A stretch of 64,000 nt of DNA from Bacteroidales bacterium (GTDB lineage Bacteria; Bacteroidota; Bacteroidia; Bacteroidales; JAIOZK01), in NCBI GenBank assembly GCA_021738625.1, contig JAIPBS010000013.1, positions 1 to 64,000 of the forward strand, in the 5' to 3' direction. The notes beneath the pieces are model-generated. The model had not been told where the DNA came from. It searched no databases and saw only the letters and a list, made by a program, of their open reading frames with translations. Of the stretch, positions 1-64,000 are shown piece by piece. Position 1 is the stretch's first letter. Each line of letters starts with the position of its first letter. The position numbers were made by a program, and so were the translations under genes.

Positions 1-77
1 TGCTTACGCTTTTTCTCGTCTGGTATTAGCTCTTCGAGCCTGGATTGTTTCATTTTTCCTTTGTTCTTTTCTTCCAT
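1..77 (-). CDS. 5' end of an unidentified gene, cut by the window edge
   Basis: An open frame starts at the ATG complementary to 75-77 and runs off the left edge. The 25 visible residues are very lysine- and glutamate-rich (MEEKNKGKMKQ...), too little to assign a family. A TAACTTTG box (the Bacteroidota -7 element) lies six bases before this ATG on the minus strand, which supports a real transcribed start. A second possible start is the Met at codon 9. Function unknown. Confidence 0.5.
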   Translation of the reverse strand, partial: MEEKNKGKMKQSRLEELIPDEKKRK

Positions 78-120
78 GTGTCAAAGTTATTTATGTTTTA
101 TTAATCAAACTTTTGACACA
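77..120. promoter_or_regulatory. Promoter with 9-bp inverted repeat (possible operator)
   Basis: TGTGTCAAA (77-85) and TTTGACACA (112-120) form a perfect 9-bp inverted repeat with a 26-base AT-rich spacer. The inner arm contains the end of the minus-strand -7 element TAACTTTG of the leftmost gene. This could be a pair of regulator half-sites. Inference only; no regulator is identified. Confidence 0.35.
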
Positions 121-161
121 CTTTTTTGAACAGCCTCTTGTTTGGGGTTGGCTCAGAAACT

Positions 162-192
162 CCCTTATAACCCTATACCTTTATACCTCTTA
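162..192. repeat. Degenerate CCCTTATA-type intergenic simple repeat
   Basis: Degenerate repeats of an 8-bp TTATACCC-like unit. Related tracts lie at 7053-7078 and, most regular, at 12429-12476. Non-coding. Confidence 0.6.
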
Positions 193-274
193 AACCTGGG
201 TGGCAGCTAAATGGAGCGATGGAGTATTAAAGTGGTAGCGTTCATTTGCGAAAGCTGTCTTGTCCTGAAACGTT

Positions 275-442
275 TTACAGCGGCCACAAATGCGGGTACA
301 ATCCAACCACAATGCTACCGATGGCCAGGGCGAAAATGAACAGCAGGATGAACATCCAGCCCAGGAGTTTTTTCTTTTTCAGAATAAAAATGATCCCAAG
401 TACGAGGAATAACAATGCGAATATGAAAACCTGTATGATCAT
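275..442 (-). CDS. Small two-helix membrane protein
   Basis: A 55-residue protein starting at the ATG complementary to 440-442. Two strongly hydrophobic segments (about residues 3-21 and 28-48) are separated by a basic loop (KKKKLLGW), and the C-terminus reads LYPHLWPL. The hydrophobic-basic-hydrophobic layout is typical of small inner-membrane proteins of Bacteroidota, and a tryptophan/proline-rich end like this recurs among them. The longer reading from 469 adds nine residues with no hydrophobic character, so the internal Met is preferred. No specific function is known. The complementary plus-strand frame is rejected. Confidence 0.6.
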   Translation of the reverse strand: MIIQVFIFALLFLVLGIIFILKKKKLLGWMFILLFIFALAIGSIVVGLYPHLWPL

Positions 443-548
443 GCGGTTTTTTGTATAGTTACAGTGCAAAGATAAACAGATGAGCCGGTCAATCTGTTAA
501 AGTTTAGTTAAAACACATCTATATATTTTATTATTATTAATCCATACT

Positions 549-556
549 TACATTTG
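549..556 (+). promoter_or_regulatory. TAnnTTTG promoter -7 element
   Basis: TACATTTG matches the Bacteroidota -7 consensus and lies 27 bases before the ATG at 584, which supports that start over the upstream one at 554. Confidence 0.5.
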
Positions 557-583
557 ATAAAGATTCATTATAAACCCTTAGAC

Positions 584-1378
584 ATGAAAAAACTATACTT
601 TACTATTTCAGTAATCGCCGTGCCTCTGGCACTGGTATTATATGGATATAGCACTGGCTCTCCGGGAGGCAAAACGGGTTCTCCTGGTGATGACGGCAGC
701 ACTTGCACAGATTGCCATTCAGGAACCACAACAGCTCAAAGCGGTTGGATCACAACAGATGTTCCGGCTTCAGGATACCTGGAAGGAGAAACCTATACAA
801 TTACAGCTACCGGAACACATGAAGCTGTGGTTCTGTTTGGTTTCGAATTAACTGCAGAAAACGACATGGGCAATAAATTTGCAGATTTTACACTGGTCAA
901 TAGTGACGAAACAAAATTTACAAATGCAAATCAGGCCGTGACGCATAGCTCCGGAGGCACAACGCCGAATGGCAATAGTCGTACATGGAATGTGGAGTGG
1001 ACGGCTCCTTCAGGCTCTGAAGGGGAGATCACCTTTTATGCTGCTTTCAATGCGGCCAACGGGAATGGCAACAATACCGGGGATGTAATCTATACCTCCG
1101 AAACTACAGTAAGCCCAAATACAGTAGGTATTGAAGAATTGCTGGCACAATCTGTAGCAGTTTATCCCAACCCTGCCGACCATGTGTTGAATATTGGATT
1201 TGACGGGGATTTTCGCGCACATCAAGCCGTTGTTTTTAATCAGGCCGGACAGCAAGTTCGTAACTTCTACCTAAACGGAAGCACACAACTTGATGTTTCA
1301 GGACTGGAACAAGGACTGTATTTCGTAAGGTTAAGCAACCAGGAACAGTCAACGGTGAAAAAGTTGCTCAAGCGATAA
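584..1378 (+). CDS. Secreted choice-of-anchor-V-like protein with T9SS sorting domain
   Basis: A 264-residue exported protein. The start at 584 puts a signal peptide first (MKKLYFTISVIAVPLALVLY). A Gly/Ser/Pro stretch and the motif CTDCHSG follow, then a beta-rich Reeler-like domain (about residues 55-175). The last ~75 residues are a type A T9SS sorting domain (VYPNPADHVLNIGF ... GLYFVRL ... KKLLKR). The arrangement matches the family annotated as choice-of-anchor V. CTDCH satisfies the CXXCH haem c signature, but haem attachment in this family is not established. Expected outside the cell after T9SS export. It stands alone, followed by a hairpin terminator. Confidence 0.8.
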   Translation: MKKLYFTISVIAVPLALVLYGYSTGSPGGKTGSPGDDGSTCTDCHSGTTTAQSGWITTDVPASGYLEGETYTITATGTHEAVVLFGFELTAENDMGNKFADFTLVNSDETKFTNANQAVTHSSGGTTPNGNSRTWNVEWTAPSGSEGEITFYAAFNAANGNGNNTGDVIYTSETTVSPNTVGIEELLAQSVAVYPNPADHVLNIGFDGDFRAHQAVVFNQAGQQVRNFYLNGSTQLDVSGLEQGLYFVRLSNQEQSTVKKLLKR

Positions 1379-1436
1379 ACCGGTTTAACTGAATTTTCAT
1401 CAACAGTTATAAGGGAATTATAACCACACATTGGTC

Positions 1437-1484
1437 AAATGGTTGTCTCTATATAGGTGTAAACCGGTAAAGACAGCCATTTTT
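1437..1484 (+). terminator. Hairpin terminator after the T9SS protein
   Basis: AAATGGTTGTCT (1437-1448) pairs with AGACAGCCATTT (1471-1482) with one G-U pair. The loop is 22 bases and a short T run follows. Confidence 0.5.
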
Positions 1485-1548
1485 AATTATGGGCACAACT
1501 TTTGCCCGTTTGATTTGTTCAAGAATTAAACAACAAAAACTTATAATT

Positions 1549-1983
1549 ATGAGCACACACAAATCATCAGCAATCTGGAAAGGAAATCTCAAAGAAGGTA
1601 ACGGAACCATGAATGTAGGCGAGGGCGCCTGGGAAGGCAGTTTTTCAGCCAAATCAAGGTTTGAAGGCGCAGAAGAAGGAAGCAGTCCCGAAGAATTGAT
1701 AGCAGCGGCCCATGCAGGCTGTTTTTCGATGGCTTTTGCACACGCCCTTGCGGAAGAAGGTTTTGAACCGGTTCAGATCGATACCAAAGCTGCAGCCACC
1801 ATCGAAAAAACCAGCGGCGGTTTTGCCATTACAAAAATTCACCTGAGTACCAAAGGAAAGGTGAACGGCATTGATAACAATCAATTCCAGGAGATTGCCA
1901 AGGGCGCCAAGGAAAACTGTCCGGTATCCAAAGCGCTCAAACAGGGAGTTGATATCAGCATGGATGCGGAATTGCTGAGCTAA
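1549..1983 (+). CDS. OsmC family peroxiredoxin-like protein
   Basis: A 144-residue OsmC/Ohr-fold protein. The conserved glutamate region (SPEELIAAAHAGCFSMAFAHAL, first redox cysteine in AGC) and the second cysteine (ENCPVSKAL) are both present, so thiol-dependent reduction of organic hydroperoxides is plausible. The KSSAIWKGNLKEGNGTM start is typical of the OsmC subgroup. The Met at 1549 is chosen because the upstream 20 codons do not resemble the family. Monocistronic and followed by a strong hairpin terminator shared with the convergent toxin gene. A second OsmC-like gene lies at 37547. Confidence 0.9.
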   Translation: MSTHKSSAIWKGNLKEGNGTMNVGEGAWEGSFSAKSRFEGAEEGSSPEELIAAAHAGCFSMAFAHALAEEGFEPVQIDTKAAATIEKTSGGFAITKIHLSTKGKVNGIDNNQFQEIAKGAKENCPVSKALKQGVDISMDAELLS

Positions 1984-2017
1984 ACAAGATTGTCAAATCC
2001 GAAAGCAAGGGATTGAA

Positions 2018-2052
2018 AAGGGCGCCAGGTTTTACCGGTGCCCTTAATTTTT
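2018..2052. terminator. Hairpin terminator between convergent genes
   Basis: AAGGGCGCC (2018-2026) pairs with GGTGCCCTT (2037-2045) with one G-T wobble, 10-base loop, then AATTTTT. It serves osmC and possibly the convergent GNAT gene. Confidence 0.65.
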
Positions 2053-2057
2053 ATGAT

Positions 2058-2573
2058 TTATGGCTTATGATTCGCAAACAGCTTCATGATCGTTTTCATT
2101 GGCAGAAACATCTTTCTACTTCCGGAAAGTTCAATAAAGCCGTATTTATTAAAGAATGCTACAGCATGTTGATCAATAGGATCAACAACAACAGCAAAGG
2201 AGCCGATTGATTCTGTTGCTACCATCAGGCATTTCTTCATTGCATCTATAATAAGCAATTCTCCAAATCCTTTTCCTTTAACACTTAGGTCTATAGCGAG
2301 TCTTCCCAATAGTGTTACCGGGAGTTGTTTGTATGATCGGGGCAGTTTCTTTAAGATTTCTTTGGGAATATTTTCCTGCGATATTCCGGCATTTGACAAG
2401 GTATAATATCCTTTGATGATTTTATCTTCAAGCAATACATAACAGACCGAAAGTTTTTTTCTAAGATCCTGCCCGGCTTGTTTTTGAAGGTAATGATTCA
2501 AACCTTCGTTACCACAATCAAAATCATTTTTATTGTACCTTGAATGATAAGAAAGGATTTTAAGTTCAGTCAT
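2058..2573 (-). CDS. GNAT N-acetyltransferase toxin (TacT/AtaT-like)
   Basis: A 171-residue GNAT protein. It has the signature start of tRNA-acetylating toxins (FDCGNEGLNHYLQKQA), the acetyl-CoA pyrophosphate loop around LGRLAIDLSVKGKGFGELL, and the C-terminal AVAFFNKYGFIEL motif. Known relatives acetylate the amino group of charged tRNA and block translation. Its ATG (2571-2573) overlaps the stop of the upstream DUF1778 gene as TGATG, so the two are translationally coupled as a type II toxin-antitoxin operon. The target here is inferred from the family. Confidence 0.88.
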   Translation of the reverse strand: MTELKILSYHSRYNKNDFDCGNEGLNHYLQKQAGQDLRKKLSVCYVLLEDKIIKGYYTLSNAGISQENIPKEILKKLPRSYKQLPVTLLGRLAIDLSVKGKGFGELLIIDAMKKCLMVATESIGSFAVVVDPIDQHAVAFFNKYGFIELSGSRKMFLPMKTIMKLFANHKP

Positions 2574-2851
2574 CAAACACCGAATATTTCATTATATCTT
2601 GACCTGGCTTGTATTAGGTTTTCATTAGGTTCGGGCGGATTCATTAAGCAATCAAAAAAAAGCTCCTGATCTTCTTTTGTCTTGATTATGTTGTTATTAT
2701 CTTCGATAATCTTCTCAGCTTTTTCCCTCACGGTAACAAAAACAAATTCAGAAAGCGTTCTGTATCCTCCCAGGCGCGAGGCATATTCAAAAAGCTCTTT
2801 CTGCTCGGTTGTCCAGCGGGTATCAAATCTTGCTGATTTGTTCGTTTCCAT
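2573..2851 (-). CDS. DUF1778 antitoxin
   Basis: A 92-residue protein starting METNKSARFD. The N-terminal part (RFDTRWTTEQKELFEYASRLGGYRTLSEFVFVTVREKAEKIIE) fits the ribbon-helix-helix DUF1778 domain. The C-terminal tail (about residues 60-92) is the part that in TacA-type antitoxins wraps the GNAT toxin. The start at 2851 is preferred over 2869 because the six extra residues are not family-like. The family binds its own promoter, so autoregulation by the complex is expected; no operator was delimited. Confidence 0.87.
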   Translation of the reverse strand: METNKSARFDTRWTTEQKELFEYASRLGGYRTLSEFVFVTVREKAEKIIEDNNNIIKTKEDQELFFDCLMNPPEPNENLIQARSRYNEIFGV

Positions 2852-3310
2852 AATGATTTTTTTTAGCAAATGTACGGATTTATTCCGTATTCGTCAAGTT
2901 ATTTTGATTTATTGATCAGGGTATGGATTTTTATAATTCGTATCATCTAAATATAGATGCATCTTCTCGGCTCTTCGGGTCAATATTATAAACACTACAG
3001 TAAAATATATAAAGATACAAGCATTGAAGAAACCCGGATATATATTCAGTTTAATGATTTACTAAGTATGATAACAGAAACAATGATCAGCATCAATGCA
3101 ACAAAAGCATATACCAGTATTCTGGAATATTGTAGAAGTTCATATTCTCTGCTTTTGATCATTGCAACTCATCCATGCAACCAAACAACCATACATTCAT
3201 ACATTTATGGAAACAGCCATAAATCTCTCAAATACATAAGATAGCAACAGATATGCATGATCAATTTCCAATGCTTTAATTTCCCCTTTCTTTTTTCTAT
3301 CTTTACACAT
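2852..3310. other. Gene-poor interval with one candidate small ORF
   Basis: About 460 AT-rich bases. Apart from a possible 38-residue minus-strand membrane peptide (3046-3162) nothing convincing is seen. A 95-codon plus-strand frame lacks family features, and its composition looks non-coding. Confidence 0.5.
3046..3162 (-). CDS. Candidate 38-residue single-pass membrane peptide
   Basis: The minus-strand ATG at 3160-3162 opens a frame of 38 residues. The first ~13 residues are polar (MIKSREYELLQYS), followed by one clear transmembrane helix (ILVYAFVALMLIIVSVIIL) and a short SKSLN tail. The polar-then-hydrophobic plan is what a real small membrane protein would show, but AT-rich DNA can produce this by chance. 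No promoter was identified. Function unknown. Confidence 0.35.
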   Translation of the reverse strand: MIKSREYELLQYSRILVYAFVALMLIIVSVIILSKSLN

Positions 3311-4018
3311 ATGAAACGCTGGACCACAACCAACAACACTGTCATTTTCCGGGTGTTTGAGAAAAGGAGCAATGTATATCTTATCGTTTGCGACTCGCTA
3401 AATATACTGGTGGATACAAGCCGCAAGGCTTATTACAAAGAAATCACCGAAAACCTAAAGGAAATTCTTGACCCGGGTTTTTCACTGGATTACCTTATTC
3501 TTACCCATACCCATTTTGATCATTGCGAGAATGCCAGAAGACTCAAAGAAGAATACGGTTGTGAAATTATTGTGCATAAAGCAGAGGCGGATTATCTGCA
3601 AAGAGGCGCCTCTCCCCTGCCCAAAGCCACCATGTGGATCAGCCGGCTGGTGTTACGGTTGCAAAGAATTTTTCTTCCGGAAATTGGTCAATACGATCCT
3701 GTTGAACCGGACATCCTCATTGAGCAAGATCAAACCCCCAGTTTCTGCAAATCCCTCCGGATACTTCATACCCCCGGTCATTCGGTTGGTTCCATATGTG
3801 TGATCGTTGATCAGGAGATCGCTTTGGTGGGCGATACGCTTTTCCGCGTGGTGAAACGTTTTATCTATCCGCCATTCGCCGACCAGCCCGTTAACCTGAT
3901 GCAAAGCTGGAACAAATTGCTTAACACACCCTGTAAGCTTTTTCTGCCGGGCCATGGTCACATGATTGAACAGGAGAAGCTAACCGAGCAATATGAGCGG
4001 CATACCGGTGATCGGTAA
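3311..4018 (+). CDS. MBL-fold metallo-hydrolase
   Basis: A 235-residue metallo-beta-lactamase-fold protein. All five metal-binding motifs are present: THTHFDH (His66, His68, Asp70, His71), PGHS (His157), GDT (Asp175) and PGHGH (His215). This glyoxalase-II-like spacing suggests a two-zinc cytosolic hydrolase. The substrate cannot be read from sequence; candidates are thioesters or lactones. The Met at 3311 is chosen because the upstream 18 codons are hydrophobic and not family-like, and TATCTTTA, close to the -7 consensus, lies just before it. Monocistronic. Confidence 0.87.
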   Translation: MKRWTTTNNTVIFRVFEKRSNVYLIVCDSLNILVDTSRKAYYKEITENLKEILDPGFSLDYLILTHTHFDHCENARRLKEEYGCEIIVHKAEADYLQRGASPLPKATMWISRLVLRLQRIFLPEIGQYDPVEPDILIEQDQTPSFCKSLRILHTPGHSVGSICVIVDQEIALVGDTLFRVVKRFIYPPFADQPVNLMQSWNKLLNTPCKLFLPGHGHMIEQEKLTEQYERHTGDR

Positions 4019-4205
4019 TCGGTAATCAGTATGTCGGTGGGGCGTATGCAGTCTGTGGTGGATCTAATAAGCAGTTGCAGGTTGCAGTTAATGTTTAACA
4101 TTTAATGTTCAAAGTTCAAAGTTGGTGCAAGTTGTGAACTCCATGCTCCATGCCCCACGCTTTCTGCTCTATGCTCTCTGCTCTCTGCTCTCTGTCCTAA
4201 GCTCC
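4009..4205. repeat. Cluster of degenerate intergenic simple repeats
   Basis: Three simple-sequence types follow each other: GATCGGTAATCGGTAATC (4009-4028), GTTGCAGGTTGCAG (about 4073-4087) and a CTCTGCTCTATGCTC tract (about 4141-4205). The same types recur after other genes at 6.4-8.8 kb and 32.5 kb. No ORF. Confidence 0.6.
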
Positions 4206-4282
4206 AGGCTCTGTGCTTTAGGTTTTCATATTTCCCCTTTTTTACGGAACTTAGCGGCGGAAATAAACCAATTTAAAATATC

Positions 4283-6370
4283 ATGAAAAAGACATTGACT
4301 TTTGCAGCACTTTTGATTGCTGTTTTGATGATTTCCTGTCAGCAGCAGGAAAAAACAGAACAGGCTGAGATTATCGGCAAACCCGATATTCAGCTTACTT
4401 CCGACCGGATGACGCCCGAAGCACTCTGGTCCTTCGGGAGGGTGAGCGATCCACAGGTTTCCCCCGACGGACAGAAGATCGTTTATGGGGTGACATATTA
4501 CTCCATCGACCAGAACAAAGGCAACCGCGAGCTATATATTATGAACGCCGACGGGTCAGACATCGCAAAGATCACCGAATCCCCCAAAAGTGAATACAAT
4601 GCCGTCTGGCGCCCCGACGGACAGAAGATCGGCTTTCTCTATCCTACCGAAACGGGTATGCAGCTTTGGGAAATGAACCCGGACGGATCGGGCAGGACAC
4701 AGATCACAGAGATCAAACACGGAGTTACTGGATTTAAATATGCCCCCAACCAGCAAAAGATTCTTTATACCAAAGAAGTATTCATTGAAAACAAATTCAA
4801 AAACCTTTATGAAGGCCTGTCCGATGCCACCGGACGGTTGATGGATGACCTGATGTACAGGCATTGGGATGAATGGGTGGACACATACAGCCATGTCTTC
4901 TTTGCGGATTATGACGGAAGCAAGGTTTGGAACGACGTGGACATCATGGAAGGAGAGCCGTATCAAAGTCCGCTTAAGCCTTTCGGCGGCATCGAGCAGA
5001 TCGACTGGAGCCCGGGCAGCAAGGTGATTGCATACACCTCCAAGAAACTCTATGGCAAAGAAGCCACGCTTTCAACCAATTCTGACATCTATTTGTATGA
5101 CACCGAAACAGGCCAAACCACCAATATGACAGAAGGTATGATGGGATTCGACGTGGCGCCGCTCTTTTCACCCGACGGCAATTACCTCGCATGGGAAAGC
5201 ATGGAGCGCGAGGGTTATGAAAGCGACCAGAACAGATTGTTCATCATCAACCTGAACACACACGAAGAAACGTATGCCAGTAAAGGTTTTGACCAGAACG
5301 TGGGCAGCCTCAGCTGGACCGCCGACAGCAAGAATATTTATTTTACCAGCGACTGGCACGGTGCTTTCAACGTTTATAAATACAGCCTGGAAAGCGATGT
5401 GATCAACCAGGTAACGAAAGGATTGCACGACATTCGCACGGTGACCGCTGCCGGTGATCAGTTGATCGCAACCAAACAGACCATGAAGATGCCCACCGAA
5501 ATTTATTCGATAAATCCCGAAAACGGCGAGCTGACCCAAATGACCTTTACCAACGACTGGCTGCTTGAACAACTGAAGATGGGCGATGTGGAAGAAAGGT
5601 GGATGACCACCCACGACAACAAAAACATGCAGGTGTTTGTGATCTACCCGCCCGACTTCGACCCCGAAAAGAAATATCCCACCCTGCTTTATTGTAAAGG
5701 CGGACCGCAGGGTCCGCTCAGCCAGAGCTTCCACTTCAGGTGGAATTACCAGATCATGGCGGCCAATGATTACATCATCGTGGCACCGGCTCGCCGCGGC
5801 GTTTCGGGCTTCGGACAAGCCTGGCAGGAACAGATCAGCGGCGACTATCATGGTAAGAGCATGCAGGATTACCTCACTGCCATCGACAATATGAGTAGGG
5901 AATCTTTTGTGAATGAAGATAGGCTTGGAGCCATTGGCGCCAGCGCCGGAGGATATGCGGTATTCTACCTGGCAGGTAATCACGACGGGCGTTTTAAAGC
6001 CTTTATTGCTCATGACGGTATCTTCAATGAAGAAGCTCAATACCTGGAAACCGAGGAGCTCTGGTTTGAGAACTGGGACAAAGGCGGACCTTTCTGGGAT
6101 GAGGACAACGAAGTGGTGGAGGAAGTATATGCCCACTCCCCTCATAGGTTCGTTCAGTATTGGGATACCCCCATCCTGGTGATCCATGGGGAAAAAGACT
6201 ATCGCGTAGTGTTCACCCAGGGTATGACGGCTTTTAATGCTGCTGTATTGCGCGATGTGCCGGCGCAGTTCCTCTACTTCCCGGATGAAAACCACTGGGT
6301 GCTCAGGCCGCAGAATGGCATACTCTGGCAAAGAGTGTTTTTTAACTGGTTGGACAAGTGGTTGAAGTAA
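4283..6370 (+). CDS. S9 family prolyl-oligopeptidase-type peptidase lipoprotein
   Basis: A 695-residue exported serine peptidase. A lipoprotein signal (ALLIAVLMISC, lipobox Cys near residue 19) is followed by a WD40/TolB-like beta-propeller (about 40-430; repeats such as SPDG, RPDGQKIGF, FSPDGNYLAW). The C-terminal alpha/beta-hydrolase domain has the triad Ser554 (GASAGG), Asp639 (HGEKD) and His671 (ENHWV). This matches dipeptidyl-peptidase/acylaminoacyl-peptidase relatives that trim peptides at the cell surface or in the periplasm, consistent with peptide-fermenting Bacteroidota. Monocistronic. Confidence 0.93.
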   Translation: MKKTLTFAALLIAVLMISCQQQEKTEQAEIIGKPDIQLTSDRMTPEALWSFGRVSDPQVSPDGQKIVYGVTYYSIDQNKGNRELYIMNADGSDIAKITESPKSEYNAVWRPDGQKIGFLYPTETGMQLWEMNPDGSGRTQITEIKHGVTGFKYAPNQQKILYTKEVFIENKFKNLYEGLSDATGRLMDDLMYRHWDEWVDTYSHVFFADYDGSKVWNDVDIMEGEPYQSPLKPFGGIEQIDWSPGSKVIAYTSKKLYGKEATLSTNSDIYLYDTETGQTTNMTEGMMGFDVAPLFSPDGNYLAWESMEREGYESDQNRLFIINLNTHEETYASKGFDQNVGSLSWTADSKNIYFTSDWHGAFNVYKYSLESDVINQVTKGLHDIRTVTAAGDQLIATKQTMKMPTEIYSINPENGELTQMTFTNDWLLEQLKMGDVEERWMTTHDNKNMQVFVIYPPDFDPEKKYPTLLYCKGGPQGPLSQSFHFRWNYQIMAANDYIIVAPARRGVSGFGQAWQEQISGDYHGKSMQDYLTAIDNMSRESFVNEDRLGAIGASAGGYAVFYLAGNHDGRFKAFIAHDGIFNEEAQYLETEELWFENWDKGGPFWDEDNEVVEEVYAHSPHRFVQYWDTPILVIHGEKDYRVVFTQGMTAFNAAVLRDVPAQFLYFPDENHWVLRPQNGILWQRVFFNWLDKWLK

Positions 6371-6373
6371 GCT

Positions 6374-6402
6374 AGGTTGCAAGTTACAAGTTGCAGGTTG
6401 AA
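6374..6402. repeat. GTTGCAAGTT-type intergenic simple repeat
   Basis: Three degenerate copies of GTTGCAAGTT/GTTACAAGTT directly after a stop codon. Related tracts lie at about 4073-4087 and 8695-8713. Confidence 0.5.
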
Positions 6403-6522
6403 AAAAGATGAAATTTTAAGTTACCGGTATGGCACCTTGATGTTTTGCATACTGGAATTAAACTCTGGCATAGCAGGTTTTTTGATAATGGAAATCTGCT
6501 ATGCTAAATAAATAAATGAAAA

Positions 6523-6876
6523 TTGAGCAGAATTAAGACAATCAGATTACTGGCCCGGATCAGTGGGATTTTGAGTTCGTTGCTGGCGGTTTATTTTATC
6601 ATATTTATTGGCTTATCCCTTGAAAACAAAGGAAATGAGCAGGTCATCACCATCAATGTGATGATGGTTTTTCTGGTATTCGGTTTCCTGATCGGTTGGT
6701 ACCGGGAACGGGAAGGCGGTATCATACTCAGTTTCGGAAGCATTATCGCCTATCTTTACTTTTCTTACCTACCCCGGGATCAGTTTCCACTTTTCTGGAT
6801 CTACTCGACGGTTTTTTTGGTACCGGGTTTCTTGTTGCTGTATGCTGACTTTTTAAACCGGAAAAAGAAATCTTGA
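6523..6876 (+). CDS. Small integral membrane protein, four predicted helices
   Basis: A 117-residue protein with four hydrophobic segments (about residues 9-31, 44-59, 65-80 and 89-106), a WYREREGG loop and a basic NRKKKS end. Translation must begin at TTG 6523 or an internal codon. The ATG at 6516 is in another frame and stops after six codons. Similar four-helix proteins are common and uncharacterised in Bacteroidota. Weak start evidence lowers confidence in the 5' end, not in the gene. Function unknown. Confidence 0.6.
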   Translation: MSRIKTIRLLARISGILSSLLAVYFIIFIGLSLENKGNEQVITINVMMVFLVFGFLIGWYREREGGIILSFGSIIAYLYFSYLPRDQFPLFWIYSTVFLVPGFLLLYADFLNRKKKS

Positions 6877-6973
6877 GCGCGGGGCATAGCGCATGGAGCT
6901 TGGAACGAAGAGTAAAGAGTACAGGGCATAGAGATCAGGGCGATTACAGAAGTGTTGAAGTATTGGAAGTGAT
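6877..6973. repeat. Degenerate GGAGCATGG-type intergenic repeat
   Basis: Short related words (GGGGCATAGCGCATGGAGC, AGAGTAAAGAGTACAGGGCATAGAG) follow the stop. The class also occurs at 8633-8667 and 32491-32530, and as its complement at 4141-4205. Confidence 0.5.
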
Positions 6974-7043
6974 TGTCTTGTCCTGAAATAGGTTTACAAA
7001 AAAAGTGAACAGAATTCAGGACGGGTCATAAAAAACCTATTTC
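6974..7043. mobile_element. Nested inverted repeats, possible IS end pair or MITE remnant
   Basis: TGTCTTGTCCTGAA (6974-6987) and TTCAGGACGGGTCA (7015-7028) form a 14-bp imperfect inverted repeat. GAAATAGGTTT (6985-6995) and AAACCTATTTC (7033-7043) form a perfect 11-bp one. TGTCTTGTCCTGAAA also occurs alone at 257-271. Sequences like TGTCCTGAATAAGGTT are reminiscent of IS3-type ends in Bacteroidota, but no transposase is present. Called a remnant. Confidence 0.4.
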
Positions 7044-7052
7044 TGGAGGCAT

Positions 7053-7078
7053 CCCTTATACCCCTATACCCTTATATC
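7053..7078. repeat. Degenerate CCCTTATA-type simple repeat
   Basis: CCCTTATACCCCTATACCC, the same family as 12429-12476 and 162-192. Further on, 7126-7142 contains ACCGATTACCGACC, the class also seen at 4009 and 8745. Confidence 0.55.
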
Positions 7079-7144
7079 TGTAGTAAGGGATGGGATACAA
7101 TTTGTAGTTGGATATGGGAAAACCGACACACCGATTACCGACCA

Positions 7145-8575
7145 TCAATCCACATCCAATTTGTAAATGCCATAATGTTCTCCTTCGTAAATTTGATCGT
7201 ATTTAGGAATATCCTTATTCAACCTTTGTTTCACAAGGATAAAGTATCTGGCCCCATGTCCTGCAAGCGAATCAAGAACGGTGGTGTCTGTAGCGACTTC
7301 GTTTTCAACAGTCCAGCCTTTGCGGTTGGCAAAATAAATATGTTGTGGTGATTGTCCGCCGTTGATCACGATCAGATCATCCTCATCAATGTATTGTTCG
7401 GCAAGTTCTTCCAGTTCCAATCTGTATTTGTTGCTTTCCTTAATGAAAAAATCGTGTTGTTGGTTGGCAATGGCTTCTACAACGATTATAAAGAGGATTA
7501 TATACCTGAATTTGGAGGGAATGATCGCGAGGAAATATCCTGCTAACACTGCCATCACAGGTGTAAATGGAATGATGTAATAATTGTGGTGTGCAAATAC
7601 CTCCCCTGTTTTGAAGATGAAAATCACAAACACAAGGAAAATGATCCCGGTTCCCGATATCAGCCATTTGTTTTTATTTTTTATCAGCATGACAATACCT
7701 GCCAAAAAGCAAAGGAATGCGAGGAAGGATTTGAAGGAGCTGAAATAAAATTTTTCCAGGGTTTGCGGGATCAACCCGGCGACCTCCTGCATGCCTTCCG
7801 TTATTGTTCTTGGGAAATACAACTGTGTCTGATAGGTTTCGAGCAGATGCGGAACCCAGTAAAAGTACCAGAGGCCAACCATCAGCAATCCGATTATTGC
7901 AACAGCATATAGTGCGATTTTTCTGATAAGCGGAACAGTAGGAATAAACAATATCAGGGCCAGCACACTGAAAAGGCTTAATGCCGGAATCTTGCAGAGC
8001 ATGCCGAGAGTGGATAATGCAAAAAACAACAACAGACTTGGTAGCTTGCCTTCCTTAAGATATCTATATCCGAAATACAATCCTATGATCATCAGCGCAA
8101 TGCTGAAGGTGTCCGGCATGATTTTTCTGGAGAAAGTAAACCAAATAGAAACCGTCAGGATAATCGTGGCGCTGAATGCCACTTTTTTGTTCAGGAGTTC
8201 CTTTATCAGTTTGTAAAAGAAATACAAACCAAAGCTGGAAACGATCAGGTTGATAAGCCGGCCATACCAGTGGGCATAACCAAAAACTTCTGCAAACAGA
8301 TAGATCAGGAAATTGAAAAAAGGGAATTCGGAACCGATGACGCCTGTTTTCTCACCTGCCAGGTCGACCATAGGATGAAATAGGTTGAAGCCGTGCTCAT
8401 AGAAATTCCGGGCGATCATGGCGGTGAGCGATTGGCGCCAGTTGTGGCCGATCTCAAGGGGTGCGTTCTCAATCCCAATCAAACGCAATAAAAAGAAAAA
8501 AACAATCCAAAACCGGATGTCGGTGAGCAATGATTTAAGTTGATCCCTTTTATAAATGTTTTCCAGCCTGATCAT
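7145..8575 (-). CDS. GT39/ArnT-like membrane glycosyltransferase
   Basis: A 476-residue polytopic membrane protein. The N-terminal region (GHNWRQSLTAMIARNFYEHG) and the following periplasmic-loop acidic residues fit the dolichol/undecaprenyl-phosphate-sugar-dependent glycosyltransferases (PMT/ArnT/PF13231 type). About ten hydrophobic helices follow. The C-terminal ~100 residues form a soluble domain (EELAEQYIDEDDLIVINGG, QSPQHIYFANRKGW). Such enzymes move a sugar from a lipid carrier to an acceptor on the outer face of the inner membrane. Donor and acceptor are not readable. Monocistronic. Confidence 0.8.
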   Translation of the reverse strand: MIRLENIYKRDQLKSLLTDIRFWIVFFFLLRLIGIENAPLEIGHNWRQSLTAMIARNFYEHGFNLFHPMVDLAGEKTGVIGSEFPFFNFLIYLFAEVFGYAHWYGRLINLIVSSFGLYFFYKLIKELLNKKVAFSATIILTVSIWFTFSRKIMPDTFSIALMIIGLYFGYRYLKEGKLPSLLLFFALSTLGMLCKIPALSLFSVLALILFIPTVPLIRKIALYAVAIIGLLMVGLWYFYWVPHLLETYQTQLYFPRTITEGMQEVAGLIPQTLEKFYFSSFKSFLAFLCFLAGIVMLIKNKNKWLISGTGIIFLVFVIFIFKTGEVFAHHNYYIIPFTPVMAVLAGYFLAIIPSKFRYIILFIIVVEAIANQQHDFFIKESNKYRLELEELAEQYIDEDDLIVINGGQSPQHIYFANRKGWTVENEVATDTTVLDSLAGHGARYFILVKQRLNKDIPKYDQIYEGEHYGIYKLDVD

Positions 8576-8784
8576 TTCCTGATGATTCAGTTTTTATTTT
8601 AAGAATCCAAAGTTATTCAAAAAGGAGAGAATAGAGTATGGAGTGTGGAGCTGGAGCTGGAGCATGGTGACTGTCAATAACCTGCCACCTGTAACATGCA
8701 ACTTGCAACTGAAATTTTTATCACTAAAGACTGCACACAACCCCACCGATTTACCGATTAAAGACTACCGATCACCGACATCAA
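8576..8784. repeat. Intergenic region with three simple-repeat types
   Basis: The interval holds GGAGTGTGGAGCTGGAGC (8641-8658), GCAACTTGCAACTG (8698-8711) and ACCGATTTACCGATTAAAG (8747-8765). No gene is seen. Confidence 0.5.
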
Positions 8785-9858
8785 TCACTTCTTATAATCC
8801 AGCCCATAGCGTTCCAAAATTGTCTTCCACAGTGGGCTTTCGATGGTGGAAATAAGCGCAGGGTTGAGCTTGTTGATCAGTTCATAATCTCCCGAAGTAA
8901 AAGCAAAATACTCCTTGCTGTATGCACTGGGAATGATGATGATGCGTTCATGCAACTTCATATCTTTGACCAGGTAGCGCAAGATAGCCTCATCATAAAC
9001 AAAGGCTTGTATTTTGTCCTGGTCGACATCCTGCAGCCCCTTGTCGATATCGGTATATTCATAGAAAATAATGTCATATTCTTTCAGAAATTCAGCGCTG
9101 GCCGATCCGCCAATGGTTCCAACTCTGACCTTTTTCAAATCGCCAACATCTTTGATGCTGCTTTCCAGCTGGTTGATGGTAAGCGACGAGGCAATCCCCG
9201 CTGTAAAGCTGGAGATCACCACCACGGCGGTGAACATCCAGACCACCGAGATCACCCTGCCCCAGCCGGTGCGTGGCGCCTTGTCGCCGTATCCGACGGT
9301 TGTCATGGTCACGGCCGACCACCAGATGCCGTCGCCCAAACCGTGTAGGCCTTTGCCGAATTGCTCATGATTGTGCTTGCGTTCGGCCAGCCATAAGATC
9401 AATCCGAAAATAAAGATGATCAAAAACAAAAGAAAAATAGCCTGCATAAACTCGATGGAGAACAATTTCTTGATAAACCCAATTATGGTGCTTTCCGCCT
9501 GGATCCTGGTGGCAATGCCGATATTGGTGACATAAAAAGGTTGCGTAAATCCAAACCTGTCCAGCCGTTCGGCGGTAACCGTGAGGGGATTGATACTCAG
9601 GTGAACCTCATTTTTCTCCAATGCATCCAACAGGGTGGGCAGGTCGTATTCCCGGAATCTATAGGCAATCCTCATCTTATCCGCAATATTTTCCCATAGG
9701 TCAACGCTAACGCCTTTATACTCCTTCCCTTCAACGATAATAAAAGGCGGAGATTCCTTTACTCCGATGATCAGGGTATCGGATTTATTGATCTGCGAAA
9801 ACAGTGAGCTATTTAAAATAAAAATAAATAGCAGAAAAGATATTAAGCGGGCTTTCAT
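8785..9858 (-). CDS. Glutamate-receptor-like ligand-gated potassium channel
   Basis: A 357-residue protein starting MKARLISFLLF (signal peptide to about residue 21). The ligand-binding S1 lobe (about 27-125) is interrupted by transmembrane helix 1 (about 138-157), a pore loop with the selectivity filter TVGYGD (187-192) and helix 2 (about 202-222). The binding domain then resumes as S2 (about 235-357). This is the plan of prokaryotic ionotropic glutamate receptors such as GluR0, with a potassium-type filter. The Met at 9858 is chosen because the signal peptide then begins directly. Ligand unknown, probably an amino acid. Divergent from the DUF3078 gene, 58 bases apart. Confidence 0.88.
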   Translation of the reverse strand: MKARLISFLLFIFILNSSLFSQINKSDTLIIGVKESPPFIIVEGKEYKGVSVDLWENIADKMRIAYRFREYDLPTLLDALEKNEVHLSINPLTVTAERLDRFGFTQPFYVTNIGIATRIQAESTIIGFIKKLFSIEFMQAIFLLFLIIFIFGLILWLAERKHNHEQFGKGLHGLGDGIWWSAVTMTTVGYGDKAPRTGWGRVISVVWMFTAVVVISSFTAGIASSLTINQLESSIKDVGDLKKVRVGTIGGSASAEFLKEYDIIFYEYTDIDKGLQDVDQDKIQAFVYDEAILRYLVKDMKLHERIIIIPSAYSKEYFAFTSGDYELINKLNPALISTIESPLWKTILERYGLDYKK

Positions 9859-9916
9859 AAACGTTAGCATTTTAATAAACCAGAACAAAAATACGTTTTA
9901 TTCAGGCCCGATACAA

Positions 9917-10921
9917 ATGGAGAAAAGACATCTTGTCAGGAAACGGATTACATTATTTTTTTTGTGGATAGTTTTGATGGGTGCGAGCATTGCAAGCCAT
10001 GCCTCAAACAATTCGGATACAACATCTGCCTCTGCCGTGGTGGATTCTATTAAATACTGGAAGTTTGCCGGGCAAACCGCACTGCATTTCAACCAGATGT
10101 CTCTTAACAACTGGTCTTCCGGCGGTGAGAGTTCACTCGCGGGAAAAGGCAGTGCAAAGGTGCATTTATCTTATGATAAAGACAATGTCAACTTCGACAG
10201 CAAGCTGAATATGATGTTCGGCTTGATCGGACTGGAAGAAAGCGGACTGCAGAAAACGGATGACAAAATCGACTTTAGCTCCAACTACAGTCTAAAAGCT
10301 TTCAAAGATTGGTCGTACAGTACTTTTCTCAACCTGAAAACACAATTTGCCGAAGGATACAAATATCCCAACGATTCGACGGTAATCTCCGATTTCTTTG
10401 CTCCTGGCTATATAAAACTAAGCCTGGGCATGAAATATAAACCTTCCGATGAGTTGCTGATATTACTCTCTCCCGCTTCGGGAAAATTTACATTTGTTTG
10501 CAACCAGGAACTGGCCAACATAGGTTCTTTTGGTGTGAAACCGGCTGTTGTTGACGATTCAACCGGAATGATTCTGGAAGAAGGAAAAAACTATAAAGCC
10601 GAATTCGGGATCAATGTTGTTTTTTCTATCGAGAAAGAGGTGGTCAAAAATATTACGGCCGAAAGCAAACTCAATTTGTATAATAATTACCTTGACGATA
10701 ACCTACCCAATCGCTGGAACATAGATCTCGACTGGGAATCGAACATCACTTTTGCCGTGAACAAACACATTGAAACGGATTTATATATTCACATGATCTA
10801 CGACCATGAAACCAAAATCTCACAGTATGAAATGGTTGACGGAGAAAAAGTGAAAGTTGGCGAAGGCCCCCGCCTGCAATTCAAGGAATCCTTCGGGCTT
10901 GGGCTGGCCTTTAAATTTTAA
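9917..10921 (+). CDS. DUF3078 domain protein, probable outer-membrane beta-barrel
   Basis: A 334-residue exported protein with an N-terminal signal (FFLWIVLMGASIASHA). The family signature WKFAGQTALHFNQMSLNNWSSGGE lies near residues 48-71, followed by alternating beta strands (NMMFGLIGLEES, DKIDFSSNYSLKAF, YIKLSLGMKYKP). It ends in LGLAFKF, a terminal aromatic typical of outer-membrane barrels. DUF3078 proteins are common in Bacteroidota and uncharacterised. The Met at 9917 is selected because it directly precedes the signal peptide. Confidence 0.82.
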   Translation: MEKRHLVRKRITLFFLWIVLMGASIASHASNNSDTTSASAVVDSIKYWKFAGQTALHFNQMSLNNWSSGGESSLAGKGSAKVHLSYDKDNVNFDSKLNMMFGLIGLEESGLQKTDDKIDFSSNYSLKAFKDWSYSTFLNLKTQFAEGYKYPNDSTVISDFFAPGYIKLSLGMKYKPSDELLILLSPASGKFTFVCNQELANIGSFGVKPAVVDDSTGMILEEGKNYKAEFGINVVFSIEKEVVKNITAESKLNLYNNYLDDNLPNRWNIDLDWESNITFAVNKHIETDLYIHMIYDHETKISQYEMVDGEKVKVGEGPRLQFKESFGLGLAFKF

Positions 10922-11076
10922 GCCAAACGTGGCAGGAGGAGCGGTTTTTTAGATTCAATATTCCTCTGGAAATCGATAGACTTTCCTTTGGGATACATTC
11001 CTATTTTAATTTGATTAAGCCTGCAAGCATTTCATGATTTTTTTCTATTTTTACATAACAACAAAACACAAACACC

Positions 11077-11385
11077 ATGAAAAAAGATCCCGAATACCTC
11101 AAAGCCAGGGCACGGATTCATGCCCAGAGAGGGTTTTATACCCACCTTATCATATACGTAATCGTAAACCTGATCCTGTTCCTGATCAATCTCTTTCAGA
11201 AAAAACCTCATCAATGGTGGTTTTACTGGCCGCTCATCGGCTGGGGCGTCGGCATATTGGTGCAGGCCTATCATACCTTTATTCCGGGCGGGCTGTTCGG
11301 CGATAAATGGGAAGAAAAGAATATCAGGGAATACATGGAAAAGAAAGGCATGGGGCAAAAAGACACTCCTCCGGAAAAGGAATAG
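11077..11385 (+). CDS. 2TM domain membrane protein
   Basis: A 102-residue protein with the 2TM domain layout. An amphipathic start (YLKARARIHAQRGFYTHLI) leads into helix one (IIYVIVNLILFLINLF). The conserved QWWFYWPLIGWGVGILVQAYHTF forms helix two, followed by a charged tail (WEEKNIREYMEKK). In other Bacteroidota the domain can be fused to LytTR or kinase parts; here it stands alone. It lies four bases before the sirtuin gene and is probably cotranscribed. No biochemical role is established. Confidence 0.82.
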   Translation: MKKDPEYLKARARIHAQRGFYTHLIIYVIVNLILFLINLFQKKPHQWWFYWPLIGWGVGILVQAYHTFIPGGLFGDKWEEKNIREYMEKKGMGQKDTPPEKE

Positions 11386-11389
11386 ATGT

Positions 11390-12133
11390 ATGGATACATT
11401 GTTAAAAGAAGCAGCCCGGCTGGTCCGGGAATCGGAATTTACAACGGCATTCACTGGCTCGGGAATATCGGTTGAAAGCGGAATTCCCTCCTTCAGGGGG
11501 AAAGACGGCATATGGGCCAAATACGATCCCATGTCGCTCGAATTAAATTATTTCTTCAGCAATCCCAGAGCCTCCTGGGAAGTGATCAAGGAAATCTTTT
11601 ACGATTATTTCGGTGTGGCCAGATTCAACAGGGCACATGAGGTACTTGGGTTGCTCGAAAAAAAAGGTATGCTCGAATGTGTGATCACCCAAAACATCGA
11701 CAACCTGCACCAGGAAGCCGGGAACACCATCGTGTACGAATTTCACGGCAACAGCAAAAAACTGGTTTGCACTTCCTGCAAAAGCCATTTCGATGTGGAT
11801 GAAAGCATTTTTAAAAACATCCCTCCTTCCTGCGCCGACTGCAGCGGTTTGCTCAAACCAGACTTTATTTTCTTTGGAGAGCAGATTCCGCCGGACGCCT
11901 ACATGGCTTCGGTTAAAGCTGCCGAAAAATCGGAGGTGATGCTAATCATCGGGACCACCGGCGAGGTGATGCCCGCCAACCAGATCCCCATTTACGCCAA
12001 ACAAAACGGGGCCACCATCATTGAGGTCAATCCCGAAAAATCGTTGCTTACCGACAGGATCACAGACATATGGCTGCAAGGCAAAGCCTCGGAGGTATTA
12101 AATAAGCTTGCAAAGCAGATATTTGAATCGTAG
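11390..12133 (+). CDS. cobB: SIR2 family NAD-dependent protein deacylase
   Basis: A 247-residue sirtuin. NAD-binding motifs GSGISVESGIPSFRG (about 23-37) and QNIDNLH (about 104) are present. The catalytic His sits in FHGN, four zinc cysteines in CTSC and CADC, then LKPDFIFFGE and the C-terminal GTTGEV/EVNPEKS loops. It removes acyl groups from lysines using NAD+, giving nicotinamide and O-acyl-ADP-ribose. GSGISVESG replaces the more usual GAGIS(A)ESG but keeps the fold. Probably in an operon with the 2TM gene. The symbol is by family. Confidence 0.93.
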   Translation: MDTLLKEAARLVRESEFTTAFTGSGISVESGIPSFRGKDGIWAKYDPMSLELNYFFSNPRASWEVIKEIFYDYFGVARFNRAHEVLGLLEKKGMLECVITQNIDNLHQEAGNTIVYEFHGNSKKLVCTSCKSHFDVDESIFKNIPPSCADCSGLLKPDFIFFGEQIPPDAYMASVKAAEKSEVMLIIGTTGEVMPANQIPIYAKQNGATIIEVNPEKSLLTDRITDIWLQGKASEVLNKLAKQIFES

Positions 12134-12150
12134 GTTCTGTAAACATTCGA

Positions 12151-12194
12151 TGGTCATTCGGTTGTCATTCAGTTGTCATTCAGTTGTCATTCGA
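12151..12194. repeat. Four tandem 11-bp units (TTGTCATTCAG)
   Basis: The units at 12151, 12162, 12173 and 12184 are TGGTCATTCGG, TTGTCATTCAG twice, and TTGTCATTCGA. The array lies just after the sirtuin stop. Confidence 0.8.
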
Positions 12195-12428
12195 TAGAAA
12201 TTTAATTGTTGCTCCTGCACTTAAGATTGCTGGCGCGGATTTGTAATCCGGGCCCTTACCAATGGTTTTAAAAAGTTAAAAAATGGAATCGGGAGATGGC
12301 TAATCAAGGAGTCTGGCCTACCTTATACCCCACAACCATTGATAATAAGGGGATGTCAAGGAAAAGAACAAAAAACAAGAAACAAGAAACAAGGAATTTC
12401 TAACGCGCAAACATCTGCAGGGAGAAAC

Positions 12429-12476
12429 TTATACCCTTATACCCTTATACCCTTATACCCTTATACCCATATACCT
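12429..12476. repeat. TTATACCC octanucleotide array
   Basis: Five perfect 8-bp units (12429-12468) followed by one degenerate unit. Relatives at 162-192 and 7053-7078. Confidence 0.85.
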
Positions 12477-12725
12477 ATAATCCTGAAACCAGGACCCGCC
12501 AAATCACCCAAATATTTTTCCACTACTATGCAACTATTTCACCTTGATTCCTGTCTTATTCATATAAAAAGGGGATCGATAGTGTGATCCTGATTTTGCG
12601 CAACCCCCCTCCGAAAATTCGCAGAAGCGAACATTGACAATAGATACAGATGCGCATAGCCCCCGTTGGTGATCCCTGAAATGCTCAACCAAATTCGATA
12701 TATGTAGAAACTAATATATATTATC

Positions 12726-15700
12726 ATGAAAAGAAATTTACCCACCCTTGCACTTGCCTGCCTGCTTACCTTCACTTCAGTTTATGGCCAGCTTGATGAT
12801 CATTACCCTGCACAAGCTCAAACCACCGGTTATATTGTTGCAGAAGCCTCTGCCAATGAGGAAGGCACCGAAGCCGTGATCAGCTGGGATCATTATAATT
12901 GTGTGCAACATATCACTTATGAGGACGGCAGCATGGAAAACATGTTTATTTGGGGCGCTGCCGGGGGGAGAAATGCGGTTAGGTTCACGCCATACTTTTA
13001 TCCGGCTACCCTTGTAAGCGGCAAGGTATTTATTGGCGAGGGCCATTTCCCGCAAAATTTTGAAGTGATCGGAAGCAAGTTTGCTGTTGAGGTTTTTGAT
13101 GACGACGGCCCCGACGGGATGCCGGGCACCCTGCTCGATAGCAAAGAAATCACTGTAAAGAACTATTACTGGGTCAGTTTTGGAAAGTTGCAGGCACCCA
13201 TACAGGAAGGGGATTTCTATATCGCCATTCATCAGCTGAACGACGCTCCTGAAAGCATTGCTATTGGCATCGATGATGAACTACCAGTAGAATACCGCAG
13301 TTACAGCAAGCCCCCCGACGGTGACTGGGAAATATCCATTTTCCATGATTTTATGATACGGGCTGTTGTTAGCGGTGATTACAACGAACAGGGCAAACAT
13401 ACCCATTTAGATGAAATCACCTATAATGTGGCCGAATATACCGGTTTCGACCCCCTGGCTCAAAATGATACGGGAACACAAACCATGCTGTTTACCAACC
13501 TGACCAACCAGATGGCTTCTGTACAGGGCCTTACGCCGGGATACAGGAAATACGGTGTGCAGGCGGTTTATGATGATACGGCTACTTCTTCATTCTTTCT
13601 TACCGAAATTCTCAGCACGGGTGAAAATGCCGCTGTGGTTTTTGAAGTGAGCACCAACGATGGCAGCCCTGCTGAAGATGCATTGCTTCAATTGAAATAC
13701 CTAGATTATCCTTTTAAAAGATATAAATTTGTTGCACCTGCATCTGGAATTATCAACGATACGCTTTGGAAAGGCGCCTATCACATCAGGGCTTCTCTGG
13801 AAGGATATGAAAAATTTGAAATCGATAGTGTTTTTATAGAGGAAGGAGATACCATTTATATCGAGTTTCAGAAAATTGTCCACCCAGTCTGCAACCTCCA
13901 AATCGACACCGTCACCTCCCTCCTCTCCTGGAACATCCATTGCGACCCGCCCAATCCAAACATCGAAGACATCACAGGATACAGGATTTACCTGGATGGA
14001 GAGCTGGTGAATCTGTGCAACGACACCTCTTACCGTTTCCCCTATCTCATTTACGGAACACAATACACAGCGGCTGTGGTAGTGGATTATGGGTATGGGC
14101 TTTCTGATCCGGTTTCCGTAAGTTTTACTTCGGGATATTTGCCTGCACCGTGGGATTTTAGGGTAGAGTTGAAAGAAATGTATCATTATTTATTATGGAA
14201 ACCACCTTATGTACAATCCGGTCGTTTGAATTTAAACCCTGATCCTCTTATGGCCTGGGGATTCAATATAGATTCGATGATGTTTTTCAAAATGAATACC
14301 GAAGATTATAACATAACGAATAGTAGATATTTTGATTATGATGTTAGTTGCGGAGATTTTACCAGGAATATCAATAAAGGAATGTTCTTTATTAATTATT
14401 TGAATGAGGCAAATTATCTGCTTACTTATAAACCTGACGCGGACACAATTATCTTTTATGGCTTGCTAAGCAAATACCATGGCAGATATAAAGGAATGGC
14501 ATGCGACAAAAGAGAAAACAAAACCTATGTTGGCCATATAGTGGATAGCATTGTCAATCTCGCTTTTATTGAGCCACTTGACAAAACTGTATATTACATT
14601 GGAGAGATAGTCGGAACTCATAAGATCACCGCCCTGGCCTTTTTACAGCAACAGGATTTGCTTGTAGGAGTTGACCCGGATGAAGATAAGGTTTACTTCA
14701 TTGAAAAGAATACAGCCAATGCAACATTGTTGGGTGATCTGGGTTTTGATGCGCATGAAGATCAATCCGCTTCATGGAACCCGGTTGACCAACAAATATA
14801 TCTGGCCGCCTATGATAATGTTACCCAACAACCCGGGCTATACATCATTGATAAAGTAACAGGAAATGCAAGCCTGCTTGCGCCACTGGAAGGGGAAACC
14901 ACGCTGTTTGCTTTTCAGGGCGGGAGCAATTATACCATCCCACCCGGTTTGATCAATTTCCAAATTTATGAATCAGGTGAGCTTATTGATTCAGTGGAGG
15001 CAAGTGATACTGCATACTATTATGAACCCTACGTTCCCAGGTATTATAAGTACGGGGTTTCTGCAAAATATGATCTGGGTTTTTACGGATTTCCCGGTAA
15101 GACCGGCGAATCAGAAATTATTTTATCGGATAGTGTTAAACATATTTGTTACCAAATAACTCCATTTAAAGAGGACTGGGAATTTGGCAGTTTCCATCCA
15201 AATGAGTGGATCACAGAATGTGAAGCCAATTGGCTAATTGATCATGAAAACGGAAATCCTAAACCTTCTGCATATTTTTCCGGAAGCAATCCCAGGTATA
15301 ATTACAGCTGTAAACTCACATCACTATTTATTTGTGGCTCTCACATATATGACGGAGGTATTTACCTGACTTATGATCTTAAGCTCAACGATATATCCGC
15401 ATCGGAAACGGAATATTTCAGGATTTGGATTGATAATATAGATACGGTGATATTTCTTAAAGGCTACTCAAACCAGGGAAGTTTTGACTGGATCAAAGAC
15501 AGCCTTGATATTACCAGTTTCACAAAGGGAAAAGATTTTAACGTAGTATTCGAGGCAGCGGGCGCCAATTCCTCCAATGTCCAAAGCTGGTATCTCGACA
15601 ATATTCATGTATATCAGTATTGTCCGCCCCCGGAATATATCTCACTTACAAGTCCTCCCGACTCGAATATGATAAAGCTCAACTGGTCGGTTCCACCACA

Positions 15701-16154
15701 TAGCAGCAAAGAAATCATAGGATATTATATATACAAATCCTTCAACCATGCTGACTTTGTTGAGATAGACAGTCTGTGGCAGGATACGGTTTACATAGAA
15801 AATGAGCCCGAAAACGGCAACTATTGTTTTTATGTAAGAACCCTGCAAGATCAATGTGAATCATTTACCGATACAGTCTGTGTCAGCCATGCATTTGGAA
15901 TATCCGAACAAGGTCATCAAACAACAGTCCGGATTCACCCCAATCCCGCCAGGGATCACCTTTACGTGAACACGAAAGTTCCGGTCAGCAGGCTTGATGT
16001 TTTCTCGGCTATGGGTAAAAAGGAAATGGAGATCGGGGAGCTTCCGGCTGGTAACCACCGGATCGAACTTGCAGGATTGAGAAATGGTGTTTACCTGATT
16101 TCTGTGGAAACAGAAGTAAATCAATATGTTTTTAAACTTCTGATCAACAAATAA
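12726..16154 (+). CDS. Large secreted multidomain protein with T9SS sorting domain
   Basis: An 1142-residue protein with signal peptide (LALACLLTFTSVYG). Successive beta-sandwich modules follow, several resembling fibronectin type III (VCNLQIDTVTSLLSWN ... GYRIYLDGE ... YGTQYTAAV). A propeller-like stretch with phrases such as TYVGHIVDSIVNLAFI lies at about 590-740. A MAM/choice-of-anchor-J-like domain (EDWEFGSFHPNEWITE to SWYLDNIHVYQYC, about 817-965) and another FN3-like module precede a type A sorting domain (IHPNPARDHLYV ... GVYLISV ... KLLINK). Exported by T9SS, probably surface-bound or released. It shares modules with the next gene, 12 bases downstream. No enzyme motif was seen. Confidence 0.8.
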   Translation: MKRNLPTLALACLLTFTSVYGQLDDHYPAQAQTTGYIVAEASANEEGTEAVISWDHYNCVQHITYEDGSMENMFIWGAAGGRNAVRFTPYFYPATLVSGKVFIGEGHFPQNFEVIGSKFAVEVFDDDGPDGMPGTLLDSKEITVKNYYWVSFGKLQAPIQEGDFYIAIHQLNDAPESIAIGIDDELPVEYRSYSKPPDGDWEISIFHDFMIRAVVSGDYNEQGKHTHLDEITYNVAEYTGFDPLAQNDTGTQTMLFTNLTNQMASVQGLTPGYRKYGVQAVYDDTATSSFFLTEILSTGENAAVVFEVSTNDGSPAEDALLQLKYLDYPFKRYKFVAPASGIINDTLWKGAYHIRASLEGYEKFEIDSVFIEEGDTIYIEFQKIVHPVCNLQIDTVTSLLSWNIHCDPPNPNIEDITGYRIYLDGELVNLCNDTSYRFPYLIYGTQYTAAVVVDYGYGLSDPVSVSFTSGYLPAPWDFRVELKEMYHYLLWKPPYVQSGRLNLNPDPLMAWGFNIDSMMFFKMNTEDYNITNSRYFDYDVSCGDFTRNINKGMFFINYLNEANYLLTYKPDADTIIFYGLLSKYHGRYKGMACDKRENKTYVGHIVDSIVNLAFIEPLDKTVYYIGEIVGTHKITALAFLQQQDLLVGVDPDEDKVYFIEKNTANATLLGDLGFDAHEDQSASWNPVDQQIYLAAYDNVTQQPGLYIIDKVTGNASLLAPLEGETTLFAFQGGSNYTIPPGLINFQIYESGELIDSVEASDTAYYYEPYVPRYYKYGVSAKYDLGFYGFPGKTGESEIILSDSVKHICYQITPFKEDWEFGSFHPNEWITECEANWLIDHENGNPKPSAYFSGSNPRYNYSCKLTSLFICGSHIYDGGIYLTYDLKLNDISASETEYFRIWIDNIDTVIFLKGYSNQGSFDWIKDSLDITSFTKGKDFNVVFEAAGANSSNVQSWYLDNIHVYQYCPPPEYISLTSPPDSNMIKLNWSVPPHSSKEIIGYYIYKSFNHADFVEIDSLWQDTVYIENEPENGNYCFYVRTLQDQCESFTDTVCVSHAFGISEQGHQTTVRIHPNPARDHLYVNTKVPVSRLDVFSAMGKKEMEIGELPAGNHRIELAGLRNGVYLISVETEVNQYVFKLLINK

Positions 16155-16166
16155 AATGACAGCCTT

Positions 16167-18305
16167 ATGATACCCAATCAATCAAGATTTATTTCAACAT
16201 TTATAGCGATCCTTCTTCTGTTTTGGTCCTGCATTTTCGCGCAGGCGCAACAGGTGAACCTGCCCGCCCCTGCCGGTTTGCAGATTGATACGAGCGCATC
16301 GGTGTTCATCTGGTCTTCTCCCATAAACAACAAAGTACATTTGCCCCGGCTGCTCGGCTTCAGGGTATTTCTTGACGGAGCTGACACTGCTTTTACTGAA
16401 GACACCGCCTATACTTTTCCATATCTTACTTACGGGCAATCATATACAGCGGGAGTTTGCGCGATGTACTCCATGGGAAATTCGGATACGGTTGAGCTGG
16501 ATTTTACTTCCGGCTGGTTGCCTCCGCCCAACAGCGTTGTGGCAGAGAATGTCGAAAATTGTGGGTATGTGGAATGGGAGTATCCGCTCAACGACTCACT
16601 GCAAGAACCCGAAAACCTTCTGAATTACGCGTTTTATGTAAATGATGGGTTCATCAGAAATGTTGACAAGGATAGCCTGTCGCTTTACTATGTCACACAA
16701 TCATTCCAGTATTACTGGTTTGGGGTTGCGGCCGTATATGATCTTGGGATGTATGGTTTGCCCGATGAAACGGCAGAATCCCAGGTCGTTTGGTCCGATA
16801 CGTTATTTATCGGTCTTATATGGAATTTACCTTTTACCGAAGAATGGGATTATGGAAACTTCGAAGCCAATATGTGGGAGCATGAATGCACGGACAACTG
16901 GATCGTTGACCTGGAAAACGGATCGTCTGCGCCTTCGGCTATGTTCAACGGCTCGAATGCCTTGCAGAATTATGATTGCGATTTAACCACTGTTGAGTTA
17001 TTTGGGACAGCAATTGTTGATGGCGATATCCGGCTTGCGTTCGATCTAAAACTCGAGGATATTTCTTCCGACAGCACCGAATTCTTTAATGTGTATGTGG
17101 ATTATACGGATTCAGCTAAACTGATCAAAAGCATTGCCAACCAGGGCAGCTCCGGCTGGCAGGCTTATGACATCAAGATCACGGAATATGCAAAGGGCTA
17201 TGATTTCCGCATCACTTTCAAGGCAAGCGGTGAAAACACTTCCAACATCGACGCCTGGTTTTTGGATAACATTCGGGTGTATCAGGATTGTTTGCCGCCT
17301 TCCAACCCAAAGTTTCACTGGTTTGAGGGCAATCCGCAAATTACCTTAAAATGGTACCCGCCAGGGATTCATTATCAGGGTTGGTTAGGATATAATGATG
17401 GTACGTTTGAAAATGCACTTGCATCAATTGCCGGTGGCATGGGAGTCGCACAGCAATTCTTCCCTGAAGTAACAAATAGCTCCTGTTATCTTACAAAAGT
17501 CAAATACTTTGTTGGGGATTTTGAAAACTATTCGGGTGAAGAAGAAATTTATATTCTAACAGAAGAAGGTGATAGTGTACTTGCCGGTCCATACTTTCAC
17601 TCGGGAGCGGAACCGGATAGTTGGGTGGAGATTGATATTGATACACTTGAATTTACCGAGGGCGGTTTCATGGTTGCCACATTCAATGTGAACCCCGGGG
17701 GACCCTATGTCGGTGTGGATGACAGCTATTACAACGGAACCCTGTTTTTCGGCGGAATTGGAAATATGACCGAATTATCCGAGATGGGCCCTTATTATTA
17801 TGTTGGAAGTCATATGGCATACATCTATTACCCGGAAAGCAATAATGGCAAGCAGAGAGCGCTGTTGGGTTATAACGTGTTTAAGCAGGTTGACAACCAG
17901 GGATTCGATAAACTAAACACAGGTCTTTTAAACGAATGTATCTATACTGACACTATTGATTTTTCTTTAATTAACGAATACTTTGTACAGGCAGTATATG
18001 ATCAATGTGAAGCCAATTCCGATACCATTTTTCCAATCATTTACTTGCAAAACAATGAACATATGATAGATGCATGTGTAGATATCTTCCCCAACCCCGT
18101 CTCCCGTCATTTCACCATTGAAAGCACTGAAAAGATTGAAGGCATAAGAATTTTCTCGCTACAGGCTGAATTGATACGAAGCATTGAAAACATCAACCAA
18201 AAGACTTTTGAGGCGGATGTTTCCGGCCTGCCCAACGGACTTTATGTGGTCAGTGTCAGGACTTCCTCCGGCATTACAAACCAAAAAATACTTATCCATA
18301 AATAA
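16167..18305 (+). CDS. Secreted T9SS protein, shorter paralog of its neighbour
   Basis: A 712-residue protein with signal peptide (FISTFIAILLLFWSCIFAQA). FN3-like modules open with NLPAPAGLQIDTSASVFIWS. The MAM/anchor-J-like domain (EEWDYGNFEANMWEHEC to AWFLDNIRVYQDC, about 225-380) closely parallels the upstream paralog. An insert of about 150 residues (GWLGYNDGTFENALASIAGG) resembles the propeptide-like anchor region seen at the start of the neighbour. A type A sorting domain (IFPNPVSRHFTIES ... GLYVVSV ... KILIHK) ends it. Only 12 bases separate the two genes, so cotranscription is likely. A cell-surface role is inferred; substrate unknown. Confidence 0.8.
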   Translation: MIPNQSRFISTFIAILLLFWSCIFAQAQQVNLPAPAGLQIDTSASVFIWSSPINNKVHLPRLLGFRVFLDGADTAFTEDTAYTFPYLTYGQSYTAGVCAMYSMGNSDTVELDFTSGWLPPPNSVVAENVENCGYVEWEYPLNDSLQEPENLLNYAFYVNDGFIRNVDKDSLSLYYVTQSFQYYWFGVAAVYDLGMYGLPDETAESQVVWSDTLFIGLIWNLPFTEEWDYGNFEANMWEHECTDNWIVDLENGSSAPSAMFNGSNALQNYDCDLTTVELFGTAIVDGDIRLAFDLKLEDISSDSTEFFNVYVDYTDSAKLIKSIANQGSSGWQAYDIKITEYAKGYDFRITFKASGENTSNIDAWFLDNIRVYQDCLPPSNPKFHWFEGNPQITLKWYPPGIHYQGWLGYNDGTFENALASIAGGMGVAQQFFPEVTNSSCYLTKVKYFVGDFENYSGEEEIYILTEEGDSVLAGPYFHSGAEPDSWVEIDIDTLEFTEGGFMVATFNVNPGGPYVGVDDSYYNGTLFFGGIGNMTELSEMGPYYYVGSHMAYIYYPESNNGKQRALLGYNVFKQVDNQGFDKLNTGLLNECIYTDTIDFSLINEYFVQAVYDQCEANSDTIFPIIYLQNNEHMIDACVDIFPNPVSRHFTIESTEKIEGIRIFSLQAELIRSIENINQKTFEADVSGLPNGLYVVSVRTSSGITNQKILIHK

Positions 18306-18470
18306 ATTAATTGGGCAGGAAACTCAGCATCGTTCATTGAAACCATTTTAATCAAAATACAACCCGTAGGCTACAACCGGCTGTATCGTATAATGCGCCC
18401 GGGATCAACTGCTATTCCGTCCAGCATTGTGCTGCCTCCATCATTTCTCCTGAAAATCAAAGCACATAAA

Positions 18471-18496
18471 AAAGCCATCCCGGAAAGGATGGCTTT
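18471..18496 (-). terminator. Terminator of the hydrogenase operon
   Basis: AAAGCCATCC (18471-18480) and GGATGGCTTT (18487-18496) form a perfect 10-bp stem with a 6-base loop. Read on the minus strand the stem runs into TTTTTTATG. It lies 30 bases after the stop of the last hox-operon gene. Confidence 0.8.
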
Positions 18497-18526
18497 GATC
18501 ATTATATTTGATTGTGTTCGCTCAGT

Positions 18527-19501
18527 TTATTCGATGGTTCTTTTCATGAACTGCACGCGTGTAAATGCTGCGTTGCTTTCTTTGTCTTTTACCACCTTGC
18601 CTTTGAAGTCATCGATGGATTTATAGCCTTTCTTGTCCATCCAGTTGTTGAGTCCTTCCAGGATGTTGTCGATATAACCGATGCCGTTTTTGAAAAGCAC
18701 CGTACATACCTGCGCAGCGTCTGCACCTGCCAGTAGTTGTTTGATCACACCTTCCGCTGAGTGAATCCCGGTTCCGGCAGCCACCTGGCAGTTGATCTTG
18801 TTTTTGATGATGCTCACCCAGCGCAGCGACATGGTCAGCTCTTCAGGTGCGCTGTAATAGTTTTCATATTCGATCTTTTCGGTTTCCACATCGATGTCGG
18901 GGCGGAAGTAACGGTTGAAGATCACCAATCCGTCGGCTCCGGCTTCGATCAGCCTTTTGGATATCTTCAGGTAGTTGGTGAAGCAGGGGCCGATCTTCAC
19001 GGCAACCGGTACCTTCACATATTTCTTTACTTCCGTAACAATATCGACGTATTTGTCTTCGATGTCTTTGCTGCTGATGTTTTCATCAAAGGGGCAAATC
19101 GAAATGTTCAGCTCCAGCCCGTCGATACCGGCTTCTTCCAGCCTGGTGGCGAACTTAGGCCACTCCTTGGCTGTGATACAGTTGATGCTGGCGATGATCG
19201 GAATATCGGTATAATCCTTGGCTTCTTTGATCAGTCTGACATATTCCTTCACACCCTGCCCCTTGCTGTGCTCGTTGACATAATCAACTGCTTCGGGGAA
19301 CCAGAAATATTTGTGGTCGTAGGTTTCCAGCTTTTCCACATCGGCAAGCAGCTGCTCCTCGAAGAGGGATTTCAGCACGATGGCGCCTGCGCCGTGATCG
19401 GCACATTTTTTAATGTCGTCAATGGTTGAGGTAAGTTTTGAACTACTTACAATTACGGGATTCTTCAGTTGAAGTCCCATATAACTTGTTGCCAGATCCA
19501 T
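18527..19501 (-). CDS. Dihydroorotate-dehydrogenase-like flavoprotein in the hydrogenase operon
   Basis: A 324-residue TIM-barrel flavoprotein of the DHODH/PreA superfamily. It shows the N-terminal SYMGLQLKNPVIVSSS, the FMN-phosphate region (AAGTGIHSAEGVIKQLLAGADAAQVCTVLF) and VAVKIGP. The active-site loop ELNISICPFDENI has a residue inserted relative to the NxSCPN motif of true DHODHs, so pyrimidine synthesis is doubtful. No Fe-S cysteine clusters. It is the last gene of the hox operon, 12 bases after the maturation protease, and is followed by the terminator. A redox partner or electron sink for the hydrogenase is an inference. Confidence 0.82.
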   Translation of the reverse strand: MDLATSYMGLQLKNPVIVSSSKLTSTIDDIKKCADHGAGAIVLKSLFEEQLLADVEKLETYDHKYFWFPEAVDYVNEHSKGQGVKEYVRLIKEAKDYTDIPIIASINCITAKEWPKFATRLEEAGIDGLELNISICPFDENISSKDIEDKYVDIVTEVKKYVKVPVAVKIGPCFTNYLKISKRLIEAGADGLVIFNRYFRPDIDVETEKIEYENYYSAPEELTMSLRWVSIIKNKINCQVAAGTGIHSAEGVIKQLLAGADAAQVCTVLFKNGIGYIDNILEGLNNWMDKKGYKSIDDFKGKVVKDKESNAAFTRVQFMKRTIE

Positions 19502-19513
19502 ATGTTTTAATTT

Positions 19514-20017
19514 TTAATTAATATCCGTTTTGTTACAGCTCTTTAAAAATTTATCCGGATTCATCAGTTTCTCCGGGTCTTTGATTCTTTGCTGACAGTA
19601 ATCCAAAGCTTTCTCCATGTTTTGCACCGCTTTGACCGTGAGTCCTTCCCTGAATTCCCACTCGTATCCCCTGATATGCATCAGATACGTTAGTGGCGCT
19701 TTTCCGAATACCTGCTCACAAAGGGCGTAAATATATCCGGGTGAGGCGGCGTGGCTTGTAAAAGTCACATCCTTTTTGGCATCTACCCGTGTTACACAAA
19801 AATCATCTACTTCTTCAACGGATGCATCCACGAATATCACGATTTCTTTGTCGGATATTTCGTGGGCATCCTCTATATTCAGTTGATAATTACTGTCGAA
19901 ATAAACCTCATTGATTTTCTCTTTTTTCACCCATGCTTCCATACGGTTAACGAATTCAGCTCCCAATCCGTCATCCTGTCTTCCCGGGTTTCCGTAGCCG
20001 TATAAAAGGATTTTCAT
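19514..20017 (-). CDS. hoxW: [NiFe]-hydrogenase maturation protease (HoxW/HycI type)
   Basis: A 167-residue endopeptidase of the M52 family. The start MKILLYGYGNPGRQDDGLG carries the nickel-sensing acidic residue (Asp in RQDDG). A second conserved Asp lies in VIFVDAS, and the His in FTSHAASPGYI. It removes the C-terminal tail of HoxH after nickel insertion. It begins three bases after the hoxH stop, as expected for a dedicated protease. The C-terminus (LMNPDKFLKSCNKTDIN) extends beyond the usual domain. The symbol is by operon context. Confidence 0.9.
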   Translation of the reverse strand: MKILLYGYGNPGRQDDGLGAEFVNRMEAWVKKEKINEVYFDSNYQLNIEDAHEISDKEIVIFVDASVEEVDDFCVTRVDAKKDVTFTSHAASPGYIYALCEQVFGKAPLTYLMHIRGYEWEFREGLTVKAVQNMEKALDYCQQRIKDPEKLMNPDKFLKSCNKTDIN

Positions 20018-20020
20018 ACA

Positions 20021-21472
20021 TTATTTCCTTTTCTTATCAATCAGGTTGTTGTTCTTATCGTACAATGCAATCTCCAGCGGCATTTGTCCGAGAGCATGTG
20101 TTGCGCAGCTCAGGCAGGGATCGTAAGCCCTGATGGCTACTTCCACGGCATTCATCATGCCTTCTGTGATCTCCGACTGACCGTTCATCCAGTCTTTGGC
20201 AATGTGGTTCACCGCCAGGTTCATGGGTTCATTGTTGTTGGTTGTTGAAACAATGAGGTTGGCCATGGTGATCTCGTCGCGTTCATTGATCTTGTAGTGA
20301 TGAAACAGGGTACCGCGGGGGGCTTCGATCAAACCGACACCTTCATTCTGTTTGGTTCCCTTGGTCACCAGGTCATCGCCCTGTATATCCGGATCGTTCA
20401 GCAATTCCTTGATTATCTCTGCCGAGTGCAGTGTTTCGATCAGGCGTGCCCAGTGATAATGCATGGTCATGTTGTTGGGTTTGCCGTTGGTATATGCCTT
20501 GAACTCTTCAAAAGCCTTTTGCGCCTTTGGGGTGGGGATGAATTCCGCCGTATTCAGGCGCGCCAGTGGACCTACCCTGTACCAGCCTTCTTGCTTGCCA
20601 TATTCAAGCATATAAGGAAATTTCATATAGCTCCAGTTGCGTACTTCCTCGCCGATGTATTCCAGGTAATCCTGATAATCCACATCGTGCAGGATTTTCT
20701 TGCCTTCCGCGTCAACGGCGCGCAGCACCCCATGATAAAGATCGAGTGCGCCGTCTTTCCTCACCAGGCTCAGGTGGTTGGATGGGAAAGTGGCGTAATT
20801 GTCGATCAGGTCTTTGTGCTTGCTGTGATAATCTTTAAAGAAATCCAGTGAAGCTTCCGACCATTCAATCATCTTATCGATGTTCATCGGATCATCTCCT
20901 TTGAGAAAGAAATCTTTTTCCTCGTCGCTGAGATTTTTGTTGATCCCTCCGGGTATGGCGCCTGTTCCGTGGATTTTCTTACCGGCTGTGGCGCGGATAA
21001 TTTCCTGTCCGTATTTGCGCATCATCACGCCCATCACGGCCAGGTCTTTGTGTTCTTTGGCCACACCGATCACATTCCTGATAGCCGGGTCGGCATCAAT
21101 ACCAAACAGCAGGTCGGGTGATACAAGGTGAAAGAAATGCAAGGCATGTGACTGGAACATTTGTCCGTAGTGCATCAAACGGCGCATTTTTTCGCCTGCG
21201 GGGGTAAGACCTTCTCCGGTACCTGCGCCCACGATCACGTCCATGGCTTTGGCTGCGGCCAGATGGTGTGAAACGGGACAAATTCCGCAAAGACGCTGTA
21301 CCAGCACGGGAGCTTCCCAGTAAGGGCGTCCCTGTGCAAATCTTTCAAAACCGCGAAATTCAACAATATGTAAGCGACTCTGAACTACATTGTTATTGTC
21401 ATCCAGGTGAATGGTTACTTTGCCGTGACCTTCAACCCTGGTGACTGGTTCTATTGTTATTTTCTTCGTCAT
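20021..21472 (-). CDS. hoxH: [NiFe]-hydrogenase large subunit HoxH (group 3)
   Basis: A 483-residue catalytic subunit. Nickel ligands are in LCGICPVSHH (Cys62, Cys65) and DPCLSCATHA (Cys453, Cys456). Processing should occur after His459 and remove a 24-residue tail. The RVEGHGKVTIHLD start and the length match HoxH of NAD-reducing group 3d enzymes and related group 3 hydrogenases. It performs the reversible H2/proton reaction in the cytoplasm with HoxY. Its neighbours hoxY (14 bases upstream) and the protease (3 bases downstream) confirm the assignment. The subgroup (3d) is an inference. Confidence 0.96.
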   Translation of the reverse strand: MTKKITIEPVTRVEGHGKVTIHLDDNNNVVQSRLHIVEFRGFERFAQGRPYWEAPVLVQRLCGICPVSHHLAAAKAMDVIVGAGTGEGLTPAGEKMRRLMHYGQMFQSHALHFFHLVSPDLLFGIDADPAIRNVIGVAKEHKDLAVMGVMMRKYGQEIIRATAGKKIHGTGAIPGGINKNLSDEEKDFFLKGDDPMNIDKMIEWSEASLDFFKDYHSKHKDLIDNYATFPSNHLSLVRKDGALDLYHGVLRAVDAEGKKILHDVDYQDYLEYIGEEVRNWSYMKFPYMLEYGKQEGWYRVGPLARLNTAEFIPTPKAQKAFEEFKAYTNGKPNNMTMHYHWARLIETLHSAEIIKELLNDPDIQGDDLVTKGTKQNEGVGLIEAPRGTLFHHYKINERDEITMANLIVSTTNNNEPMNLAVNHIAKDWMNGQSEITEGMMNAVEVAIRAYDPCLSCATHALGQMPLEIALYDKNNNLIDKKRK

Positions 21473-21486
21473 ATCTTATTACGATT

Positions 21487-22035
21487 TTAATCAAATTTAA
21501 CAACTTCGTAAGGCAACTTCATCTCATTTCCTGTAACCAGGGCTGCCACGGCTTCCCAGATCAGTTCGGCCCTGGGTGGGCATCCCGGAAGGTAATAGTC
21601 GATCTTCACCACCTCATGGCAGGGATAAACCCGGTCGGTGATCATGGGAAGTTCATCATCATTCGGAAGAATACCTTCCTTATTGTTTTCAACCGATGGA
21701 ACGCCAAGGTAGGCTTCCGCGATGCATTCTTTCACAGGTATGCCGTTGCGCAATGCAGGCAAACCGCCCATGATGGCGCATTCGCCGACAGAAACCAGGA
21801 TTTTGCAATTCTTCCTGAAGTCTTTCAACACGTGGGCGTTTTCGCTGTTGCAAACGCCGCCTTCGATCAAACCGATATCGCAGGGTTTGGTAAACTCCTT
21901 GATATCGTCGATCGGGGATTTATTAAACTCAACCAGCTCGATCAGATCGAGTATCTTTTCATCAATGTCGAGTAAGGACATATGGCATCCAAAACAGCCT
22001 GCCAAAGATGTTGTTGCTACTACTGGTTTACTCAT
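21487..22035 (-). CDS. hoxY: [NiFe]-hydrogenase small subunit HoxY
   Basis: A 182-residue small subunit of the short group 3 type. Cysteine motifs for one proximal [4Fe-4S] cluster are visible: AGCFGCHMSLLDID, EGGVCNSEN, VGECAIMGG and LPGCPPRAE. It has no signal peptide, so the enzyme is cytoplasmic. It passes electrons from the Ni-Fe site to the HoxU/HoxF diaphorase. A GGAGG sequence about ten bases before the ATG is a Shine-Dalgarno-like site, unusual for Bacteroidota. The gene is 27 bases after hoxU. Confidence 0.95.
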   Translation of the reverse strand: MSKPVVATTSLAGCFGCHMSLLDIDEKILDLIELVEFNKSPIDDIKEFTKPCDIGLIEGGVCNSENAHVLKDFRKNCKILVSVGECAIMGGLPALRNGIPVKECIAEAYLGVPSVENNKEGILPNDDELPMITDRVYPCHEVVKIDYYLPGCPPRAELIWEAVAALVTGNEMKLPYEVVKFD

Positions 22036-22062
22036 TATATTGTACCTCCATCAATTTTTGAT

Positions 22063-22764
22063 TTAAACTACTTTTTCGATATCGCTGCCAATGGCTTCTT
22101 TGTCGAAGCGTCTGGTTCCGATGGGCTGGCTGAAGCCTGTGCCTTTTTTCAGGATAGAGCCAACCGGGCAATTGTCGGTTGCTTCCTGGATTTTTTCCTC
22201 GGAAAGCCCTGCGGCCAATTCGTGGTCAATGTTGATCTCCACTTTGTGCCCTCTTTCCTGAAAAGCAAATATGTTCTTGCCGTCCTCAGTTTTAATGGTT
22301 CTGATGCAGCGTTTGCATTTGATGCAACGGTTCCTTTCGATCCACAACCTGCTGTCTTGTGTGTCGGGTGTCTTGATGGGGAATTCGTAAGGATAACGTG
22401 GCACCATCATCTGGAAACGGTATGCCAGGGCCTGCAGTTCGCAGTTTCCGCTTTTTTCACATGCCGGGCAGAAGTGGTTTCCTTCAACAAACAGCATCTC
22501 AACGATGGCTTTGCGCATGTCGTTCAGCTCTGAAATGTCGTTCTCGATTTCCATACCCTGCTCAACCGGTGTGGTGCAGGCGGTCATGATACGACCGGCG
22601 TTTTTAATATTACAAATACGGCATGAGCCTGCCGGGATTACATCGCGCAAATGGCAAAGGCTGGGAATGTAAACGCCATTATCTGCTGCGGCATCTACCA
22701 GATTCTGGCCGCGCTCGGCTACACATTCTTTTCCATCTATCGTAAATTTAACTTTTTCGCTCAT
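22063..22764 (-). CDS. hoxU: Hydrogenase diaphorase subunit HoxU
   Basis: A 233-residue Fe-S protein homologous to the N-terminus of NuoG. It carries a plant-type [2Fe-2S] site (PSLCHLRDV ... GSCRIC ... TACTTPV). The His/Cys3 [4Fe-4S] site reads HFCPACEKSGNCELQ. A further [4Fe-4S] site is formed by RCIKCKRCIR and DNCPVGS. It links HoxF to HoxY electronically. The set of three clusters fits HoxU of soluble NAD-reducing hydrogenases. Gap to hoxF is 22 bases. Confidence 0.95.
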   Translation of the reverse strand: MSEKVKFTIDGKECVAERGQNLVDAAADNGVYIPSLCHLRDVIPAGSCRICNIKNAGRIMTACTTPVEQGMEIENDISELNDMRKAIVEMLFVEGNHFCPACEKSGNCELQALAYRFQMMVPRYPYEFPIKTPDTQDSRLWIERNRCIKCKRCIRTIKTEDGKNIFAFQERGHKVEINIDHELAAGLSEEKIQEATDNCPVGSILKKGTGFSQPIGTRRFDKEAIGSDIEKVV

Positions 22765-22786
22765 ATCTGATGTTGTATTTTATTGT

Positions 22787-24583
22787 TTACAAATTGGGTT
22801 TTCTTCCGACATAATCGCATGATTCTTCAACGGCTGATGCCAGGTCGAAGCCCGTGTCGAAGTCCTCATCCATTTTCACATGTTTCTCGTATTCCTCACG
22901 GAAGTTTTCGATGGATGTCAGGATGGGGTTTGCGGCTGTCTGTCCCAAACCACAGCGGTTTGCCATTTTGTTAAATTTGGTCCAGTTTTTCAGTTCGTCA
23001 ATCTCTTCCTTACCGGCTTTGCCCGACATGATCTTCAGGAGCTTGTCTTTGAGGATAACCGTATTGGCACGGCAAACCGTACATGAACCACATGATTCTT
23101 CAATAAAGAATTCGGTAAAGTTTAGTACGATATCTCTAAGCAGGTTCCTGTTATGTCCGATGATGATCATAGAACCGCCCGTGGGCAAGTCTTCAAAACA
23201 AATCGTTCGTTTGAAATCCCTTGGGCTGATCAAAGTGCCCGAGGGTCCGCCAACCTGGATGGCCTTTACGTCCTCCGCTCCTACCATTTCGATGATATCA
23301 CGGATACGCATCCCCCATTCGATTTCATAAACACCCTGGTATTTGCAATCGCCTGAGATACTGAGCAGTTTGGTTCCGGCGCTTTCGCGCGATCCCATCA
23401 TGGTAAACCAATCGGCTCCTTTTTCAATGATCCTTACCACGCTGCACAATGACTCAACATTGTTTACCACGGTAGGTTCGTCCATATAACCCTTTTGTAC
23501 CGGGAAAGGAGGACGGTTTCTGGGTTCGCCTCTTTTTCCTTCGCAAGATTCGATCAAAGCGGTTTCCTCACCGCAAACATAGGCGCCTGCTCCGAATTGA
23601 ATTCGGATATCGAAATCAAAACCTTCCTTGCCCAGGATGTTTTTACCCAGCAGGTTGGCTTCACGCATTTCGTTGAGAACGCTTTCGAGATAATTCTTCA
23701 GGTATTTGTATTCGTAGCGTAGGTAAAGAATCCCCTGTTTGGCATCCAGAGCATAACCGGCAACGGCCATTCCTTCAAAAACAAGCTTTGGTTTTTCGGT
23801 AAGTAATACGCGTTCTTTGAATGTGCCGGGTTCGCCTTCGTCGGCATTGCACATCAGGTAGGTTTCTTCCGATTGCGTTCTGCGGCAGAAATCCCATTTC
23901 AATCCAACCGGGAAACCGGCACCGCCGCGTCCCCTGAGGTAAGAATCTTTCACAATGCCAACAACTTCGTCGGGAGTCATACCAGTAACCTTTTTCAAAG
24001 ATGTACCGGTTTCATAGTCTGAGAAAAGAACCGGTCCTTTTTTTCTGATGTTGTTGAACACCATCGACTTTACAAGGTCGGAGGCATTGTGGCCGTCTCC
24101 GTATTTTTCAACCATTTCATCAATGGTTTTTCCGGCTTTCATGTCGAGCACCAGGTCCTTAACTTTGTAGGGATCGAGTTTGGTGAACACCTTACCGTTG
24201 ATAATGGCGGCGGGTTCCTGGTCGCTCATTCCGATACAGGAAGTGGAATACAGGCCGATTTTTCCGTCTTCGCTAAGGGATTCAAATTTGCAACCGGCTT
24301 CTTTTTCAAAAGCTTCGGCCACATCTGCCCTGCCCATCATGTCGGCTACCGCACTATTGTTCAGGTAAACCGTGTAATCCCCGATGTTATCACGTGTAAA
24401 GAAGTGATAAAAAGACAAGGTCTGAATCACATCCACTTTGGAAATGTTCAGGGTCTTGGCAACTTCTTCTATGGCCTCATCCGGAATGTGGCCATTTTTG
24501 CACTGGATTTCAAGTAGAATATCCATCAACCGGGTTGCGTCATTGTTGTATTCTTCACAAATACTTTTAACACTTTTTCCCAT
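22787..24583 (-). CDS. hoxF: NAD(H)-binding diaphorase subunit HoxF (NuoE-NuoF fusion)
   Basis: A 598-residue flavoprotein. Residues about 1-150 are NuoE-like, but of the four [2Fe-2S] cysteines only one is left (TSCIGMSDQEPA); the first pair is replaced in YLNNSAVADMMG. The NuoF part has the FMN/NAD sites GRGGAGFPVGLKW, GEPGTFKER and GAGAYVCGEETALI, and the [4Fe-4S] cysteines in ESCGSCTVC and NRCGLG. It exchanges electrons between NAD(H) and H2. First gene of the operon, with a Rex-type operator upstream. Length is close to the roughly 600 residues of HoxF in soluble hydrogenases. Confidence 0.95.
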   Translation of the reverse strand: MGKSVKSICEEYNNDATRLMDILLEIQCKNGHIPDEAIEEVAKTLNISKVDVIQTLSFYHFFTRDNIGDYTVYLNNSAVADMMGRADVAEAFEKEAGCKFESLSEDGKIGLYSTSCIGMSDQEPAAIINGKVFTKLDPYKVKDLVLDMKAGKTIDEMVEKYGDGHNASDLVKSMVFNNIRKKGPVLFSDYETGTSLKKVTGMTPDEVVGIVKDSYLRGRGGAGFPVGLKWDFCRRTQSEETYLMCNADEGEPGTFKERVLLTEKPKLVFEGMAVAGYALDAKQGILYLRYEYKYLKNYLESVLNEMREANLLGKNILGKEGFDFDIRIQFGAGAYVCGEETALIESCEGKRGEPRNRPPFPVQKGYMDEPTVVNNVESLCSVVRIIEKGADWFTMMGSRESAGTKLLSISGDCKYQGVYEIEWGMRIRDIIEMVGAEDVKAIQVGGPSGTLISPRDFKRTICFEDLPTGGSMIIIGHNRNLLRDIVLNFTEFFIEESCGSCTVCRANTVILKDKLLKIMSGKAGKEEIDELKNWTKFNKMANRCGLGQTAANPILTSIENFREEYEKHVKMDEDFDTGFDLASAVEESCDYVGRKPNL

Positions 24584-24640
24584 ATAAACTACATTTAATT
24601 TTTGGATAATAAATTCTTTAATATCAGAAATTTAGGCTAT

Positions 24641-24658
24641 TTGTTAATTAATTAACAA
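24641..24658. promoter_or_regulatory. Perfect Rex-type operator at the hoxF promoter
   Basis: TTGTTAATTAATTAACAA is a perfect 18-bp palindrome of the form TTGTTAA-N4-TTAACAA. It lies two bases downstream of the minus-strand -7 box, so it would cover the hoxF transcription start. Rex is known to release such sites when NADH/NAD+ rises. Confidence 0.85.
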
Positions 24659-24660
24659 TC

Positions 24661-24668
24661 CAAAATTA
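24661..24668 (-). promoter_or_regulatory. hoxF promoter -7 element
   Basis: TAATTTTG on the minus strand matches TAnnTTTG. Initiation a few bases later would fall inside the Rex palindrome and leave a leader of about 70 bases before hoxF. No clear -33 TTTG at standard spacing is seen. Confidence 0.6.
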
Positions 24669-24747
24669 CTTCTTTTTTCGCATACAGCCCACTATTTCAA
24701 AAATTTAGAATGTATATAAATAGATTAGATGTTTTACATGCAGATAT

Positions 24748-24950
24748 TTAAATGTTTTTGTTTTTCACGAAATATGCAATCTCCTCCAGTATATTGATGA
24801 TGTTAAATCACGCCGGACCTGTACCGGTTTCAAATTACACATTCTGGCCAGGTCATGGGAATAGATGTGCGCCTCCTCCAGGTATCTGTATTTTAACAGC
24901 AACCTTCGGTAGCGGCTTAAACGTTGTACTGTCCTGACAGGTAGTTTCAT
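24748..24950 (-). pseudogene. Internally deleted second rex gene
   Basis: From the ATG at 24950 the frame reads MKLPVRTVQRLSRYRRLLL ... IYSHDLARM ... VQVRRDL, the N-terminal DNA-binding region of Rex (compare LPHKTIERLSQYRRALL ... VQVRRDI in the intact rex at 31849). The in-frame product stops after 61 codons. In another frame the same DNA encodes IINILEEIAYFVKNKNI and a stop at 24748, which aligns with the very C-terminus of Rex (DMITSLEKVAFFVKTH). The NAD-binding Rossmann domain, roughly 145 codons, is therefore missing and the ends are joined out of frame. A -7-like TACATTTG (24975-24982, minus) still precedes it. Confidence 0.75.
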
Positions 24951-25128
24951 CAGCACTGAATCCTTTTAGGCCTGCAAATGTATCTACCATTTGTATGTAT
25001 GTAGCACGGCTTTATAATTTAAATTCATTATCAATAGACCTGGTTGGCAGAATTTTTCTGGAAAAACAAGGAGCGGCAAATAATCGGGTTTCCTATTCGT
25101 TGGGAATAGTTAAGAATAAAGGTATGAT

Positions 25129-25150
25129 GTCACCTTACATTAAAGGTGAC
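25129..25150. promoter_or_regulatory. Inverted repeat at the hypF promoter (candidate operator)
   Basis: GTCACCTT (25129-25136) and AAGGTGAC (25143-25150) form a perfect 8-bp inverted repeat with a 6-base spacer, directly upstream of the -7 box. It is not a Rex-type site, so hypF-hypC-hypD-hypE may answer to another regulator. Confidence 0.55.
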
Positions 25151-25151
25151 T

Positions 25152-25159
25152 TATCTTTG
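25152..25159 (+). promoter_or_regulatory. hypF promoter -7 element
   Basis: TATCTTTG matches TAnnTTTG and lies 9 bases before ATG 25169 and 15 before ATG 25175. The transcript would have almost no leader. This supports a start at 25169/25175 over an upstream one. Confidence 0.65.
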
Positions 25160-25168
25160 CATTCTGCT

Positions 25169-27457
25169 ATGGAAATGAAGAAAGAAAATCAGAACAATAT
25201 ACAAGCTTTGGATATCAGTATTGCTGGCCTGGTGCAAGGTGTGGGGTTCAGGCCTTTTATCTTTAAACTTGCTTTGGATCACGGACTAACCGGATGGGTT
25301 GAGAACCGGAACGACGGTGTGAAGATCCATGTGGAAGGAAATTCACCGGATATTGAATCGTTTTTCGGCTCCATCAAAGAAAAAGCACCTGTTGCTTCTC
25401 AGATTCATCAAATCAGCCAAACACCTTCCTCATTTAAGCATTATTCCGATTTCCGTATCGTCAAAAGTGAAAATATATCAAATGATGTTACAGAGATTTG
25501 CCCGGATATTGCGGTTTGTGACCAATGCCTGACGGACATGCGCCAACAAGAACATCGCCTGCGCTATCCTTTTATCAATTGCACAAACTGTGGTCCTCGT
25601 TTCACCATTATTAAAGACCTGCCTTATGACCGTGAGAAAACGACCATGCAGCCTTTTGTTATGTGCGAGCTTTGTCATGAAGAATATACCAATATGCTCG
25701 ACAGAAGATTTCATGCCCAACCAGTTGCCTGCAAGCGTTGCGGACCCAAATACGGTTTTCATAACAAACAGCTTCAAACAGATGATCTTGAAGAAATACT
25801 GAAGAACGCATCACAGTTGATCGATAATGGAGAAGTTTTGGCCATCAAAGGGCTTGGAGGCTTCCACTTGGCCTGCAACGCGCTGGACAACAAGGCTGTA
25901 AAAGAATTACGAAGCGAAAAAAACAGGGATGGAAAACCTTTCGCGGTGATGTTTCGGGATCTTGAAACCTGCAGGAAATTTGCCCATTTGAGTGAAAAAG
26001 AGAAAAAACTGATCACCTCCTGGAGAAAACCCATTGTGCTTTTGAAAAGTAAAAAAGAACTGGCAGAGGATGTTTGCGTGGGCTTCGATACGGTGGGCGC
26101 CATGCTGCCATATATGCCGATACACTATTTGTTATTCGATAAATTGAAAACCGATGTGATCGTGCTCACCAGTGGCAACATTTCCGACGAACCCATTCTG
26201 ATCGATAATCAACTTGCAGGCCGTGAACTGGGAAAGATCACTGATCATTTTCTTGATTATAACAGGGATGTCCACAATCGAACGGATGATTCGGTGACCA
26301 TGGTGGTCAACAACAAACCTCGCCTGCTGAGGCGTTCACGGGGGTATGTTCCCAACCCGGTGAATACTTCCCTTGATGTGGAGGGCATCATGGCTACCGG
26401 TGCCGAGCTTGTCAACTGTTTCTGCATAGGCAAGAACAAACAGGCGCTTTTGAGCCAGCATATCGGTGATCTGAAAAACCTGGAAACCCTGGATTTTTAT
26501 ACCCAGACCATCGACAGGTTTAAGCAGATGTTCAGGGCAGAGCCCAAGTTGATCGCTGCGGATATGCATCCGGATTATCTTTCCAGCAGATGGGCTGCTG
26601 AACAGGATTTGCCGGTTGTTAAAGTTCAGCATCACCATGCGCACATCGCTTCCTGCATGGCCGAACATGAACTGGACGAAGAAGTGATTGGGATTGCAAT
26701 GGATGGTGTTGGTTACGGTTCCGATGGCCATATCTGGGGTGGGGAATTTCTGCGTTGCGACCTGAACGACTATAAGCGGTATTTTCATCTCGAATACATT
26801 CCCATGCCCGGCGGCGATGCGGCAACTAAGCATCCCTGGCGGATGGCGGTATCTTACCTGTATCATTATTTCGGTGAAGATTTTCTGAAAGAGGATATAC
26901 CTTTCTTAAATAAGATCGATCCGCATGAATTGTCTTTGGTCCGGGGCATGCTAAAAAACAACATGAACAGCCCGCTAACTTCGAGCACGGGCAGACTGTT
27001 CGATGCAGTTGCAGCGCTCACCGGTCTTTGTCTCGACTCATCCTTCCATGCGGAAGCTCCCATGCGGCTTGAAAGCATTATTGGTAGCAACCTCACAGAT
27101 GCATACAGTTTCAAGATTGAAAATAATACCATCAGCCTGAAGCCTGCTTTCGAAGAAATACTCAGGGATATTGCACAGAATGAGGATGTCGGGACCATAT
27201 CGGCCAGGTTTCACAATACCGTTATTAATATTAATTTTGAAGCCGCAAAAGCGATCAGCGAAGAGAGTGGTTTGAATAAGGTGGTTCTTTCGGGAGGAAC
27301 CTTTCAGAACCGCTATCTGCTCGAAAAAACTGAAAAGCTTTTACAAAAGAACGCATTCAACGTATACACCCACGGCCGGATTCCTGCCAACGACGGCGGT
27401 CTCGCGCTCGGGCAATTGTTGATTGCTGCAAAAAGAAGGAGTTTACAATGTGTTTAA
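25169..27457 (+). CDS. hypF: Carbamoyltransferase HypF, hydrogenase cyanide-ligand synthesis
   Basis: A 762-residue protein from the Met at 25169 (25175 also possible). Domains in order: acylphosphatase-like (VQGVGFRPF), two zinc fingers with four CxxC pairs (CDQC/CTNC and CELC/CKRC), a YrdC-like domain (AIKGLGGFHLACNA ... RPIV-type region) and a Kae1-like carbamoyltransferase domain with the HHHAH metal motif. It transfers carbamoyl from carbamoyl phosphate to the C-terminal Cys of HypE for Fe-CN formation. Overlaps hypC by 10 bases. Upstream in-frame codons cross the promoter and are rejected. Confidence 0.95.
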   Translation: MEMKKENQNNIQALDISIAGLVQGVGFRPFIFKLALDHGLTGWVENRNDGVKIHVEGNSPDIESFFGSIKEKAPVASQIHQISQTPSSFKHYSDFRIVKSENISNDVTEICPDIAVCDQCLTDMRQQEHRLRYPFINCTNCGPRFTIIKDLPYDREKTTMQPFVMCELCHEEYTNMLDRRFHAQPVACKRCGPKYGFHNKQLQTDDLEEILKNASQLIDNGEVLAIKGLGGFHLACNALDNKAVKELRSEKNRDGKPFAVMFRDLETCRKFAHLSEKEKKLITSWRKPIVLLKSKKELAEDVCVGFDTVGAMLPYMPIHYLLFDKLKTDVIVLTSGNISDEPILIDNQLAGRELGKITDHFLDYNRDVHNRTDDSVTMVVNNKPRLLRRSRGYVPNPVNTSLDVEGIMATGAELVNCFCIGKNKQALLSQHIGDLKNLETLDFYTQTIDRFKQMFRAEPKLIAADMHPDYLSSRWAAEQDLPVVKVQHHHAHIASCMAEHELDEEVIGIAMDGVGYGSDGHIWGGEFLRCDLNDYKRYFHLEYIPMPGGDAATKHPWRMAVSYLYHYFGEDFLKEDIPFLNKIDPHELSLVRGMLKNNMNSPLTSSTGRLFDAVAALTGLCLDSSFHAEAPMRLESIIGSNLTDAYSFKIENNTISLKPAFEEILRDIAQNEDVGTISARFHNTVININFEAAKAISEESGLNKVVLSGGTFQNRYLLEKTEKLLQKNAFNVYTHGRIPANDGGLALGQLLIAAKRRSLQCV

Positions 27458-27711
27458 GCATACCTGCTAAAGTAGAACAAATAGAAGGCTATTTTGCCCG
27501 TGTAACAGTGGGCGGAGCCACTTATCAAGCCAACCTGCAAATGCTCGATGATGTGAAAGTGGGCGATTATGTTTTGTTGCATACCGGTTTCGCCATACAA
27601 AAACTCAACGAAGAGGAAGCCAAAGAATCCCTGGAGGTTTTTGAGGATTTTAAAAAACTGAACGAACAACTGGATGAAGAGGAAAAAGATAAAGGCGAAC
27701 GAATCGTATAA
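27448..27711 (+). CDS. hypC: Hydrogenase assembly chaperone HypC
   Basis: An 87-residue chaperone beginning MCLSIPAKV. Cys2, which binds the Fe(CN)2CO precursor and the large subunit, is exposed after Met removal. The central VGDYVLLHTGFAIQKLNEEEA is the family signature. The C-terminal tail is strongly charged. It works with HypD and hands the iron group to HoxH. The 10-base overlap with hypF implies coupled translation. Confidence 0.95.
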   Translation: MCLSIPAKVEQIEGYFARVTVGGATYQANLQMLDDVKVGDYVLLHTGFAIQKLNEEEAKESLEVFEDFKKLNEQLDEEEKDKGERIV

Positions 27712-27725
27712 CTATCCGCGCTTTC

Positions 27726-28805
27726 ATGATTAAATTCATAGATGAATATAGAGACAGGGAGATTGTTGGTGAATTTGTTGAACGGATCAGAAACATCTCG
27801 AAAAAGCCCGTTAATTTGATGGAAGTTTGCGGCGGACACACCATGGCCATTCAGAAATTCGGCATTCCTTCCCTCCTACCCGCTCACATCAATCTTTTGT
27901 CGGGACCGGGCTGCCCGGTATGCGTATCGAGCCGGCAATTCATCGATCATGCCGTGGCATTAAGCCGCTTGAATGATACTGTAATTGTTACTTTCGGCGA
28001 CCTGATCAGGGTGCCTGGCTCAAGCTCAAACCTTGATAAAGAAAAAGCCTCCGGTGCAGATGTCCGGATTGTTTATTCCATTTTGGATGCTTTGCAAATC
28101 GCGCAACAAAATCCTGACAAGAAGATCATTTTCCTGGGTATCGGATTCGAAACCACTGCCCCCGGAACGGCTATTGGCATGCAGCAGGCAAAGCAAAAAA
28201 AACTTAATAACTTTTTCCTTTTAAGCTCGCACAAGATCATGCCTCCCGCCATGAAGGCATTGATAGATGAAGGTGTGAACATCAGCGGTTACATTGCACC
28301 AGGGCATGTGAGCACCATCACCGGTTCGAAGATCTATGAAGAACTATCTGAAAAATATAAAGTTGGCTGTGTGATCTCGGGTTTTGAACCCGTTGATCTG
28401 CTCAAAGCCATTTATATGCTGGTGAGGCAGTTTGAAGAAGAAAGGCCTGCTGTTGAGATCGCCTATAAACGTGCGGTAAATCGCGAAGGAAACATCAAAG
28501 CACAAAAGGCTCTTGAAGAAGTATTCATATTGAAAGAAGACTGGTGGAGGGGTTTAGGTGTGCTGCCTGAAAGCGGTCTGCAACTCAATGAAAAATACCG
28601 GGCTCTCGATGCCGGGAATTTCCAGGTTGAAATCGAGCCTACCCGGGAAGACAAAGGTTGCATTTGCGGTGAGATTTTAAAAGGTTTGAATACGCCTAAG
28701 GACTGCAAGCTGTTTGGCACGGCCTGCACCCCCCAGGACCCGGTCGGGGCCTGCATGGTAAGCCACGAAGGAGCCTGCGCAGCCTGGTATAGATACAACA
28801 GATAA
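27726..28805 (+). CDS. hypD: Hydrogenase Fe-cofactor scaffold HypD
   Basis: A 359-residue Fe-S protein. Family motifs are VCGGHTM, GPGCPVCVSS (redox/iron-binding cysteines) and GFETTAPGTA. A C-terminal cysteine group (GCICGE ... KDCKLF ... TACTPQDPVGACMVS) holds the [4Fe-4S] cluster. It assembles Fe(CN)2CO with HypC, HypE and HypF. It starts 14 bases after hypC and ends two bases before hypE. Confidence 0.95.
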   Translation: MIKFIDEYRDREIVGEFVERIRNISKKPVNLMEVCGGHTMAIQKFGIPSLLPAHINLLSGPGCPVCVSSRQFIDHAVALSRLNDTVIVTFGDLIRVPGSSSNLDKEKASGADVRIVYSILDALQIAQQNPDKKIIFLGIGFETTAPGTAIGMQQAKQKKLNNFFLLSSHKIMPPAMKALIDEGVNISGYIAPGHVSTITGSKIYEELSEKYKVGCVISGFEPVDLLKAIYMLVRQFEEERPAVEIAYKRAVNREGNIKAQKALEEVFILKEDWWRGLGVLPESGLQLNEKYRALDAGNFQVEIEPTREDKGCICGEILKGLNTPKDCKLFGTACTPQDPVGACMVSHEGACAAWYRYNR

Positions 28806-28807
28806 AA

Positions 28808-29821
28808 ATGGACAAAAAGATACTACTCGGACACGGAAGCGGAGGAAAGCTCACAAGGGAACTGATCGAAAATCTATTCGTCAAACATTTCAGCAATGAG
28901 GTGCTCGACCGGCAAAGTGATTCCGCTGTTTTGGACGTTCCGTCAGGGAAAATGGCATTCACTACCGATTCATTTGTGGTAGATCCTATTTTTTTCCCGG
29001 GAGGCGATATCGGCAAGCTGGCCATTGCCGGAACGGTGAACGATCTGTCCGTGTCGGGTGCGAAACCGCTTTGCCTGAGTTGTTCCTTTATTCTGGAAGA
29101 AGGCTTTCCACTTGCAGAGCTCGAAAAGATCGTGATTTCAATGGCCAAAGAAGCCCGCAAGGCGGAAGTCAGCATTGTTACCGGTGATACCAAAGTAGTG
29201 AACAAGGGCAAGTGCGATAAGGTGTTTATCAATACCAGCGGAGTTGGCCTGTTAAATGCTTCTTTCCAACACATCAGTACAGGTGATTATATACAGCCCG
29301 GCGATAAAATACTGGTCAATGGCAGCCTGGCCGATCACGGCATGGCCATCCTGGCTGCCCGCAACGAAATGAACCTGCATGCGGATATCGAATCCGATTG
29401 CGCTTCCCTGAATCATTTGATAAGAAAAGTGCTGGAAGCTGGTGTCCACGTTAAATTTATGCGTGACGCCACCCGGGGCGGGGCGGCCACGGTGCTTGCC
29501 GAGCTGGCTGAAAACAAACCCTTCGGCCTGGAGATCACCGAATCGAAAATCAAGATAGGTGAGAACGTAAGAGGAATATGCGAAATTTTGGGTTTTGATC
29601 CGCTTTATGTGGCCAACGAAGGAAAAGTGATCCTGGTTGTTTCAGAGGAGGATGCTGGCAAGGCACTTGAGATCATGCAATCGGATGAACTTGGAAAACA
29701 GGCGACCATCATCGGAGAGATCGTCAATCAACACCCGGGCAAAGCATGGCTCAATACAGGGATCGGTGGCAAACGCATCATCGATATGCTTGCCGGGGAA
29801 CAGCTACCGCGCATCTGTTGA
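28808..29821 (+). CDS. hypE: Hydrogenase cyanide-forming dehydratase HypE
   Basis: A 337-residue PurM/AIRS-fold protein. It opens with LLGHGSGGKLTRELI, has ATP-binding motifs (DSAVLD, TVNDLSVSGAKPL) and DATRGG, and ends in PRIC. The terminal cysteine is the carbamoyl/cyano carrier, so the C-terminus is intact. It dehydrates HypF-delivered thiocarboxamide to thiocyanate. Its stop abuts the stop of the convergent cysteine-rich gene with no bases between. Confidence 0.96.
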   Translation: MDKKILLGHGSGGKLTRELIENLFVKHFSNEVLDRQSDSAVLDVPSGKMAFTTDSFVVDPIFFPGGDIGKLAIAGTVNDLSVSGAKPLCLSCSFILEEGFPLAELEKIVISMAKEARKAEVSIVTGDTKVVNKGKCDKVFINTSGVGLLNASFQHISTGDYIQPGDKILVNGSLADHGMAILAARNEMNLHADIESDCASLNHLIRKVLEAGVHVKFMRDATRGGAATVLAELAENKPFGLEITESKIKIGENVRGICEILGFDPLYVANEGKVILVVSEEDAGKALEIMQSDELGKQATIIGEIVNQHPGKAWLNTGIGGKRIIDMLAGEQLPRIC

Positions 29822-30223
29822 TCAAGTACCGTATTCCCGGTGAAATTTACGCAGGGCGGATTGCAGATCTTCAAACATCACATAATGATTCTTGCATCCC
29901 CTGCGGGAACAAATGCTGACCACTCCTCCCATATCAATCAGGAACTTAACCATTGGAGCATCACAAATCTTGCATGGAATGTCACTGTTCAGGCTGTCGC
30001 CGCAATGGGGACAATAAAATTCAACAATTTCTTCATTCGCAATGTCAATTTCGCTTTCATGATCGTAGCAACCATATGTTGAACATAAGCGTATGTTGCC
30101 ATCCCGTCCGTTTACCTTGATTTTTGAATGAATACTCGGCAAATTGTTTATGAGGTTTTTGTAATCCATAAGCGAATTGCCGCAAGACATACATTTAACG
30201 TTAAGTGAGATTTGCTTGGACAT
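29822..30223 (-). CDS. Ten-cysteine protein with internal repeat, unknown function
   Basis: A 133-residue cytoplasmic protein with cysteines at 11/14, 47/52, 71/74, 84/87 and 105/110. A CxxC ... CSxxGCxxH unit appears twice (LCSTYGCYDH near 47-55, ICSRRGCKNH near 105-113), suggesting an internal duplication that binds zinc or another metal. I do not recognise the family. It lies antisense between hypE and hypA, stop-to-stop with hypE. An AGGAGG sits nine bases before its ATG, a strong Shine-Dalgarno site rare in Bacteroidota. A link to hydrogenase metal handling is only contextual. Confidence 0.8.
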   Translation of the reverse strand: MSKQISLNVKCMSCGNSLMDYKNLINNLPSIHSKIKVNGRDGNIRLCSTYGCYDHESEIDIANEEIVEFYCPHCGDSLNSDIPCKICDAPMVKFLIDMGGVVSICSRRGCKNHYVMFEDLQSALRKFHREYGT

Positions 30224-30336
30224 TGGTATTTTCCTCCTTTTAAGTTTTTATATGGAATTAAGCATATGTAAATTTATGTTATTCAAAAAAGAAAATCAAG
30301 AATGACACCATATAAATAATCATTCTAAATTACTCA

Positions 30337-30371
30337 TTGTTAATTGTTTAACATGGTTAATTTATTAACAG
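30337..30371. promoter_or_regulatory. Two adjacent Rex-type operators at the hypA promoter
   Basis: TTGTTAATTGTTTAACAT (30337-30354) and TGGTTAATTTATTAACAG (30354-30371) each match TTGTTAA-N4-TTAACAA with one and two mismatches. They end eight bases before the hypA -7 box. Confidence 0.75.
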
Positions 30372-30378
30372 TTATTTG

Positions 30379-30386
30379 TACCTTTG
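30379..30386 (+). promoter_or_regulatory. hypA promoter -7 element
   Basis: TACCTTTG matches TAnnTTTG and lies 18 bases before the hypA ATG at 30405. Confidence 0.6.
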
Positions 30387-30404
30387 CAAAAAGAGCTGAA
30401 GCCC

Positions 30405-30746
30405 ATGCATGAAATGTCGATAGCCTTGAATATTGTTGAGATTTGTGAAGATGAAGTTAAAAAGGCCGGTGGGCAAGTAGTTAACCGGATAGAACTTGAG
30501 ATCGGCACCTTGTCCGGTGTAATCCCGGACGCTATGGAATTTGCCATACAGGAGGCTGTTAAAGAAACCGTACTTCAACAGGCAGAGAGAAAAATTCATC
30601 TAAAACAGGCAAAGGCACGTTGTCAAGAATGCGATCATACCTTTGACATTGATGACTTTGTTGCGGTATGCATTTCATGTGGTAGTTTTAAGACGGAAGT
30701 CATACAGGGTAAAGAGATAAAAATTAAATCTCTTGTGGTAAGCTAA
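30405..30746 (+). CDS. hypA: Hydrogenase nickel-insertion chaperone HypA
   Basis: A 113-residue protein beginning MHEMSIA; His2 with Glu3 is the known nickel site, which fixes the start at 30405 rather than 30384. Zinc cysteines are Cys73, Cys76, Cys89 and Cys92. It delivers Ni to HoxH with HypB. Two Rex-type operators precede it, and hypB follows after 73 bases. Confidence 0.95.
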   Translation: MHEMSIALNIVEICEDEVKKAGGQVVNRIELEIGTLSGVIPDAMEFAIQEAVKETVLQQAERKIHLKQAKARCQECDHTFDIDDFVAVCISCGSFKTEVIQGKEIKIKSLVVS

Positions 30747-30760
30747 GGTTACATGATTAT

Positions 30761-30794
30761 TTTGACCTGTCAGGTAAAATAATACCTAATTTTG
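30761..30794 (+). promoter_or_regulatory. Possible separate hypB promoter with palindrome
   Basis: TTTG (30761-30764) and TAATTTTG (30787-30794) are spaced 22 bases apart, close to the Bacteroidota -33/-7 arrangement. The palindrome ACCTGTCAGGT (30765-30775) fills the spacer start. Confidence 0.45.
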
Positions 30795-30819
30795 CTCGTA
30801 TTAATAAAAAATAGAAACT

Positions 30820-31701
30820 ATGTGCGGAACTTGCGGATGCGGTGAAGAAGGAACCGTTAGTATAAGAAAACCCGGTGAAGACACCGGTGAACACACACAT
30901 TCTCATAGCCATGCTCATGATCATCAAGGACATGCTCATGAGCACAGCCATCAGCATAAACATGCCCACAGTCACGCGCATGAGGGGCATCAACAACATC
31001 ATGAGAGCAGCCACGGTCATGAACATGGCGGCAATGGTCATCATCACCGTCATGAGCGGGAGATACAGTTAGAGATCGATGTCATGCAGAAAAACAATTT
31101 ACTGGCTGAAAGAAACCGGGGATATTTCGAGGCAAAACAAATTCTTGCATTGAACCTGGTCAGTTCTCCCGGATCAGGGAAAACTTCACTGCTCGAAAAA
31201 ACCATAAAGGATTTTAAATCTCAAAAAAAGATATACATCATTGAAGGCGATCAGCAAACCATGAACGATGCGGATCGCATTGAAAAGGCCGGTGCGCCTG
31301 TTGTACAGGTAAACACCGGAAGCGGTTGTCACCTGGATGCCGATATGATCAACAAAGCAGTGAAAATACTGGAAGTTGAAGATCATTCACTCTTATTCAT
31401 TGAAAATGTTGGCAACCTGGTTTGCCCAAGCCTTTTCAACCTGGGCGAACAAAAGCGTGTTGTTATTGTTAGCACAACCGAAGGGGAGGACAAGCCGATC
31501 AAATATCCCAATATGTTCCAGTCGTCGGATGTATGCATCATCAACAAAACCGATCTGCTACCCTACCTGGATTTTGATCTTGAAAAGATGAAAGAATATG
31601 CATTGCGCGTAAATCATCAACTCGAATTTATTGAAATTTCTGTGAAAAATGGAGAAGGCCTCAACAAATGGTATGCGTGGCTGAAAAACCTTTCTTTATA
31701 A
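30820..31701 (+). CDS. hypB: Hydrogenase nickel GTPase HypB with His-rich region
   Basis: A 293-residue GTPase. The N-terminal CGTCGCG offers a high-affinity Ni site (Cys2, Cys5, Cys7). Residues 25-78 contain 25 histidines, a nickel-storage stretch as in rhizobial-type HypB. GTPase motifs are SSPGSGKT (115-122), the metal-site ENVGNLVCP and NKTD. GTP hydrolysis drives nickel transfer with HypA. The large His store suggests adaptation to scarce or fluctuating nickel. Confidence 0.95.
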   Translation: MCGTCGCGEEGTVSIRKPGEDTGEHTHSHSHAHDHQGHAHEHSHQHKHAHSHAHEGHQQHHESSHGHEHGGNGHHHRHEREIQLEIDVMQKNNLLAERNRGYFEAKQILALNLVSSPGSGKTSLLEKTIKDFKSQKKIYIIEGDQQTMNDADRIEKAGAPVVQVNTGSGCHLDADMINKAVKILEVEDHSLLFIENVGNLVCPSLFNLGEQKRVVIVSTTEGEDKPIKYPNMFQSSDVCIINKTDLLPYLDFDLEKMKEYALRVNHQLEFIEISVKNGEGLNKWYAWLKNLSL

Positions 31702-31768
31702 GCAAAACCCATAAGCTTTTTTCTTATTTGATTGCATGCCAGGCACCTATTATCGTTATTTTTTAACA

Positions 31769-31786
31769 ATGTTAATTTTTTAACAA
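31769..31786. promoter_or_regulatory. Rex-type operator upstream of rex (site 1)
   Basis: ATGTTAATTTTTTAACAA matches TTGTTAA-N4-TTAACAA with one mismatch. It lies just upstream of the -33 element of rex. Confidence 0.75.
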
Positions 31787-31790
31787 ATAT

Positions 31791-31822
31791 TTTGTTTTTT
31801 CTAACTTCCTGGTTTAAATTTG
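31791..31822 (+). promoter_or_regulatory. rex promoter (-33 TTTG, -7 TAAATTTG)
   Basis: TTTG at 31791-31794 and TAAATTTG at 31815-31822 with a 20-base spacer match the Bacteroidota promoter consensus. The promoter is flanked by two Rex-type palindromes. Confidence 0.75.
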
Positions 31823-31824
31823 CC

Positions 31825-31842
31825 ATGTTAAATCTTTAACAG
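31825..31842. promoter_or_regulatory. Rex-type operator over the rex start site (site 2)
   Basis: ATGTTAAATCTTTAACAG matches the operator with two mismatches. It lies between the -7 box and the ATG at 31849, positioned for autorepression. Confidence 0.75.
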
Positions 31843-31848
31843 TGAATT

Positions 31849-32484
31849 ATGGATAAGAATAATTTGAGGCATCTTCCACATAAAACCATTGAAAGGCTTA
31901 GCCAATACAGGCGCGCTTTACTGCTTTGCCATGCCAATGGCAAAACCCATATTTTTTCCCACGAGATCGCCAAGATACAGCACATTACTGCTGTACAGGT
32001 GAGAAGGGATATTATGCTGATCGGTTATACCGGCACCTTGCGAAAAGGATACAATGTTGAAGAACTGATTGTTCTGATCGGAAAAATACTGGATACGGAA
32101 GAAGGCCTCAATGTAGCCGTTGTGGGAGTGGGTAATCTGGGCCGGGCCATCACCAATTATTTTCGGGGCAAGCGCACAAAACTCTCCATTGTGGCAGCCT
32201 TTGATAAAAATCCCGATAAGATAGGAAAGAAGTATTCAGGCGTTGAATGTTTTGATATCGCTGATCTGAAATCCCTCATTAAGCAAAAAGATATTTCGAT
32301 CGGGATCATCACCGTAACGCCCGAGTCTGCGGCAGAAGCCTGTAAGGCCCTGGTGGAAGGCGGTATCAAGGGCATTCTCAATTATACCCCCAAACCCGTA
32401 AATGTTCCTCCTCATGTTTACCTGGAAGAGTATGACATGATCACCTCACTGGAGAAAGTGGCTTTTTTTGTGAAGACACACTGA
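31849..32484 (+). CDS. rex: Redox-sensing transcriptional repressor Rex
   Basis: A 211-residue repressor. The winged-helix N-terminus reads LPHKTIERLSQYRRALL ... FSHEIAKI ... VQVRRDIMLIGYTG. The Rossmann fold (VAVVGVGNLGRAITNY, GxGxxG) binds NADH/NAD+. The C-terminal helix MITSLEKVAFFVK mediates domain swapping. NADH binding releases it from DNA. Operators of its type flank its own promoter and precede hypA and hoxF, which makes it the probable regulator of the hydrogenase block. Confidence 0.95.
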   Translation: MDKNNLRHLPHKTIERLSQYRRALLLCHANGKTHIFSHEIAKIQHITAVQVRRDIMLIGYTGTLRKGYNVEELIVLIGKILDTEEGLNVAVVGVGNLGRAITNYFRGKRTKLSIVAAFDKNPDKIGKKYSGVECFDIADLKSLIKQKDISIGIITVTPESAAEACKALVEGGIKGILNYTPKPVNVPPHVYLEEYDMITSLEKVAFFVKTH

Positions 32485-32741
32485 CTTAATAGTATGGAGT
32501 AAGGAGTAGGGAGTAAGGAATAAAGAAAGGAAATTTTTTTGATTTAACATCTAACCGTAATAAAAGGAGATACTATTCTATATTTTTTACCCCCCCCCTG
32601 TTTAAGAAAAACACCTTTTGATAAAGTATTTCCAAGTCTAAACAGGGAATTGTGGAATCCTATTAAATTCTGTGGTTGAAAACCGTGTTATAATTTAACA
32701 TGCTTTGGTATCATCCGGCATGCACTCCCTCCCTACTTCCC
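32485..32741. repeat. Intergenic GGAGTAAGGAGT-type repeat and poly-C tract
   Basis: AGTATGGAGTAAGGAGTAGG and following copies (32491-32530) belong to the simple-repeat class seen at 6.9 and 8.6 kb. A run of nine or more C residues lies at about 32590. No gene is seen. Confidence 0.55.
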
Positions 32742-34931
32742 TCACTTCACCCGTCTTGCCGATTCAATTCCCGGGATCTTCGTCAGCCTGTGCAAGAGTT
32801 GATCCAGGTGATCGATGTCGCGGACCTGCACTTTGATCCTGCCTTCGAATTTTTCCTTTTTCGAATTAACGTTCAGTGAAAGCATATTCACCTTCAGGTC
32901 GTTTGAGATGGCATTGGCTACATCGCCCATAATACCCATCTTGTCGAGGCCTTTCACGTTTATATAAGTTTGGTAGCAACTTTCATCTTCCCGTGCTTTC
33001 CATTTCACATCGATGATTCGATAACCGTATTTGGCCAATAGCCGTGTGGCATTCGGGCAATTGATGCGGTGGATGGTAATGCCTTTCCCGATGGTGATGA
33101 AACCAAAAACCGGATCGCCCCAAACCGGGTTACAGCATTTGGCCAGGTTGTAATTAACGTCTTTCAGTTTCTCGTCGATGATCAGGGTGTCGTCCGCCTC
33201 GGGCGATGCAAGGGTTTCCTGTTTAGGTCTGACGCCCTTTTTCGGCAGATGGTTCCCGTTGCCTTTTGTTTTGGATTCTTCCGTAAGCAGGGATTTGGCC
33301 TTCAACAGGTCTATCTTTTCCGTTGCAATAGCATAATACAAATCGATAGAGGATTTGAATTTGTAATGTTTGATAAGGCGATCGATGCTTTCCTCGTTGA
33401 AAGGTATTTTCCAGTTTTTGAATTTTCTTCTGATGATTTCGTTCCCGACTTCTGCTTCTTTGAATTTTTCCTCAAAAATGGCTCTTTTGATCTTTGATTT
33501 TGCTTTTGAAGTTACAACAAAATTAAGCCAGTCGTATTTAGGTTTTTGGTTGTTGGATGTGATGATCTGTACTTTATCGCCATTTTTTAGTTCATGTCGT
33601 ATGGGTACGTTTTTAGCGTTCACGCTGGCGCCGCTGCATTTATCCCCGATGTCGGTATGGATTTCATAGGCGAAATCCAGGACGGTGCTGTGTCTTTCAA
33701 GTTTTTTGAGATCGCCTCCCGGGGTAAACACAAATATTTTATCCGATTTTGCGTTCAATTGCGATTTACTCATTTCGTCAAAATCAATCTGATTGGGATT
33801 TTCAAGGATATCCCTTACCTGGTTAACCCATTGTTCGGTTTCTTTTTTATTGCTGAAACCCTTGTAACGCCAGTGTGCGGCCTGTCCTTTTTCAGCCAGT
33901 TCGTCCATGCGTTTGCTGCGGATTTGCACCTCCACCCATTTTTCATTCGTGGCCTTTACCGTTGTGTGAAGGGATTCATATCCGCTTGCTTTGGGTGTTG
34001 AAATCCAATCGCGCAACCGTTTGGGATTGGGTTCGTAAAGATCGGTTACAATCGAGTAAATTCTCCAGCAATCGGCTTTTTCGTTTTTTTTATCTGAATT
34101 GGAAATGATGCGGATGGCAAACAGATCATAAAGCTCTTCAAATTGAAGGTTCTGTTTTTTCATCTTATTCCAGATGCTGTGGATGCTTTTGGGCCTTCCT
34201 TTGATATCCACATCAAAACCCTGCCTGATCAATTCCTTGCGGATAGGTTCGGTGAAATCATGAATAAAAACATTTCGTTTGGTCCGTGTTGCCTGAAGTT
34301 TCTCGGAAATTTCTTCGTAAATATCTTTATGCTCGAATCGCATCATCATTTCTTCAAGCTCTTCTTTTAGTGAGTAGAGGCCAAGCCTGTGAGCGATTGG
34401 AATATAAATATAGTTAACTTCAGCAAGGATCTTTTTTTGCTTTTCCTTTTGATGGGATTGAATAACGCGCATGTCGTGCAGACGGTGGGCCAATTTGATC
34501 AATACCACACGAATATCATCCACCAGGGAAAGATAGAGTCTTCTGAAATTTTCGGACTGATAGGATACTTTTTGTGTACTGATGCCGGATAACTTTCTAA
34601 AACCGTTGGCAATGGTGCTTACCGTTTTTCCGAATTTTTTTTCAACTTCAGCTGCAAATGCATCGTCTTTTTCGAGCAAATTATGGAGTAAAGTACATAC
34701 GACCGAGGTGGTTCCCAGGCCGATCTTTTCAACACAAATGATAGCAACTTCAATGGAATGCTCTATATTGAGCCTTCCATTTTCGTTTTTTTCTTTCAGT
34801 TGGGCTTTTAAAGCAAACTCGTATGCTTTATTGATTTTTTGAAGATCACCTTTTTTTACAAAGGATTTGCAAACATCAATCAGGTGAAGGTATCTTTCAG
34901 TGATATGCCTTTTTTTCTCCTCCTCTGTCAT
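32742..34931 (-). CDS. RelA/SpoT family (p)ppGpp synthetase, hydrolase site degenerate
   Basis: A 729-residue Rel homolog. The N-terminal HD domain keeps His58 and His83, but the metal-binding aspartates are changed: HD has become His83-Asn84, and the later Asp is His149 (KLAHRLHDM). Hydrolysis is probably lost, as in E. coli RelA. The synthetase domain is well kept (GRPKSIHSIWNKM, YDLFAIRII, YESLHTTV, EVQIRS). TGS (VFTPGGDLKKL), a zinc-finger-like AKCCNPVWGD and an ACT domain follow. It would make alarmone on ribosome stalling. A separate hydrolase is expected elsewhere in the genome. Confidence 0.92.
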   Translation of the reverse strand: MTEEEKKRHITERYLHLIDVCKSFVKKGDLQKINKAYEFALKAQLKEKNENGRLNIEHSIEVAIICVEKIGLGTTSVVCTLLHNLLEKDDAFAAEVEKKFGKTVSTIANGFRKLSGISTQKVSYQSENFRRLYLSLVDDIRVVLIKLAHRLHDMRVIQSHQKEKQKKILAEVNYIYIPIAHRLGLYSLKEELEEMMMRFEHKDIYEEISEKLQATRTKRNVFIHDFTEPIRKELIRQGFDVDIKGRPKSIHSIWNKMKKQNLQFEELYDLFAIRIISNSDKKNEKADCWRIYSIVTDLYEPNPKRLRDWISTPKASGYESLHTTVKATNEKWVEVQIRSKRMDELAEKGQAAHWRYKGFSNKKETEQWVNQVRDILENPNQIDFDEMSKSQLNAKSDKIFVFTPGGDLKKLERHSTVLDFAYEIHTDIGDKCSGASVNAKNVPIRHELKNGDKVQIITSNNQKPKYDWLNFVVTSKAKSKIKRAIFEEKFKEAEVGNEIIRRKFKNWKIPFNEESIDRLIKHYKFKSSIDLYYAIATEKIDLLKAKSLLTEESKTKGNGNHLPKKGVRPKQETLASPEADDTLIIDEKLKDVNYNLAKCCNPVWGDPVFGFITIGKGITIHRINCPNATRLLAKYGYRIIDVKWKAREDESCYQTYINVKGLDKMGIMGDVANAISNDLKVNMLSLNVNSKKEKFEGRIKVQVRDIDHLDQLLHRLTKIPGIESARRVK

Positions 34932-34973
34932 TTCTGCATGCGTTTTTATAAAGGTAGCATTTTTTGAGAATAC

Positions 34974-35006
34974 AAAAAAAGCGTTCTCAAAAAGAACGCT
35001 TTTTTT
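34974..35006 (-). terminator. Strong terminator after floA
   Basis: A 14-bp perfect stem, AAAAAAAGCGTTCT (34974-34987) with AGAACGCTTTTTTT (34993-35006), 5-base loop, T-tract on both strands. It lies between the floA stop and the rel start. Confidence 0.85.
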
Positions 35007-35030
35007 CGAAAATATTTTAATGTTTTGATA

Positions 35031-36038
35031 TTATTTATTGGAAGAATCGCCTTTGTTGCGGTCTGATCTTTTACCTCCAGGCGAATCGGATATGGATTCT
35101 CTCATTTTCGTATCGGCTTTGATATTTTGAAATTTATAATAATCCAAAATGCCGAGATTGCCTGTACGGAAAGCTTCCGCGATGGCGCGCGGGATCTCCG
35201 CTTCTGCCTGGATCACATTGGCGCGGGCTTCCTGTGCGCGCGCTTTCATTTCCTGTTCCTCGGCTACAGCCATGGCTCTTCTTTCTTCAGCTTTCGCCTG
35301 GGCGATGTTTTTATCGGCATTGGCCTGATCCATTTGCAATACGGCACCGACATTTTTACCCACATCAATATCTGCGATATCGATAGAAAGGATTTCAAAA
35401 GCGGTTCCTGAGTCGAGTCCTTTTTCAAGTACAACCCTGGAAATGGAATCCGGGTTTTCCAAAACGGATTTGTGCGAATCGGCCGAACCGATAGAAGATA
35501 CAACACCTTCTCCTACCCTGGCCAGCACGGTTTCTTCACCGGCCCCGCCAACCAGTTGCCTGATGTTGGCACGAACGGTAACCCTGGCGCGGCATATTAG
35601 CTGTATACCGTCCTTGGCCACTGCAGTAACAGGCGGTGTATCGATAACTTTCGGGTTAACCGACATTTGAACCGCCTCCAACACATCACGTCCGGCCAGG
35701 TCGATCGCCGTAGCTACCTTGAAGTCCAGGCTCATATTGGCCTTATCGGCGGATATCAAGGCATTAACAACTTCCTGCACATGGCCGCCGGCCAGGTAGT
35801 GGGCTTCAAGTGCGTTACGTGTAAGATTTAAACCGGCTTTGGTGGATGAAATCAGACTTCTTACGATAATTTGTGGTGCTATTTTTCTCCAGCGCATAAA
35901 AACTAGCTGTATCAAGCTGATGCGAACACCAGATAAAAGAGCTGTGAACCACAGGCCTACCGGGATAAAGTAAAAGATCAACCACAAGGCAAAAATGGCT
36001 CCAATGCCTATTGCTACTACAATCCAAACATTCTCCAT
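35031..36038 (-). CDS. floA: Flotillin-like membrane scaffold FloA (UPF0365)
   Basis: A 335-residue protein with one N-terminal membrane segment ([25 protein letters not shown]). The family region [25 protein letters not shown] follows, then an SPFH-type core ([26 protein letters not shown]) and an Ala/Glu-rich coiled coil ([28 protein letters not shown] region). It organises functional membrane microdomains. It starts one base after nfeD ends, the standard partnership. Confidence 0.93.
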
Positions 36039-36039
36039 G

Positions 36040-36510
36040 TCAATTTGTTTTTTGTTTTACATATATTTTATTGAATTCGATTTTGGTCACAATGATTTCC
36101 GTGCCCGGATCAATATAGTCGCCCTGTGTATGCACTTCAAAATAATCATCGTTGATCAGGGCCTTGCCCGCTGGGTTAAGCCGTGAAACAGTTTTTCCGG
36201 AATCGCCTTTTTTTATCTGTTCATCGCTCAGCAAATTGACTTTTCCATCGATGTTATCGCTAAGCATGCTATATTTCCAGGTTTTGGAGCGCAATGCAAC
36301 GATAAGCAAGATCACACTTGCGCCAAGCGTGGAAGCCAGGGTGATATGACCCGCGGATGTACCTATATGAATATAGGTCTGCCAAATGGCGACAGTTATG
36401 ATCACCAGTCCGATGATTCCGGCTACGGCCTGGCCCGGAAATACCAGAATTTCAAGTACCAGGAACAACAGCCCGATAAAAATGAGTATCGCTATCAAGG
36501 TCCATCCCAT
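36040..36510 (-). CDS. NfeD family membrane protein
   Basis: A 156-residue protein with three to four N-terminal helices ([22 protein letters not shown] and following). A C-terminal OB-fold domain reads [31 protein letters not shown]. NfeD proteins pair with SPFH/flotillin proteins. Here the gene precedes floA with a one-base gap. It lacks the serine-protease domain of long NfeD forms. Confidence 0.9.
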
Positions 36511-36518
36511 ATTGTAAA

Positions 36519-36791
36519 CTATTCTATGGAAACTGTTAGTTTCCTGTTGGTCATTTCAGTATATGCGGGTTTAAGCTCATAAAAGCTACCCGATTTAACT
36601 GCGCACTTTCCTTTGAAATGTGCCACCAGCGCGCATTGTTCAGCCTGTTCGCTATCATGTTCACATACTTCGATCAGGCTTTCGATCACAAAATCAAACG
36701 AATTTACATCATCGTTGAACAGGACGAGCTCTTTTAGTTCCTCTTCCAGTGATTTCGTATCCTTTACCGGGGATTGTTTTTCTCTTGTCAT
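36519..36791 (-). CDS. clpS: ATP-dependent Clp protease adaptor ClpS
   Basis: A 90-residue adaptor. The family signature LVLFNDDVNSFDFVIESL, then EQAEQCALVAHFKGKCAVKSG, are clear. It delivers N-degron substrates to ClpA/ClpC. The N-terminal tail (MTREKQSPVKDTKSLEEEL) is polar and flexible as usual. It lies eight bases upstream of nfeD and may be cotranscribed, without obvious functional link. Confidence 0.92.
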   Translation of the reverse strand: MTREKQSPVKDTKSLEEELKELVLFNDDVNSFDFVIESLIEVCEHDSEQAEQCALVAHFKGKCAVKSGSFYELKPAYTEMTNRKLTVSIE

Positions 36792-36853
36792 GATACGATA
36801 AAAACTTTTGTAGTTCGGGAGGTAAAGATAAATATTTATTAATATGAAAGCTA

Positions 36854-36861
36854 TAATTTTG
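36854..36861 (+). promoter_or_regulatory. TAnnTTTG promoter of the NUDIX gene
   Basis: TAATTTTG lies 14 bases before the ATG at 36876. Confidence 0.5.
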
Positions 36862-36875
36862 CATAAATTTCACGA

Positions 36876-37544
36876 ATGAAAAATGAGCTGGAGCACCGAA
36901 TGAACTTTAAGAACTTCATTAGAGAAATAAGCGTTCTTATGGAGGACAGACTACCGGGAGAAGCCGCGCAATTAAAAATGTCGCCGGCCTCAAGAAATGA
37001 GATGATGAAAGAGGGAAAGGATCTTGAAAAAGCCGGGCGAGCAGCAGTTCTTATTCTTTTCTATCCGGATGAAAGCAGGGTTATGCTTCCTTTTATCAAG
37101 CGACCCGAATATGAGGGAGTGCATAGCGGACAGGTGGCCTTTCCAGGAGGTCGTTTCGAAGCTGGTGATGCAAATATGGCTCATACCGCTTTGCGCGAGA
37201 CAGAAGAGGAAGTTGGGGTTAAAATGAATAGCGTTAAGCTGATCGGCATGTTAAGCGAGCTTTATATCCCACCAAGCAATTATCTGGTTAGGCCGGTAGT
37301 AGGTTACCTGGAAAGAAAACCGGTTTTTAAGCTTCAACCCAGCGAGGTGGATTATCTTCTTGAAATAGACCTGTATGAATTGCTGCATGACAAAGCGCTC
37401 ACCACCAAACCGGTTATGACTTCTCTTCAGCAAGAGATGCCCGTACCCTGTTATTATGTTCAGGATCATATAATATGGGGAGCCACGGCCATGATCCTGA
37501 GCGAACTCATTGAGCTTTTTAAAAAAGGGGGATTAGAAGCCTGA
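36876..37544 (+). CDS. NUDIX hydrolase, CoA-pyrophosphatase type
   Basis: A 222-residue NUDIX protein. The box GGRFEAGDANMAHTALRETEEEVGV contains the catalytic REXXEE-type helix. The upstream IKRPEYEGVHSGQVAFPGG is the CoA-specific motif of the NudL/PCD1 subfamily, so cleavage of CoA or its derivatives is likely. The Met at 36900 is an alternative start. Convergent with the OsmC-like gene, two bases apart. Confidence 0.9.
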   Translation: MKNELEHRMNFKNFIREISVLMEDRLPGEAAQLKMSPASRNEMMKEGKDLEKAGRAAVLILFYPDESRVMLPFIKRPEYEGVHSGQVAFPGGRFEAGDANMAHTALRETEEEVGVKMNSVKLIGMLSELYIPPSNYLVRPVVGYLERKPVFKLQPSEVDYLLEIDLYELLHDKALTTKPVMTSLQQEMPVPCYYVQDHIIWGATAMILSELIELFKKGGLEA

Positions 37545-37546
37545 TC

Positions 37547-37960
37547 TCACTCTACAATGATCTCGTGGGTGATCTCAGCCCTGGCACCTAACATATGACT
37601 TACTCCGCAATACTTATCCTGTGAGAGCTTAACGGCTTTTTCAAGCTTGTCTTTCGGAAGATCTTTTCCCTTAAATCTGTATGTGATGTGGATTTTGTCA
37701 TAATGTTTTGGATGTTCATCGGTATTATGCCCACTGACCTGAATGTTGAAGGCTTCGGGCTCAACCCGCATTTTTCTTAGGATAGAGATCACATCCATGC
37801 CGGTACAACCGCCTAATGATACAAGTGACAAGGGCTTTGGCTGCGGTCCTTTGTTTTGTCCGCCAACCGCTTCTTTGGCGTCAAGCATGATCTGGTGATC
37901 GTTTACATTGGCTTCAAAAGCCATAGCGTCTTTCCAGCTAACTTCAATTTTGGTATCCAT
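37547..37960 (-). CDS. OsmC family protein
   Basis: A 137-residue OsmC-fold protein of the YhfA-like group. Cysteines are in SLGGCTGMDVISIL and DKYCGVSHML, the two redox positions. Compared with the OsmC at 1549 it is divergent (MDTKIEVSWKDAMAFEANV). Predicted cytoplasmic thiol peroxidase or relative; substrate unknown. Confidence 0.9.
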   Translation of the reverse strand: MDTKIEVSWKDAMAFEANVNDHQIMLDAKEAVGGQNKGPQPKPLSLVSLGGCTGMDVISILRKMRVEPEAFNIQVSGHNTDEHPKHYDKIHITYRFKGKDLPKDKLEKAVKLSQDKYCGVSHMLGARAEITHEIIVE

Positions 37961-38024
37961 ATGTATTTGAGTTTAGGGTTAAAACTAATCGCAAATTTAA
38001 CTGTTTGTAGTGTTAAACTGAATC

Positions 38025-38117
38025 TTATAAAAATGCAAAACATTTTTCTGTTAGATTCAGTTATACCGATTTAAGCAGCAGGTCAATCATTGCAAACCTG
38101 TTCCAAATCAGTGTAAC
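38025..38117 (+). repeat. REP-like hairpin element, copy 1
   Basis: About 93 bases nearly identical to 53971-54066. Both contain ATGCAAAACATTTTT, TTAGATTCAGTTATACCGAT and CAATCATTGCAAACCTGTTCC. In this copy the right arm has decayed (AATCAGTGT instead of AATCGGTAT). Confidence 0.85.
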
Positions 38118-38206
38118 AACAACCGTACCCTGCATTGGTTCAACGAAAATAAATCTTTTTGTGTAGCTTTTGCACTTTTTGTTTAAGGAAGAACTTGTAA
38201 AATATT

Positions 38207-38214
38207 TATTTTTG
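38207..38214 (+). promoter_or_regulatory. TAnnTTTG promoter of the small lipoprotein gene
   Basis: TATTTTTG lies 36 bases before the ATG at 38251. Confidence 0.4.
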
Positions 38215-38250
38215 CTTACTTTTACGAATTCTTATAAATGAAAAGCAGGA

Positions 38251-38514
38251 ATGGTTATGTTTAAGCGTTTTAGAAAAACTTCCGTTACTTTACTTCTGAT
38301 CGTTGTTGCAGCATTTACGCTGTCTGTAACTGTTTCATCCTGCGGTGCATCATCAAGAGCAGGATGTTATGAAGTTGCCAAATACCAGAAAAAATCCAGG
38401 AAAGCCAAAGGAGACGTTAAGTCTTACAAGCCATCAAAATACAGCCAAAACAGTCCGCTTGAAAAAAACTGGATCATTAGCAACAAGCGTAAAACTTTGC
38501 TGGGACATAAATAG
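38251..38514 (+). CDS. Small basic lipoprotein
   Basis: An 87-residue exported protein. A signal peptide (TSVTLLLIVVAAFTLSVTVSSC) ends in a lipobox with Cys31. The mature part is rich in lysine and serine (YQKKSRKAKGDVKSYKPSKYSQ) and has one more cysteine. ATGs at 38251 and 38257 are both possible starts. Small lysine-rich lipoproteins of this kind are common and unassigned in Bacteroidota. Convergent with the P5C dehydrogenase gene. Confidence 0.75.
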   Translation: MVMFKRFRKTSVTLLLIVVAAFTLSVTVSSCGASSRAGCYEVAKYQKKSRKAKGDVKSYKPSKYSQNSPLEKNWIISNKRKTLLGHK

Positions 38515-38526
38515 TTCCGCAGCTTT

Positions 38527-40158
38527 CTATCTTTCTTCCATAAACGAATACTTATAATCTTCAGGCGGATTGAAATTTTCCTTTATTGCCCGTGGAGAAA
38601 TCCATCTCAGCAGGTTTAACATCGAGCCCGACTTGTCATTGGTTCCGGATGCCCTGGCTCCACCGAAAGGTTGCTGACCGACCACAGCGCCCGTTGGTTT
38701 GTCATTAATATAAAAATTACCCGCTGCATTCACGAGTTTACGGCTTGCAAGCTCGATTGCAAACCTGTCCTGCGAAAACACAGCCCCGGTCAGGGCATAA
38801 GGAGATGTTTCATCCAGCAGTGTCAGTGTTTCATTGTATTTATTTTTATCATAGACATAAATGGTAAGAACCGGGCCGAAAATCTCTTCCTGCATGGATT
38901 CATATTTGGGATTGCTTGTGAGGATCACCGTTGGTTCAATGAAATAACCTTTGCTCCTATCATATCCTCCCCCTGCCAGTATCTCACACTCATCTGATTT
39001 TTTTGCCCGGTCGATATAACCGGTTATTTTTTCAAAGGCAGGCTTGTCGATCACGGCATTCATGAAATTGGTAAAATCTTCGGGGCTGCCCATTTTAATC
39101 GTTTTGATGTCTTGCAAAAGCAGGTCTTTTATATCTTTCCAAAGGTTGTTAGGCAGGTAAGCCCGGGAAGCAGCCGAACATTTTTGCCCCTGATATTCAA
39201 AGGCGCCTCTTGTTAAGGCAGTCACGAGTTTTTTCACATGTGCCGATTTATGGGCAATGATGAAATCTTTTCCGCCGGTTTCCCCTACGATTTTCGGATA
39301 GGTGTTGTGAATAGCGACATTATCTCCTATGGCTTTCCAAATCTTTTTAAACACCTCAGTGGATCCCGTAAAATGCACACCCACAAAATCAGGGTGTTGC
39401 GACATCACCTTTCCTCCAACAGGACCCGGAACAGTGATCATATTGATCACCCCCTCGGGAAGACCAGCAGCCCGGAAAATCTCCATAATGATATTGGCTG
39501 AGTAAAGCTGAGTAGTGGCAGGTTTCCACACCACAACATTACCCATCAAAGCGGGAGCTGAAGGCAGGTTGCCTGAGATGGAAGTGAAATTAAATGGTGT
39601 TAGTGCATATACGAATCCTTCCAGTGGGCGCTGCTCCATTTTATTCCAGACATTTTTGGTCGAGAACGGTTGCTGATCATAAATTTCCGCCATAAACTGA
39701 ACATTGAATCTCAAAAAGTCAGCCAGTTCACAGGCTGCGTCAATTTCGGATTGATGCACTGTTTTGGATTGTCCCAGCATGGTTGCCGCATTGATCTTTG
39801 CACGGTATGGTCCTGTGATCAGGTCGGCCGCCCTTAAAAATATGGCCGCCCGTTGATGCCATGAAAGCGCCTGCCACTTGGGCCTGACCGACAAAGCTGC
39901 ATCAATGGCCAACTCCACATGAGAAGCATCGCCCATATAATAATGACCAAGAACACGATCCAGTTCATGTGGTGGGAATATCTCGCGCTGATCGTTTGTT
40001 CTGACCTCCATGCCTCCCACTTGCATGGGGATATCCGTGAGAGCGGATTGCATTTCTTCCAAACTTTTTTTCAACCTACTTCTTTCGTTCGATCCCGGTG
40101 CATAACTGTAAACCGGTTCGTTTTCGGCGATGGGTACTTTAAATGATCCTTTTGGCAT
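38527..40158 (-). CDS. pruA: L-glutamate gamma-semialdehyde (P5C) dehydrogenase
   Basis: A 543-residue aldehyde dehydrogenase. NAD-binding FTSISGNLPSAPALMGNVVVWKPATTQ, the catalytic Glu in GETGGKDF and Cys in YQGQKCSAASRAY are present, with the P5CDH-specific C-terminus PFGGARASGTNDKSG. It oxidises the semialdehyde from proline or ornithine catabolism to glutamate. The Met at 40158 is chosen; upstream codons are not conserved-like. TATCTTTG (40184-40191, minus) is a good -7 box. No proline dehydrogenase is adjacent. Confidence 0.93.
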   Translation of the reverse strand: MPKGSFKVPIAENEPVYSYAPGSNERSRLKKSLEEMQSALTDIPMQVGGMEVRTNDQREIFPPHELDRVLGHYYMGDASHVELAIDAALSVRPKWQALSWHQRAAIFLRAADLITGPYRAKINAATMLGQSKTVHQSEIDAACELADFLRFNVQFMAEIYDQQPFSTKNVWNKMEQRPLEGFVYALTPFNFTSISGNLPSAPALMGNVVVWKPATTQLYSANIIMEIFRAAGLPEGVINMITVPGPVGGKVMSQHPDFVGVHFTGSTEVFKKIWKAIGDNVAIHNTYPKIVGETGGKDFIIAHKSAHVKKLVTALTRGAFEYQGQKCSAASRAYLPNNLWKDIKDLLLQDIKTIKMGSPEDFTNFMNAVIDKPAFEKITGYIDRAKKSDECEILAGGGYDRSKGYFIEPTVILTSNPKYESMQEEIFGPVLTIYVYDKNKYNETLTLLDETSPYALTGAVFSQDRFAIELASRKLVNAAGNFYINDKPTGAVVGQQPFGGARASGTNDKSGSMLNLLRWISPRAIKENFNPPEDYKYSFMEER

Positions 40159-40183
40159 ACTATTTTCAGTTTTCTTAATAATA

Positions 40184-40191
40184 CAAAGATA
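40184..40191 (-). promoter_or_regulatory. pruA promoter -7 element
   Basis: TATCTTTG on the minus strand, 25 bases before the ATG. Confidence 0.5.
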
Positions 40192-40288
40192 CAAAATTTG
40201 TTTAGACCGAATATAAATAAATGAATGCCGTAAGGCGCTGGTATACAGCCTTATGTATTTGTGTTACAATTAATTAATCTGAAAATCT

Positions 40289-40296
40289 TATCTTTG
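40289..40296 (+). promoter_or_regulatory. TAnnTTTG promoter of the KamA-family gene
   Basis: TATCTTTG lies 47 bases before the ATG at 40344. Confidence 0.5.
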
Positions 40297-40343
40297 TCTG
40301 GCGAATTGATTATTGTTAAATTAAAACAGGATAAGGAATTGGT

Positions 40344-42584
40344 ATGAGTTTTAGTCCCTTGATACATGATCAAATTATCGAAAACGAACGTGAGGTTATC
40401 AAACAACGGGATGATTATGATAAGCTTGATTTGAGAAAGGAAAGCAAGGAATTAAGCAAATTGCTGTTGGAGGAAAACCCACAATTGCAGCATCTTATCG
40501 ATCGCTCCGAAACCAGGCAGGTTATGATGGAAGGCATACGCAAATGGGTGATCACCTATCTGGAAGAGAAACCTGATGTGTATAAGTTTGCCCAGGGAAA
40601 ACTTAAAGGACGTAAACAATATGAATTGCTTGATTGGAAAGATATTGCTGCCATCAGACTTTATGATTACCTGGAAAATGAAGGAACAGAACTTGAAGAT
40701 TTGAACCTACGTGGGGAAAAAGTGGTATCGAGGCCTTTTAAACTGTTATGGCTTGCATGCAAGGAAAACAAGGGAAGTGTCACTGCGGATTTTATTATTG
40801 ATATGATTTATTTGTTCAGACAGTTTTTTGGAAAATCGGAACCTGAGAATCATTCTGCAAGCGATATAAGAAAATGGATGGAGCGGCATCCATCGGGTCT
40901 GGATCAGGAGATCGTGGAAATGCGGAAAAAGAACAAACAAAGAATACTCAGGGTTATTCTTAACCGCATGGAAAAGGGCCTGATTCAAAGTCAAAGATTT
41001 TATTTTGAAAATGAACAAACCAAGGCTGAAAAATTAGACACCCTTAACAAATGGTGGAATGATCGCTTGTTTCATTTACGTTTTGCTGTAAGAGATCCGG
41101 ACCTGCTGAATGAAATGCTTGATCATACACTTGACCGCAAATCCCTGGAAGTAATGAACCGGGCCAGGGAAGCAGGTATTCCCTTTTTCGTGAATCCGTA
41201 TTATCTCTCTCTTATCAATGTTCACGAACCTGAATTCGCAAAACATGCCGACCTGACCATACGGGATTATATTTTTTACAACCAACAGCTGGTTGATGAG
41301 TACGGACATATTGTTGCCTGGGAACGCGAAGATATTGTAGAGCCCGGCAAGCCAAATGCAGCCGGCTGGTTATTGCCTTCGGATCACAATGTACACAGGC
41401 GTTATCCCGAGGTGGCTATTCTGATACCCGATACCATCGGTAGGGCTTGCGGTGGATTGTGTGTTTCCTGCCAACGGATGTATGACTTTCAGCGCGGTAA
41501 CCTCAATTTCGATCTGGATAAATTAAAACCCGGTGAACGCTGGCCGCATAAACTCAACCGTCTGATGACCTATTTTGAGAATGACTCACAATTACGCGAC
41601 ATTCTGATCACTGGAGGAGATGCATTGATGAGCACCGACCGATCGCTCAAAAGAATTTTGGACGCCGTTTATGGAATGGCAAAGCGGAAGATTGAAGCCA
41701 ATGAGAAGCGTAGCATGGGTAAAAAATTTGCTGAAATGCTTCGGGTACGAATTGGCACACGTTTACCGGTTTATCTGCCTCAACGTATAACGGATGAATT
41801 GATTACTGTTTTGGCTGATTTTAAAGAGAAAGCCTCAAAGATCGGTATCCGTCAGTTTGTGATACAAACCCATTTCGAGAGCGCCATGGAGATGACACCT
41901 GAAGCACGTGAGGGACTGCGGAAACTGCTCTCAGCAGGCTGGATCATCACCAATCAGCAAGTTTTTACCACTGCCGCCTCCCGGCGCGGCCATACGGCCA
42001 AGTTAAGGGAAGTGCTGAATGAAGCCGGTGTGCTTCCTTATTATACTTTTTCAGTAAAGGGATATAAAGAGAACAGCCATAATTTCGCTACCAATGAACG
42101 CGCCGTTCAGGAACAACGCGAAGAGAAAGCGTTGGGAAAGATTGCTGGCGGGTATTTCGACAGGATCAGGAAATTTCCTGACGATCCCGAACATATGATT
42201 GACAATATTCATCAACTGATTGATGAAGCCAGGATCCCGTTCCTGGCAACGGATAGAAATGTGCTTAACCTGCCCGGAGTTGGGAAAAGCCTTACCTTCA
42301 GAACAATCGGGATCACCCACGATGGAAGAAGGATACTGGAGTTTGACCATGACAGCACACGTTGGCACAGTCCGATCATACATAAAATGGGCAAAGTGCG
42401 TATCATTGAATCCAAATCACTTGGCTCCTATCTTTGGCAGCTTAATAAAATGGGGGAAGATATCAATGAATACGAATCTATTTTCGGATATTCTATTGGT
42501 GAAACCGAACAGCGGATGCCTCTTTATGAATATCCCGATTATAAATACAATATAACCAATGAGATTACTAATTTTGAGATTTAG
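40344..42584 (+). CDS. KamA-family radical SAM protein (lysine 2,3-aminomutase-like)
   Basis: A 746-residue radical SAM enzyme. The [4Fe-4S]/SAM motif CGGLCVSC is preceded by YPEVAILIPDTIGRA. The following LRDILITGGDALMS, RIGTRLPVYLPQRI and FVIQTHFESAMEMTPEA are KamA hallmarks, and the C-terminal LPGVGKSLTFRTIG resembles the PLP region of the family. At 746 residues it is much longer than classic ~420-residue lysine 2,3-aminomutase, with an extra N-terminal ~350 residues. Substrate uncertain. Four bases upstream of a serine hydrolase gene. Confidence 0.88.
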   Translation: MSFSPLIHDQIIENEREVIKQRDDYDKLDLRKESKELSKLLLEENPQLQHLIDRSETRQVMMEGIRKWVITYLEEKPDVYKFAQGKLKGRKQYELLDWKDIAAIRLYDYLENEGTELEDLNLRGEKVVSRPFKLLWLACKENKGSVTADFIIDMIYLFRQFFGKSEPENHSASDIRKWMERHPSGLDQEIVEMRKKNKQRILRVILNRMEKGLIQSQRFYFENEQTKAEKLDTLNKWWNDRLFHLRFAVRDPDLLNEMLDHTLDRKSLEVMNRAREAGIPFFVNPYYLSLINVHEPEFAKHADLTIRDYIFYNQQLVDEYGHIVAWEREDIVEPGKPNAAGWLLPSDHNVHRRYPEVAILIPDTIGRACGGLCVSCQRMYDFQRGNLNFDLDKLKPGERWPHKLNRLMTYFENDSQLRDILITGGDALMSTDRSLKRILDAVYGMAKRKIEANEKRSMGKKFAEMLRVRIGTRLPVYLPQRITDELITVLADFKEKASKIGIRQFVIQTHFESAMEMTPEAREGLRKLLSAGWIITNQQVFTTAASRRGHTAKLREVLNEAGVLPYYTFSVKGYKENSHNFATNERAVQEQREEKALGKIAGGYFDRIRKFPDDPEHMIDNIHQLIDEARIPFLATDRNVLNLPGVGKSLTFRTIGITHDGRRILEFDHDSTRWHSPIIHKMGKVRIIESKSLGSYLWQLNKMGEDINEYESIFGYSIGETEQRMPLYEYPDYKYNITNEITNFEI

Positions 42585-42588
42585 TTAA

Positions 42589-43749
42589 ATGAAAACCGGC
42601 ATGGACAGGAGTGAAACAGGTAAGAGAAGATCCTTCAGCCGGTACAGGGTTTATAAGTTATTTTTCTTTTTGATGTTAATTGGTGGATTGTTTTCATGCC
42701 ACGTTGCACGATATGTTTACTGGAACTTTGCCGATGTTAAGGATTATCAAAAGTTTCCGGCAGATACCATTCACAGTGATGGTAGTCAGGGATATTTGTT
42801 CACGAAGCAGCAGGATGTTGATTTTCCTCTCCCGGTCAGTTATATGGATGATGAAAACCCCGATCTGGAAACTTTTTTGGGCAACAACAATACCACGGCC
42901 TTTTCAGTGATCAGAAACGATAGTATTCTTTCTGAATATTTTTTCGGGAGGTATAATTCCACTTCTATACTACCTTCTTTTTCAGTAGCCAAGGTCTACG
43001 TTAGCACATTGGTTGGGATTGCGTTTGAGGAGGGCGATATCAAAAGTTTACGTCAAACAGTTACGGATTATCTTGATGGCTTTAAGCATTCCGGTTTTGA
43101 TAAAATCACCATTGAAGACCTGTTGAACATGCAAAGCGGTATCAAATTCAGTGAGGGCTATTACAATCCTTTTGGTGAAATGGCCAGATTTTACTATGGC
43201 AAAAACCTGAAGCACTATGTGTATCATTTAAAAACCGAAAGGCCTCCTGGTGAAACATACGAGTATCAAAGCGCCAATACCCAGATCCTTGCCATGATCC
43301 TCGAGAAAGCAACCGGTAAGTCTTTGCCCGTTTATCTGGAAGAAAAAATATGGAAACCTCTTCCAATGCATTACAATGCAAGCTGGAATTACGATTCCAG
43401 AGCGCATCATAACACCAAAGCCTTTTGTTGCATCAATGCCCGCTTATATGATTATGCCAGATTTGCAAAACTTTTTTTAAATGATGGCAGGTGGAAAGGC
43501 CAACAAATCATCCCATCCTCTTGGGTGGGGCGAATTCTAAATGCACAACCGGCATTTACAGACGACAGCGGATATCCCTATTGTTTTCACTGGCGGGTTA
43601 TGGAAAACGGGGCCATTTTTGCAAAAGGAATACTCGGACAATACATTTACATCAGGCCCGATAAAAACATCATCATCTTAAGGTTCGGGGAAAAGAGCGG
43701 CAATGTGGAATGGCCCCGGTTATTCAACGCAATAGCCGACCAGTTGTGA
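42589..43749 (+). CDS. Class C beta-lactamase-fold serine hydrolase
   Basis: A 386-residue membrane-anchored or lipid-anchored hydrolase. An N-terminal hydrophobic segment (LFFFLMLIGGLFSC) is followed by the SxxK nucleophile motif FSVAK (Ser132, Lys135) and a Tyr-containing motif near YEYQSANTQ. The family includes esterases and D-aminopeptidases; antibiotic hydrolysis is not implied. It lies four bases after the KamA gene, so it is probably cotranscribed. Substrate unknown. Confidence 0.85.
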   Translation: MKTGMDRSETGKRRSFSRYRVYKLFFFLMLIGGLFSCHVARYVYWNFADVKDYQKFPADTIHSDGSQGYLFTKQQDVDFPLPVSYMDDENPDLETFLGNNNTTAFSVIRNDSILSEYFFGRYNSTSILPSFSVAKVYVSTLVGIAFEEGDIKSLRQTVTDYLDGFKHSGFDKITIEDLLNMQSGIKFSEGYYNPFGEMARFYYGKNLKHYVYHLKTERPPGETYEYQSANTQILAMILEKATGKSLPVYLEEKIWKPLPMHYNASWNYDSRAHHNTKAFCCINARLYDYARFAKLFLNDGRWKGQQIIPSSWVGRILNAQPAFTDDSGYPYCFHWRVMENGAIFAKGILGQYIYIRPDKNIIILRFGEKSGNVEWPRLFNAIADQL

Positions 43750-43756
43750 GGTCCGT

Positions 43757-44236
43757 TTATTCATCTTCCTTAAAGAAATGATCGAAATCAGGATAGTGCA
43801 AGCGTCTTTTGGCTACTTTCTCGGGAAAAACAAAATACACCAGATCTGCTTCCGAACAGATACTGCCATCCTGTGAAAGGCTCACATAAATATCCGCAAA
43901 ATTTTTCCTGATCCCTTTCAATTGTGCTTTGAGTTGTATAGTGCCTTTGGTGGTGTAGACAGGGCTTCGGTATTTAACATTCATTCTTGAGGTAACTCCG
44001 GCTGTCCGCAGTTTAACCTGCACACACCAACTGGCAATTTCATCCATAAGGGTACCCTGTATGCCGCCGTGCAATACGGTATGGTAACCTTCAAAGCGAG
44101 GGAGGGGTTCCCAGTCGCAAATCACCAGCTCGTCTTCCTCCTTAAACTTCATCTGTAAACCCGTTTCATTATCGGGTGAACAACCAAAACAATTGTATCC
44201 GGGGATTTTGGTGTAGGGATTATAAATCCTTCTCAT
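43757..44236 (-). CDS. PaaI-family hotdog thioesterase
   Basis: A 159-residue hotdog-fold protein. HTVLHGGIQGTLMDEIASWCVQ is the PaaI/YbgC-like active-site helix with the acidic residue in MDE. The N-terminal NCFGCSPDNETGLQMKF is a common form in acyl-CoA thioesterases. Overlaps the upstream MORN gene by 17 bases. Substrate unknown. Confidence 0.88.
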   Translation of the reverse strand: MRRIYNPYTKIPGYNCFGCSPDNETGLQMKFKEEDELVICDWEPLPRFEGYHTVLHGGIQGTLMDEIASWCVQVKLRTAGVTSRMNVKYRSPVYTTKGTIQLKAQLKGIRKNFADIYVSLSQDGSICSEADLVYFVFPEKVAKRRLHYPDFDHFFKEDE

Positions 44237-44972
44237 TTTTCAATACATCCTTCCTGTATTTGAGCTCTTTGACGGGTGCCCCATTTTCGTTATAAAGGGT
44301 CCATTTGCCGTGCTTCATATTGTCTTTGAAAATGCCTTCTTTTTTGAGCTCGCCATTCTTGTAATATTCTTTGTAAGAGCCTTCCTTTATATTGTCAACA
44401 TATGTTTCGATGGAAAGCAGCTCACCGCTGTTGTAATACGTCTTTTGTTCACTCTGCAACTTGCCGTTCTCATAATGGTATTCAGCGATCAGGTTGCCCT
44501 GCATATTGTACCATTTTGCGGATCCGTGCTTTTCTCCCATGCTGTATTCCGATTCTTCCTGTATATTGCCGTTGTCATAGTAGAGCCGTTTCATGCCGTC
44601 AATTTCTCCTGCTTTGTAATCGATCTTGGATCTCACTTTTCTACCAAAATCATATTCATAGAAAGTGCCGTCTTTCATATCATTCAGGTAGCTTCCCTGT
44701 CTGATCACAAAACCCCTGTAATTGTTTTCAATGTATACACCATTCTTTTCGCCCTCCATATAGTTTGTAATTTCAATCACAAGGCCATTGGGATGGTGTT
44801 TTTCCCAGGCTCCGGTTTTTTGGCCGTCCACATAAAATCCTTTAAGTGTATAGCGCCCTTCCTTTTCGGTAATATACCCGGTTTTCTTAGTCGTATCCGG
44901 CTGGGTGTTTCCGATTGTGGCTAAACTTAGTCCACAGATGATGAGCAATGGGATCAATCTTTTTAGATACAT
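44220..44972 (-). CDS. Secreted MORN-repeat protein (YwqK-like)
   Basis: A 250-residue exported protein starting MYLKRLIPLLIICGLSLATIG. About eight MORN-type repeats of ~23 residues follow (GFYVDGQKTGAWEKHHPNG, KDGTFYEYDFGRK, KHGKWTLYNENG). The fold is a beta-meander used for binding; many such proteins are annotated YwqK-like antitoxins without evidence. The Met at 44972 is chosen since the signal peptide starts there. Confidence 0.85.
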   Translation of the reverse strand: MYLKRLIPLLIICGLSLATIGNTQPDTTKKTGYITEKEGRYTLKGFYVDGQKTGAWEKHHPNGLVIEITNYMEGEKNGVYIENNYRGFVIRQGSYLNDMKDGTFYEYDFGRKVRSKIDYKAGEIDGMKRLYYDNGNIQEESEYSMGEKHGSAKWYNMQGNLIAEYHYENGKLQSEQKTYYNSGELLSIETYVDNIKEGSYKEYYKNGELKKEGIFKDNMKHGKWTLYNENGAPVKELKYRKDVLKNEKDL

Positions 44973-45363
44973 AACATATAGAATTTTTAACAATACAAAA
45001 GTACCAAAATAAGTGGGAGTGCAGGGCATAAAAAAGGAAAAGCCGGAAGAAACTTCCGGCTTTTTCCCAACCAAAACCAAATTTATTAATTATGAGAAAG
45101 TTGCCATCCTCAGAAGGGACGGCGGAGGGATTTCTGATTCTTAATCAAAAACCTAAATTCTCGATAAACTAACGTTCAAATCTTGTGCCATATTGTATAA
45201 TTGGTTCAAAATCAATTCCGACATCAATGTTAAAATCTCTTGAAATTGCTGAAAGCCTCATATGCCAATGGATTTAATATCATACATATGTTTATATTTT
45301 TTTTCTTTTAATATGAGAGGGATTGTAAATTTTCCAACAATGGAAAAATAAATCCACAATTTG
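44973..45363. other. Gene-free interval with a terminator
   Basis: Apart from the hairpin at 45038-45064 no gene is seen. The only ATG frame with some length (45091, 26 codons) has no support. Confidence 0.6.
45038..45064 (-). terminator. Bidirectional hairpin terminator
   Basis: AAAAGCCGGAAG (45038-45049) pairs perfectly with CTTCCGGCTTTT (45053-45064), 3-base loop, T run on both strands. It lies about 300 bases after rimO on the minus strand and just upstream of the MORN gene. Confidence 0.75.
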
Positions 45364-46671
45364 TCATGTTAATAGACGGGCTGTCAGGTCATAAGGATGG
45401 GCCGCTGTTGTAATGACTTCATAGAACCGACCTGTCTCCAGCATGCCGTTTTGTCGCGGGATCAAAACTTCATTATCCACTTCTGGTGAATCAAATTGGG
45501 TTCTGCCGACGTAGAAGTCGCCTTCAAACCTGTCAATAAGCACGTTTAACTTTTTACCGATCAGAGACTGGTTTTTCTCCAGTGAAATAGTTTCTTGCAA
45601 CTGCATGATCCGTTCCAGTCGCTCCTGTTTTAATTCTTGCGGAATATTATCATTCAAACCGGCAGCTTGTGTTCCTTCCTCTTCCGAATAGGTGAAGGCG
45701 CCCAACCGCTCGAAGCGGAATGTTTCAATAAACTCGATCAATGCTTCGAAATCGCTCTCTGTTTCACCCGGATAGCCTGTGATCAGGGTTGTGCGAATTG
45801 CTGCTTCGGGCACTTCTTTTCTGATCCTGTTGAGCAACCCGATGGTTTCTTTTTGGCTAAAACCCCTGCGCATCGAACGCAGGATTTTATCACTGATATG
45901 CTGGATGGGAATGTCGATATACTTGCAGATCTTATTGTTTTCCTGCGTGATCTTTAATATTTCAAACGGGAAAGAGGCGGGATAAAGATATTGAAGTCTG
46001 ATCCATTTGAGTTTTTCGATTTCAGCGAGTTTCCTGATCAGATCGGGAAGCTGATATCTCTTGTTCAGGTCATATCCATAAAAAGAAAGATCCTGGGAGA
46101 TCAGTATGAGTTCTTTAACGCCCTGGTTGCTGAGATACTCAGCTTCCCTTATTATCTCATCCGAAGGGCGCGAACGGTGCTTTCCCCTGATCATGGGAAT
46201 GGCGCAAAATGAACACTTTCTGTTGCAGCCTTCCGCAATTTTAAGATAGGCATAATGTGAAGGTGTGCTGATCTGTCGTTCGCCAATCAATGTTTTTTTG
46301 GGATCATCGAACAATTCCCGGGCAATTCGGGGGATATCGTCAAGGCCGTAAAAAGCGTCAACCTCAGGTATCTCCTTGCTCAATTCTTCTGCATACCGTT
46401 GCGAAAGGCAGCCCATTACGATCACCTTTCCAACTTTGTTTTCTGTTTTTGCCCGGATAAAATCAAGAATGGTGTCGATAGATTCTTCTTTGGCGTCCTG
46501 TATAAAACCGCAGGTGTTGACTATGGCAATATCAGAAAAGTCTCCCGAATCATATCTCACATCATATCCGGCACTATTTAGGTATCCGGCTAACTGCTCC
46601 GAATCAACCAGATTTTTGGAGCAACCCAGCGTAATGATGTTAACGGATTTGTTTTTTTTCAAAGGGTGCAT
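45364..46671 (-). CDS. rimO: Ribosomal protein S12 methylthiotransferase RimO
   Basis: A 435-residue radical SAM methylthiotransferase. The N-terminal UPF0004 domain has cysteines in LGCSKNLVDSE, VNTCGFI and MGCLSQR for the auxiliary cluster. The radical SAM motif CNRKCSFCAIP is followed by RGKHRSRP, and a C-terminal TRAM domain ends it. It modifies Asp88 (E. coli numbering) of S12. Five bases after ftsY. Confidence 0.95.
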   Translation of the reverse strand: MHPLKKNKSVNIITLGCSKNLVDSEQLAGYLNSAGYDVRYDSGDFSDIAIVNTCGFIQDAKEESIDTILDFIRAKTENKVGKVIVMGCLSQRYAEELSKEIPEVDAFYGLDDIPRIARELFDDPKKTLIGERQISTPSHYAYLKIAEGCNRKCSFCAIPMIRGKHRSRPSDEIIREAEYLSNQGVKELILISQDLSFYGYDLNKRYQLPDLIRKLAEIEKLKWIRLQYLYPASFPFEILKITQENNKICKYIDIPIQHISDKILRSMRRGFSQKETIGLLNRIRKEVPEAAIRTTLITGYPGETESDFEALIEFIETFRFERLGAFTYSEEEGTQAAGLNDNIPQELKQERLERIMQLQETISLEKNQSLIGKKLNVLIDRFEGDFYVGRTQFDSPEVDNEVLIPRQNGMLETGRFYEVITTAAHPYDLTARLLT

Positions 46672-46676
46672 TGGTA

Positions 46677-47627
46677 TTAACTGAACAGGCTATCGACAAA
46701 CTCAAAGCGATTGAATACCTGCAGCTGTTCTATTTTTTCGCCCACCCCGATGTATTTCACCGGGATCTTAAACTGGTCGGAAATGCCAAGTACTACGCCG
46801 CCTTTCGCGGTTCCATCTAGTTTTGTAAGGGCGATGGCATTCACTTCCGTGGCATTGATGAACTGCCTGGCCTGCTCAATGGCATTTTGGCCGGTGGATG
46901 CATCAAGTATAAGCAGGATCTCATGTGGCGCATCGGGAATGAGTTTCTGCATAACCCGTTGGATCTTCGAAAGCTCGCTCATCAGATTCACCTTGTTGTG
47001 TAATCTGCCCGCCGTATCAATGATGGCCACATCGCATTCCCTTGAAATGGCGGATTTAACAGTATCGTAAGCAACGCTTGCCGGATCGGTACCCATACCT
47101 TGTGATACCAGGGGGACGCCGGCCCGCTCCGACCAGATGGTGATCTGATCGACGGCTGCCGCGCGAAAAGTATCCGCCGCACCGAGGATCACCGACTTAC
47201 CTGCATTTTTATATTGATGGGCCAGCTTGCCGATGGTAGTGGTTTTGCCCACTCCGTTCACTCCCACAACCAGGATAACATAAGGTTTCACGTTTTCGGG
47301 CGTACTGAAATCCACTTCATCCGATACGTTGTTTTCCTGCAGCAGCCCGGCTACTTCTTCTTTCAGAATCTGGTTCAATTCGGATGTGTTCAGGTACTTG
47401 TCCCTGGCCACCCTTTCCTCAAGTTTCTCTATGATTTTTAAGGTGGTGTGCACGCCTACATCAGATGTAACCAGCACTTCCTCAAGATTATCAAGTACTT
47501 CATCATCGACGCGTGATTTTCCCAGAACGGCTTTTGAAAGCTTGGAAAAGACACTTTTTTTTGTTTTTTCAAGCCCCTGGTCGAGATCCTGTTTTTTCTT
47601 TTTGGATAAAAATCCCAGTGCTGCCAT
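46677..47627 (-). CDS. ftsY: Signal recognition particle receptor FtsY
   Basis: A 316-residue SRP-family GTPase. NG-domain motifs: VVGVNGVGKTTTIGKLAH (P-loop), DTFRAAAVDQ, DTAGRLHN and TKLDGTAKGG. The acidic A domain of E. coli FtsY is absent; a short basic N-terminus (LSKKKKQDL) replaces it, as usual in Bacteroidota. It docks ribosome-SRP at the membrane. In the operon rpmG-DUF4295-ftsY-rimO. Confidence 0.95.
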   Translation of the reverse strand: MAALGFLSKKKKQDLDQGLEKTKKSVFSKLSKAVLGKSRVDDEVLDNLEEVLVTSDVGVHTTLKIIEKLEERVARDKYLNTSELNQILKEEVAGLLQENNVSDEVDFSTPENVKPYVILVVGVNGVGKTTTIGKLAHQYKNAGKSVILGAADTFRAAAVDQITIWSERAGVPLVSQGMGTDPASVAYDTVKSAISRECDVAIIDTAGRLHNKVNLMSELSKIQRVMQKLIPDAPHEILLILDASTGQNAIEQARQFINATEVNAIALTKLDGTAKGGVVLGISDQFKIPVKYIGVGEKIEQLQVFNRFEFVDSLFS

Positions 47628-47646
47628 ATTTTTTCGGATATGAAAA

Positions 47647-47677
47647 AAGCTTCTTTCTGTTATCCAGAAAAAAGCTT
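47647..47677 (-). terminator. Hairpin between the DUF4295 gene and ftsY
   Basis: AAGCTTCTTTCTG (47647-47659) pairs with CAGAAAAAAGCTT (47665-47677) with one mismatch. On the minus strand the stem is followed by TTTTTTCAT. It could terminate or attenuate transcription from rpmG into ftsY. Confidence 0.5.
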
Positions 47678-47699
47678 CATGTTGTTGATGTTGAATGTC

Positions 47700-47852
47700 T
47701 TATTTCTTCTCCAGGAGGTCCTTAACCTTGTCGTTCGGAACAACATCCTCAACAAAAGTGTAAGCACCGCTTTTATCTGATTTTTTCATCCGGATCACTT
47801 TTGCGTAATCTTTACTTTTTGATTGCAGTGTTGCAACTACTTTCTTAGCCAT
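47700..47852 (-). CDS. DUF4295 family small ribosome-associated protein
   Basis: A 50-residue basic protein beginning MAKKVVATLQSKSKDYAKV and ending KDLLEKK. The DUF4295 family is confined to Bacteroidota and almost always sits right after rpmG, as here (7-base gap). A ribosome-associated role is suggested by context. Confidence 0.88.
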   Translation of the reverse strand: MAKKVVATLQSKSKDYAKVIRMKKSDKSGAYTFVEDVVPNDKVKDLLEKK

Positions 47853-47859
47853 ATCTCAA

Positions 47860-48048
47860 TTATTTAATTTCTTTATGAACAGTATACTTTTTCAAAATCG
47901 GATTGAATTTCTTCAACTCTATCCTTCCAGGTGTATTTTTCTTGTTCTTGGTGGTTATGTACCTGGATGTTCCCGGTACACCGCTGTTTTTATGCTCGGT
48001 ACACTCAAGAATAACCTGAACTCGCTGATCTTTAGTCTTTTTGGCCAT
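47860..48048 (-). CDS. rpmG: 50S ribosomal protein L33
   Basis: A 62-residue L33 ([20 protein letters not shown] ... [23 protein letters not shown] ... YTVHKEIK). Only one of the four zinc cysteines of the C+ form is present, so this is the zinc-free type. The Met at 48048 is the family start. rpmB (L28), often just upstream in Bacteroidota, is not in this window. Confidence 0.95.
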
Positions 48049-48607
48049 TTGCTTATAAATTTCACTAATTAGGCGTGCAAAGATACAAACAAGCAATGAA
48101 TTAACAAATATTTATTGTGGGAAAATTTTTACCGGAATAAGCTTACCTTTGAATTATACCGATTCGGAACAGGTTTGCAATTTTAGGTTTTATTTTCCGA
48201 TTACAACCATGGTATTGCTGAGCCTGGTTTTGAGCCTGATCGTTTACCTTGTCAGGAAATTTTTTTGATAAATTTTTGTTCCATCTTTTTAATCCTCACA
48301 AACCAGGATTTAACCGGTACATATCCGTTTTGAGTCTGAGGATTGATCAGTATGCAGCCATCGGATTTCCTGATCAGGCTCTTCTTCACACAACCAAATA
48401 GCGATTTTATACAGGCCAGGGCGTTTGAGTTTCCACGTATTTTGTTCTATCTTTTTTTTCCGGTTTGCTAATTAAAAACAAAATCTCCTGTCGGGCGTTG
48501 TAGTATTGATCACGGATGTAAAAATGCCTGGAGGAATGCTTGAGAGGATTGCAATTTGCCTGATTTTACTGTCCCGTGGTGAAAATTATAAACAAAAGGA
48601 AATTATT
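48049..48607. other. Intergenic region with REP half copy, no clear gene
   Basis: It contains the REP-like half element (48156-48182). A minus-strand frame of about 55 codons ending at 48267 (phrases such as GYVPVKSWFVRIKK) has no ATG and is unconvincing. Confidence 0.5.
48156..48182 (-). repeat. REP-like hairpin element, half copy
   Basis: ATACCGATTCGGAACAGG followed by TTTGCAA is the exact reverse complement of the right arm of copy 2 (54042-54066). Only this arm is present. Confidence 0.7.
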
Positions 48608-48895
48608 ATGTTACTAAATAAAGCATGCGTTTTTAAGGATGAAAAAGTGGAGTTCCCGGTTGATTATCGAATCAAGGTGATCATGGATACATCCGTTAAC
48701 GATGAAACCAACAGGTCGGCTCTGAATGCTGTGTTCAAAAAGCTTGATATACCGGCCAAAGAATGGAAAAGCAAACAAAGCAGTAAAGGAAATTACACCA
48801 GCTACACCATAAAAATTGAAGTCGACAGAAAAGAAACATTCGATGCTTTGTACAGGGAAATGCGCCTGATCGACAATGTTAAATGGGCGGTATAA
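48608..48895 (+). CDS. DUF493 (YbeD-like) family protein
   Basis: A 95-residue protein with the DUF493 layout: FPVDYRIKVIMDTSVNDE, a central helix and GNYTSYTIKIEVDRKETFDALYREMRLIDNVKWAV. YbeD-type proteins have an ACT-like regulatory fold and no settled function. The start at 48608 is chosen as the upstream 34 codons are not family-like. Confidence 0.85.
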   Translation: MLLNKACVFKDEKVEFPVDYRIKVIMDTSVNDETNRSALNAVFKKLDIPAKEWKSKQSSKGNYTSYTIKIEVDRKETFDALYREMRLIDNVKWAV

Positions 48896-48950
48896 TTGAT
48901 TGTGGAAAAAAGCAGGCTCAGCTGCTTGACATGATCCCTTGATTTATTTA

Positions 48951-48958
48951 TAACTTTG
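48951..48958 (+). promoter_or_regulatory. TAnnTTTG promoter almost at the start codon
   Basis: TAACTTTG ends one base before ATG 48960 and seven before ATG 48966; TTG lies 22 bases upstream of it. A transcript from here would be nearly leaderless and favours the start at 48966. Confidence 0.55.
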
Positions 48959-48965
48959 TATGACC

Positions 48966-49535
48966 ATGCATAATATTGAACCACATTATAACTGGCGGCA
49001 CTTTTACATTGCTTCCGAGGATGAGCGCTCACCCTTCTATGGAAGGGAATACAATGAGTTCGAGTTCTCCAACTCAGTTTACGACCACTTTATTCATCCG
49101 CAATGGGATGAGATTGGTTCCTCCACCCTTTTCATAAAAATCCTGTATGCCAATTATTACGAAGGATATGCCATACTCGAAATGATGGGTGAGTGGAATG
49201 ATTGTTTATATAATGACATCATGTACCTGAAAAGAAACATCATTGAGTCGCTTCAGGATAACGGCATCAACAAATTCATTCTGATCGGGGAAAACATACT
49301 GAATTTTCACGGAGGTGATACCGATTATTATGAAGAATGGAGCGATGACAATGAAGACGGCTGGATTGTCGGTTTAAATTTCCGGGATCATGTGGTTAAG
49401 GAATTTGAGAGCAGCAATGTGGACTACTATATCGGATTCGGAGGCCGGTTCGATAGTTTCAACTGGCGCACGCACGAACCCGGTCAGCTTTGTCATAAAA
49501 TCGATGATTTGATTATAAAACGTTTAACGGCTTAG
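48966..49535 (+). CDS. Conserved hypothetical protein, acidic and aromatic-rich
   Basis: About 189 residues, cytoplasmic, rich in Asp, Glu, Tyr and Trp (PHYNWRHFYIASEDERSPFYGR, GEWNDCLYNDIMYLKRNI, DTDYYEEWSDDNEDGWIVGL). No signal peptide, helix bundle or catalytic motif is recognised. Well-distributed codon usage and coherent composition support a real gene. Three bases before the acylphosphatase gene, so probably cotranscribed. Function unknown. Confidence 0.75.
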   Translation: MHNIEPHYNWRHFYIASEDERSPFYGREYNEFEFSNSVYDHFIHPQWDEIGSSTLFIKILYANYYEGYAILEMMGEWNDCLYNDIMYLKRNIIESLQDNGINKFILIGENILNFHGGDTDYYEEWSDDNEDGWIVGLNFRDHVVKEFESSNVDYYIGFGGRFDSFNWRTHEPGQLCHKIDDLIIKRLTA

Positions 49536-49538
49536 CAA

Positions 49539-49808
49539 ATGAAAAAGAGCTTATCCATCAGGGTAAAGGGGAGGGTACAAAACGTTGGGTTCAGGTATCA
49601 TACCAACAAAAATGCGAATGAACTTGGCATCAAAGGCTTTGTTCAAAACAAACCCGATGGGTCTGTATACCTTGAAGCAGAAGGCGAAGAAAGTGATCTT
49701 CAGAAACTGGTTGACTGGCTGCACCGGGGCCCGGGCTGGGCGGAAGTGAAAGAGGTTGATATTACGGAACAACCCTTACAGCAATATAATTGCTTCAAAG
49801 TAAGATGA
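49539..49808 (+). CDS. Acylphosphatase
   Basis: An 89-residue enzyme. VKGRVQNVGFRYHTNKNANELGIKGFVQNKPDGSV shows the catalytic Arg (GFRY) and Asn (FVQN). It hydrolyses acyl phosphates. Same fold as the HypF N-terminus but a stand-alone gene. Confidence 0.93.
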   Translation: MKKSLSIRVKGRVQNVGFRYHTNKNANELGIKGFVQNKPDGSVYLEAEGEESDLQKLVDWLHRGPGWAEVKEVDITEQPLQQYNCFKVR

Positions 49809-49816
49809 AAGTTTTC

Positions 49817-50479
49817 TCATTTTTTGATGGCCCTTGTAATCTCCCTTTTGCCTTCGGGCCCCTCAAGCGATTCCACTAGAAATCCGCAGGCTTTTAAGCT
49901 CCTTCTGAATTTTCCACTGGCTGCATATGTGATAAAAATACCATCTTCCTGCATTGCACCGAAAATCTTTTTAAAAACAACCTCCTGCCAAACTTCTTCT
50001 TGTTTTGAAGGTGCGAAGGCATCGAAATATACCAACTTGTATCTTTTGTTTAGCGGTTGAAACGCTTCAATTGAATCATTGATCTTTGTCAAATCAAAGC
50101 TCTTTTTGATGCTTATTGTTCGTCCCCACGGAGCCTGGTGAAACCGATCGAAAAGGTCACGCTCCCCGAGCAGCTTAGGATAATTCAGCTTTTTCCATAA
50201 ATCTTCCTCAAGTGGAAAAGTTTCAAGGGCGTCATAACTGATCTTAACTGCTGTGCGCTTTGCTTTAAGGCATGTAAGAAAAGCATTCAATCCGGTTCCA
50301 AATCCCATCTCAAGGATTTGAATTTCTTTGTTCTCGTTCAGCAAAGGTCCCAGGCCACGTTGGATAAAAATATGGTGTGATTCAGCAATGGCCCCGTTCA
50401 CCGAATGGAAATGTTCGTTCATTTCAGGAAGGTATATGGTATGGCTTCCATCGGCGGTGATAATTAATTCTCTTTTCAA
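49817..50479 (-). CDS. mnmD: tRNA 5-methylaminomethyl-2-thiouridine methyltransferase MnmD
   Basis: A 220-residue SAM methyltransferase. The N-terminal TADGSHTIYLPEMNEHFHSVNGAIAESHHIFIQRGL, the SAM motif ILEMGFGTGLNAFL and the DAFAPSKQEEVW motif are diagnostic of the MnmC N-terminal/MnmD group. It completes mnm5s2U at the tRNA wobble base. It lacks the oxidoreductase domain of MnmC. Overlaps the lipoprotein gene by four bases. Confidence 0.92.
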   Translation of the reverse strand: MKRELIITADGSHTIYLPEMNEHFHSVNGAIAESHHIFIQRGLGPLLNENKEIQILEMGFGTGLNAFLTCLKAKRTAVKISYDALETFPLEEDLWKKLNYPKLLGERDLFDRFHQAPWGRTISIKKSFDLTKINDSIEAFQPLNKRYKLVYFDAFAPSKQEEVWQEVVFKKIFGAMQEDGIFITYAASGKFRRSLKACGFLVESLEGPEGKREITRAIKK

Positions 50480-51771
50480 AAGTCGGGATTTTTATTGTAA
50501 AGAAAATCGATTTTTTTCACCTTTGAATTCCACTCCAAATCAACAACAACTTCAAAGGAAGGATAACCCAGCACTTGAATACGGTCATCGGTAGCCAGGA
50601 TGATCCGCTGCTGAAGGGGCTCAAAAGTGATCTGTTTTATACCGGATTGGCTGATAACCGGATAAATCAAATGGCCTTCCGGCTCGTAGAGATATACCTT
50701 TTTATCCGTTGCCAGCAGAAAATGAGTTTCATCGATACGTGCAATGTAATTTATCCTGAAGTCAAACTGGTTTTGTTCGCTGATGATGTTTGATGAAGGT
50801 GTGTACCGGAAGGTGCCGCCGTGGGTTGAACCGGAAAAACAAAGTAACTGTTCTTCATACAGTGCATAAAAACCGAGCACGCTGTCCTGGATGAGTTTCC
50901 TGTGTATGAAAACACCTGTCTCCCTGTAATAAACCATGATATGATGGCTGCTGCCTAAACGTTTTCGGGAATCCGAGATCAGGAAATTGTTAAAAACAAA
51001 GATCTTTTCAGGAACCGTATCGGGATTGGTAAGAATGTTAAACTTTGGATTTTGATTAACATCCATACCGTAAATCTCACCATTTTCTGTTGACAGGTAT
51101 ATGATGTTTTCATGCAGTAGCAGGTCGGTAAAGAGAGGATATGGCTGATGCGCCTGTTCGCTCCAGTTTGTCAGGCCGGTGCTCAGATCGAGTGAGTAGG
51201 TATAAGAAGGATCGTTCAGGGCAATGAAAAACTGCCTGCCCGGAGAATAAATTGCCGATCCCACAAAATCTCCTTCATAATCCATGATGTGCTCTGTGTT
51301 ATAATTTTTATCGAGGGTTTTAACCGACAGCAGGCCCGACGCCTCCAGGGTGCTTACAACAATTTTTTCCAGCTCCAGCGGTGCCTCGTTTACATAAACC
51401 TTAACAAAATCACTGGATACGTTTTCGGTATTGTAGGCAGTAGCTTTGATGTAGTAATTTCCCGTTGGAATATCATTGTCATAAACCACACTGTTGATAT
51501 CGAAAATATACTCGGTTTGATTGTCAATTTCAGTTGAGAACAGCAAAACGGGATTTTGGAGATGTTCGTTTACAAGTTGAATCTTTAAGAAGTTAACCCC
51601 ATTTTCATCAGTAACCTTTCCCCTGATGTTGATGGTATCGGGAATGCTGATCTGGTATTCCTGAGGAGGAAAGCTAATTTCGACAAGAGGCAATGAGTTG
51701 TTTTTGTCTTCACAGCTCATAAAAAACAAAAGCAATCCTGGAAAAATTAAGATTTTTAACAGCGATTTCAT
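50476..51771 (-). CDS. Lipoprotein with Ig-like domain and beta-propeller
   Basis: A 431-residue lipoprotein. The signal peptide (LLKILIFPGLLLFFMSC) ends in a lipobox Cys. An Ig-like module (about 30-130; INIRGKVTDENGVNFLKIQLV) is followed by a propeller of about 300 residues with segments such as LYEPEGHLIYPV and ILATDDRIQVLGYPS. It is cell-envelope located and probably ligand-binding. No enzyme motif. Function unknown. Confidence 0.78.
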   Translation of the reverse strand: MKSLLKILIFPGLLLFFMSCEDKNNSLPLVEISFPPQEYQISIPDTINIRGKVTDENGVNFLKIQLVNEHLQNPVLLFSTEIDNQTEYIFDINSVVYDNDIPTGNYYIKATAYNTENVSSDFVKVYVNEAPLELEKIVVSTLEASGLLSVKTLDKNYNTEHIMDYEGDFVGSAIYSPGRQFFIALNDPSYTYSLDLSTGLTNWSEQAHQPYPLFTDLLLHENIIYLSTENGEIYGMDVNQNPKFNILTNPDTVPEKIFVFNNFLISDSRKRLGSSHHIMVYYRETGVFIHRKLIQDSVLGFYALYEEQLLCFSGSTHGGTFRYTPSSNIISEQNQFDFRINYIARIDETHFLLATDKKVYLYEPEGHLIYPVISQSGIKQITFEPLQQRIILATDDRIQVLGYPSFEVVVDLEWNSKVKKIDFLYNKNPDF

Positions 51772-51841
51772 TCAAAAATGACGTATTAGATTTGAGAAAT
51801 ATACTAAATTTACACGAATTGTAATACATAACGAGAAAATC

Positions 51842-52552
51842 ATGCTGGGACATATCAACATCGAAAGAATCGTATTTCTTGACATTGAAACCGTTCCCCA
51901 ATTTCCTGATTACGACTTACTCTCTGAAAATTTCAAAAAGCTTTGGGATAGAAAATGTGAATTTATTCGGTCAGAAACGGGTGACACACCGGATATGCTT
52001 TATGAACGGGCGGGCATATATTCTGAATTCGGTAAGATCGTTTGCATTTCTGTCGGGATTATGAAAAACAATGAAGTACGCATTAAGTCCTATTTCGGTG
52101 ATGATGAATCGGTTTTGTTAAAAGATTTTGCCTATTTGCTAAAAACCTATTACAACGCCAAGGATTACTTCCTTTGTGCACATAACGGAAAGGAATTCGA
52201 TTATCCTTACATAGCCAGAAGAATGCTTGTCAATGGCATTAACATCCCTCCCATGCTCGAACTTGCAGGAAAAAAGCCCTGGGAAGTGCCGCATCTCGAC
52301 ACCATGGAACTATGGAAATTCGGTGATTTCAAAAATTATACATCCCTTGAGCTACTGGCAGCGATTTTTAATATCCCAACCCCCAAGGACGACATACGGG
52401 GCAGTGATGTTGCCCGTATTTACTGGAAGGAAAAGGACCTGGAACGCATCGCCGTCTACTGCCAGAAAGATGTGCTCACCATTATTCAACTGTTCCTGAA
52501 ATACCAGCTCAGACCCTTGCTTAAAGCAGAACAGGTGGTTTATGTCGAATAA
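51842..52552 (+). CDS. DEDDy 3'-5' exonuclease-like protein (PolB-exo2 type)
   Basis: A 236-residue RNase H-fold nuclease. FLDIETVPQ (Asp/Glu), HNGKEFDYPYIARRML (Asp) and YCQKD (Tyr-x3-Asp) provide the DEDDy catalytic set. It matches the predicted PolB-like 3'-5' exonuclease family found widely in Bacteroidota. Probably acts on DNA; the substrate is not shown. Divergent from the lipoprotein gene. Confidence 0.88.
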   Translation: MLGHINIERIVFLDIETVPQFPDYDLLSENFKKLWDRKCEFIRSETGDTPDMLYERAGIYSEFGKIVCISVGIMKNNEVRIKSYFGDDESVLLKDFAYLLKTYYNAKDYFLCAHNGKEFDYPYIARRMLVNGINIPPMLELAGKKPWEVPHLDTMELWKFGDFKNYTSLELLAAIFNIPTPKDDIRGSDVARIYWKEKDLERIAVYCQKDVLTIIQLFLKYQLRPLLKAEQVVYVE

Positions 52553-52635
52553 GATGTTTATTTAGATTGGTTATTAATTGGAGGCATGCAGGAAAGATCA
52601 ATTGACTGTAGGAATCTTTTTGTTGATATATGTTT

Positions 52636-52643
52636 TATATTTG
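52636..52643 (+). promoter_or_regulatory. TAnnTTTG promoter of the porin gene
   Basis: TATATTTG lies 30 bases before the ATG at 52674, supporting that start. Confidence 0.5.
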
Positions 52644-52673
52644 TGGCTCCAAAACCCTTTAAACACCGGCATT

Positions 52674-53948
52674 ATGAATAAGAACCTGCTTCTGGCAATC
52701 GTTGTAGCGTTGCCAATGTTCCTGGTAGCTCAGGATGAAAAACCCAAATTTGGGATCACCTTCCATGGATTTGTTAAAACCGATATCTTTTACGATTCAC
52801 GGCAAAGCGTGGCTGTTCGTGAGGGACATTTCTACCTGTACCCAAAACAGGATCTGCTTGACGCAGATGGAAACGACATCAATGCCAATCCGAGTTTCAA
52901 TATTCTGTCGGTCCAAACCCGCTTAAAGGGGGTCATTAGCGGACCCGATGTGTTGGGTGCGAAAACTTCGGCAGTTATTGAAGGTGCTTTTTTCGGACAT
53001 ACCGAGATGGATGTAAACGGATTTCGCTTGCGTCATGCCTTTGCCAAATTGAACTGGACCTCCACCGAATTACTTGTCGGGCAATACTGGCATCCCATGT
53101 TCGTAACGGAATGCTTTCCGGGCACCGTGTCTTTCAATACGGGTGCGCCTTTTCAACCTTTTACAAGAAATCCACAAGTACGTCTGACAAAGTATTTCGG
53201 GAACTTCTCCGCAGCCTTGTCGGCACTTTCCCAAAGAGATTTTGCTGATGGAGGTCCGCAAGGCGCAAGTTCGGTTTATCTCAGGAACAATGTCATACCC
53301 GAATTGAACCTCATCCTGAAATATCACAATAAAAACGAAAATGGAAATGAATTTCTTTTCGGAATTGCAGGTAATTACAAAAGCCTCCGCCCCAGGCTCG
53401 AATCGATGATCAACCTGCCAGAGGCCACACTTAGGTATGAAACCGACGAAAAAGCACAGGGCTTTTCAGGTATGGCATTTATGAAAGTGAAAATCCCGGC
53501 CCTCACCTTTAAGGTTGAAGGCATTTACGGACAATGCACCTACGGTTGGACGATGCTTGGCGGTTATGCAGCCCACAGCATGCTGGACGAATCCAAAAAC
53601 ATTTATGACTACAGCCCGCTGGATGTGGTTTCTTTATGGACCGATATCCACACAAATGGGAAAAACTGGCAGTTCGGTATCTTTGGAGGATATACCAAAA
53701 ATAACGGTTCGGCCGACGATATTATGACGCCCATTTATGCCAGAGGATATTCAACCGGCAGTTACATCGACTATGTGTACAGGATATCCCCGCGCGTGAT
53801 CTATAATGTCGGCAAAATGCGGTTCGCCGCCGAACTGGAAAACACCACTGTTGGTTATGGAAAAAATATCGACAGTAAGGGACTGGTGATCGACCCTGAG
53901 GACGTTTCTAATTTCAGAGTACTGTTTGCTGTTTATTATTTCTTTTAG
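52674..53948 (+). CDS. Outer-membrane porin-like protein (DcaP-like)
   Basis: A 424-residue exported beta-barrel. Signal peptide MNKNLLLAIVVALPMFLVAQ. The opening FGITFHGFVKTDIFYDSRQSVAVREG and LRHAFAKLNWTSTELLVGQYWHPMFV resemble DcaP-type porins. Alternating strands end in LFAVYYFF with a terminal Phe. It would admit small solutes. The upstream Met at 52578 is rejected because the promoter lies between the two. Confidence 0.85.
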   Translation: MNKNLLLAIVVALPMFLVAQDEKPKFGITFHGFVKTDIFYDSRQSVAVREGHFYLYPKQDLLDADGNDINANPSFNILSVQTRLKGVISGPDVLGAKTSAVIEGAFFGHTEMDVNGFRLRHAFAKLNWTSTELLVGQYWHPMFVTECFPGTVSFNTGAPFQPFTRNPQVRLTKYFGNFSAALSALSQRDFADGGPQGASSVYLRNNVIPELNLILKYHNKNENGNEFLFGIAGNYKSLRPRLESMINLPEATLRYETDEKAQGFSGMAFMKVKIPALTFKVEGIYGQCTYGWTMLGGYAAHSMLDESKNIYDYSPLDVVSLWTDIHTNGKNWQFGIFGGYTKNNGSADDIMTPIYARGYSTGSYIDYVYRISPRVIYNVGKMRFAAELENTTVGYGKNIDSKGLVIDPEDVSNFRVLFAVYYFF

Positions 53949-53970
53949 AACATTTTTTGAAACATATACT

Positions 53971-54066
53971 GGATCTTATTAAAAATGCAAAACATTTTTT
54001 TGTTAGATTCAGTTATACCGATTGGAGCAGGAGGCCAATCATTGCAAACCTGTTCCGAATCGGTAT
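53971..54066 (+). repeat. REP-like hairpin element, copy 2 (most intact)
   Basis: The left part (53981-54015) holds ATGCAAAACATTTTT. The hairpin arms ATACCGATTGGAGCAGG (54015-54031) and CCTGTTCCGAATCGGTAT (54049-54066) pair almost completely around a 17-base loop. The whole is about 90% identical to copy 1. Confidence 0.85.
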
Positions 54067-54078
54067 CGAATGCCAAAG

Positions 54079-54106
54079 CCTGCAATGTAAGTTGCAGGTT
54101 TTTTTT
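54079..54106 (+). terminator. Hairpin terminator after the porin gene
   Basis: CCTGCAA (54079-54085) and TTGCAGG (54092-54098) form a 7-bp stem with a 6-base loop, followed by eight T residues. Confidence 0.8.
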
Positions 54107-54142
54107 GGCCAAAAAGTATCAATGATTTAAATTTACAACTGT

Positions 54143-55609
54143 ATGGAAAAACATGTATTATCAAAATCCACCTTCATCCGGGGTGCTCAGTGCCTTAAAT
54201 CATTGTACCTTCATAAAAAGCGTCCTTTTTTGCGCGACAGGCTTTCCGCTGTCCAGCGTGCGAAATTCAAACGGGGGGCTGATGTTGGTGTGCTGGCTCA
54301 GCAATTGTTTCCTGGAGGGATAAACCTCAAACCAAAATCGCCTTCTCAATACCGAAAAGCTGTTGCTGCCACAGATGATGCAATAAAAGACAGAAGCATT
54401 AATGTTATCTATGAAGCAGGATTTCAGTATGATGGGGTGATCGTTTTTCTGGATGTTCTGGTTCGTGATGACAGCGGCTGGAGAGCCTACGAAGTTAAAA
54501 GCAGCAAAAAGATCAGCGAAACATATTTGACCGACGCTGCTTTGCAGTATTTTGTGATCAACAATTCCGGTCTTCATTTAAATGATATTTCAATCGTTTA
54601 CATTGATGAAAATTACAGGCTTGATGAAATGCTTGAAATTTCTGCATTGTTTAAAACCGAAAGCGTTTTGACTGAAATATGCCAAAAACAGAATTACATA
54701 AGACAACAGATTCTTAAGGAAAAAGAGGTGCTGCAACTGAAGCATTCTCCCAGGATTGATATAGGACCTCATTGCTATCACCCTTATCCCTGTGATTTTA
54801 TCGGACATTGCTGGAAGCATATCCCCAACCCCTCAATTTTCGACCTGTTGGGAACATGCAATAAACTTGCATATCAGCTACATGCAGAAGGTAAAACAAG
54901 TTATCAGTACGAGGAGATTATTTCAACACTTAGCCCTGAAGAACAAAAACTGGCCAGTCTGCTTCGAGTCAGTGCCGAGAAGATTGATTGCGATAGCATG
55001 CAAAAAGTAATTAAAGCGGAAAGTACAGGACGGTTATATTTTGTGCAGATTCTTATGAACCGGCCATCCATCCCCCATCAAAAGGGTTATCGTCCTTATC
55101 AGGCAATTCCTGCAGCGATTTCCGTACTTTTTTCAGATGGGGGTAATTCAGAAATCCGGACAAAGATTTTCCGTTTTGATGAAAATGTCGAGCGTGCTTT
55201 TCTGGAATTCTGCAACCTTATATTTAATCAACCCGGGACGATTTTTACTTATACCGAACATATCAGAGAATTCATGTACTGGTTTAGCGAGCATGCAAAG
55301 GTTGATCAGGAAGATTTTGAATTCTTTAATTTGATTGACATTCCCAACGAATACACTTACTTCCATCCGGAATTGTTCCCAGATCACACGATTGATAATC
55401 TTAAAAAGTTTTTAAACCGGGATTTGAAACCCAGTCATTCCGAAAATCTTTTACTTATGGATTACAACGCGGCATATTTCACCGATTCATTTAATAAAAA
55501 TGAAATATTGCAAACCACTTTAAAGGATTATCTTGTATCTTGTGTTGAAACGCAAAGATTTTTTTATAACTTTATTCTTGCGAAATGCGGGACAGAGAGC
55601 TGGGATTAA
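54143..55609 (+). CDS. DUF2779-like protein with Fe-S (Cas4-type) nuclease domain
   Basis: A 488-residue protein. The N-terminal ~230 residues form a PD-(D/E)XK nuclease of the Fe-S type: Cys17 (GAQCLKSLY), the active-site Asp in VFLDVLV and EVK in YEVKSSKK, and Cys211/Cys217/Cys223 (HCYHPYPCDFIGHCW) to complete a [4Fe-4S] cluster. The C-terminal half aligns with DUF2779 (HPELF ... TIDNLKKFL like its YYHP/SIKKVLP motifs), but the LDFET exonuclease motif reads RLYFVQI, so that half is probably catalytically dead. DNA-processing role inferred. Confidence 0.75.
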   Translation: MEKHVLSKSTFIRGAQCLKSLYLHKKRPFLRDRLSAVQRAKFKRGADVGVLAQQLFPGGINLKPKSPSQYRKAVAATDDAIKDRSINVIYEAGFQYDGVIVFLDVLVRDDSGWRAYEVKSSKKISETYLTDAALQYFVINNSGLHLNDISIVYIDENYRLDEMLEISALFKTESVLTEICQKQNYIRQQILKEKEVLQLKHSPRIDIGPHCYHPYPCDFIGHCWKHIPNPSIFDLLGTCNKLAYQLHAEGKTSYQYEEIISTLSPEEQKLASLLRVSAEKIDCDSMQKVIKAESTGRLYFVQILMNRPSIPHQKGYRPYQAIPAAISVLFSDGGNSEIRTKIFRFDENVERAFLEFCNLIFNQPGTIFTYTEHIREFMYWFSEHAKVDQEDFEFFNLIDIPNEYTYFHPELFPDHTIDNLKKFLNRDLKPSHSENLLLMDYNAAYFTDSFNKNEILQTTLKDYLVSCVETQRFFYNFILAKCGTESWD

Positions 55610-55631
55610 TACATAACTGACAACACCCCCA

Positions 55632-58600
55632 ATGAATAAAATCATGCATAAAAGCATTCTTGGTTTGTTTTTTTTTGTGGCCTTTGGGTTATCCGATTGC
55701 CCGGGCCAACACAACAACATCAACTTCGAAAGCTTAACAAACAGGGATGGGCTATCACAAGGTACTATTTTTGCGATCCTGCAAGACAGCAGGGGATTCA
55801 TGTGGTTTGGAACAAAGGACGGCCTGAACAAATATGATGGAAACCGGTTTGTGGTTTACAATTACGTTTTTAAAAACGAAAACAGCTTATCGAACAATCA
55901 GGTATTTTGTCTTGCGGAAGACGAAGATGAAAATCTTTGGATCGGGACCAACGGCGGAGGCCTGAACAAACTGGATCTGGAAACTGAAAAAATTACCAGA
56001 ATTGAAAAGCAAAATGATTCCCTTTTTAACATACCCGGAGAAATCATTACCTCTCTTTTATTCGTTCCCCCGCATACTCTTTGGGTGGGAACGCTGGATA
56101 AAGGCACTGTTTTACTCAATACAAAGACCGGAGAAAGCCGGTTGTTCCTCCACGACGAAACCGATCAACATAGTATTTCCGGAAATACCTGCCGTGACAT
56201 CGAGTTGGGAATGAACGGCCATGTTTATTTTGGGATGGATTTAAGCCTGTTTTGCGAATATGACCCGAAACGGGAAATGTTTTTTACGTATCGCCCCCAT
56301 TCTTCTATGAATAAAGATATCCATATGAATATAATCATGACACTTGATCGCGATCAGGAGGGGAATATATGGATGGGTGATTTTGGAAAAGGATTGTACA
56401 GATTTGACCCGGGCACAAAAAGTTTTACCCACTACAAAACCAGGGAATTAGAGCGACCAGAGATAATAGGAGATTTTATCAGGGATATTTTAATATTGGA
56501 TTCACTGATTTATCTGGCAAGCGAAGGCTGGGGGCTAGGTGTTTTTAACATTCACACCCATAAAACTATTTGGTATGATAGCAACAAGGCGGGCGGTAGC
56601 TCTTTACTTACCGACGGATTATTAAGCCTTTATGAGGATAAGAGTGGTATTGTCTGGATCGGGACCAACGGCAAAGGGATCAATCTGATTGCACCGCATA
56701 CCAATAATTTCATATCCTTTGCTGATGAGAAAAGAACACAAAAAACAAAGGATTACATGAGCGTACGCGGTTTGCTTAAGCAAAACGATAGCCTTTGGGT
56801 TACGGGTTATGGTGGAATTCATTTATATCCCGGTAAAAACACCACTTCTGTTAAAAGGCACGAATCCACGCATATATACTGCCTCGAGCCTGATCCTGAT
56901 GACCCTTCATTTTTGTGGGCCGGAGATGAGGGGGGCGGACTGATTAAATTGCATAAAGATAGATTCAGACTTGAATATCTGCCCAGCACAGAGAAGTTCG
57001 AGCCCGGCAAGATTTTCGGCGTGGCGGTTTTTGATTTGCTGATGGATGAGGATTTCCTTTGGATATGCACCAGCACAGCCTTAAACAAGTTAAACAGGAA
57101 AACAGGAGGGATTGAATATTTCAGGCATTTCAAGGCAGATCCCAAAAGCTTGAACAAGGGCAGGGTCATGTCGATCCTAAAGGACCATGATGGCAAATAC
57201 TGGGTGGGGACCAATATCGGTGGCGTTGGTGTTTTTGACGGAGAAAACAACTATTTTGAAAAATATGTACACGAGAAATCCGATACTTCAGGCTTAAGCA
57301 ACAACAACATAACAGCCATATTCGAAGATTCAAATCACAATATATGGATATGTACGCACGGAGGATTGAACAAATACCTGCCTGAGACTGGAACTTTTGA
57401 GCTTTACACCGAACAGGATGGCTTACCCAGCAATGTGGTGTATGCGGCGCTCGAAGATACAAAAGGGTACTTATGGCTCAGTACCAATATGGGTTTATCA
57501 CGTTTTGATCCGCGTGAAGAAAAATTTAGGAATTTCGATCTTAACGACGGTTTGCAAGGCAATGAATTCAATACGGGCGCCTATCATAAAGCTAAGGATG
57601 GAGAATTGATTTTCGGGGGAGTGAACGGCTTTACAAGATTCTATCCCGGTCAGATCATGAACAATCCCTACAAGCCGCCTGTAGTTTTTACATATCTTGA
57701 AATAAAAGGAAAGAACACCACTCCAAACATACCCATTACAAACCATGATCGGATAGAACTCAATTATGATGAGGCGATTTTTTCGATCGGCTTTGCTGCC
57801 CTGAATTATTTTAAACCTCAAAAAAATCTTTACAAATACCGTATTAAAGGCATTGAGCGGGGTTCAACCGAATGGATCGATCTGCGGAACCAAAACAGCA
57901 TTGATTTCATTGGGCTTGATCCGGGAAATTATGTATTACAATTGGCTGCAGCCAATAACGACGGCGTTTGGAATATGTCGGGCAAATCACTTCAAATCAA
58001 CATTATCCCTCCTTTCTGGCAAATGTGGTGGTTTCGCATATTGATTATGGTCATGCTGATCTTTTCCGTGATCATGCTGGTACATATGCGGATAAAGCAG
58101 GTGCGTAAAAAGCAGTTTACCCTGCAAAACCTTGTTGATGAACGAACCAGAGAACTCAAGTTAGCCAATCAAAGCAAGGATAAGTTTTTTTCTATCATAG
58201 GCCATGATCTGAAAAGCCCTCTGAGCACCATCGTCAGCTTTTCCGATTTGCTGAACAAAGAATATGATCAGCTTGAAGACATTGAAAAACGAGAGTTTGT
58301 GACTGCAATATGCAAATCGTCTGAGAACCTGCTGAAATTAACGGACAACTTACTGAATTGGGCACGAGCACAAAGCGGCCGCATCAAGCCAGAAACTACA
58401 TTAATCAATATTTCTAAGATCACCGAAGAAAACATTTCTCTGTTAAAACAACAGGCCGGAAACAAAAATATTATATTGGAAAACAGGATCGGTCATGATT
58501 GCAAAGTATATGCCGATGGCGACATGGTTAAAACCGTGATCCGAAATTTACTGTCCAATGCGGTGAAGTTTACCCCGGAAAATGGCGTCGTTTACATCAC

Positions 58601-58856
58601 CTCCGAAAAAATTGGTGATGAAATGCAGGTTTGCGTTCATGACAATGGCATTGGAATCCATGAAGATGATCTTGCAGGATTGTTCGAATTAGGTGAATCG
58701 GTGAAAAAAAATGGAACCAATGATGAAAAAGGCACCGGCCTGGGTTTGATTCTAAGCAAAGAGTTTATTATACTTAACAAGGGTCGGATCTGGGCTGAAG
58801 GCATACCAGGAAAGGGAAGTAGCTTCTGTTTTACCCTTCCCCTGTCAAATAAGTAA
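55632..58856 (+). CDS. Two-component propeller sensor histidine kinase
   Basis: A 1074-residue membrane sensor. A signal sequence is followed by two seven-bladed propellers of Reg_prop repeats (for example GLSQGTIFAILQDSRGFMWFGT, LWIGTNGGGLNKLD). A Y_Y_Y domain (about 680-790) and one transmembrane helix (MWWFRILIMVMLIFSVIML) lead to HisKA (His858 in IIGHDLKSPLS) and HATPase (NLLSNAVKFTPE, GIGIHEDD, GTGLGL). Unlike many Bacteroidota hybrids it has no receiver or AraC domain, so it needs a separate response regulator. None lies nearby. Ligand unknown. Confidence 0.92.
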   Translation: MNKIMHKSILGLFFFVAFGLSDCPGQHNNINFESLTNRDGLSQGTIFAILQDSRGFMWFGTKDGLNKYDGNRFVVYNYVFKNENSLSNNQVFCLAEDEDENLWIGTNGGGLNKLDLETEKITRIEKQNDSLFNIPGEIITSLLFVPPHTLWVGTLDKGTVLLNTKTGESRLFLHDETDQHSISGNTCRDIELGMNGHVYFGMDLSLFCEYDPKREMFFTYRPHSSMNKDIHMNIIMTLDRDQEGNIWMGDFGKGLYRFDPGTKSFTHYKTRELERPEIIGDFIRDILILDSLIYLASEGWGLGVFNIHTHKTIWYDSNKAGGSSLLTDGLLSLYEDKSGIVWIGTNGKGINLIAPHTNNFISFADEKRTQKTKDYMSVRGLLKQNDSLWVTGYGGIHLYPGKNTTSVKRHESTHIYCLEPDPDDPSFLWAGDEGGGLIKLHKDRFRLEYLPSTEKFEPGKIFGVAVFDLLMDEDFLWICTSTALNKLNRKTGGIEYFRHFKADPKSLNKGRVMSILKDHDGKYWVGTNIGGVGVFDGENNYFEKYVHEKSDTSGLSNNNITAIFEDSNHNIWICTHGGLNKYLPETGTFELYTEQDGLPSNVVYAALEDTKGYLWLSTNMGLSRFDPREEKFRNFDLNDGLQGNEFNTGAYHKAKDGELIFGGVNGFTRFYPGQIMNNPYKPPVVFTYLEIKGKNTTPNIPITNHDRIELNYDEAIFSIGFAALNYFKPQKNLYKYRIKGIERGSTEWIDLRNQNSIDFIGLDPGNYVLQLAAANNDGVWNMSGKSLQINIIPPFWQMWWFRILIMVMLIFSVIMLVHMRIKQVRKKQFTLQNLVDERTRELKLANQSKDKFFSIIGHDLKSPLSTIVSFSDLLNKEYDQLEDIEKREFVTAICKSSENLLKLTDNLLNWARAQSGRIKPETTLINISKITEENISLLKQQAGNKNIILENRIGHDCKVYADGDMVKTVIRNLLSNAVKFTPENGVVYITSEKIGDEMQVCVHDNGIGIHEDDLAGLFELGESVKKNGTNDEKGTGLGLILSKEFIILNKGRIWAEGIPGKGSSFCFTLPLSNK

Positions 58857-58990
58857 TGTTTATTTCGATATTGGAATTTCTTCCCAATTTGGATATTGGC
58901 CTATAGGTGTCTGTTTTTCAGGACAAATTTTGTTAAAAAATAAATGTTGTTAAATCCGACCTAAAGGATCCTTTTCGCTTTCGATTTTAT

Positions 58991-58998
58991 TACTTTTG
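58991..58998 (+). promoter_or_regulatory. dnaB promoter -7 element
   Basis: TACTTTTG lies five bases before the ATG at 59004, implying a leaderless or nearly leaderless mRNA. Confidence 0.5.
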
Positions 58999-59003
58999 AT
59001 TTC

Positions 59004-60530
59004 ATGGATGAAGTCAATAGAAGTGAATCTGCCAACAGCCGCAGGAAACGTAAATCAACTATAAATCAGGTTTTTAGTGAACATGGGAAAGTGCCTCCCC
59101 AGGCCGTCGACCTGGAAGAAGCAGTGCTCGGCGCCATCATGCTTGAGAAAGACGCCCTTACTACTGTGATCGATATATTGAAACCGGATGTATTTTATAA
59201 AGATGCACATCAGATCATATTCTCTGCCATCACACGTTTGTTTTCCAAATCCGAACCTGTGGATATTCTAACCGTTACGGATGAACTCAAAAACACGGGC
59301 GAACTCGAAATCGCAGGCGGTCCGTATTATATTACCCAACTTACCAACCGCGTGGCATCTTCAGCCAATGTGGAATATCATGTGAGGATCATTTCCCAGA
59401 AGTTCATTCAGCGTGAGTTGATTCGAATCAGCTCGGACATCATAAAAGATGCTTACGAAGAAACAACGGACGTATTTGATTTGCTCGACAAAGCCGAGCA
59501 GGGTTTGTTTTCAGTAAGTGAAACCAATCTCCGAAGAAATTATGACGATATGCAGTCGATGGTTAAAGAAGCCCTGCGCGAGATAGAAATTGCCAGAGAT
59601 TCCGAAACCCATCTGCGTGGAGTGCCATCCGGCTTCACCGAACTGGACAGGGTTACGGCAGGCTGGCAAAAGTCCGACCTGGTCATTATCGCCTCCAGAC
59701 CGGGCATGGGTAAAACCGCTTTTACGCTCTCGATGGCAAGAAACATCGCAGTGGATTTCAAGCGGCCGGTTGCCATATTTTCACTTGAGATGTCCTCAAT
59801 TCAGCTGGTTACCCGGCTGATCTCAAGCGAAACTCAGCTTTCTTCCGATAAGCTAAAAAAAGGCAGCCTTGAGAACTATGAATGGGAACAACTGAATGCC
59901 AAGATCAATAGCCTGGTTGACGCCAGGATATTCATTGACGACACCCCCGCACTGACCATATTTGAATTGCGCGCCAAATGCCGCAGGTTAAAAGCCCAGC
60001 ACGAAGTCGAGATCATCTTTGTGGATTATCTTCAGCTGATGTCGGGTACAGCCGAAACCAAAGGAAACCGAGAGCAGGAGATCAGCAGCATTTCACGTTC
60101 GCTGAAAAGCCTGGCCAAAGAACTGGATGTGCCCATCATTGCATTGTCGCAGCTAAGCCGTGCCGTTGAAACGAGGGGCGGCTCAAAGAAACCCATCCTA
60201 AGTGACCTTAGGGAATCGGGCGCCATCGAGCAGGATGCCGACCTGGTTATCTTTCTGTACCGCCCCGAATATTACAAGATTGAAGAAGACGAAGAGGGCA
60301 ACATTACCAAGGGAACAGCAGAAGTGCTGATTGCCAAGCATCGCAATGGACCGCTGAAGGATATCCGGCTGAAATTCATCGACCGCTTTGCACGTTTTGA
60401 AGACCTCGAAGCCGGCGATAACGAGTTCGATGGCTCGGTTTCCGATTATGATTATCCCAATGGTCAGAACTTCAAAACCATACCCTCGAAGATGAATGAT
60501 ATGGACGACGACGATCAACCCCCCTTCTGA
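59004..60530 (+). CDS. dnaB: Replicative DNA helicase DnaB
   Basis: A 508-residue helicase. The N-terminal domain (PPQAVDLEEAVLGAIMLEKDAL) binds primase. The RecA-like core has Walker A RPGMGKTAF, Walker B IIFVDYLQLM, and SQLSRAVE plus SDLRESGAIEQDADLV motifs. No intein is inserted. The C-terminus is acidic (MDDDDQPPF). It unwinds DNA at the fork. Twelve bases upstream of the recombinase gene. Confidence 0.95.
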   Translation: MDEVNRSESANSRRKRKSTINQVFSEHGKVPPQAVDLEEAVLGAIMLEKDALTTVIDILKPDVFYKDAHQIIFSAITRLFSKSEPVDILTVTDELKNTGELEIAGGPYYITQLTNRVASSANVEYHVRIISQKFIQRELIRISSDIIKDAYEETTDVFDLLDKAEQGLFSVSETNLRRNYDDMQSMVKEALREIEIARDSETHLRGVPSGFTELDRVTAGWQKSDLVIIASRPGMGKTAFTLSMARNIAVDFKRPVAIFSLEMSSIQLVTRLISSETQLSSDKLKKGSLENYEWEQLNAKINSLVDARIFIDDTPALTIFELRAKCRRLKAQHEVEIIFVDYLQLMSGTAETKGNREQEISSISRSLKSLAKELDVPIIALSQLSRAVETRGGSKKPILSDLRESGAIEQDADLVIFLYRPEYYKIEEDEEGNITKGTAEVLIAKHRNGPLKDIRLKFIDRFARFEDLEAGDNEFDGSVSDYDYPNGQNFKTIPSKMNDMDDDDQPPF

Positions 60531-60542
60531 TGATGCCCGATT

Positions 60543-61460
60543 ATGAGCTGGCAATCATACATCAACGGTTTTAGGTCTTTTCTGAAGCTCGAAAAATCCT
60601 TATCGGAGAATTCCGTTCAGGCTTATTTGCACGATGTGCATATGCTTGTCGATTACCTGAAGGAAGAAGGATTGGAGATCGGGCCGCAAAAAATCAGGCT
60701 TTCTCATCTACAGGATTTCATCAAAAAGATCAATGAGATCGGATTGAACCCCAACAGCCAGGCACGTATCATTTCGGGGCTCAAGGCATTTTATAAGTAT
60801 TTATTGCTTGAAGACATCATTGAAGCAGACCCGACAGAATTGATTGACGCCCCGAAAACTGGTCGTAAACTCCCGGATACCTTAAGCACCAGTGAAATCG
60901 ATGCAATCATAGCAACCATCGATCGTAGCACCCCTGAAGGTGAACGAAATGTAGCTATGCTCGAAACTCTATATAGTTGCGGCTTGCGTGTGTCCGAACT
61001 CACCGGTCTTAAAATTTCCGACCTCTATTTTACAGAGGGGTTTTTACGGATCATCGGAAAGGGAAACAAAGAAAGGTTGGTTCCCCTGGGAAAGCTTGCT
61101 GCCGATCGCATCAGGATATATATGGAACAGATCAGGGTTCATATTAAGGTGCGGAAAGAGGATGAGGATATTTTGTTCCTTAATAAGCGCGGGGGAAAGC
61201 TAAGCCGGGTTATGGTATTTCTGATCATTAAAAATGCGGCCGAAAAAGCAGGCATCCGAAAAACCATCAGTCCCCATACATTCAGGCATTCATTCGCAAC
61301 CCATCTGATTGAAAACGGGGCCGACTTGCGGGCAGTACAGGAAATGCTCGGTCACATTTCAATCACCACGACCGAGATTTATACCCATTTGGAAAGATCA
61401 TATCTTAGAAAAGCCATTGATAAATACCATCCGAGATACGGAAAGCCTAAAAAACAATAA
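60543..61460 (+). CDS. xerD: Tyrosine recombinase, XerD-like
   Basis: A 305-residue site-specific recombinase. A SAM-like N-terminal domain precedes the catalytic set Arg149, Lys173, His245, Arg248, His271 and Tyr280 (GLRVSE, GKGNKER, HTFRHSFATHL, GHISITT, IYTH). It fits chromosomal dimer resolution with XerC at dif. No dif site was identified in the window. Downstream of dnaB and likely cotranscribed. Confidence 0.9.
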   Translation: MSWQSYINGFRSFLKLEKSLSENSVQAYLHDVHMLVDYLKEEGLEIGPQKIRLSHLQDFIKKINEIGLNPNSQARIISGLKAFYKYLLLEDIIEADPTELIDAPKTGRKLPDTLSTSEIDAIIATIDRSTPEGERNVAMLETLYSCGLRVSELTGLKISDLYFTEGFLRIIGKGNKERLVPLGKLAADRIRIYMEQIRVHIKVRKEDEDILFLNKRGGKLSRVMVFLIIKNAAEKAGIRKTISPHTFRHSFATHLIENGADLRAVQEMLGHISITTTEIYTHLERSYLRKAIDKYHPRYGKPKKQ

Positions 61461-61501
61461 CGGCAAATGGAAAGTTGATTTGTTCAGACCGAATGCAATA
61501 G

Positions 61502-61960
61502 TTAGAATTCTTCGATTTCTCCTTTATCATTTACAAGGACGCCCCAGTTTACAGCAACGAGTTCTCCATCTTCAAAGAAAAAGTCGATCATGCCATCCTC
61601 GAAGGAAACACGTTTTTCGCCATTTTCTTCCATTTCCTTTTCAAGTTCTTTGAATCCTTTCTCTTTCATGAGCGAAATAATCTCGTCCTCTTTCATCTCA
61701 AATACCTTTTTGCCGTAAAGCGTTGCATCCGGATCGTCAACTTCAAAACAGGAAAGAACAGACTTTTCAACACCCTCGAAAAATGCCGAAATACCTTTTT
61801 CCCAGTAATTCAGGATCACGGTATTAAACTCGTCCTCGTCCTCGATATTTTCCATTTCTTCCGCTTCTCCGAGTATAGAGGTCAGTTTTTCCGAGCTATC
61901 TCCAAATTCGAGTTCACCAAGTCCTTCCTTAGGTTTTATCTCCATTGTTAATTTTTTCAT
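61502..61960 (-). CDS. Acidic protein of unknown function
   Basis: A 152-residue cytoplasmic protein, strongly acidic (runs such as EEMENIEDEDEF and KELEKEMEENGEKR). Strand-helix alternation (VILNYWEKGISAFFEGVE, RVSFEDGMIDFFFEDGELVAVNWGVLV) suggests a compact alpha/beta fold. No motif is recognised. Twin ISAFFEG/IDFFFEDG segments may be an internal repeat. It lies 18 bases downstream of the SDR gene, probably its operon partner. Confidence 0.7.
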   Translation of the reverse strand: MKKLTMEIKPKEGLGELEFGDSSEKLTSILGEAEEMENIEDEDEFNTVILNYWEKGISAFFEGVEKSVLSCFEVDDPDATLYGKKVFEMKEDEIISLMKEKGFKELEKEMEENGEKRVSFEDGMIDFFFEDGELVAVNWGVLVNDKGEIEEF

Positions 61961-61978
61961 AGTGATTTAATGTTTATT

Positions 61979-62785
61979 TTATTTAAAAGGTGAATCGGGT
62001 TCTTTTGCCATGTGATTGTAAACCATTTTATCAAGCATGCCGGGGAAAAATTTGTTCAGCAAAACAGTGGTTTTCCCCTGAGTTGTTAAAGTTAAGCTTC
62101 TTTTTCTTTTTTTCACTGCTTTCCTGATGTATTTTGCAACTTCTTCGGCGCTCATCATTTTGTCCTCATCTCTGGGCGATTCTCCCTGTATCTTGCCTTC
62201 TTTGTTGAGGGCTGTGTTGCGGATGTTGGTCGCGGTAAATCCCGGACAGGCAATAAGCACATGCAATCCCTTTTTGAGGTTTTCGATGCGCAAAGTTTCC
62301 AGAAAGCCATGCATGGCAAACTTGGAAGCCGAATAGCCGGTGCGGCCGGGCAGGCCTTTATAGCCGCCAATAGAAGACACGCCTACAACAGATCCCTTGC
62401 TTTTCAACAAATAAGGCAGGGCGTATTTGGTACAATAAACCGTTCCCCAAAAATTCACATCCATCAATTTTCTGATCACATCCAGCTCGCTGTCTTCAAA
62501 AAGGGCACGCATGGATATGCCGGCATTGTTGATTAAAACGTCAATTTTCCCAAAGGCTTCAATTGATTTCAGGATTAAGTTCTTACAGTCGTTTTCGACA
62601 CTAACGTCTGTTTGCACGGCCAAAACCTGCTTTCCTTTCTTTTTGATTTCCGTACTTAGCTTTTCGAGCTTTTCCATATTTCTTGCAGCCAACACGATCC
62701 TGTTGGCTTCGCTTGCATATTCAAGTGCCAGCGCGCGGCCGATCCCTGAAGAAGCGCCTGTTATGACAATTACTTTTTCTTGCAT
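61979..62785 (-). CDS. Short-chain dehydrogenase/reductase
   Basis: A 268-residue classical SDR. NAD(P) motif TGASSGIG, the NNAG motif, catalytic Ser in VVGVSSIGG and YSASK (Tyr/Lys) are all present. The basic residue after strand two (AARNMEKL) suggests NADP preference. The family includes DltE/YqjQ-like enzymes; substrate unknown. Confidence 0.92.
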   Translation of the reverse strand: MQEKVIVITGASSGIGRALALEYASEANRIVLAARNMEKLEKLSTEIKKKGKQVLAVQTDVSVENDCKNLILKSIEAFGKIDVLINNAGISMRALFEDSELDVIRKLMDVNFWGTVYCTKYALPYLLKSKGSVVGVSSIGGYKGLPGRTGYSASKFAMHGFLETLRIENLKKGLHVLIACPGFTATNIRNTALNKEGKIQGESPRDEDKMMSAEEVAKYIRKAVKKRKRSLTLTTQGKTTVLLNKFFPGMLDKMVYNHMAKEPDSPFK

Positions 62786-62867
62786 AATACTCCCTTGCCT
62801 GCAAGTATAAATGAATTTTATTTATCAGGCCAAATATTTTTTCAACAATTTTTATGCTACGAATTGA

Positions 62868-62875
62868 TAACTTTG
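62868..62875 (+). promoter_or_regulatory. TAnnTTTG promoter of the aminotransferase gene
   Basis: TAACTTTG lies 15 bases before the ATG at 62891. Confidence 0.5.
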
Positions 62876-62890
62876 TATTTCATTACACCT

Positions 62891-64000
62891 ATGTTGAACA
62901 GCAGGGACATATTTTACAGGCATATGGGCCTCCCCTCCTCCGAACCTCTTGGTATTGAGATTGTAGAGGCTAATGGCATTTATCTGACGGATGCCACGGG
63001 TAAAAATTATATCGATGCAGTATCAGGTGTTGCTGTTAGCAACCTGGGGCATAACCATCCTGCAATAGTGGAAGCGATACGGGAACAAGCCGGAAAGTTT
63101 ACCCATTTGATGGTTTATGGCGAATTGATCCAGTCTCCCCAAACCCTGTTTGCTGAAATGCTGTTAAGTAAGCTCCCGGAAGAATTAGACCGGGTTTATT
63201 TTGTGAACTCGGGAAGCGAAGCCATTGAAGGCGCCATGAAACTGAGCAAACGTTATACCGGCCGGACCAGGATCGTGTCTTTCAAAAATGCTTATCACGG
63301 CGGAACACAGGGCGCTTTGAGCATACTCGGGAATGAAGAAATGAAATATGCTTTCCGACCCTTATTGCCTGAAATTTACCAGATTGATTTCAATGCCTTT
63401 GATCAATTGGACATAATAGATGAGCAAATCGCATGTGTGATTATTGAACCCATTCAGGCAGAAGCAGGCATTATACTTCCTGAAAAAGGATATTTAAAAG
63501 AACTCAGGAAAAAGTGTGATGAAACGGGTGCTTTGCTTGTTTTTGATGAAATCCAAATGGGAATGGGACGCAGCGGGAAACTATTTGCTTTTGAAGATGA
63601 AGCGGTTGTTCCGGATATACTTTGCCTGGCAAAAGCTTTAGGCGGCGGGCTTCCGCTGGGAGCATTTATCGCTTCGAGTGAGATCATGTCTGCATTAACC
63701 CACAAACCAGCCCTGGGCCACATCACCACCTTCGGGGGGCATCCCCTGTCCTGTGCAGCCGGCCTGGCCGCCTTGAAAGTTATTTATAATGAAGACCTGA
63801 TAAAACAAGCTGATTTACGGGGAAGCGAGATCGCCGAAAAACTTAAAAAACATGAGCTGATCAATTCGATCAGAAGACAGGGCCTGATGCTGGGGGTCGA
63901 ATTGAAAAAAGGAATTGATCTCAGCATGCTCATGAAGCTGTTTGTAAAAAACGGTCTGCTCATCGACAGGTTTTTATTCAGCCATTCGGCTTTTCGAATT
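62891..64000 (+). CDS. Class III (PLP) aminotransferase, truncated by the window edge
   Basis: 370 codons are visible and the gene continues beyond the window. PLP-fold motifs are VYFVNSGSEAIEGAMKLSKRYTGR, SFKNAYHGGTQGALSI, the Asp in LVFDEIQMGMGRSGK and the Schiff-base lysine in LAKALGGGLPLGAFI. It resembles acetylornithine/4-aminobutyrate aminotransferases. It shows no frameshift. The exact substrate cannot be told. Confidence 0.93.
   Translation, partial: MLNSRDIFYRHMGLPSSEPLGIEIVEANGIYLTDATGKNYIDAVSGVAVSNLGHNHPAIVEAIREQAGKFTHLMVYGELIQSPQTLFAEMLLSKLPEELDRVYFVNSGSEAIEGAMKLSKRYTGRTRIVSFKNAYHGGTQGALSILGNEEMKYAFRPLLPEIYQIDFNAFDQLDIIDEQIACVIIEPIQAEAGIILPEKGYLKELRKKCDETGALLVFDEIQMGMGRSGKLFAFEDEAVVPDILCLAKALGGGLPLGAFIASSEIMSALTHKPALGHITTFGGHPLSCAAGLAALKVIYNEDLIKQADLRGSEIAEKLKKHELINSIRRQGLMLGVELKKGIDLSMLMKLFVKNGLLIDRFLFSHSAFRI

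Follow-up and report, generated by a model that had tools for sequence, protein, structure and literature searches.

A duplicated ten-cysteine protein encoded among the hyp genes of Bacteroidales belongs to an undescribed, predicted metal-binding domain family found beside several redox enzymes

The H2 output of anaerobes is set by NAD-linked and electron-bifurcating hydrogenases and by formate dehydrogenases. The Bfu hydrogenases and formate dehydrogenases contain a thioredoxin-like [2Fe-2S] subunit, NuoE/HydC (PF01257; PDB 8a6t_C, 7t2r_C and 7p5h_C; PMC9304861). In the HydABC enzyme of Thermotoga, a zinc hinge in HydB lets the bridge domain near HydC move (PMC9499530). A third relevant protein, HypA (PF01155), is a [NiFe] metallochaperone with a zinc domain. 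The protein described here, with ten cysteines in 133 residues, resembles each of these systems in part. Its domain is found at the C-terminus of some NuoE/HydC members, whereas the protein itself has no thioredoxin-like part. The HydB hinge is a cysteine-rich zinc site that may govern how a flexible domain close to HydC moves within a bifurcating enzyme, and the ten-cysteine protein is predicted to have comparable sites; however, the hinge consists of three cysteines and one histidine within HydB, while the ten-cysteine domain is either a separate protein or joined to NuoE/HydC, and the parallel is functional only. No account of this domain family was found in the open-licence literature.

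The gene lies in a 64,000-nucleotide stretch of a Bacteroidales genome (the window), within a block whose order is hypF-C-D-E, ten-cysteine gene, hypA-B, rex. The relevant features are as follows.

20021 to 24583, minus strand: hoxEF, hoxU, hoxY and hoxH, encoding an NAD-linked [NiFe] hydrogenase
24995 to 28805, plus strand: hypF, hypC and hypD (HypD by family match)
28808 to 29821, plus strand: hypE, tail-to-tail neighbour of the ten-cysteine gene, conserved as neighbour in relatives
29822 to 30223, minus strand: ten-cysteine gene, an open reading frame of 133 aa with an ATG start; stand-alone form of an undescribed double-zinc-ribbon-like domain
29825 to 30028, minus strand: second half of the protein, residues 66-133, with C71xxC74, C84xxC87 and C105x4C110 (from hhalign of the halves)
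30029 to 30223, minus strand: first half, residues 1-65, with C11xxC14 (invariant) and C47x4C52 (in 44 of 54 sequences, by column counts)
30224 to 30407: divergent intergenic region of about 185 bp, the ten-cysteine gene being head-to-head with hypA
30232 to 30237, minus strand: AGGAGG Shine-Dalgarno site of the ten-cysteine gene, present in most hyp/hox-linked orthologues
30408 to 30746, plus strand: hypA, divergent from the ten-cysteine gene
30820 to 31701, plus strand: hypB

An earlier sequence-only reading had placed the gene antisense to hypE and stop-to-stop with it inside the hyp block. The arrangement is exact: hypE ends at 29821 and the stop codon of the ten-cysteine gene at 29822, leaving no gap. 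The hox operon, divergent on the other side, comprises hoxEF-U-Y-H followed by genes for a small protein and a DHOD-like protein. The best PDB match of its HoxH is the NAD-reducing hydrogenase 5xf9_D (E 1.5e-161). The small protein encoded after hoxH has no Pfam match and is read as a maturation protease; the DHOD-like flavoprotein gene (PF01180; 18527-19501, minus strand) closes the operon. Loci L075 and L078 share this gene order, from hoxEF-U-Y-H through the small protein to the DHOD-like protein. Between hoxEF and hypF, a 63-aa ORF (24765-24956, minus strand) resembles the N-terminus of the Rex repressor, there being no space for the remainder, and is probably what remains of a rex gene; full-length rex is encoded at 31849-32484.

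The ten cysteines form five pairs, at positions 11 and 14, 47 and 52, 71 and 74, 84 and 87, and 105 and 110. The duplication suspected from their arrangement was borne out by aligning a profile of residues 1-66 with one of residues 62-133 (hhalign probability 96.4, E 1.4e-9). This alignment pairs C11/C14 with C71/C74 and C47/C52 with C105/C110; the remaining pair, C84/C87, lies inside an insertion present in the second half only. Among 54 aligned sequences, C11, C14, C71, C74, C84, C105 and C110 never vary, and 53 sequences retain C87. By contrast, C47 and C52 are both present in 44 and both lost in the other 10, which comprise copies from formate dehydrogenase, Nfn or NuoE loci as well as the orphan L068 and the hyp-linked L059. 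The domain can thus be defined by the duplicated halves and by the core C11, C14, C71, C74, C84, C87, C105 and C110, all of which the ten-cysteine protein has.

An AlphaFold2 model of the protein (mean pLDDT 87.5, pTM 0.78) is mostly beta, with good confidence up to residue 110. Residues 78-117 of the model superpose on the zinc ribbon of the RNA polymerase I subunit 7oba_I (1.4 A over 38 residues, Z only 2.5), and the part comprising 84-87 and 105-110 thus appears to resemble a zinc ribbon, weakly. Fold comparison gave no Foldseek match at E 0.001 or better, a result that is not taken to indicate a new fold. The model suggests that one zinc ribbon is made by C84, C87, C105 and C110. Conservation points to C11, C14, C71 and C74 as the ligands of a putative second metal site.

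No Pfam or NCBIfam model matched the protein above its curated cut-off, and PHROGs and PADLOC returned nothing significant. The closest scores went to HypA (PF01155; 13.5 bits against a cut-off of 28.9, the best relative seen, L008, reaching 26.0), CpXC (PF14353; 19.7 against 25.4), DZR (PF12773; 18.5 against 27.3, with weak matches, E up to 0.01, in 31 of 54 relatives) and the HVO_2753 small zinc finger (NF041909; 22.3 against 80). Weak matches of the family as a whole go to assorted zinc ribbons, and one NuoE-fused relative exceeds the cut-off of the generic Zn_ribbon_TFIIB model (PF13453) across its last 35 residues. CxxC knuckles are indeed common to the protein and the zinc-ribbon families (DZR PF12773, Zn_ribbon_3, Zn_ribbon_6, NF041909, PF14353 and PF13453), but none of these models spans the duplicated 133-residue protein or its Cys-x4-Cys-xx-His motif; membership in a known zinc-ribbon family, which would have refuted the sequence-only reading, is not what the searches indicate. 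A sequence search of solved structures gave no credible relative, the only low E-values being those of ankyrin entries (E 2.4e-6). These were discarded: they mostly have no stretch that passes alone and look compositional. The ten-cysteine domain thus defines a widespread, undescribed family of predicted metal-binding proteins.

The position within the hyp block, the zinc-type CxxC pairs and the weak PF01155 matches through the zinc knuckles, below the curated cut-off, could suggest a nickel/zinc chaperone similar to HypA and dedicated to the maturation of [NiFe] hydrogenases. However, the N-terminal Met-His-Glu nickel motif of HypA is absent from the protein, which begins MSKQISLNVKC, and from the aligned relatives shown. 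Moreover, the enzyme range is wider than that of HypA, close relatives being found at loci for Mo/W formate dehydrogenase-type enzymes, Nfn and HdrA-like proteins (see below), and most HypD-positive genomes of the order have no stand-alone gene. On motif and distribution, this explanation is rejected as highly improbable.

Four Bacteroidales MAGs have an orthologue at the same place, with 48-64% identity, confirming that the gene is real and not a chance reading frame. At loci L003 and L004, an extra gene, read as that of a PEP-synthase regulatory protein, stands between the ten-cysteine gene and hypE. Some form of the domain occurs in 74 of the 393 genomes of the order, and the stand-alone gene, counted as an open frame of up to about 200 aa with E under 1e-18, in 46. 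By tblastn of neighbours, 32 of these 46 carriers have a copy at hyp/hox: in 30 it lies within the hyp block, and in 2 it stands just upstream of hoxEF. Homologues are thus not mostly away from hydrogenase genes, and conservation of the position across many families of the order speaks against the suggestion that the gene was independently acquired.

HypD is found in 132 of the 393 genomes, most of which carry no stand-alone ten-cysteine gene; a role as general Hyp maturation factor was rejected on these figures (132 genomes versus 46). HoxH at 70% identity or more is present in 38 of the 46 carriers, versus a close HoxH in 9 of 34 HypD-positive non-carriers (Fisher p 7e-7; the 34 were hand-picked mainly for completeness, not at random, and kinship among genomes makes this p only a guide). 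Of the 32 genomes in which a copy is linked to hyp or hox, only G473, which is 84% complete, has no HoxH. The stand-alone gene therefore follows the NAD-linked HoxH and not Hyp as a whole. Since 9 of the 34 non-carriers examined have HoxH, the gene is not required for Hox.

In a phylogenetic tree, the NuoE-fused and the Nfn-linked groups each make up one side of a branch. The hyp-linked group does not: its label changes seven times, with at least three changes forced by supported branches. This scatter implies repeated gain or loss of the hyp position. It also weighs against the idea that a generic housekeeping zinc-ribbon protein was caught next to hydrogenase genes by chance, as a frozen accident in the gene order of Bacteroidales. 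Such an accident would be compatible with the orphan copies, since in 8 of the 46 genomes no copy has a visible neighbour encoding a redox enzyme (their loci are among L064/L065, L068, L069, L071, L073, L074, L084 and L088; some contigs are short), and with single-domain genes of the Marinimicrobia group, which mostly have housekeeping genes as neighbours (lysine, tRNA or others). It does not account for independent association with several redox loci, nor for gene fusions in other bacterial groups, and we regard it as very unlikely.

Wherever the 5' neighbour of a hyp-linked copy was identified (32 of 32 cases, MAGs included), this neighbour is hypA, hypB or hypF in head-to-head orientation; none of the 32 copies is co-directional with hyp. 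This geometry, and the likeness to an RNA polymerase subunit zinc ribbon, could be expected of a transcriptional regulator of the hyp operon that binds DNA or RNA polymerase. The likeness has the low Z score given above, however, and the 32 divergent regions have no inverted repeat in common: one candidate occurs in 3 of them (shuffles 0.7, maximum 4). The Rex-like repeat TGTTAA-N-TTAACA, considered as a shared operator, is present in the divergent region of the window, yet in only 3 of the 32 regions, and was rejected. No RNA elements were found upstream of the ten-cysteine gene. As the gene sits co-directionally in operons at other loci, and as NuoE fusions and kinase insertions (see below) are not DNA-binding contexts, a regulator of this kind seems unlikely.

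Close relatives at six loci (L063, L066, L070, L072, L076 and L080) adjoin, on the same strand, operons of the NuoE/NuoF/NuoG type. The large subunit encoded in these operons has a molybdopterin domain, identifying the products as bifurcating (Bfu) enzymes of the formate dehydrogenase type (Mo/W) and not hydrogenases. At L066, L070, L072 and L080, a gene read as rubrerythrin-like (ferritin-like) lies beside the ten-cysteine gene. Nfn-linked copies are found at L008, L081 and L102, and relatives at L082 and L083 adjoin HdrA-like genes. The form that adjoins NfnA/NfnB is a two-domain version of about 290 aa. The genome to which the window belongs has such a paralogue upstream of NfnA and NfnB (contig C13, 81286-83421; L008-L010 and L032), where NfnB itself has a divergent third copy of the domain fused at its N-terminus. 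A NuoE/NuoF/molybdopterin operon comes after these Nfn genes on the same strand.

Fusion of the domain to NuoE/HydC occurs in three bacterial groups: relatives from Acidobacteriota, the Marinimicrobia group and, within Bacteroidota, the single genome G172. The fused proteins have 278-291 residues, of which the first 150 correspond to PF01257 and the C-terminal half to the ten-cysteine domain; the match to solved NuoE/HydC chains is confined to the thioredoxin-like PF01257 part. Where NuoE is short (L070, L080 and L093), the domain is encoded by a separate neighbouring gene. At L117 it stands at the end of a sensory-type [FeFe] hydrogenase-like ORF, and at L105, L116 and L118 the gene lies directly beside a sensory-type [FeFe] hydrogenase-like locus, upstream of NuoE/NuoF. 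In other Bacteroidota, the domain is inserted in the ATPase domain of histidine kinases, between the N box and the G1 box, within an operon for ferredoxin, NrfD, cytochrome c, the kinase and two regulators. At L095-L101, where this operon is conserved, the kinases have a haem-type (CxxCH) sensor region. The kinase copies at L096, L099 and L101 have lost part of the second cysteine site, which is thus not universal.

These contexts establish that the family is not nickel- or hydrogenase-specific. The sequence-only reading had proposed an undescribed metal or redox factor for hydrogenase assembly. As an observation, this stands on firmer ground than when first made, in that the protein is undescribed, conserved and located at hydrogenase loci, and is probably a metal or redox factor. 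The restriction to hydrogenase assembly is too narrow: none of the formate dehydrogenase-type, Nfn and HdrA-like loci, NuoE/HydC fusions or kinase insertions needs Hyp maturation.

With rather less than even confidence, we favour the view that the ten-cysteine protein regulates soluble NAD(P)H/ferredoxin oxidoreductases or serves them as a docking module, with Hox as the enzyme served at this locus. All of the contexts fit a module able to attach to sensor kinases as well as to NuoE-like or flavin/Fe-S electron-entry units. A regulatory or docking role is the simplest common denominator. The domain, of about 115-130 residues in two similar cysteine-rich halves, is predicted to hold two Cys4 metal sites, with zinc as the most likely metal: C11/C14 would act with C71/C74, and C84/C87 with C105/C110, the C47-x4-C52 pair being optional. 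It may work with soluble enzymes that exchange electrons among NAD(P)H, ferredoxin, H2 and formate and, depending on the lineage, would do so fused to NuoE/HydC, encoded beside such operons, adjoining NfnAB, or made separately. In the genome studied, the partner would most likely be the Hox [NiFe] hydrogenase. We propose that the protein would bind the diaphorase on its NuoE-like (HoxE) side, and that binding might alter how active or how coupled the diaphorase is as the redox or metal state changes, with the cysteine pairs as the switch.

An assembly or structural role would account for these data almost equally well. The domain could hold NuoE/HoxE in place in a NuoE/NuoF-type diaphorase, or help to insert an Fe-S cluster or flavin, with no switching. 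The direct fusion to NuoE and the adjacency to NuoE/NuoF/NuoG and formate dehydrogenase genes are as expected for such a part, and separate transcription beside the hyp maturation genes would suit an assembly factor. Set against this, the kinase insertions and the NfnAB and HdrA-like linkages offer no NuoE to assemble, and nine of the examined genomes have Hox without the ten-cysteine gene. We regard the assembly or structural role as the main rival, with considerable doubt.

In an electron carrier, the Cys4 sites would bind iron in the manner of rubredoxin and pass electrons among ferredoxin, the diaphorase and their partners. The CPxC knuckles, the ferredoxin-linked enzymes nearby in most neighbourhood classes and the putative rubrerythrin-like genes at the four loci named above are what such a carrier might show. 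Against it, the spacing of rubredoxin cysteines differs from Cys-x4-Cys, the weak family matches are to zinc ribbons and not to rubredoxins, and the domain is inserted in histidine kinases, with loss of cysteines there. This explanation is quite unlikely; like the nickel chaperone and the DNA-binding regulator, a rubredoxin-like carrier fits fewer contexts than either a regulatory/docking or an assembly role.

The presence of one domain on NuoE/HydC, as a separate partner and in sensor kinases would provide a single handle for tests of how electron flow is gated. A more far-reaching proposal, which we put forward as speculative, is that an unrecognised redox- or metal-sensing switch domain is common to hydrogenase partners, NuoE/HydC, NfnAB and histidine kinases and tunes electron flow among NADH, ferredoxin, H2 and formate, its stand-alone form in Bacteroidales being a rare non-ribosomal gene kept under Shine-Dalgarno-dependent translation.

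The ribosomes of Bacteroidia generally make no use of Shine-Dalgarno sequences, the anti-Shine-Dalgarno being sequestered by bS21, bS18 and bS6; rpsU, rpsR and some other ribosomal genes are exceptions (PMC9976891). The AGGAGG of the ten-cysteine gene lies 9 nt before the ATG, with a predicted 16S-tail pairing of -12.2 kcal/mol (pairing energies use an assumed tail, since the search pattern used did not locate the 16S 3' end in this assembly). Such a site is as unusual as had been claimed: in the window, GGAGG or AGGAG stands upstream of a single one of the 46 ORFs of at least 150 aa. Among hyp/hox-linked orthologues, pairing is under -8 kcal/mol in 27 of 36 (75%), versus 6% of 218 control ORFs, and is typically -9 to -13 kcal/mol in the strong cases. 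Mechanical setting of control starts somewhat lowers the control scores; a more permissive motif count, which allows for this, gives a Shine-Dalgarno site in 33 of 55 family copies versus 18 of 313 controls, 1 of 25 hypA and 1 of 25 hypE genes. The site is common and not universal, copies L003, L004, L045-L047, L050, L077 and L079 having none. It would aid translation of a protein made divergently from the hyp operon, and its conservation makes the gene a test case, outside the ribosomal genes, of the bS21-dependent translation reported in Bacteroidia.

On the opposite side of the divergent region, hypA is listed as starting with a TTG codon (30384-30746), and a better start, an ATG, is found eight codons downstream, at 30408. 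A sequence resembling the TAnnTTTG -7 element of Bacteroidota (TACCTTTG) lies at about 30379.
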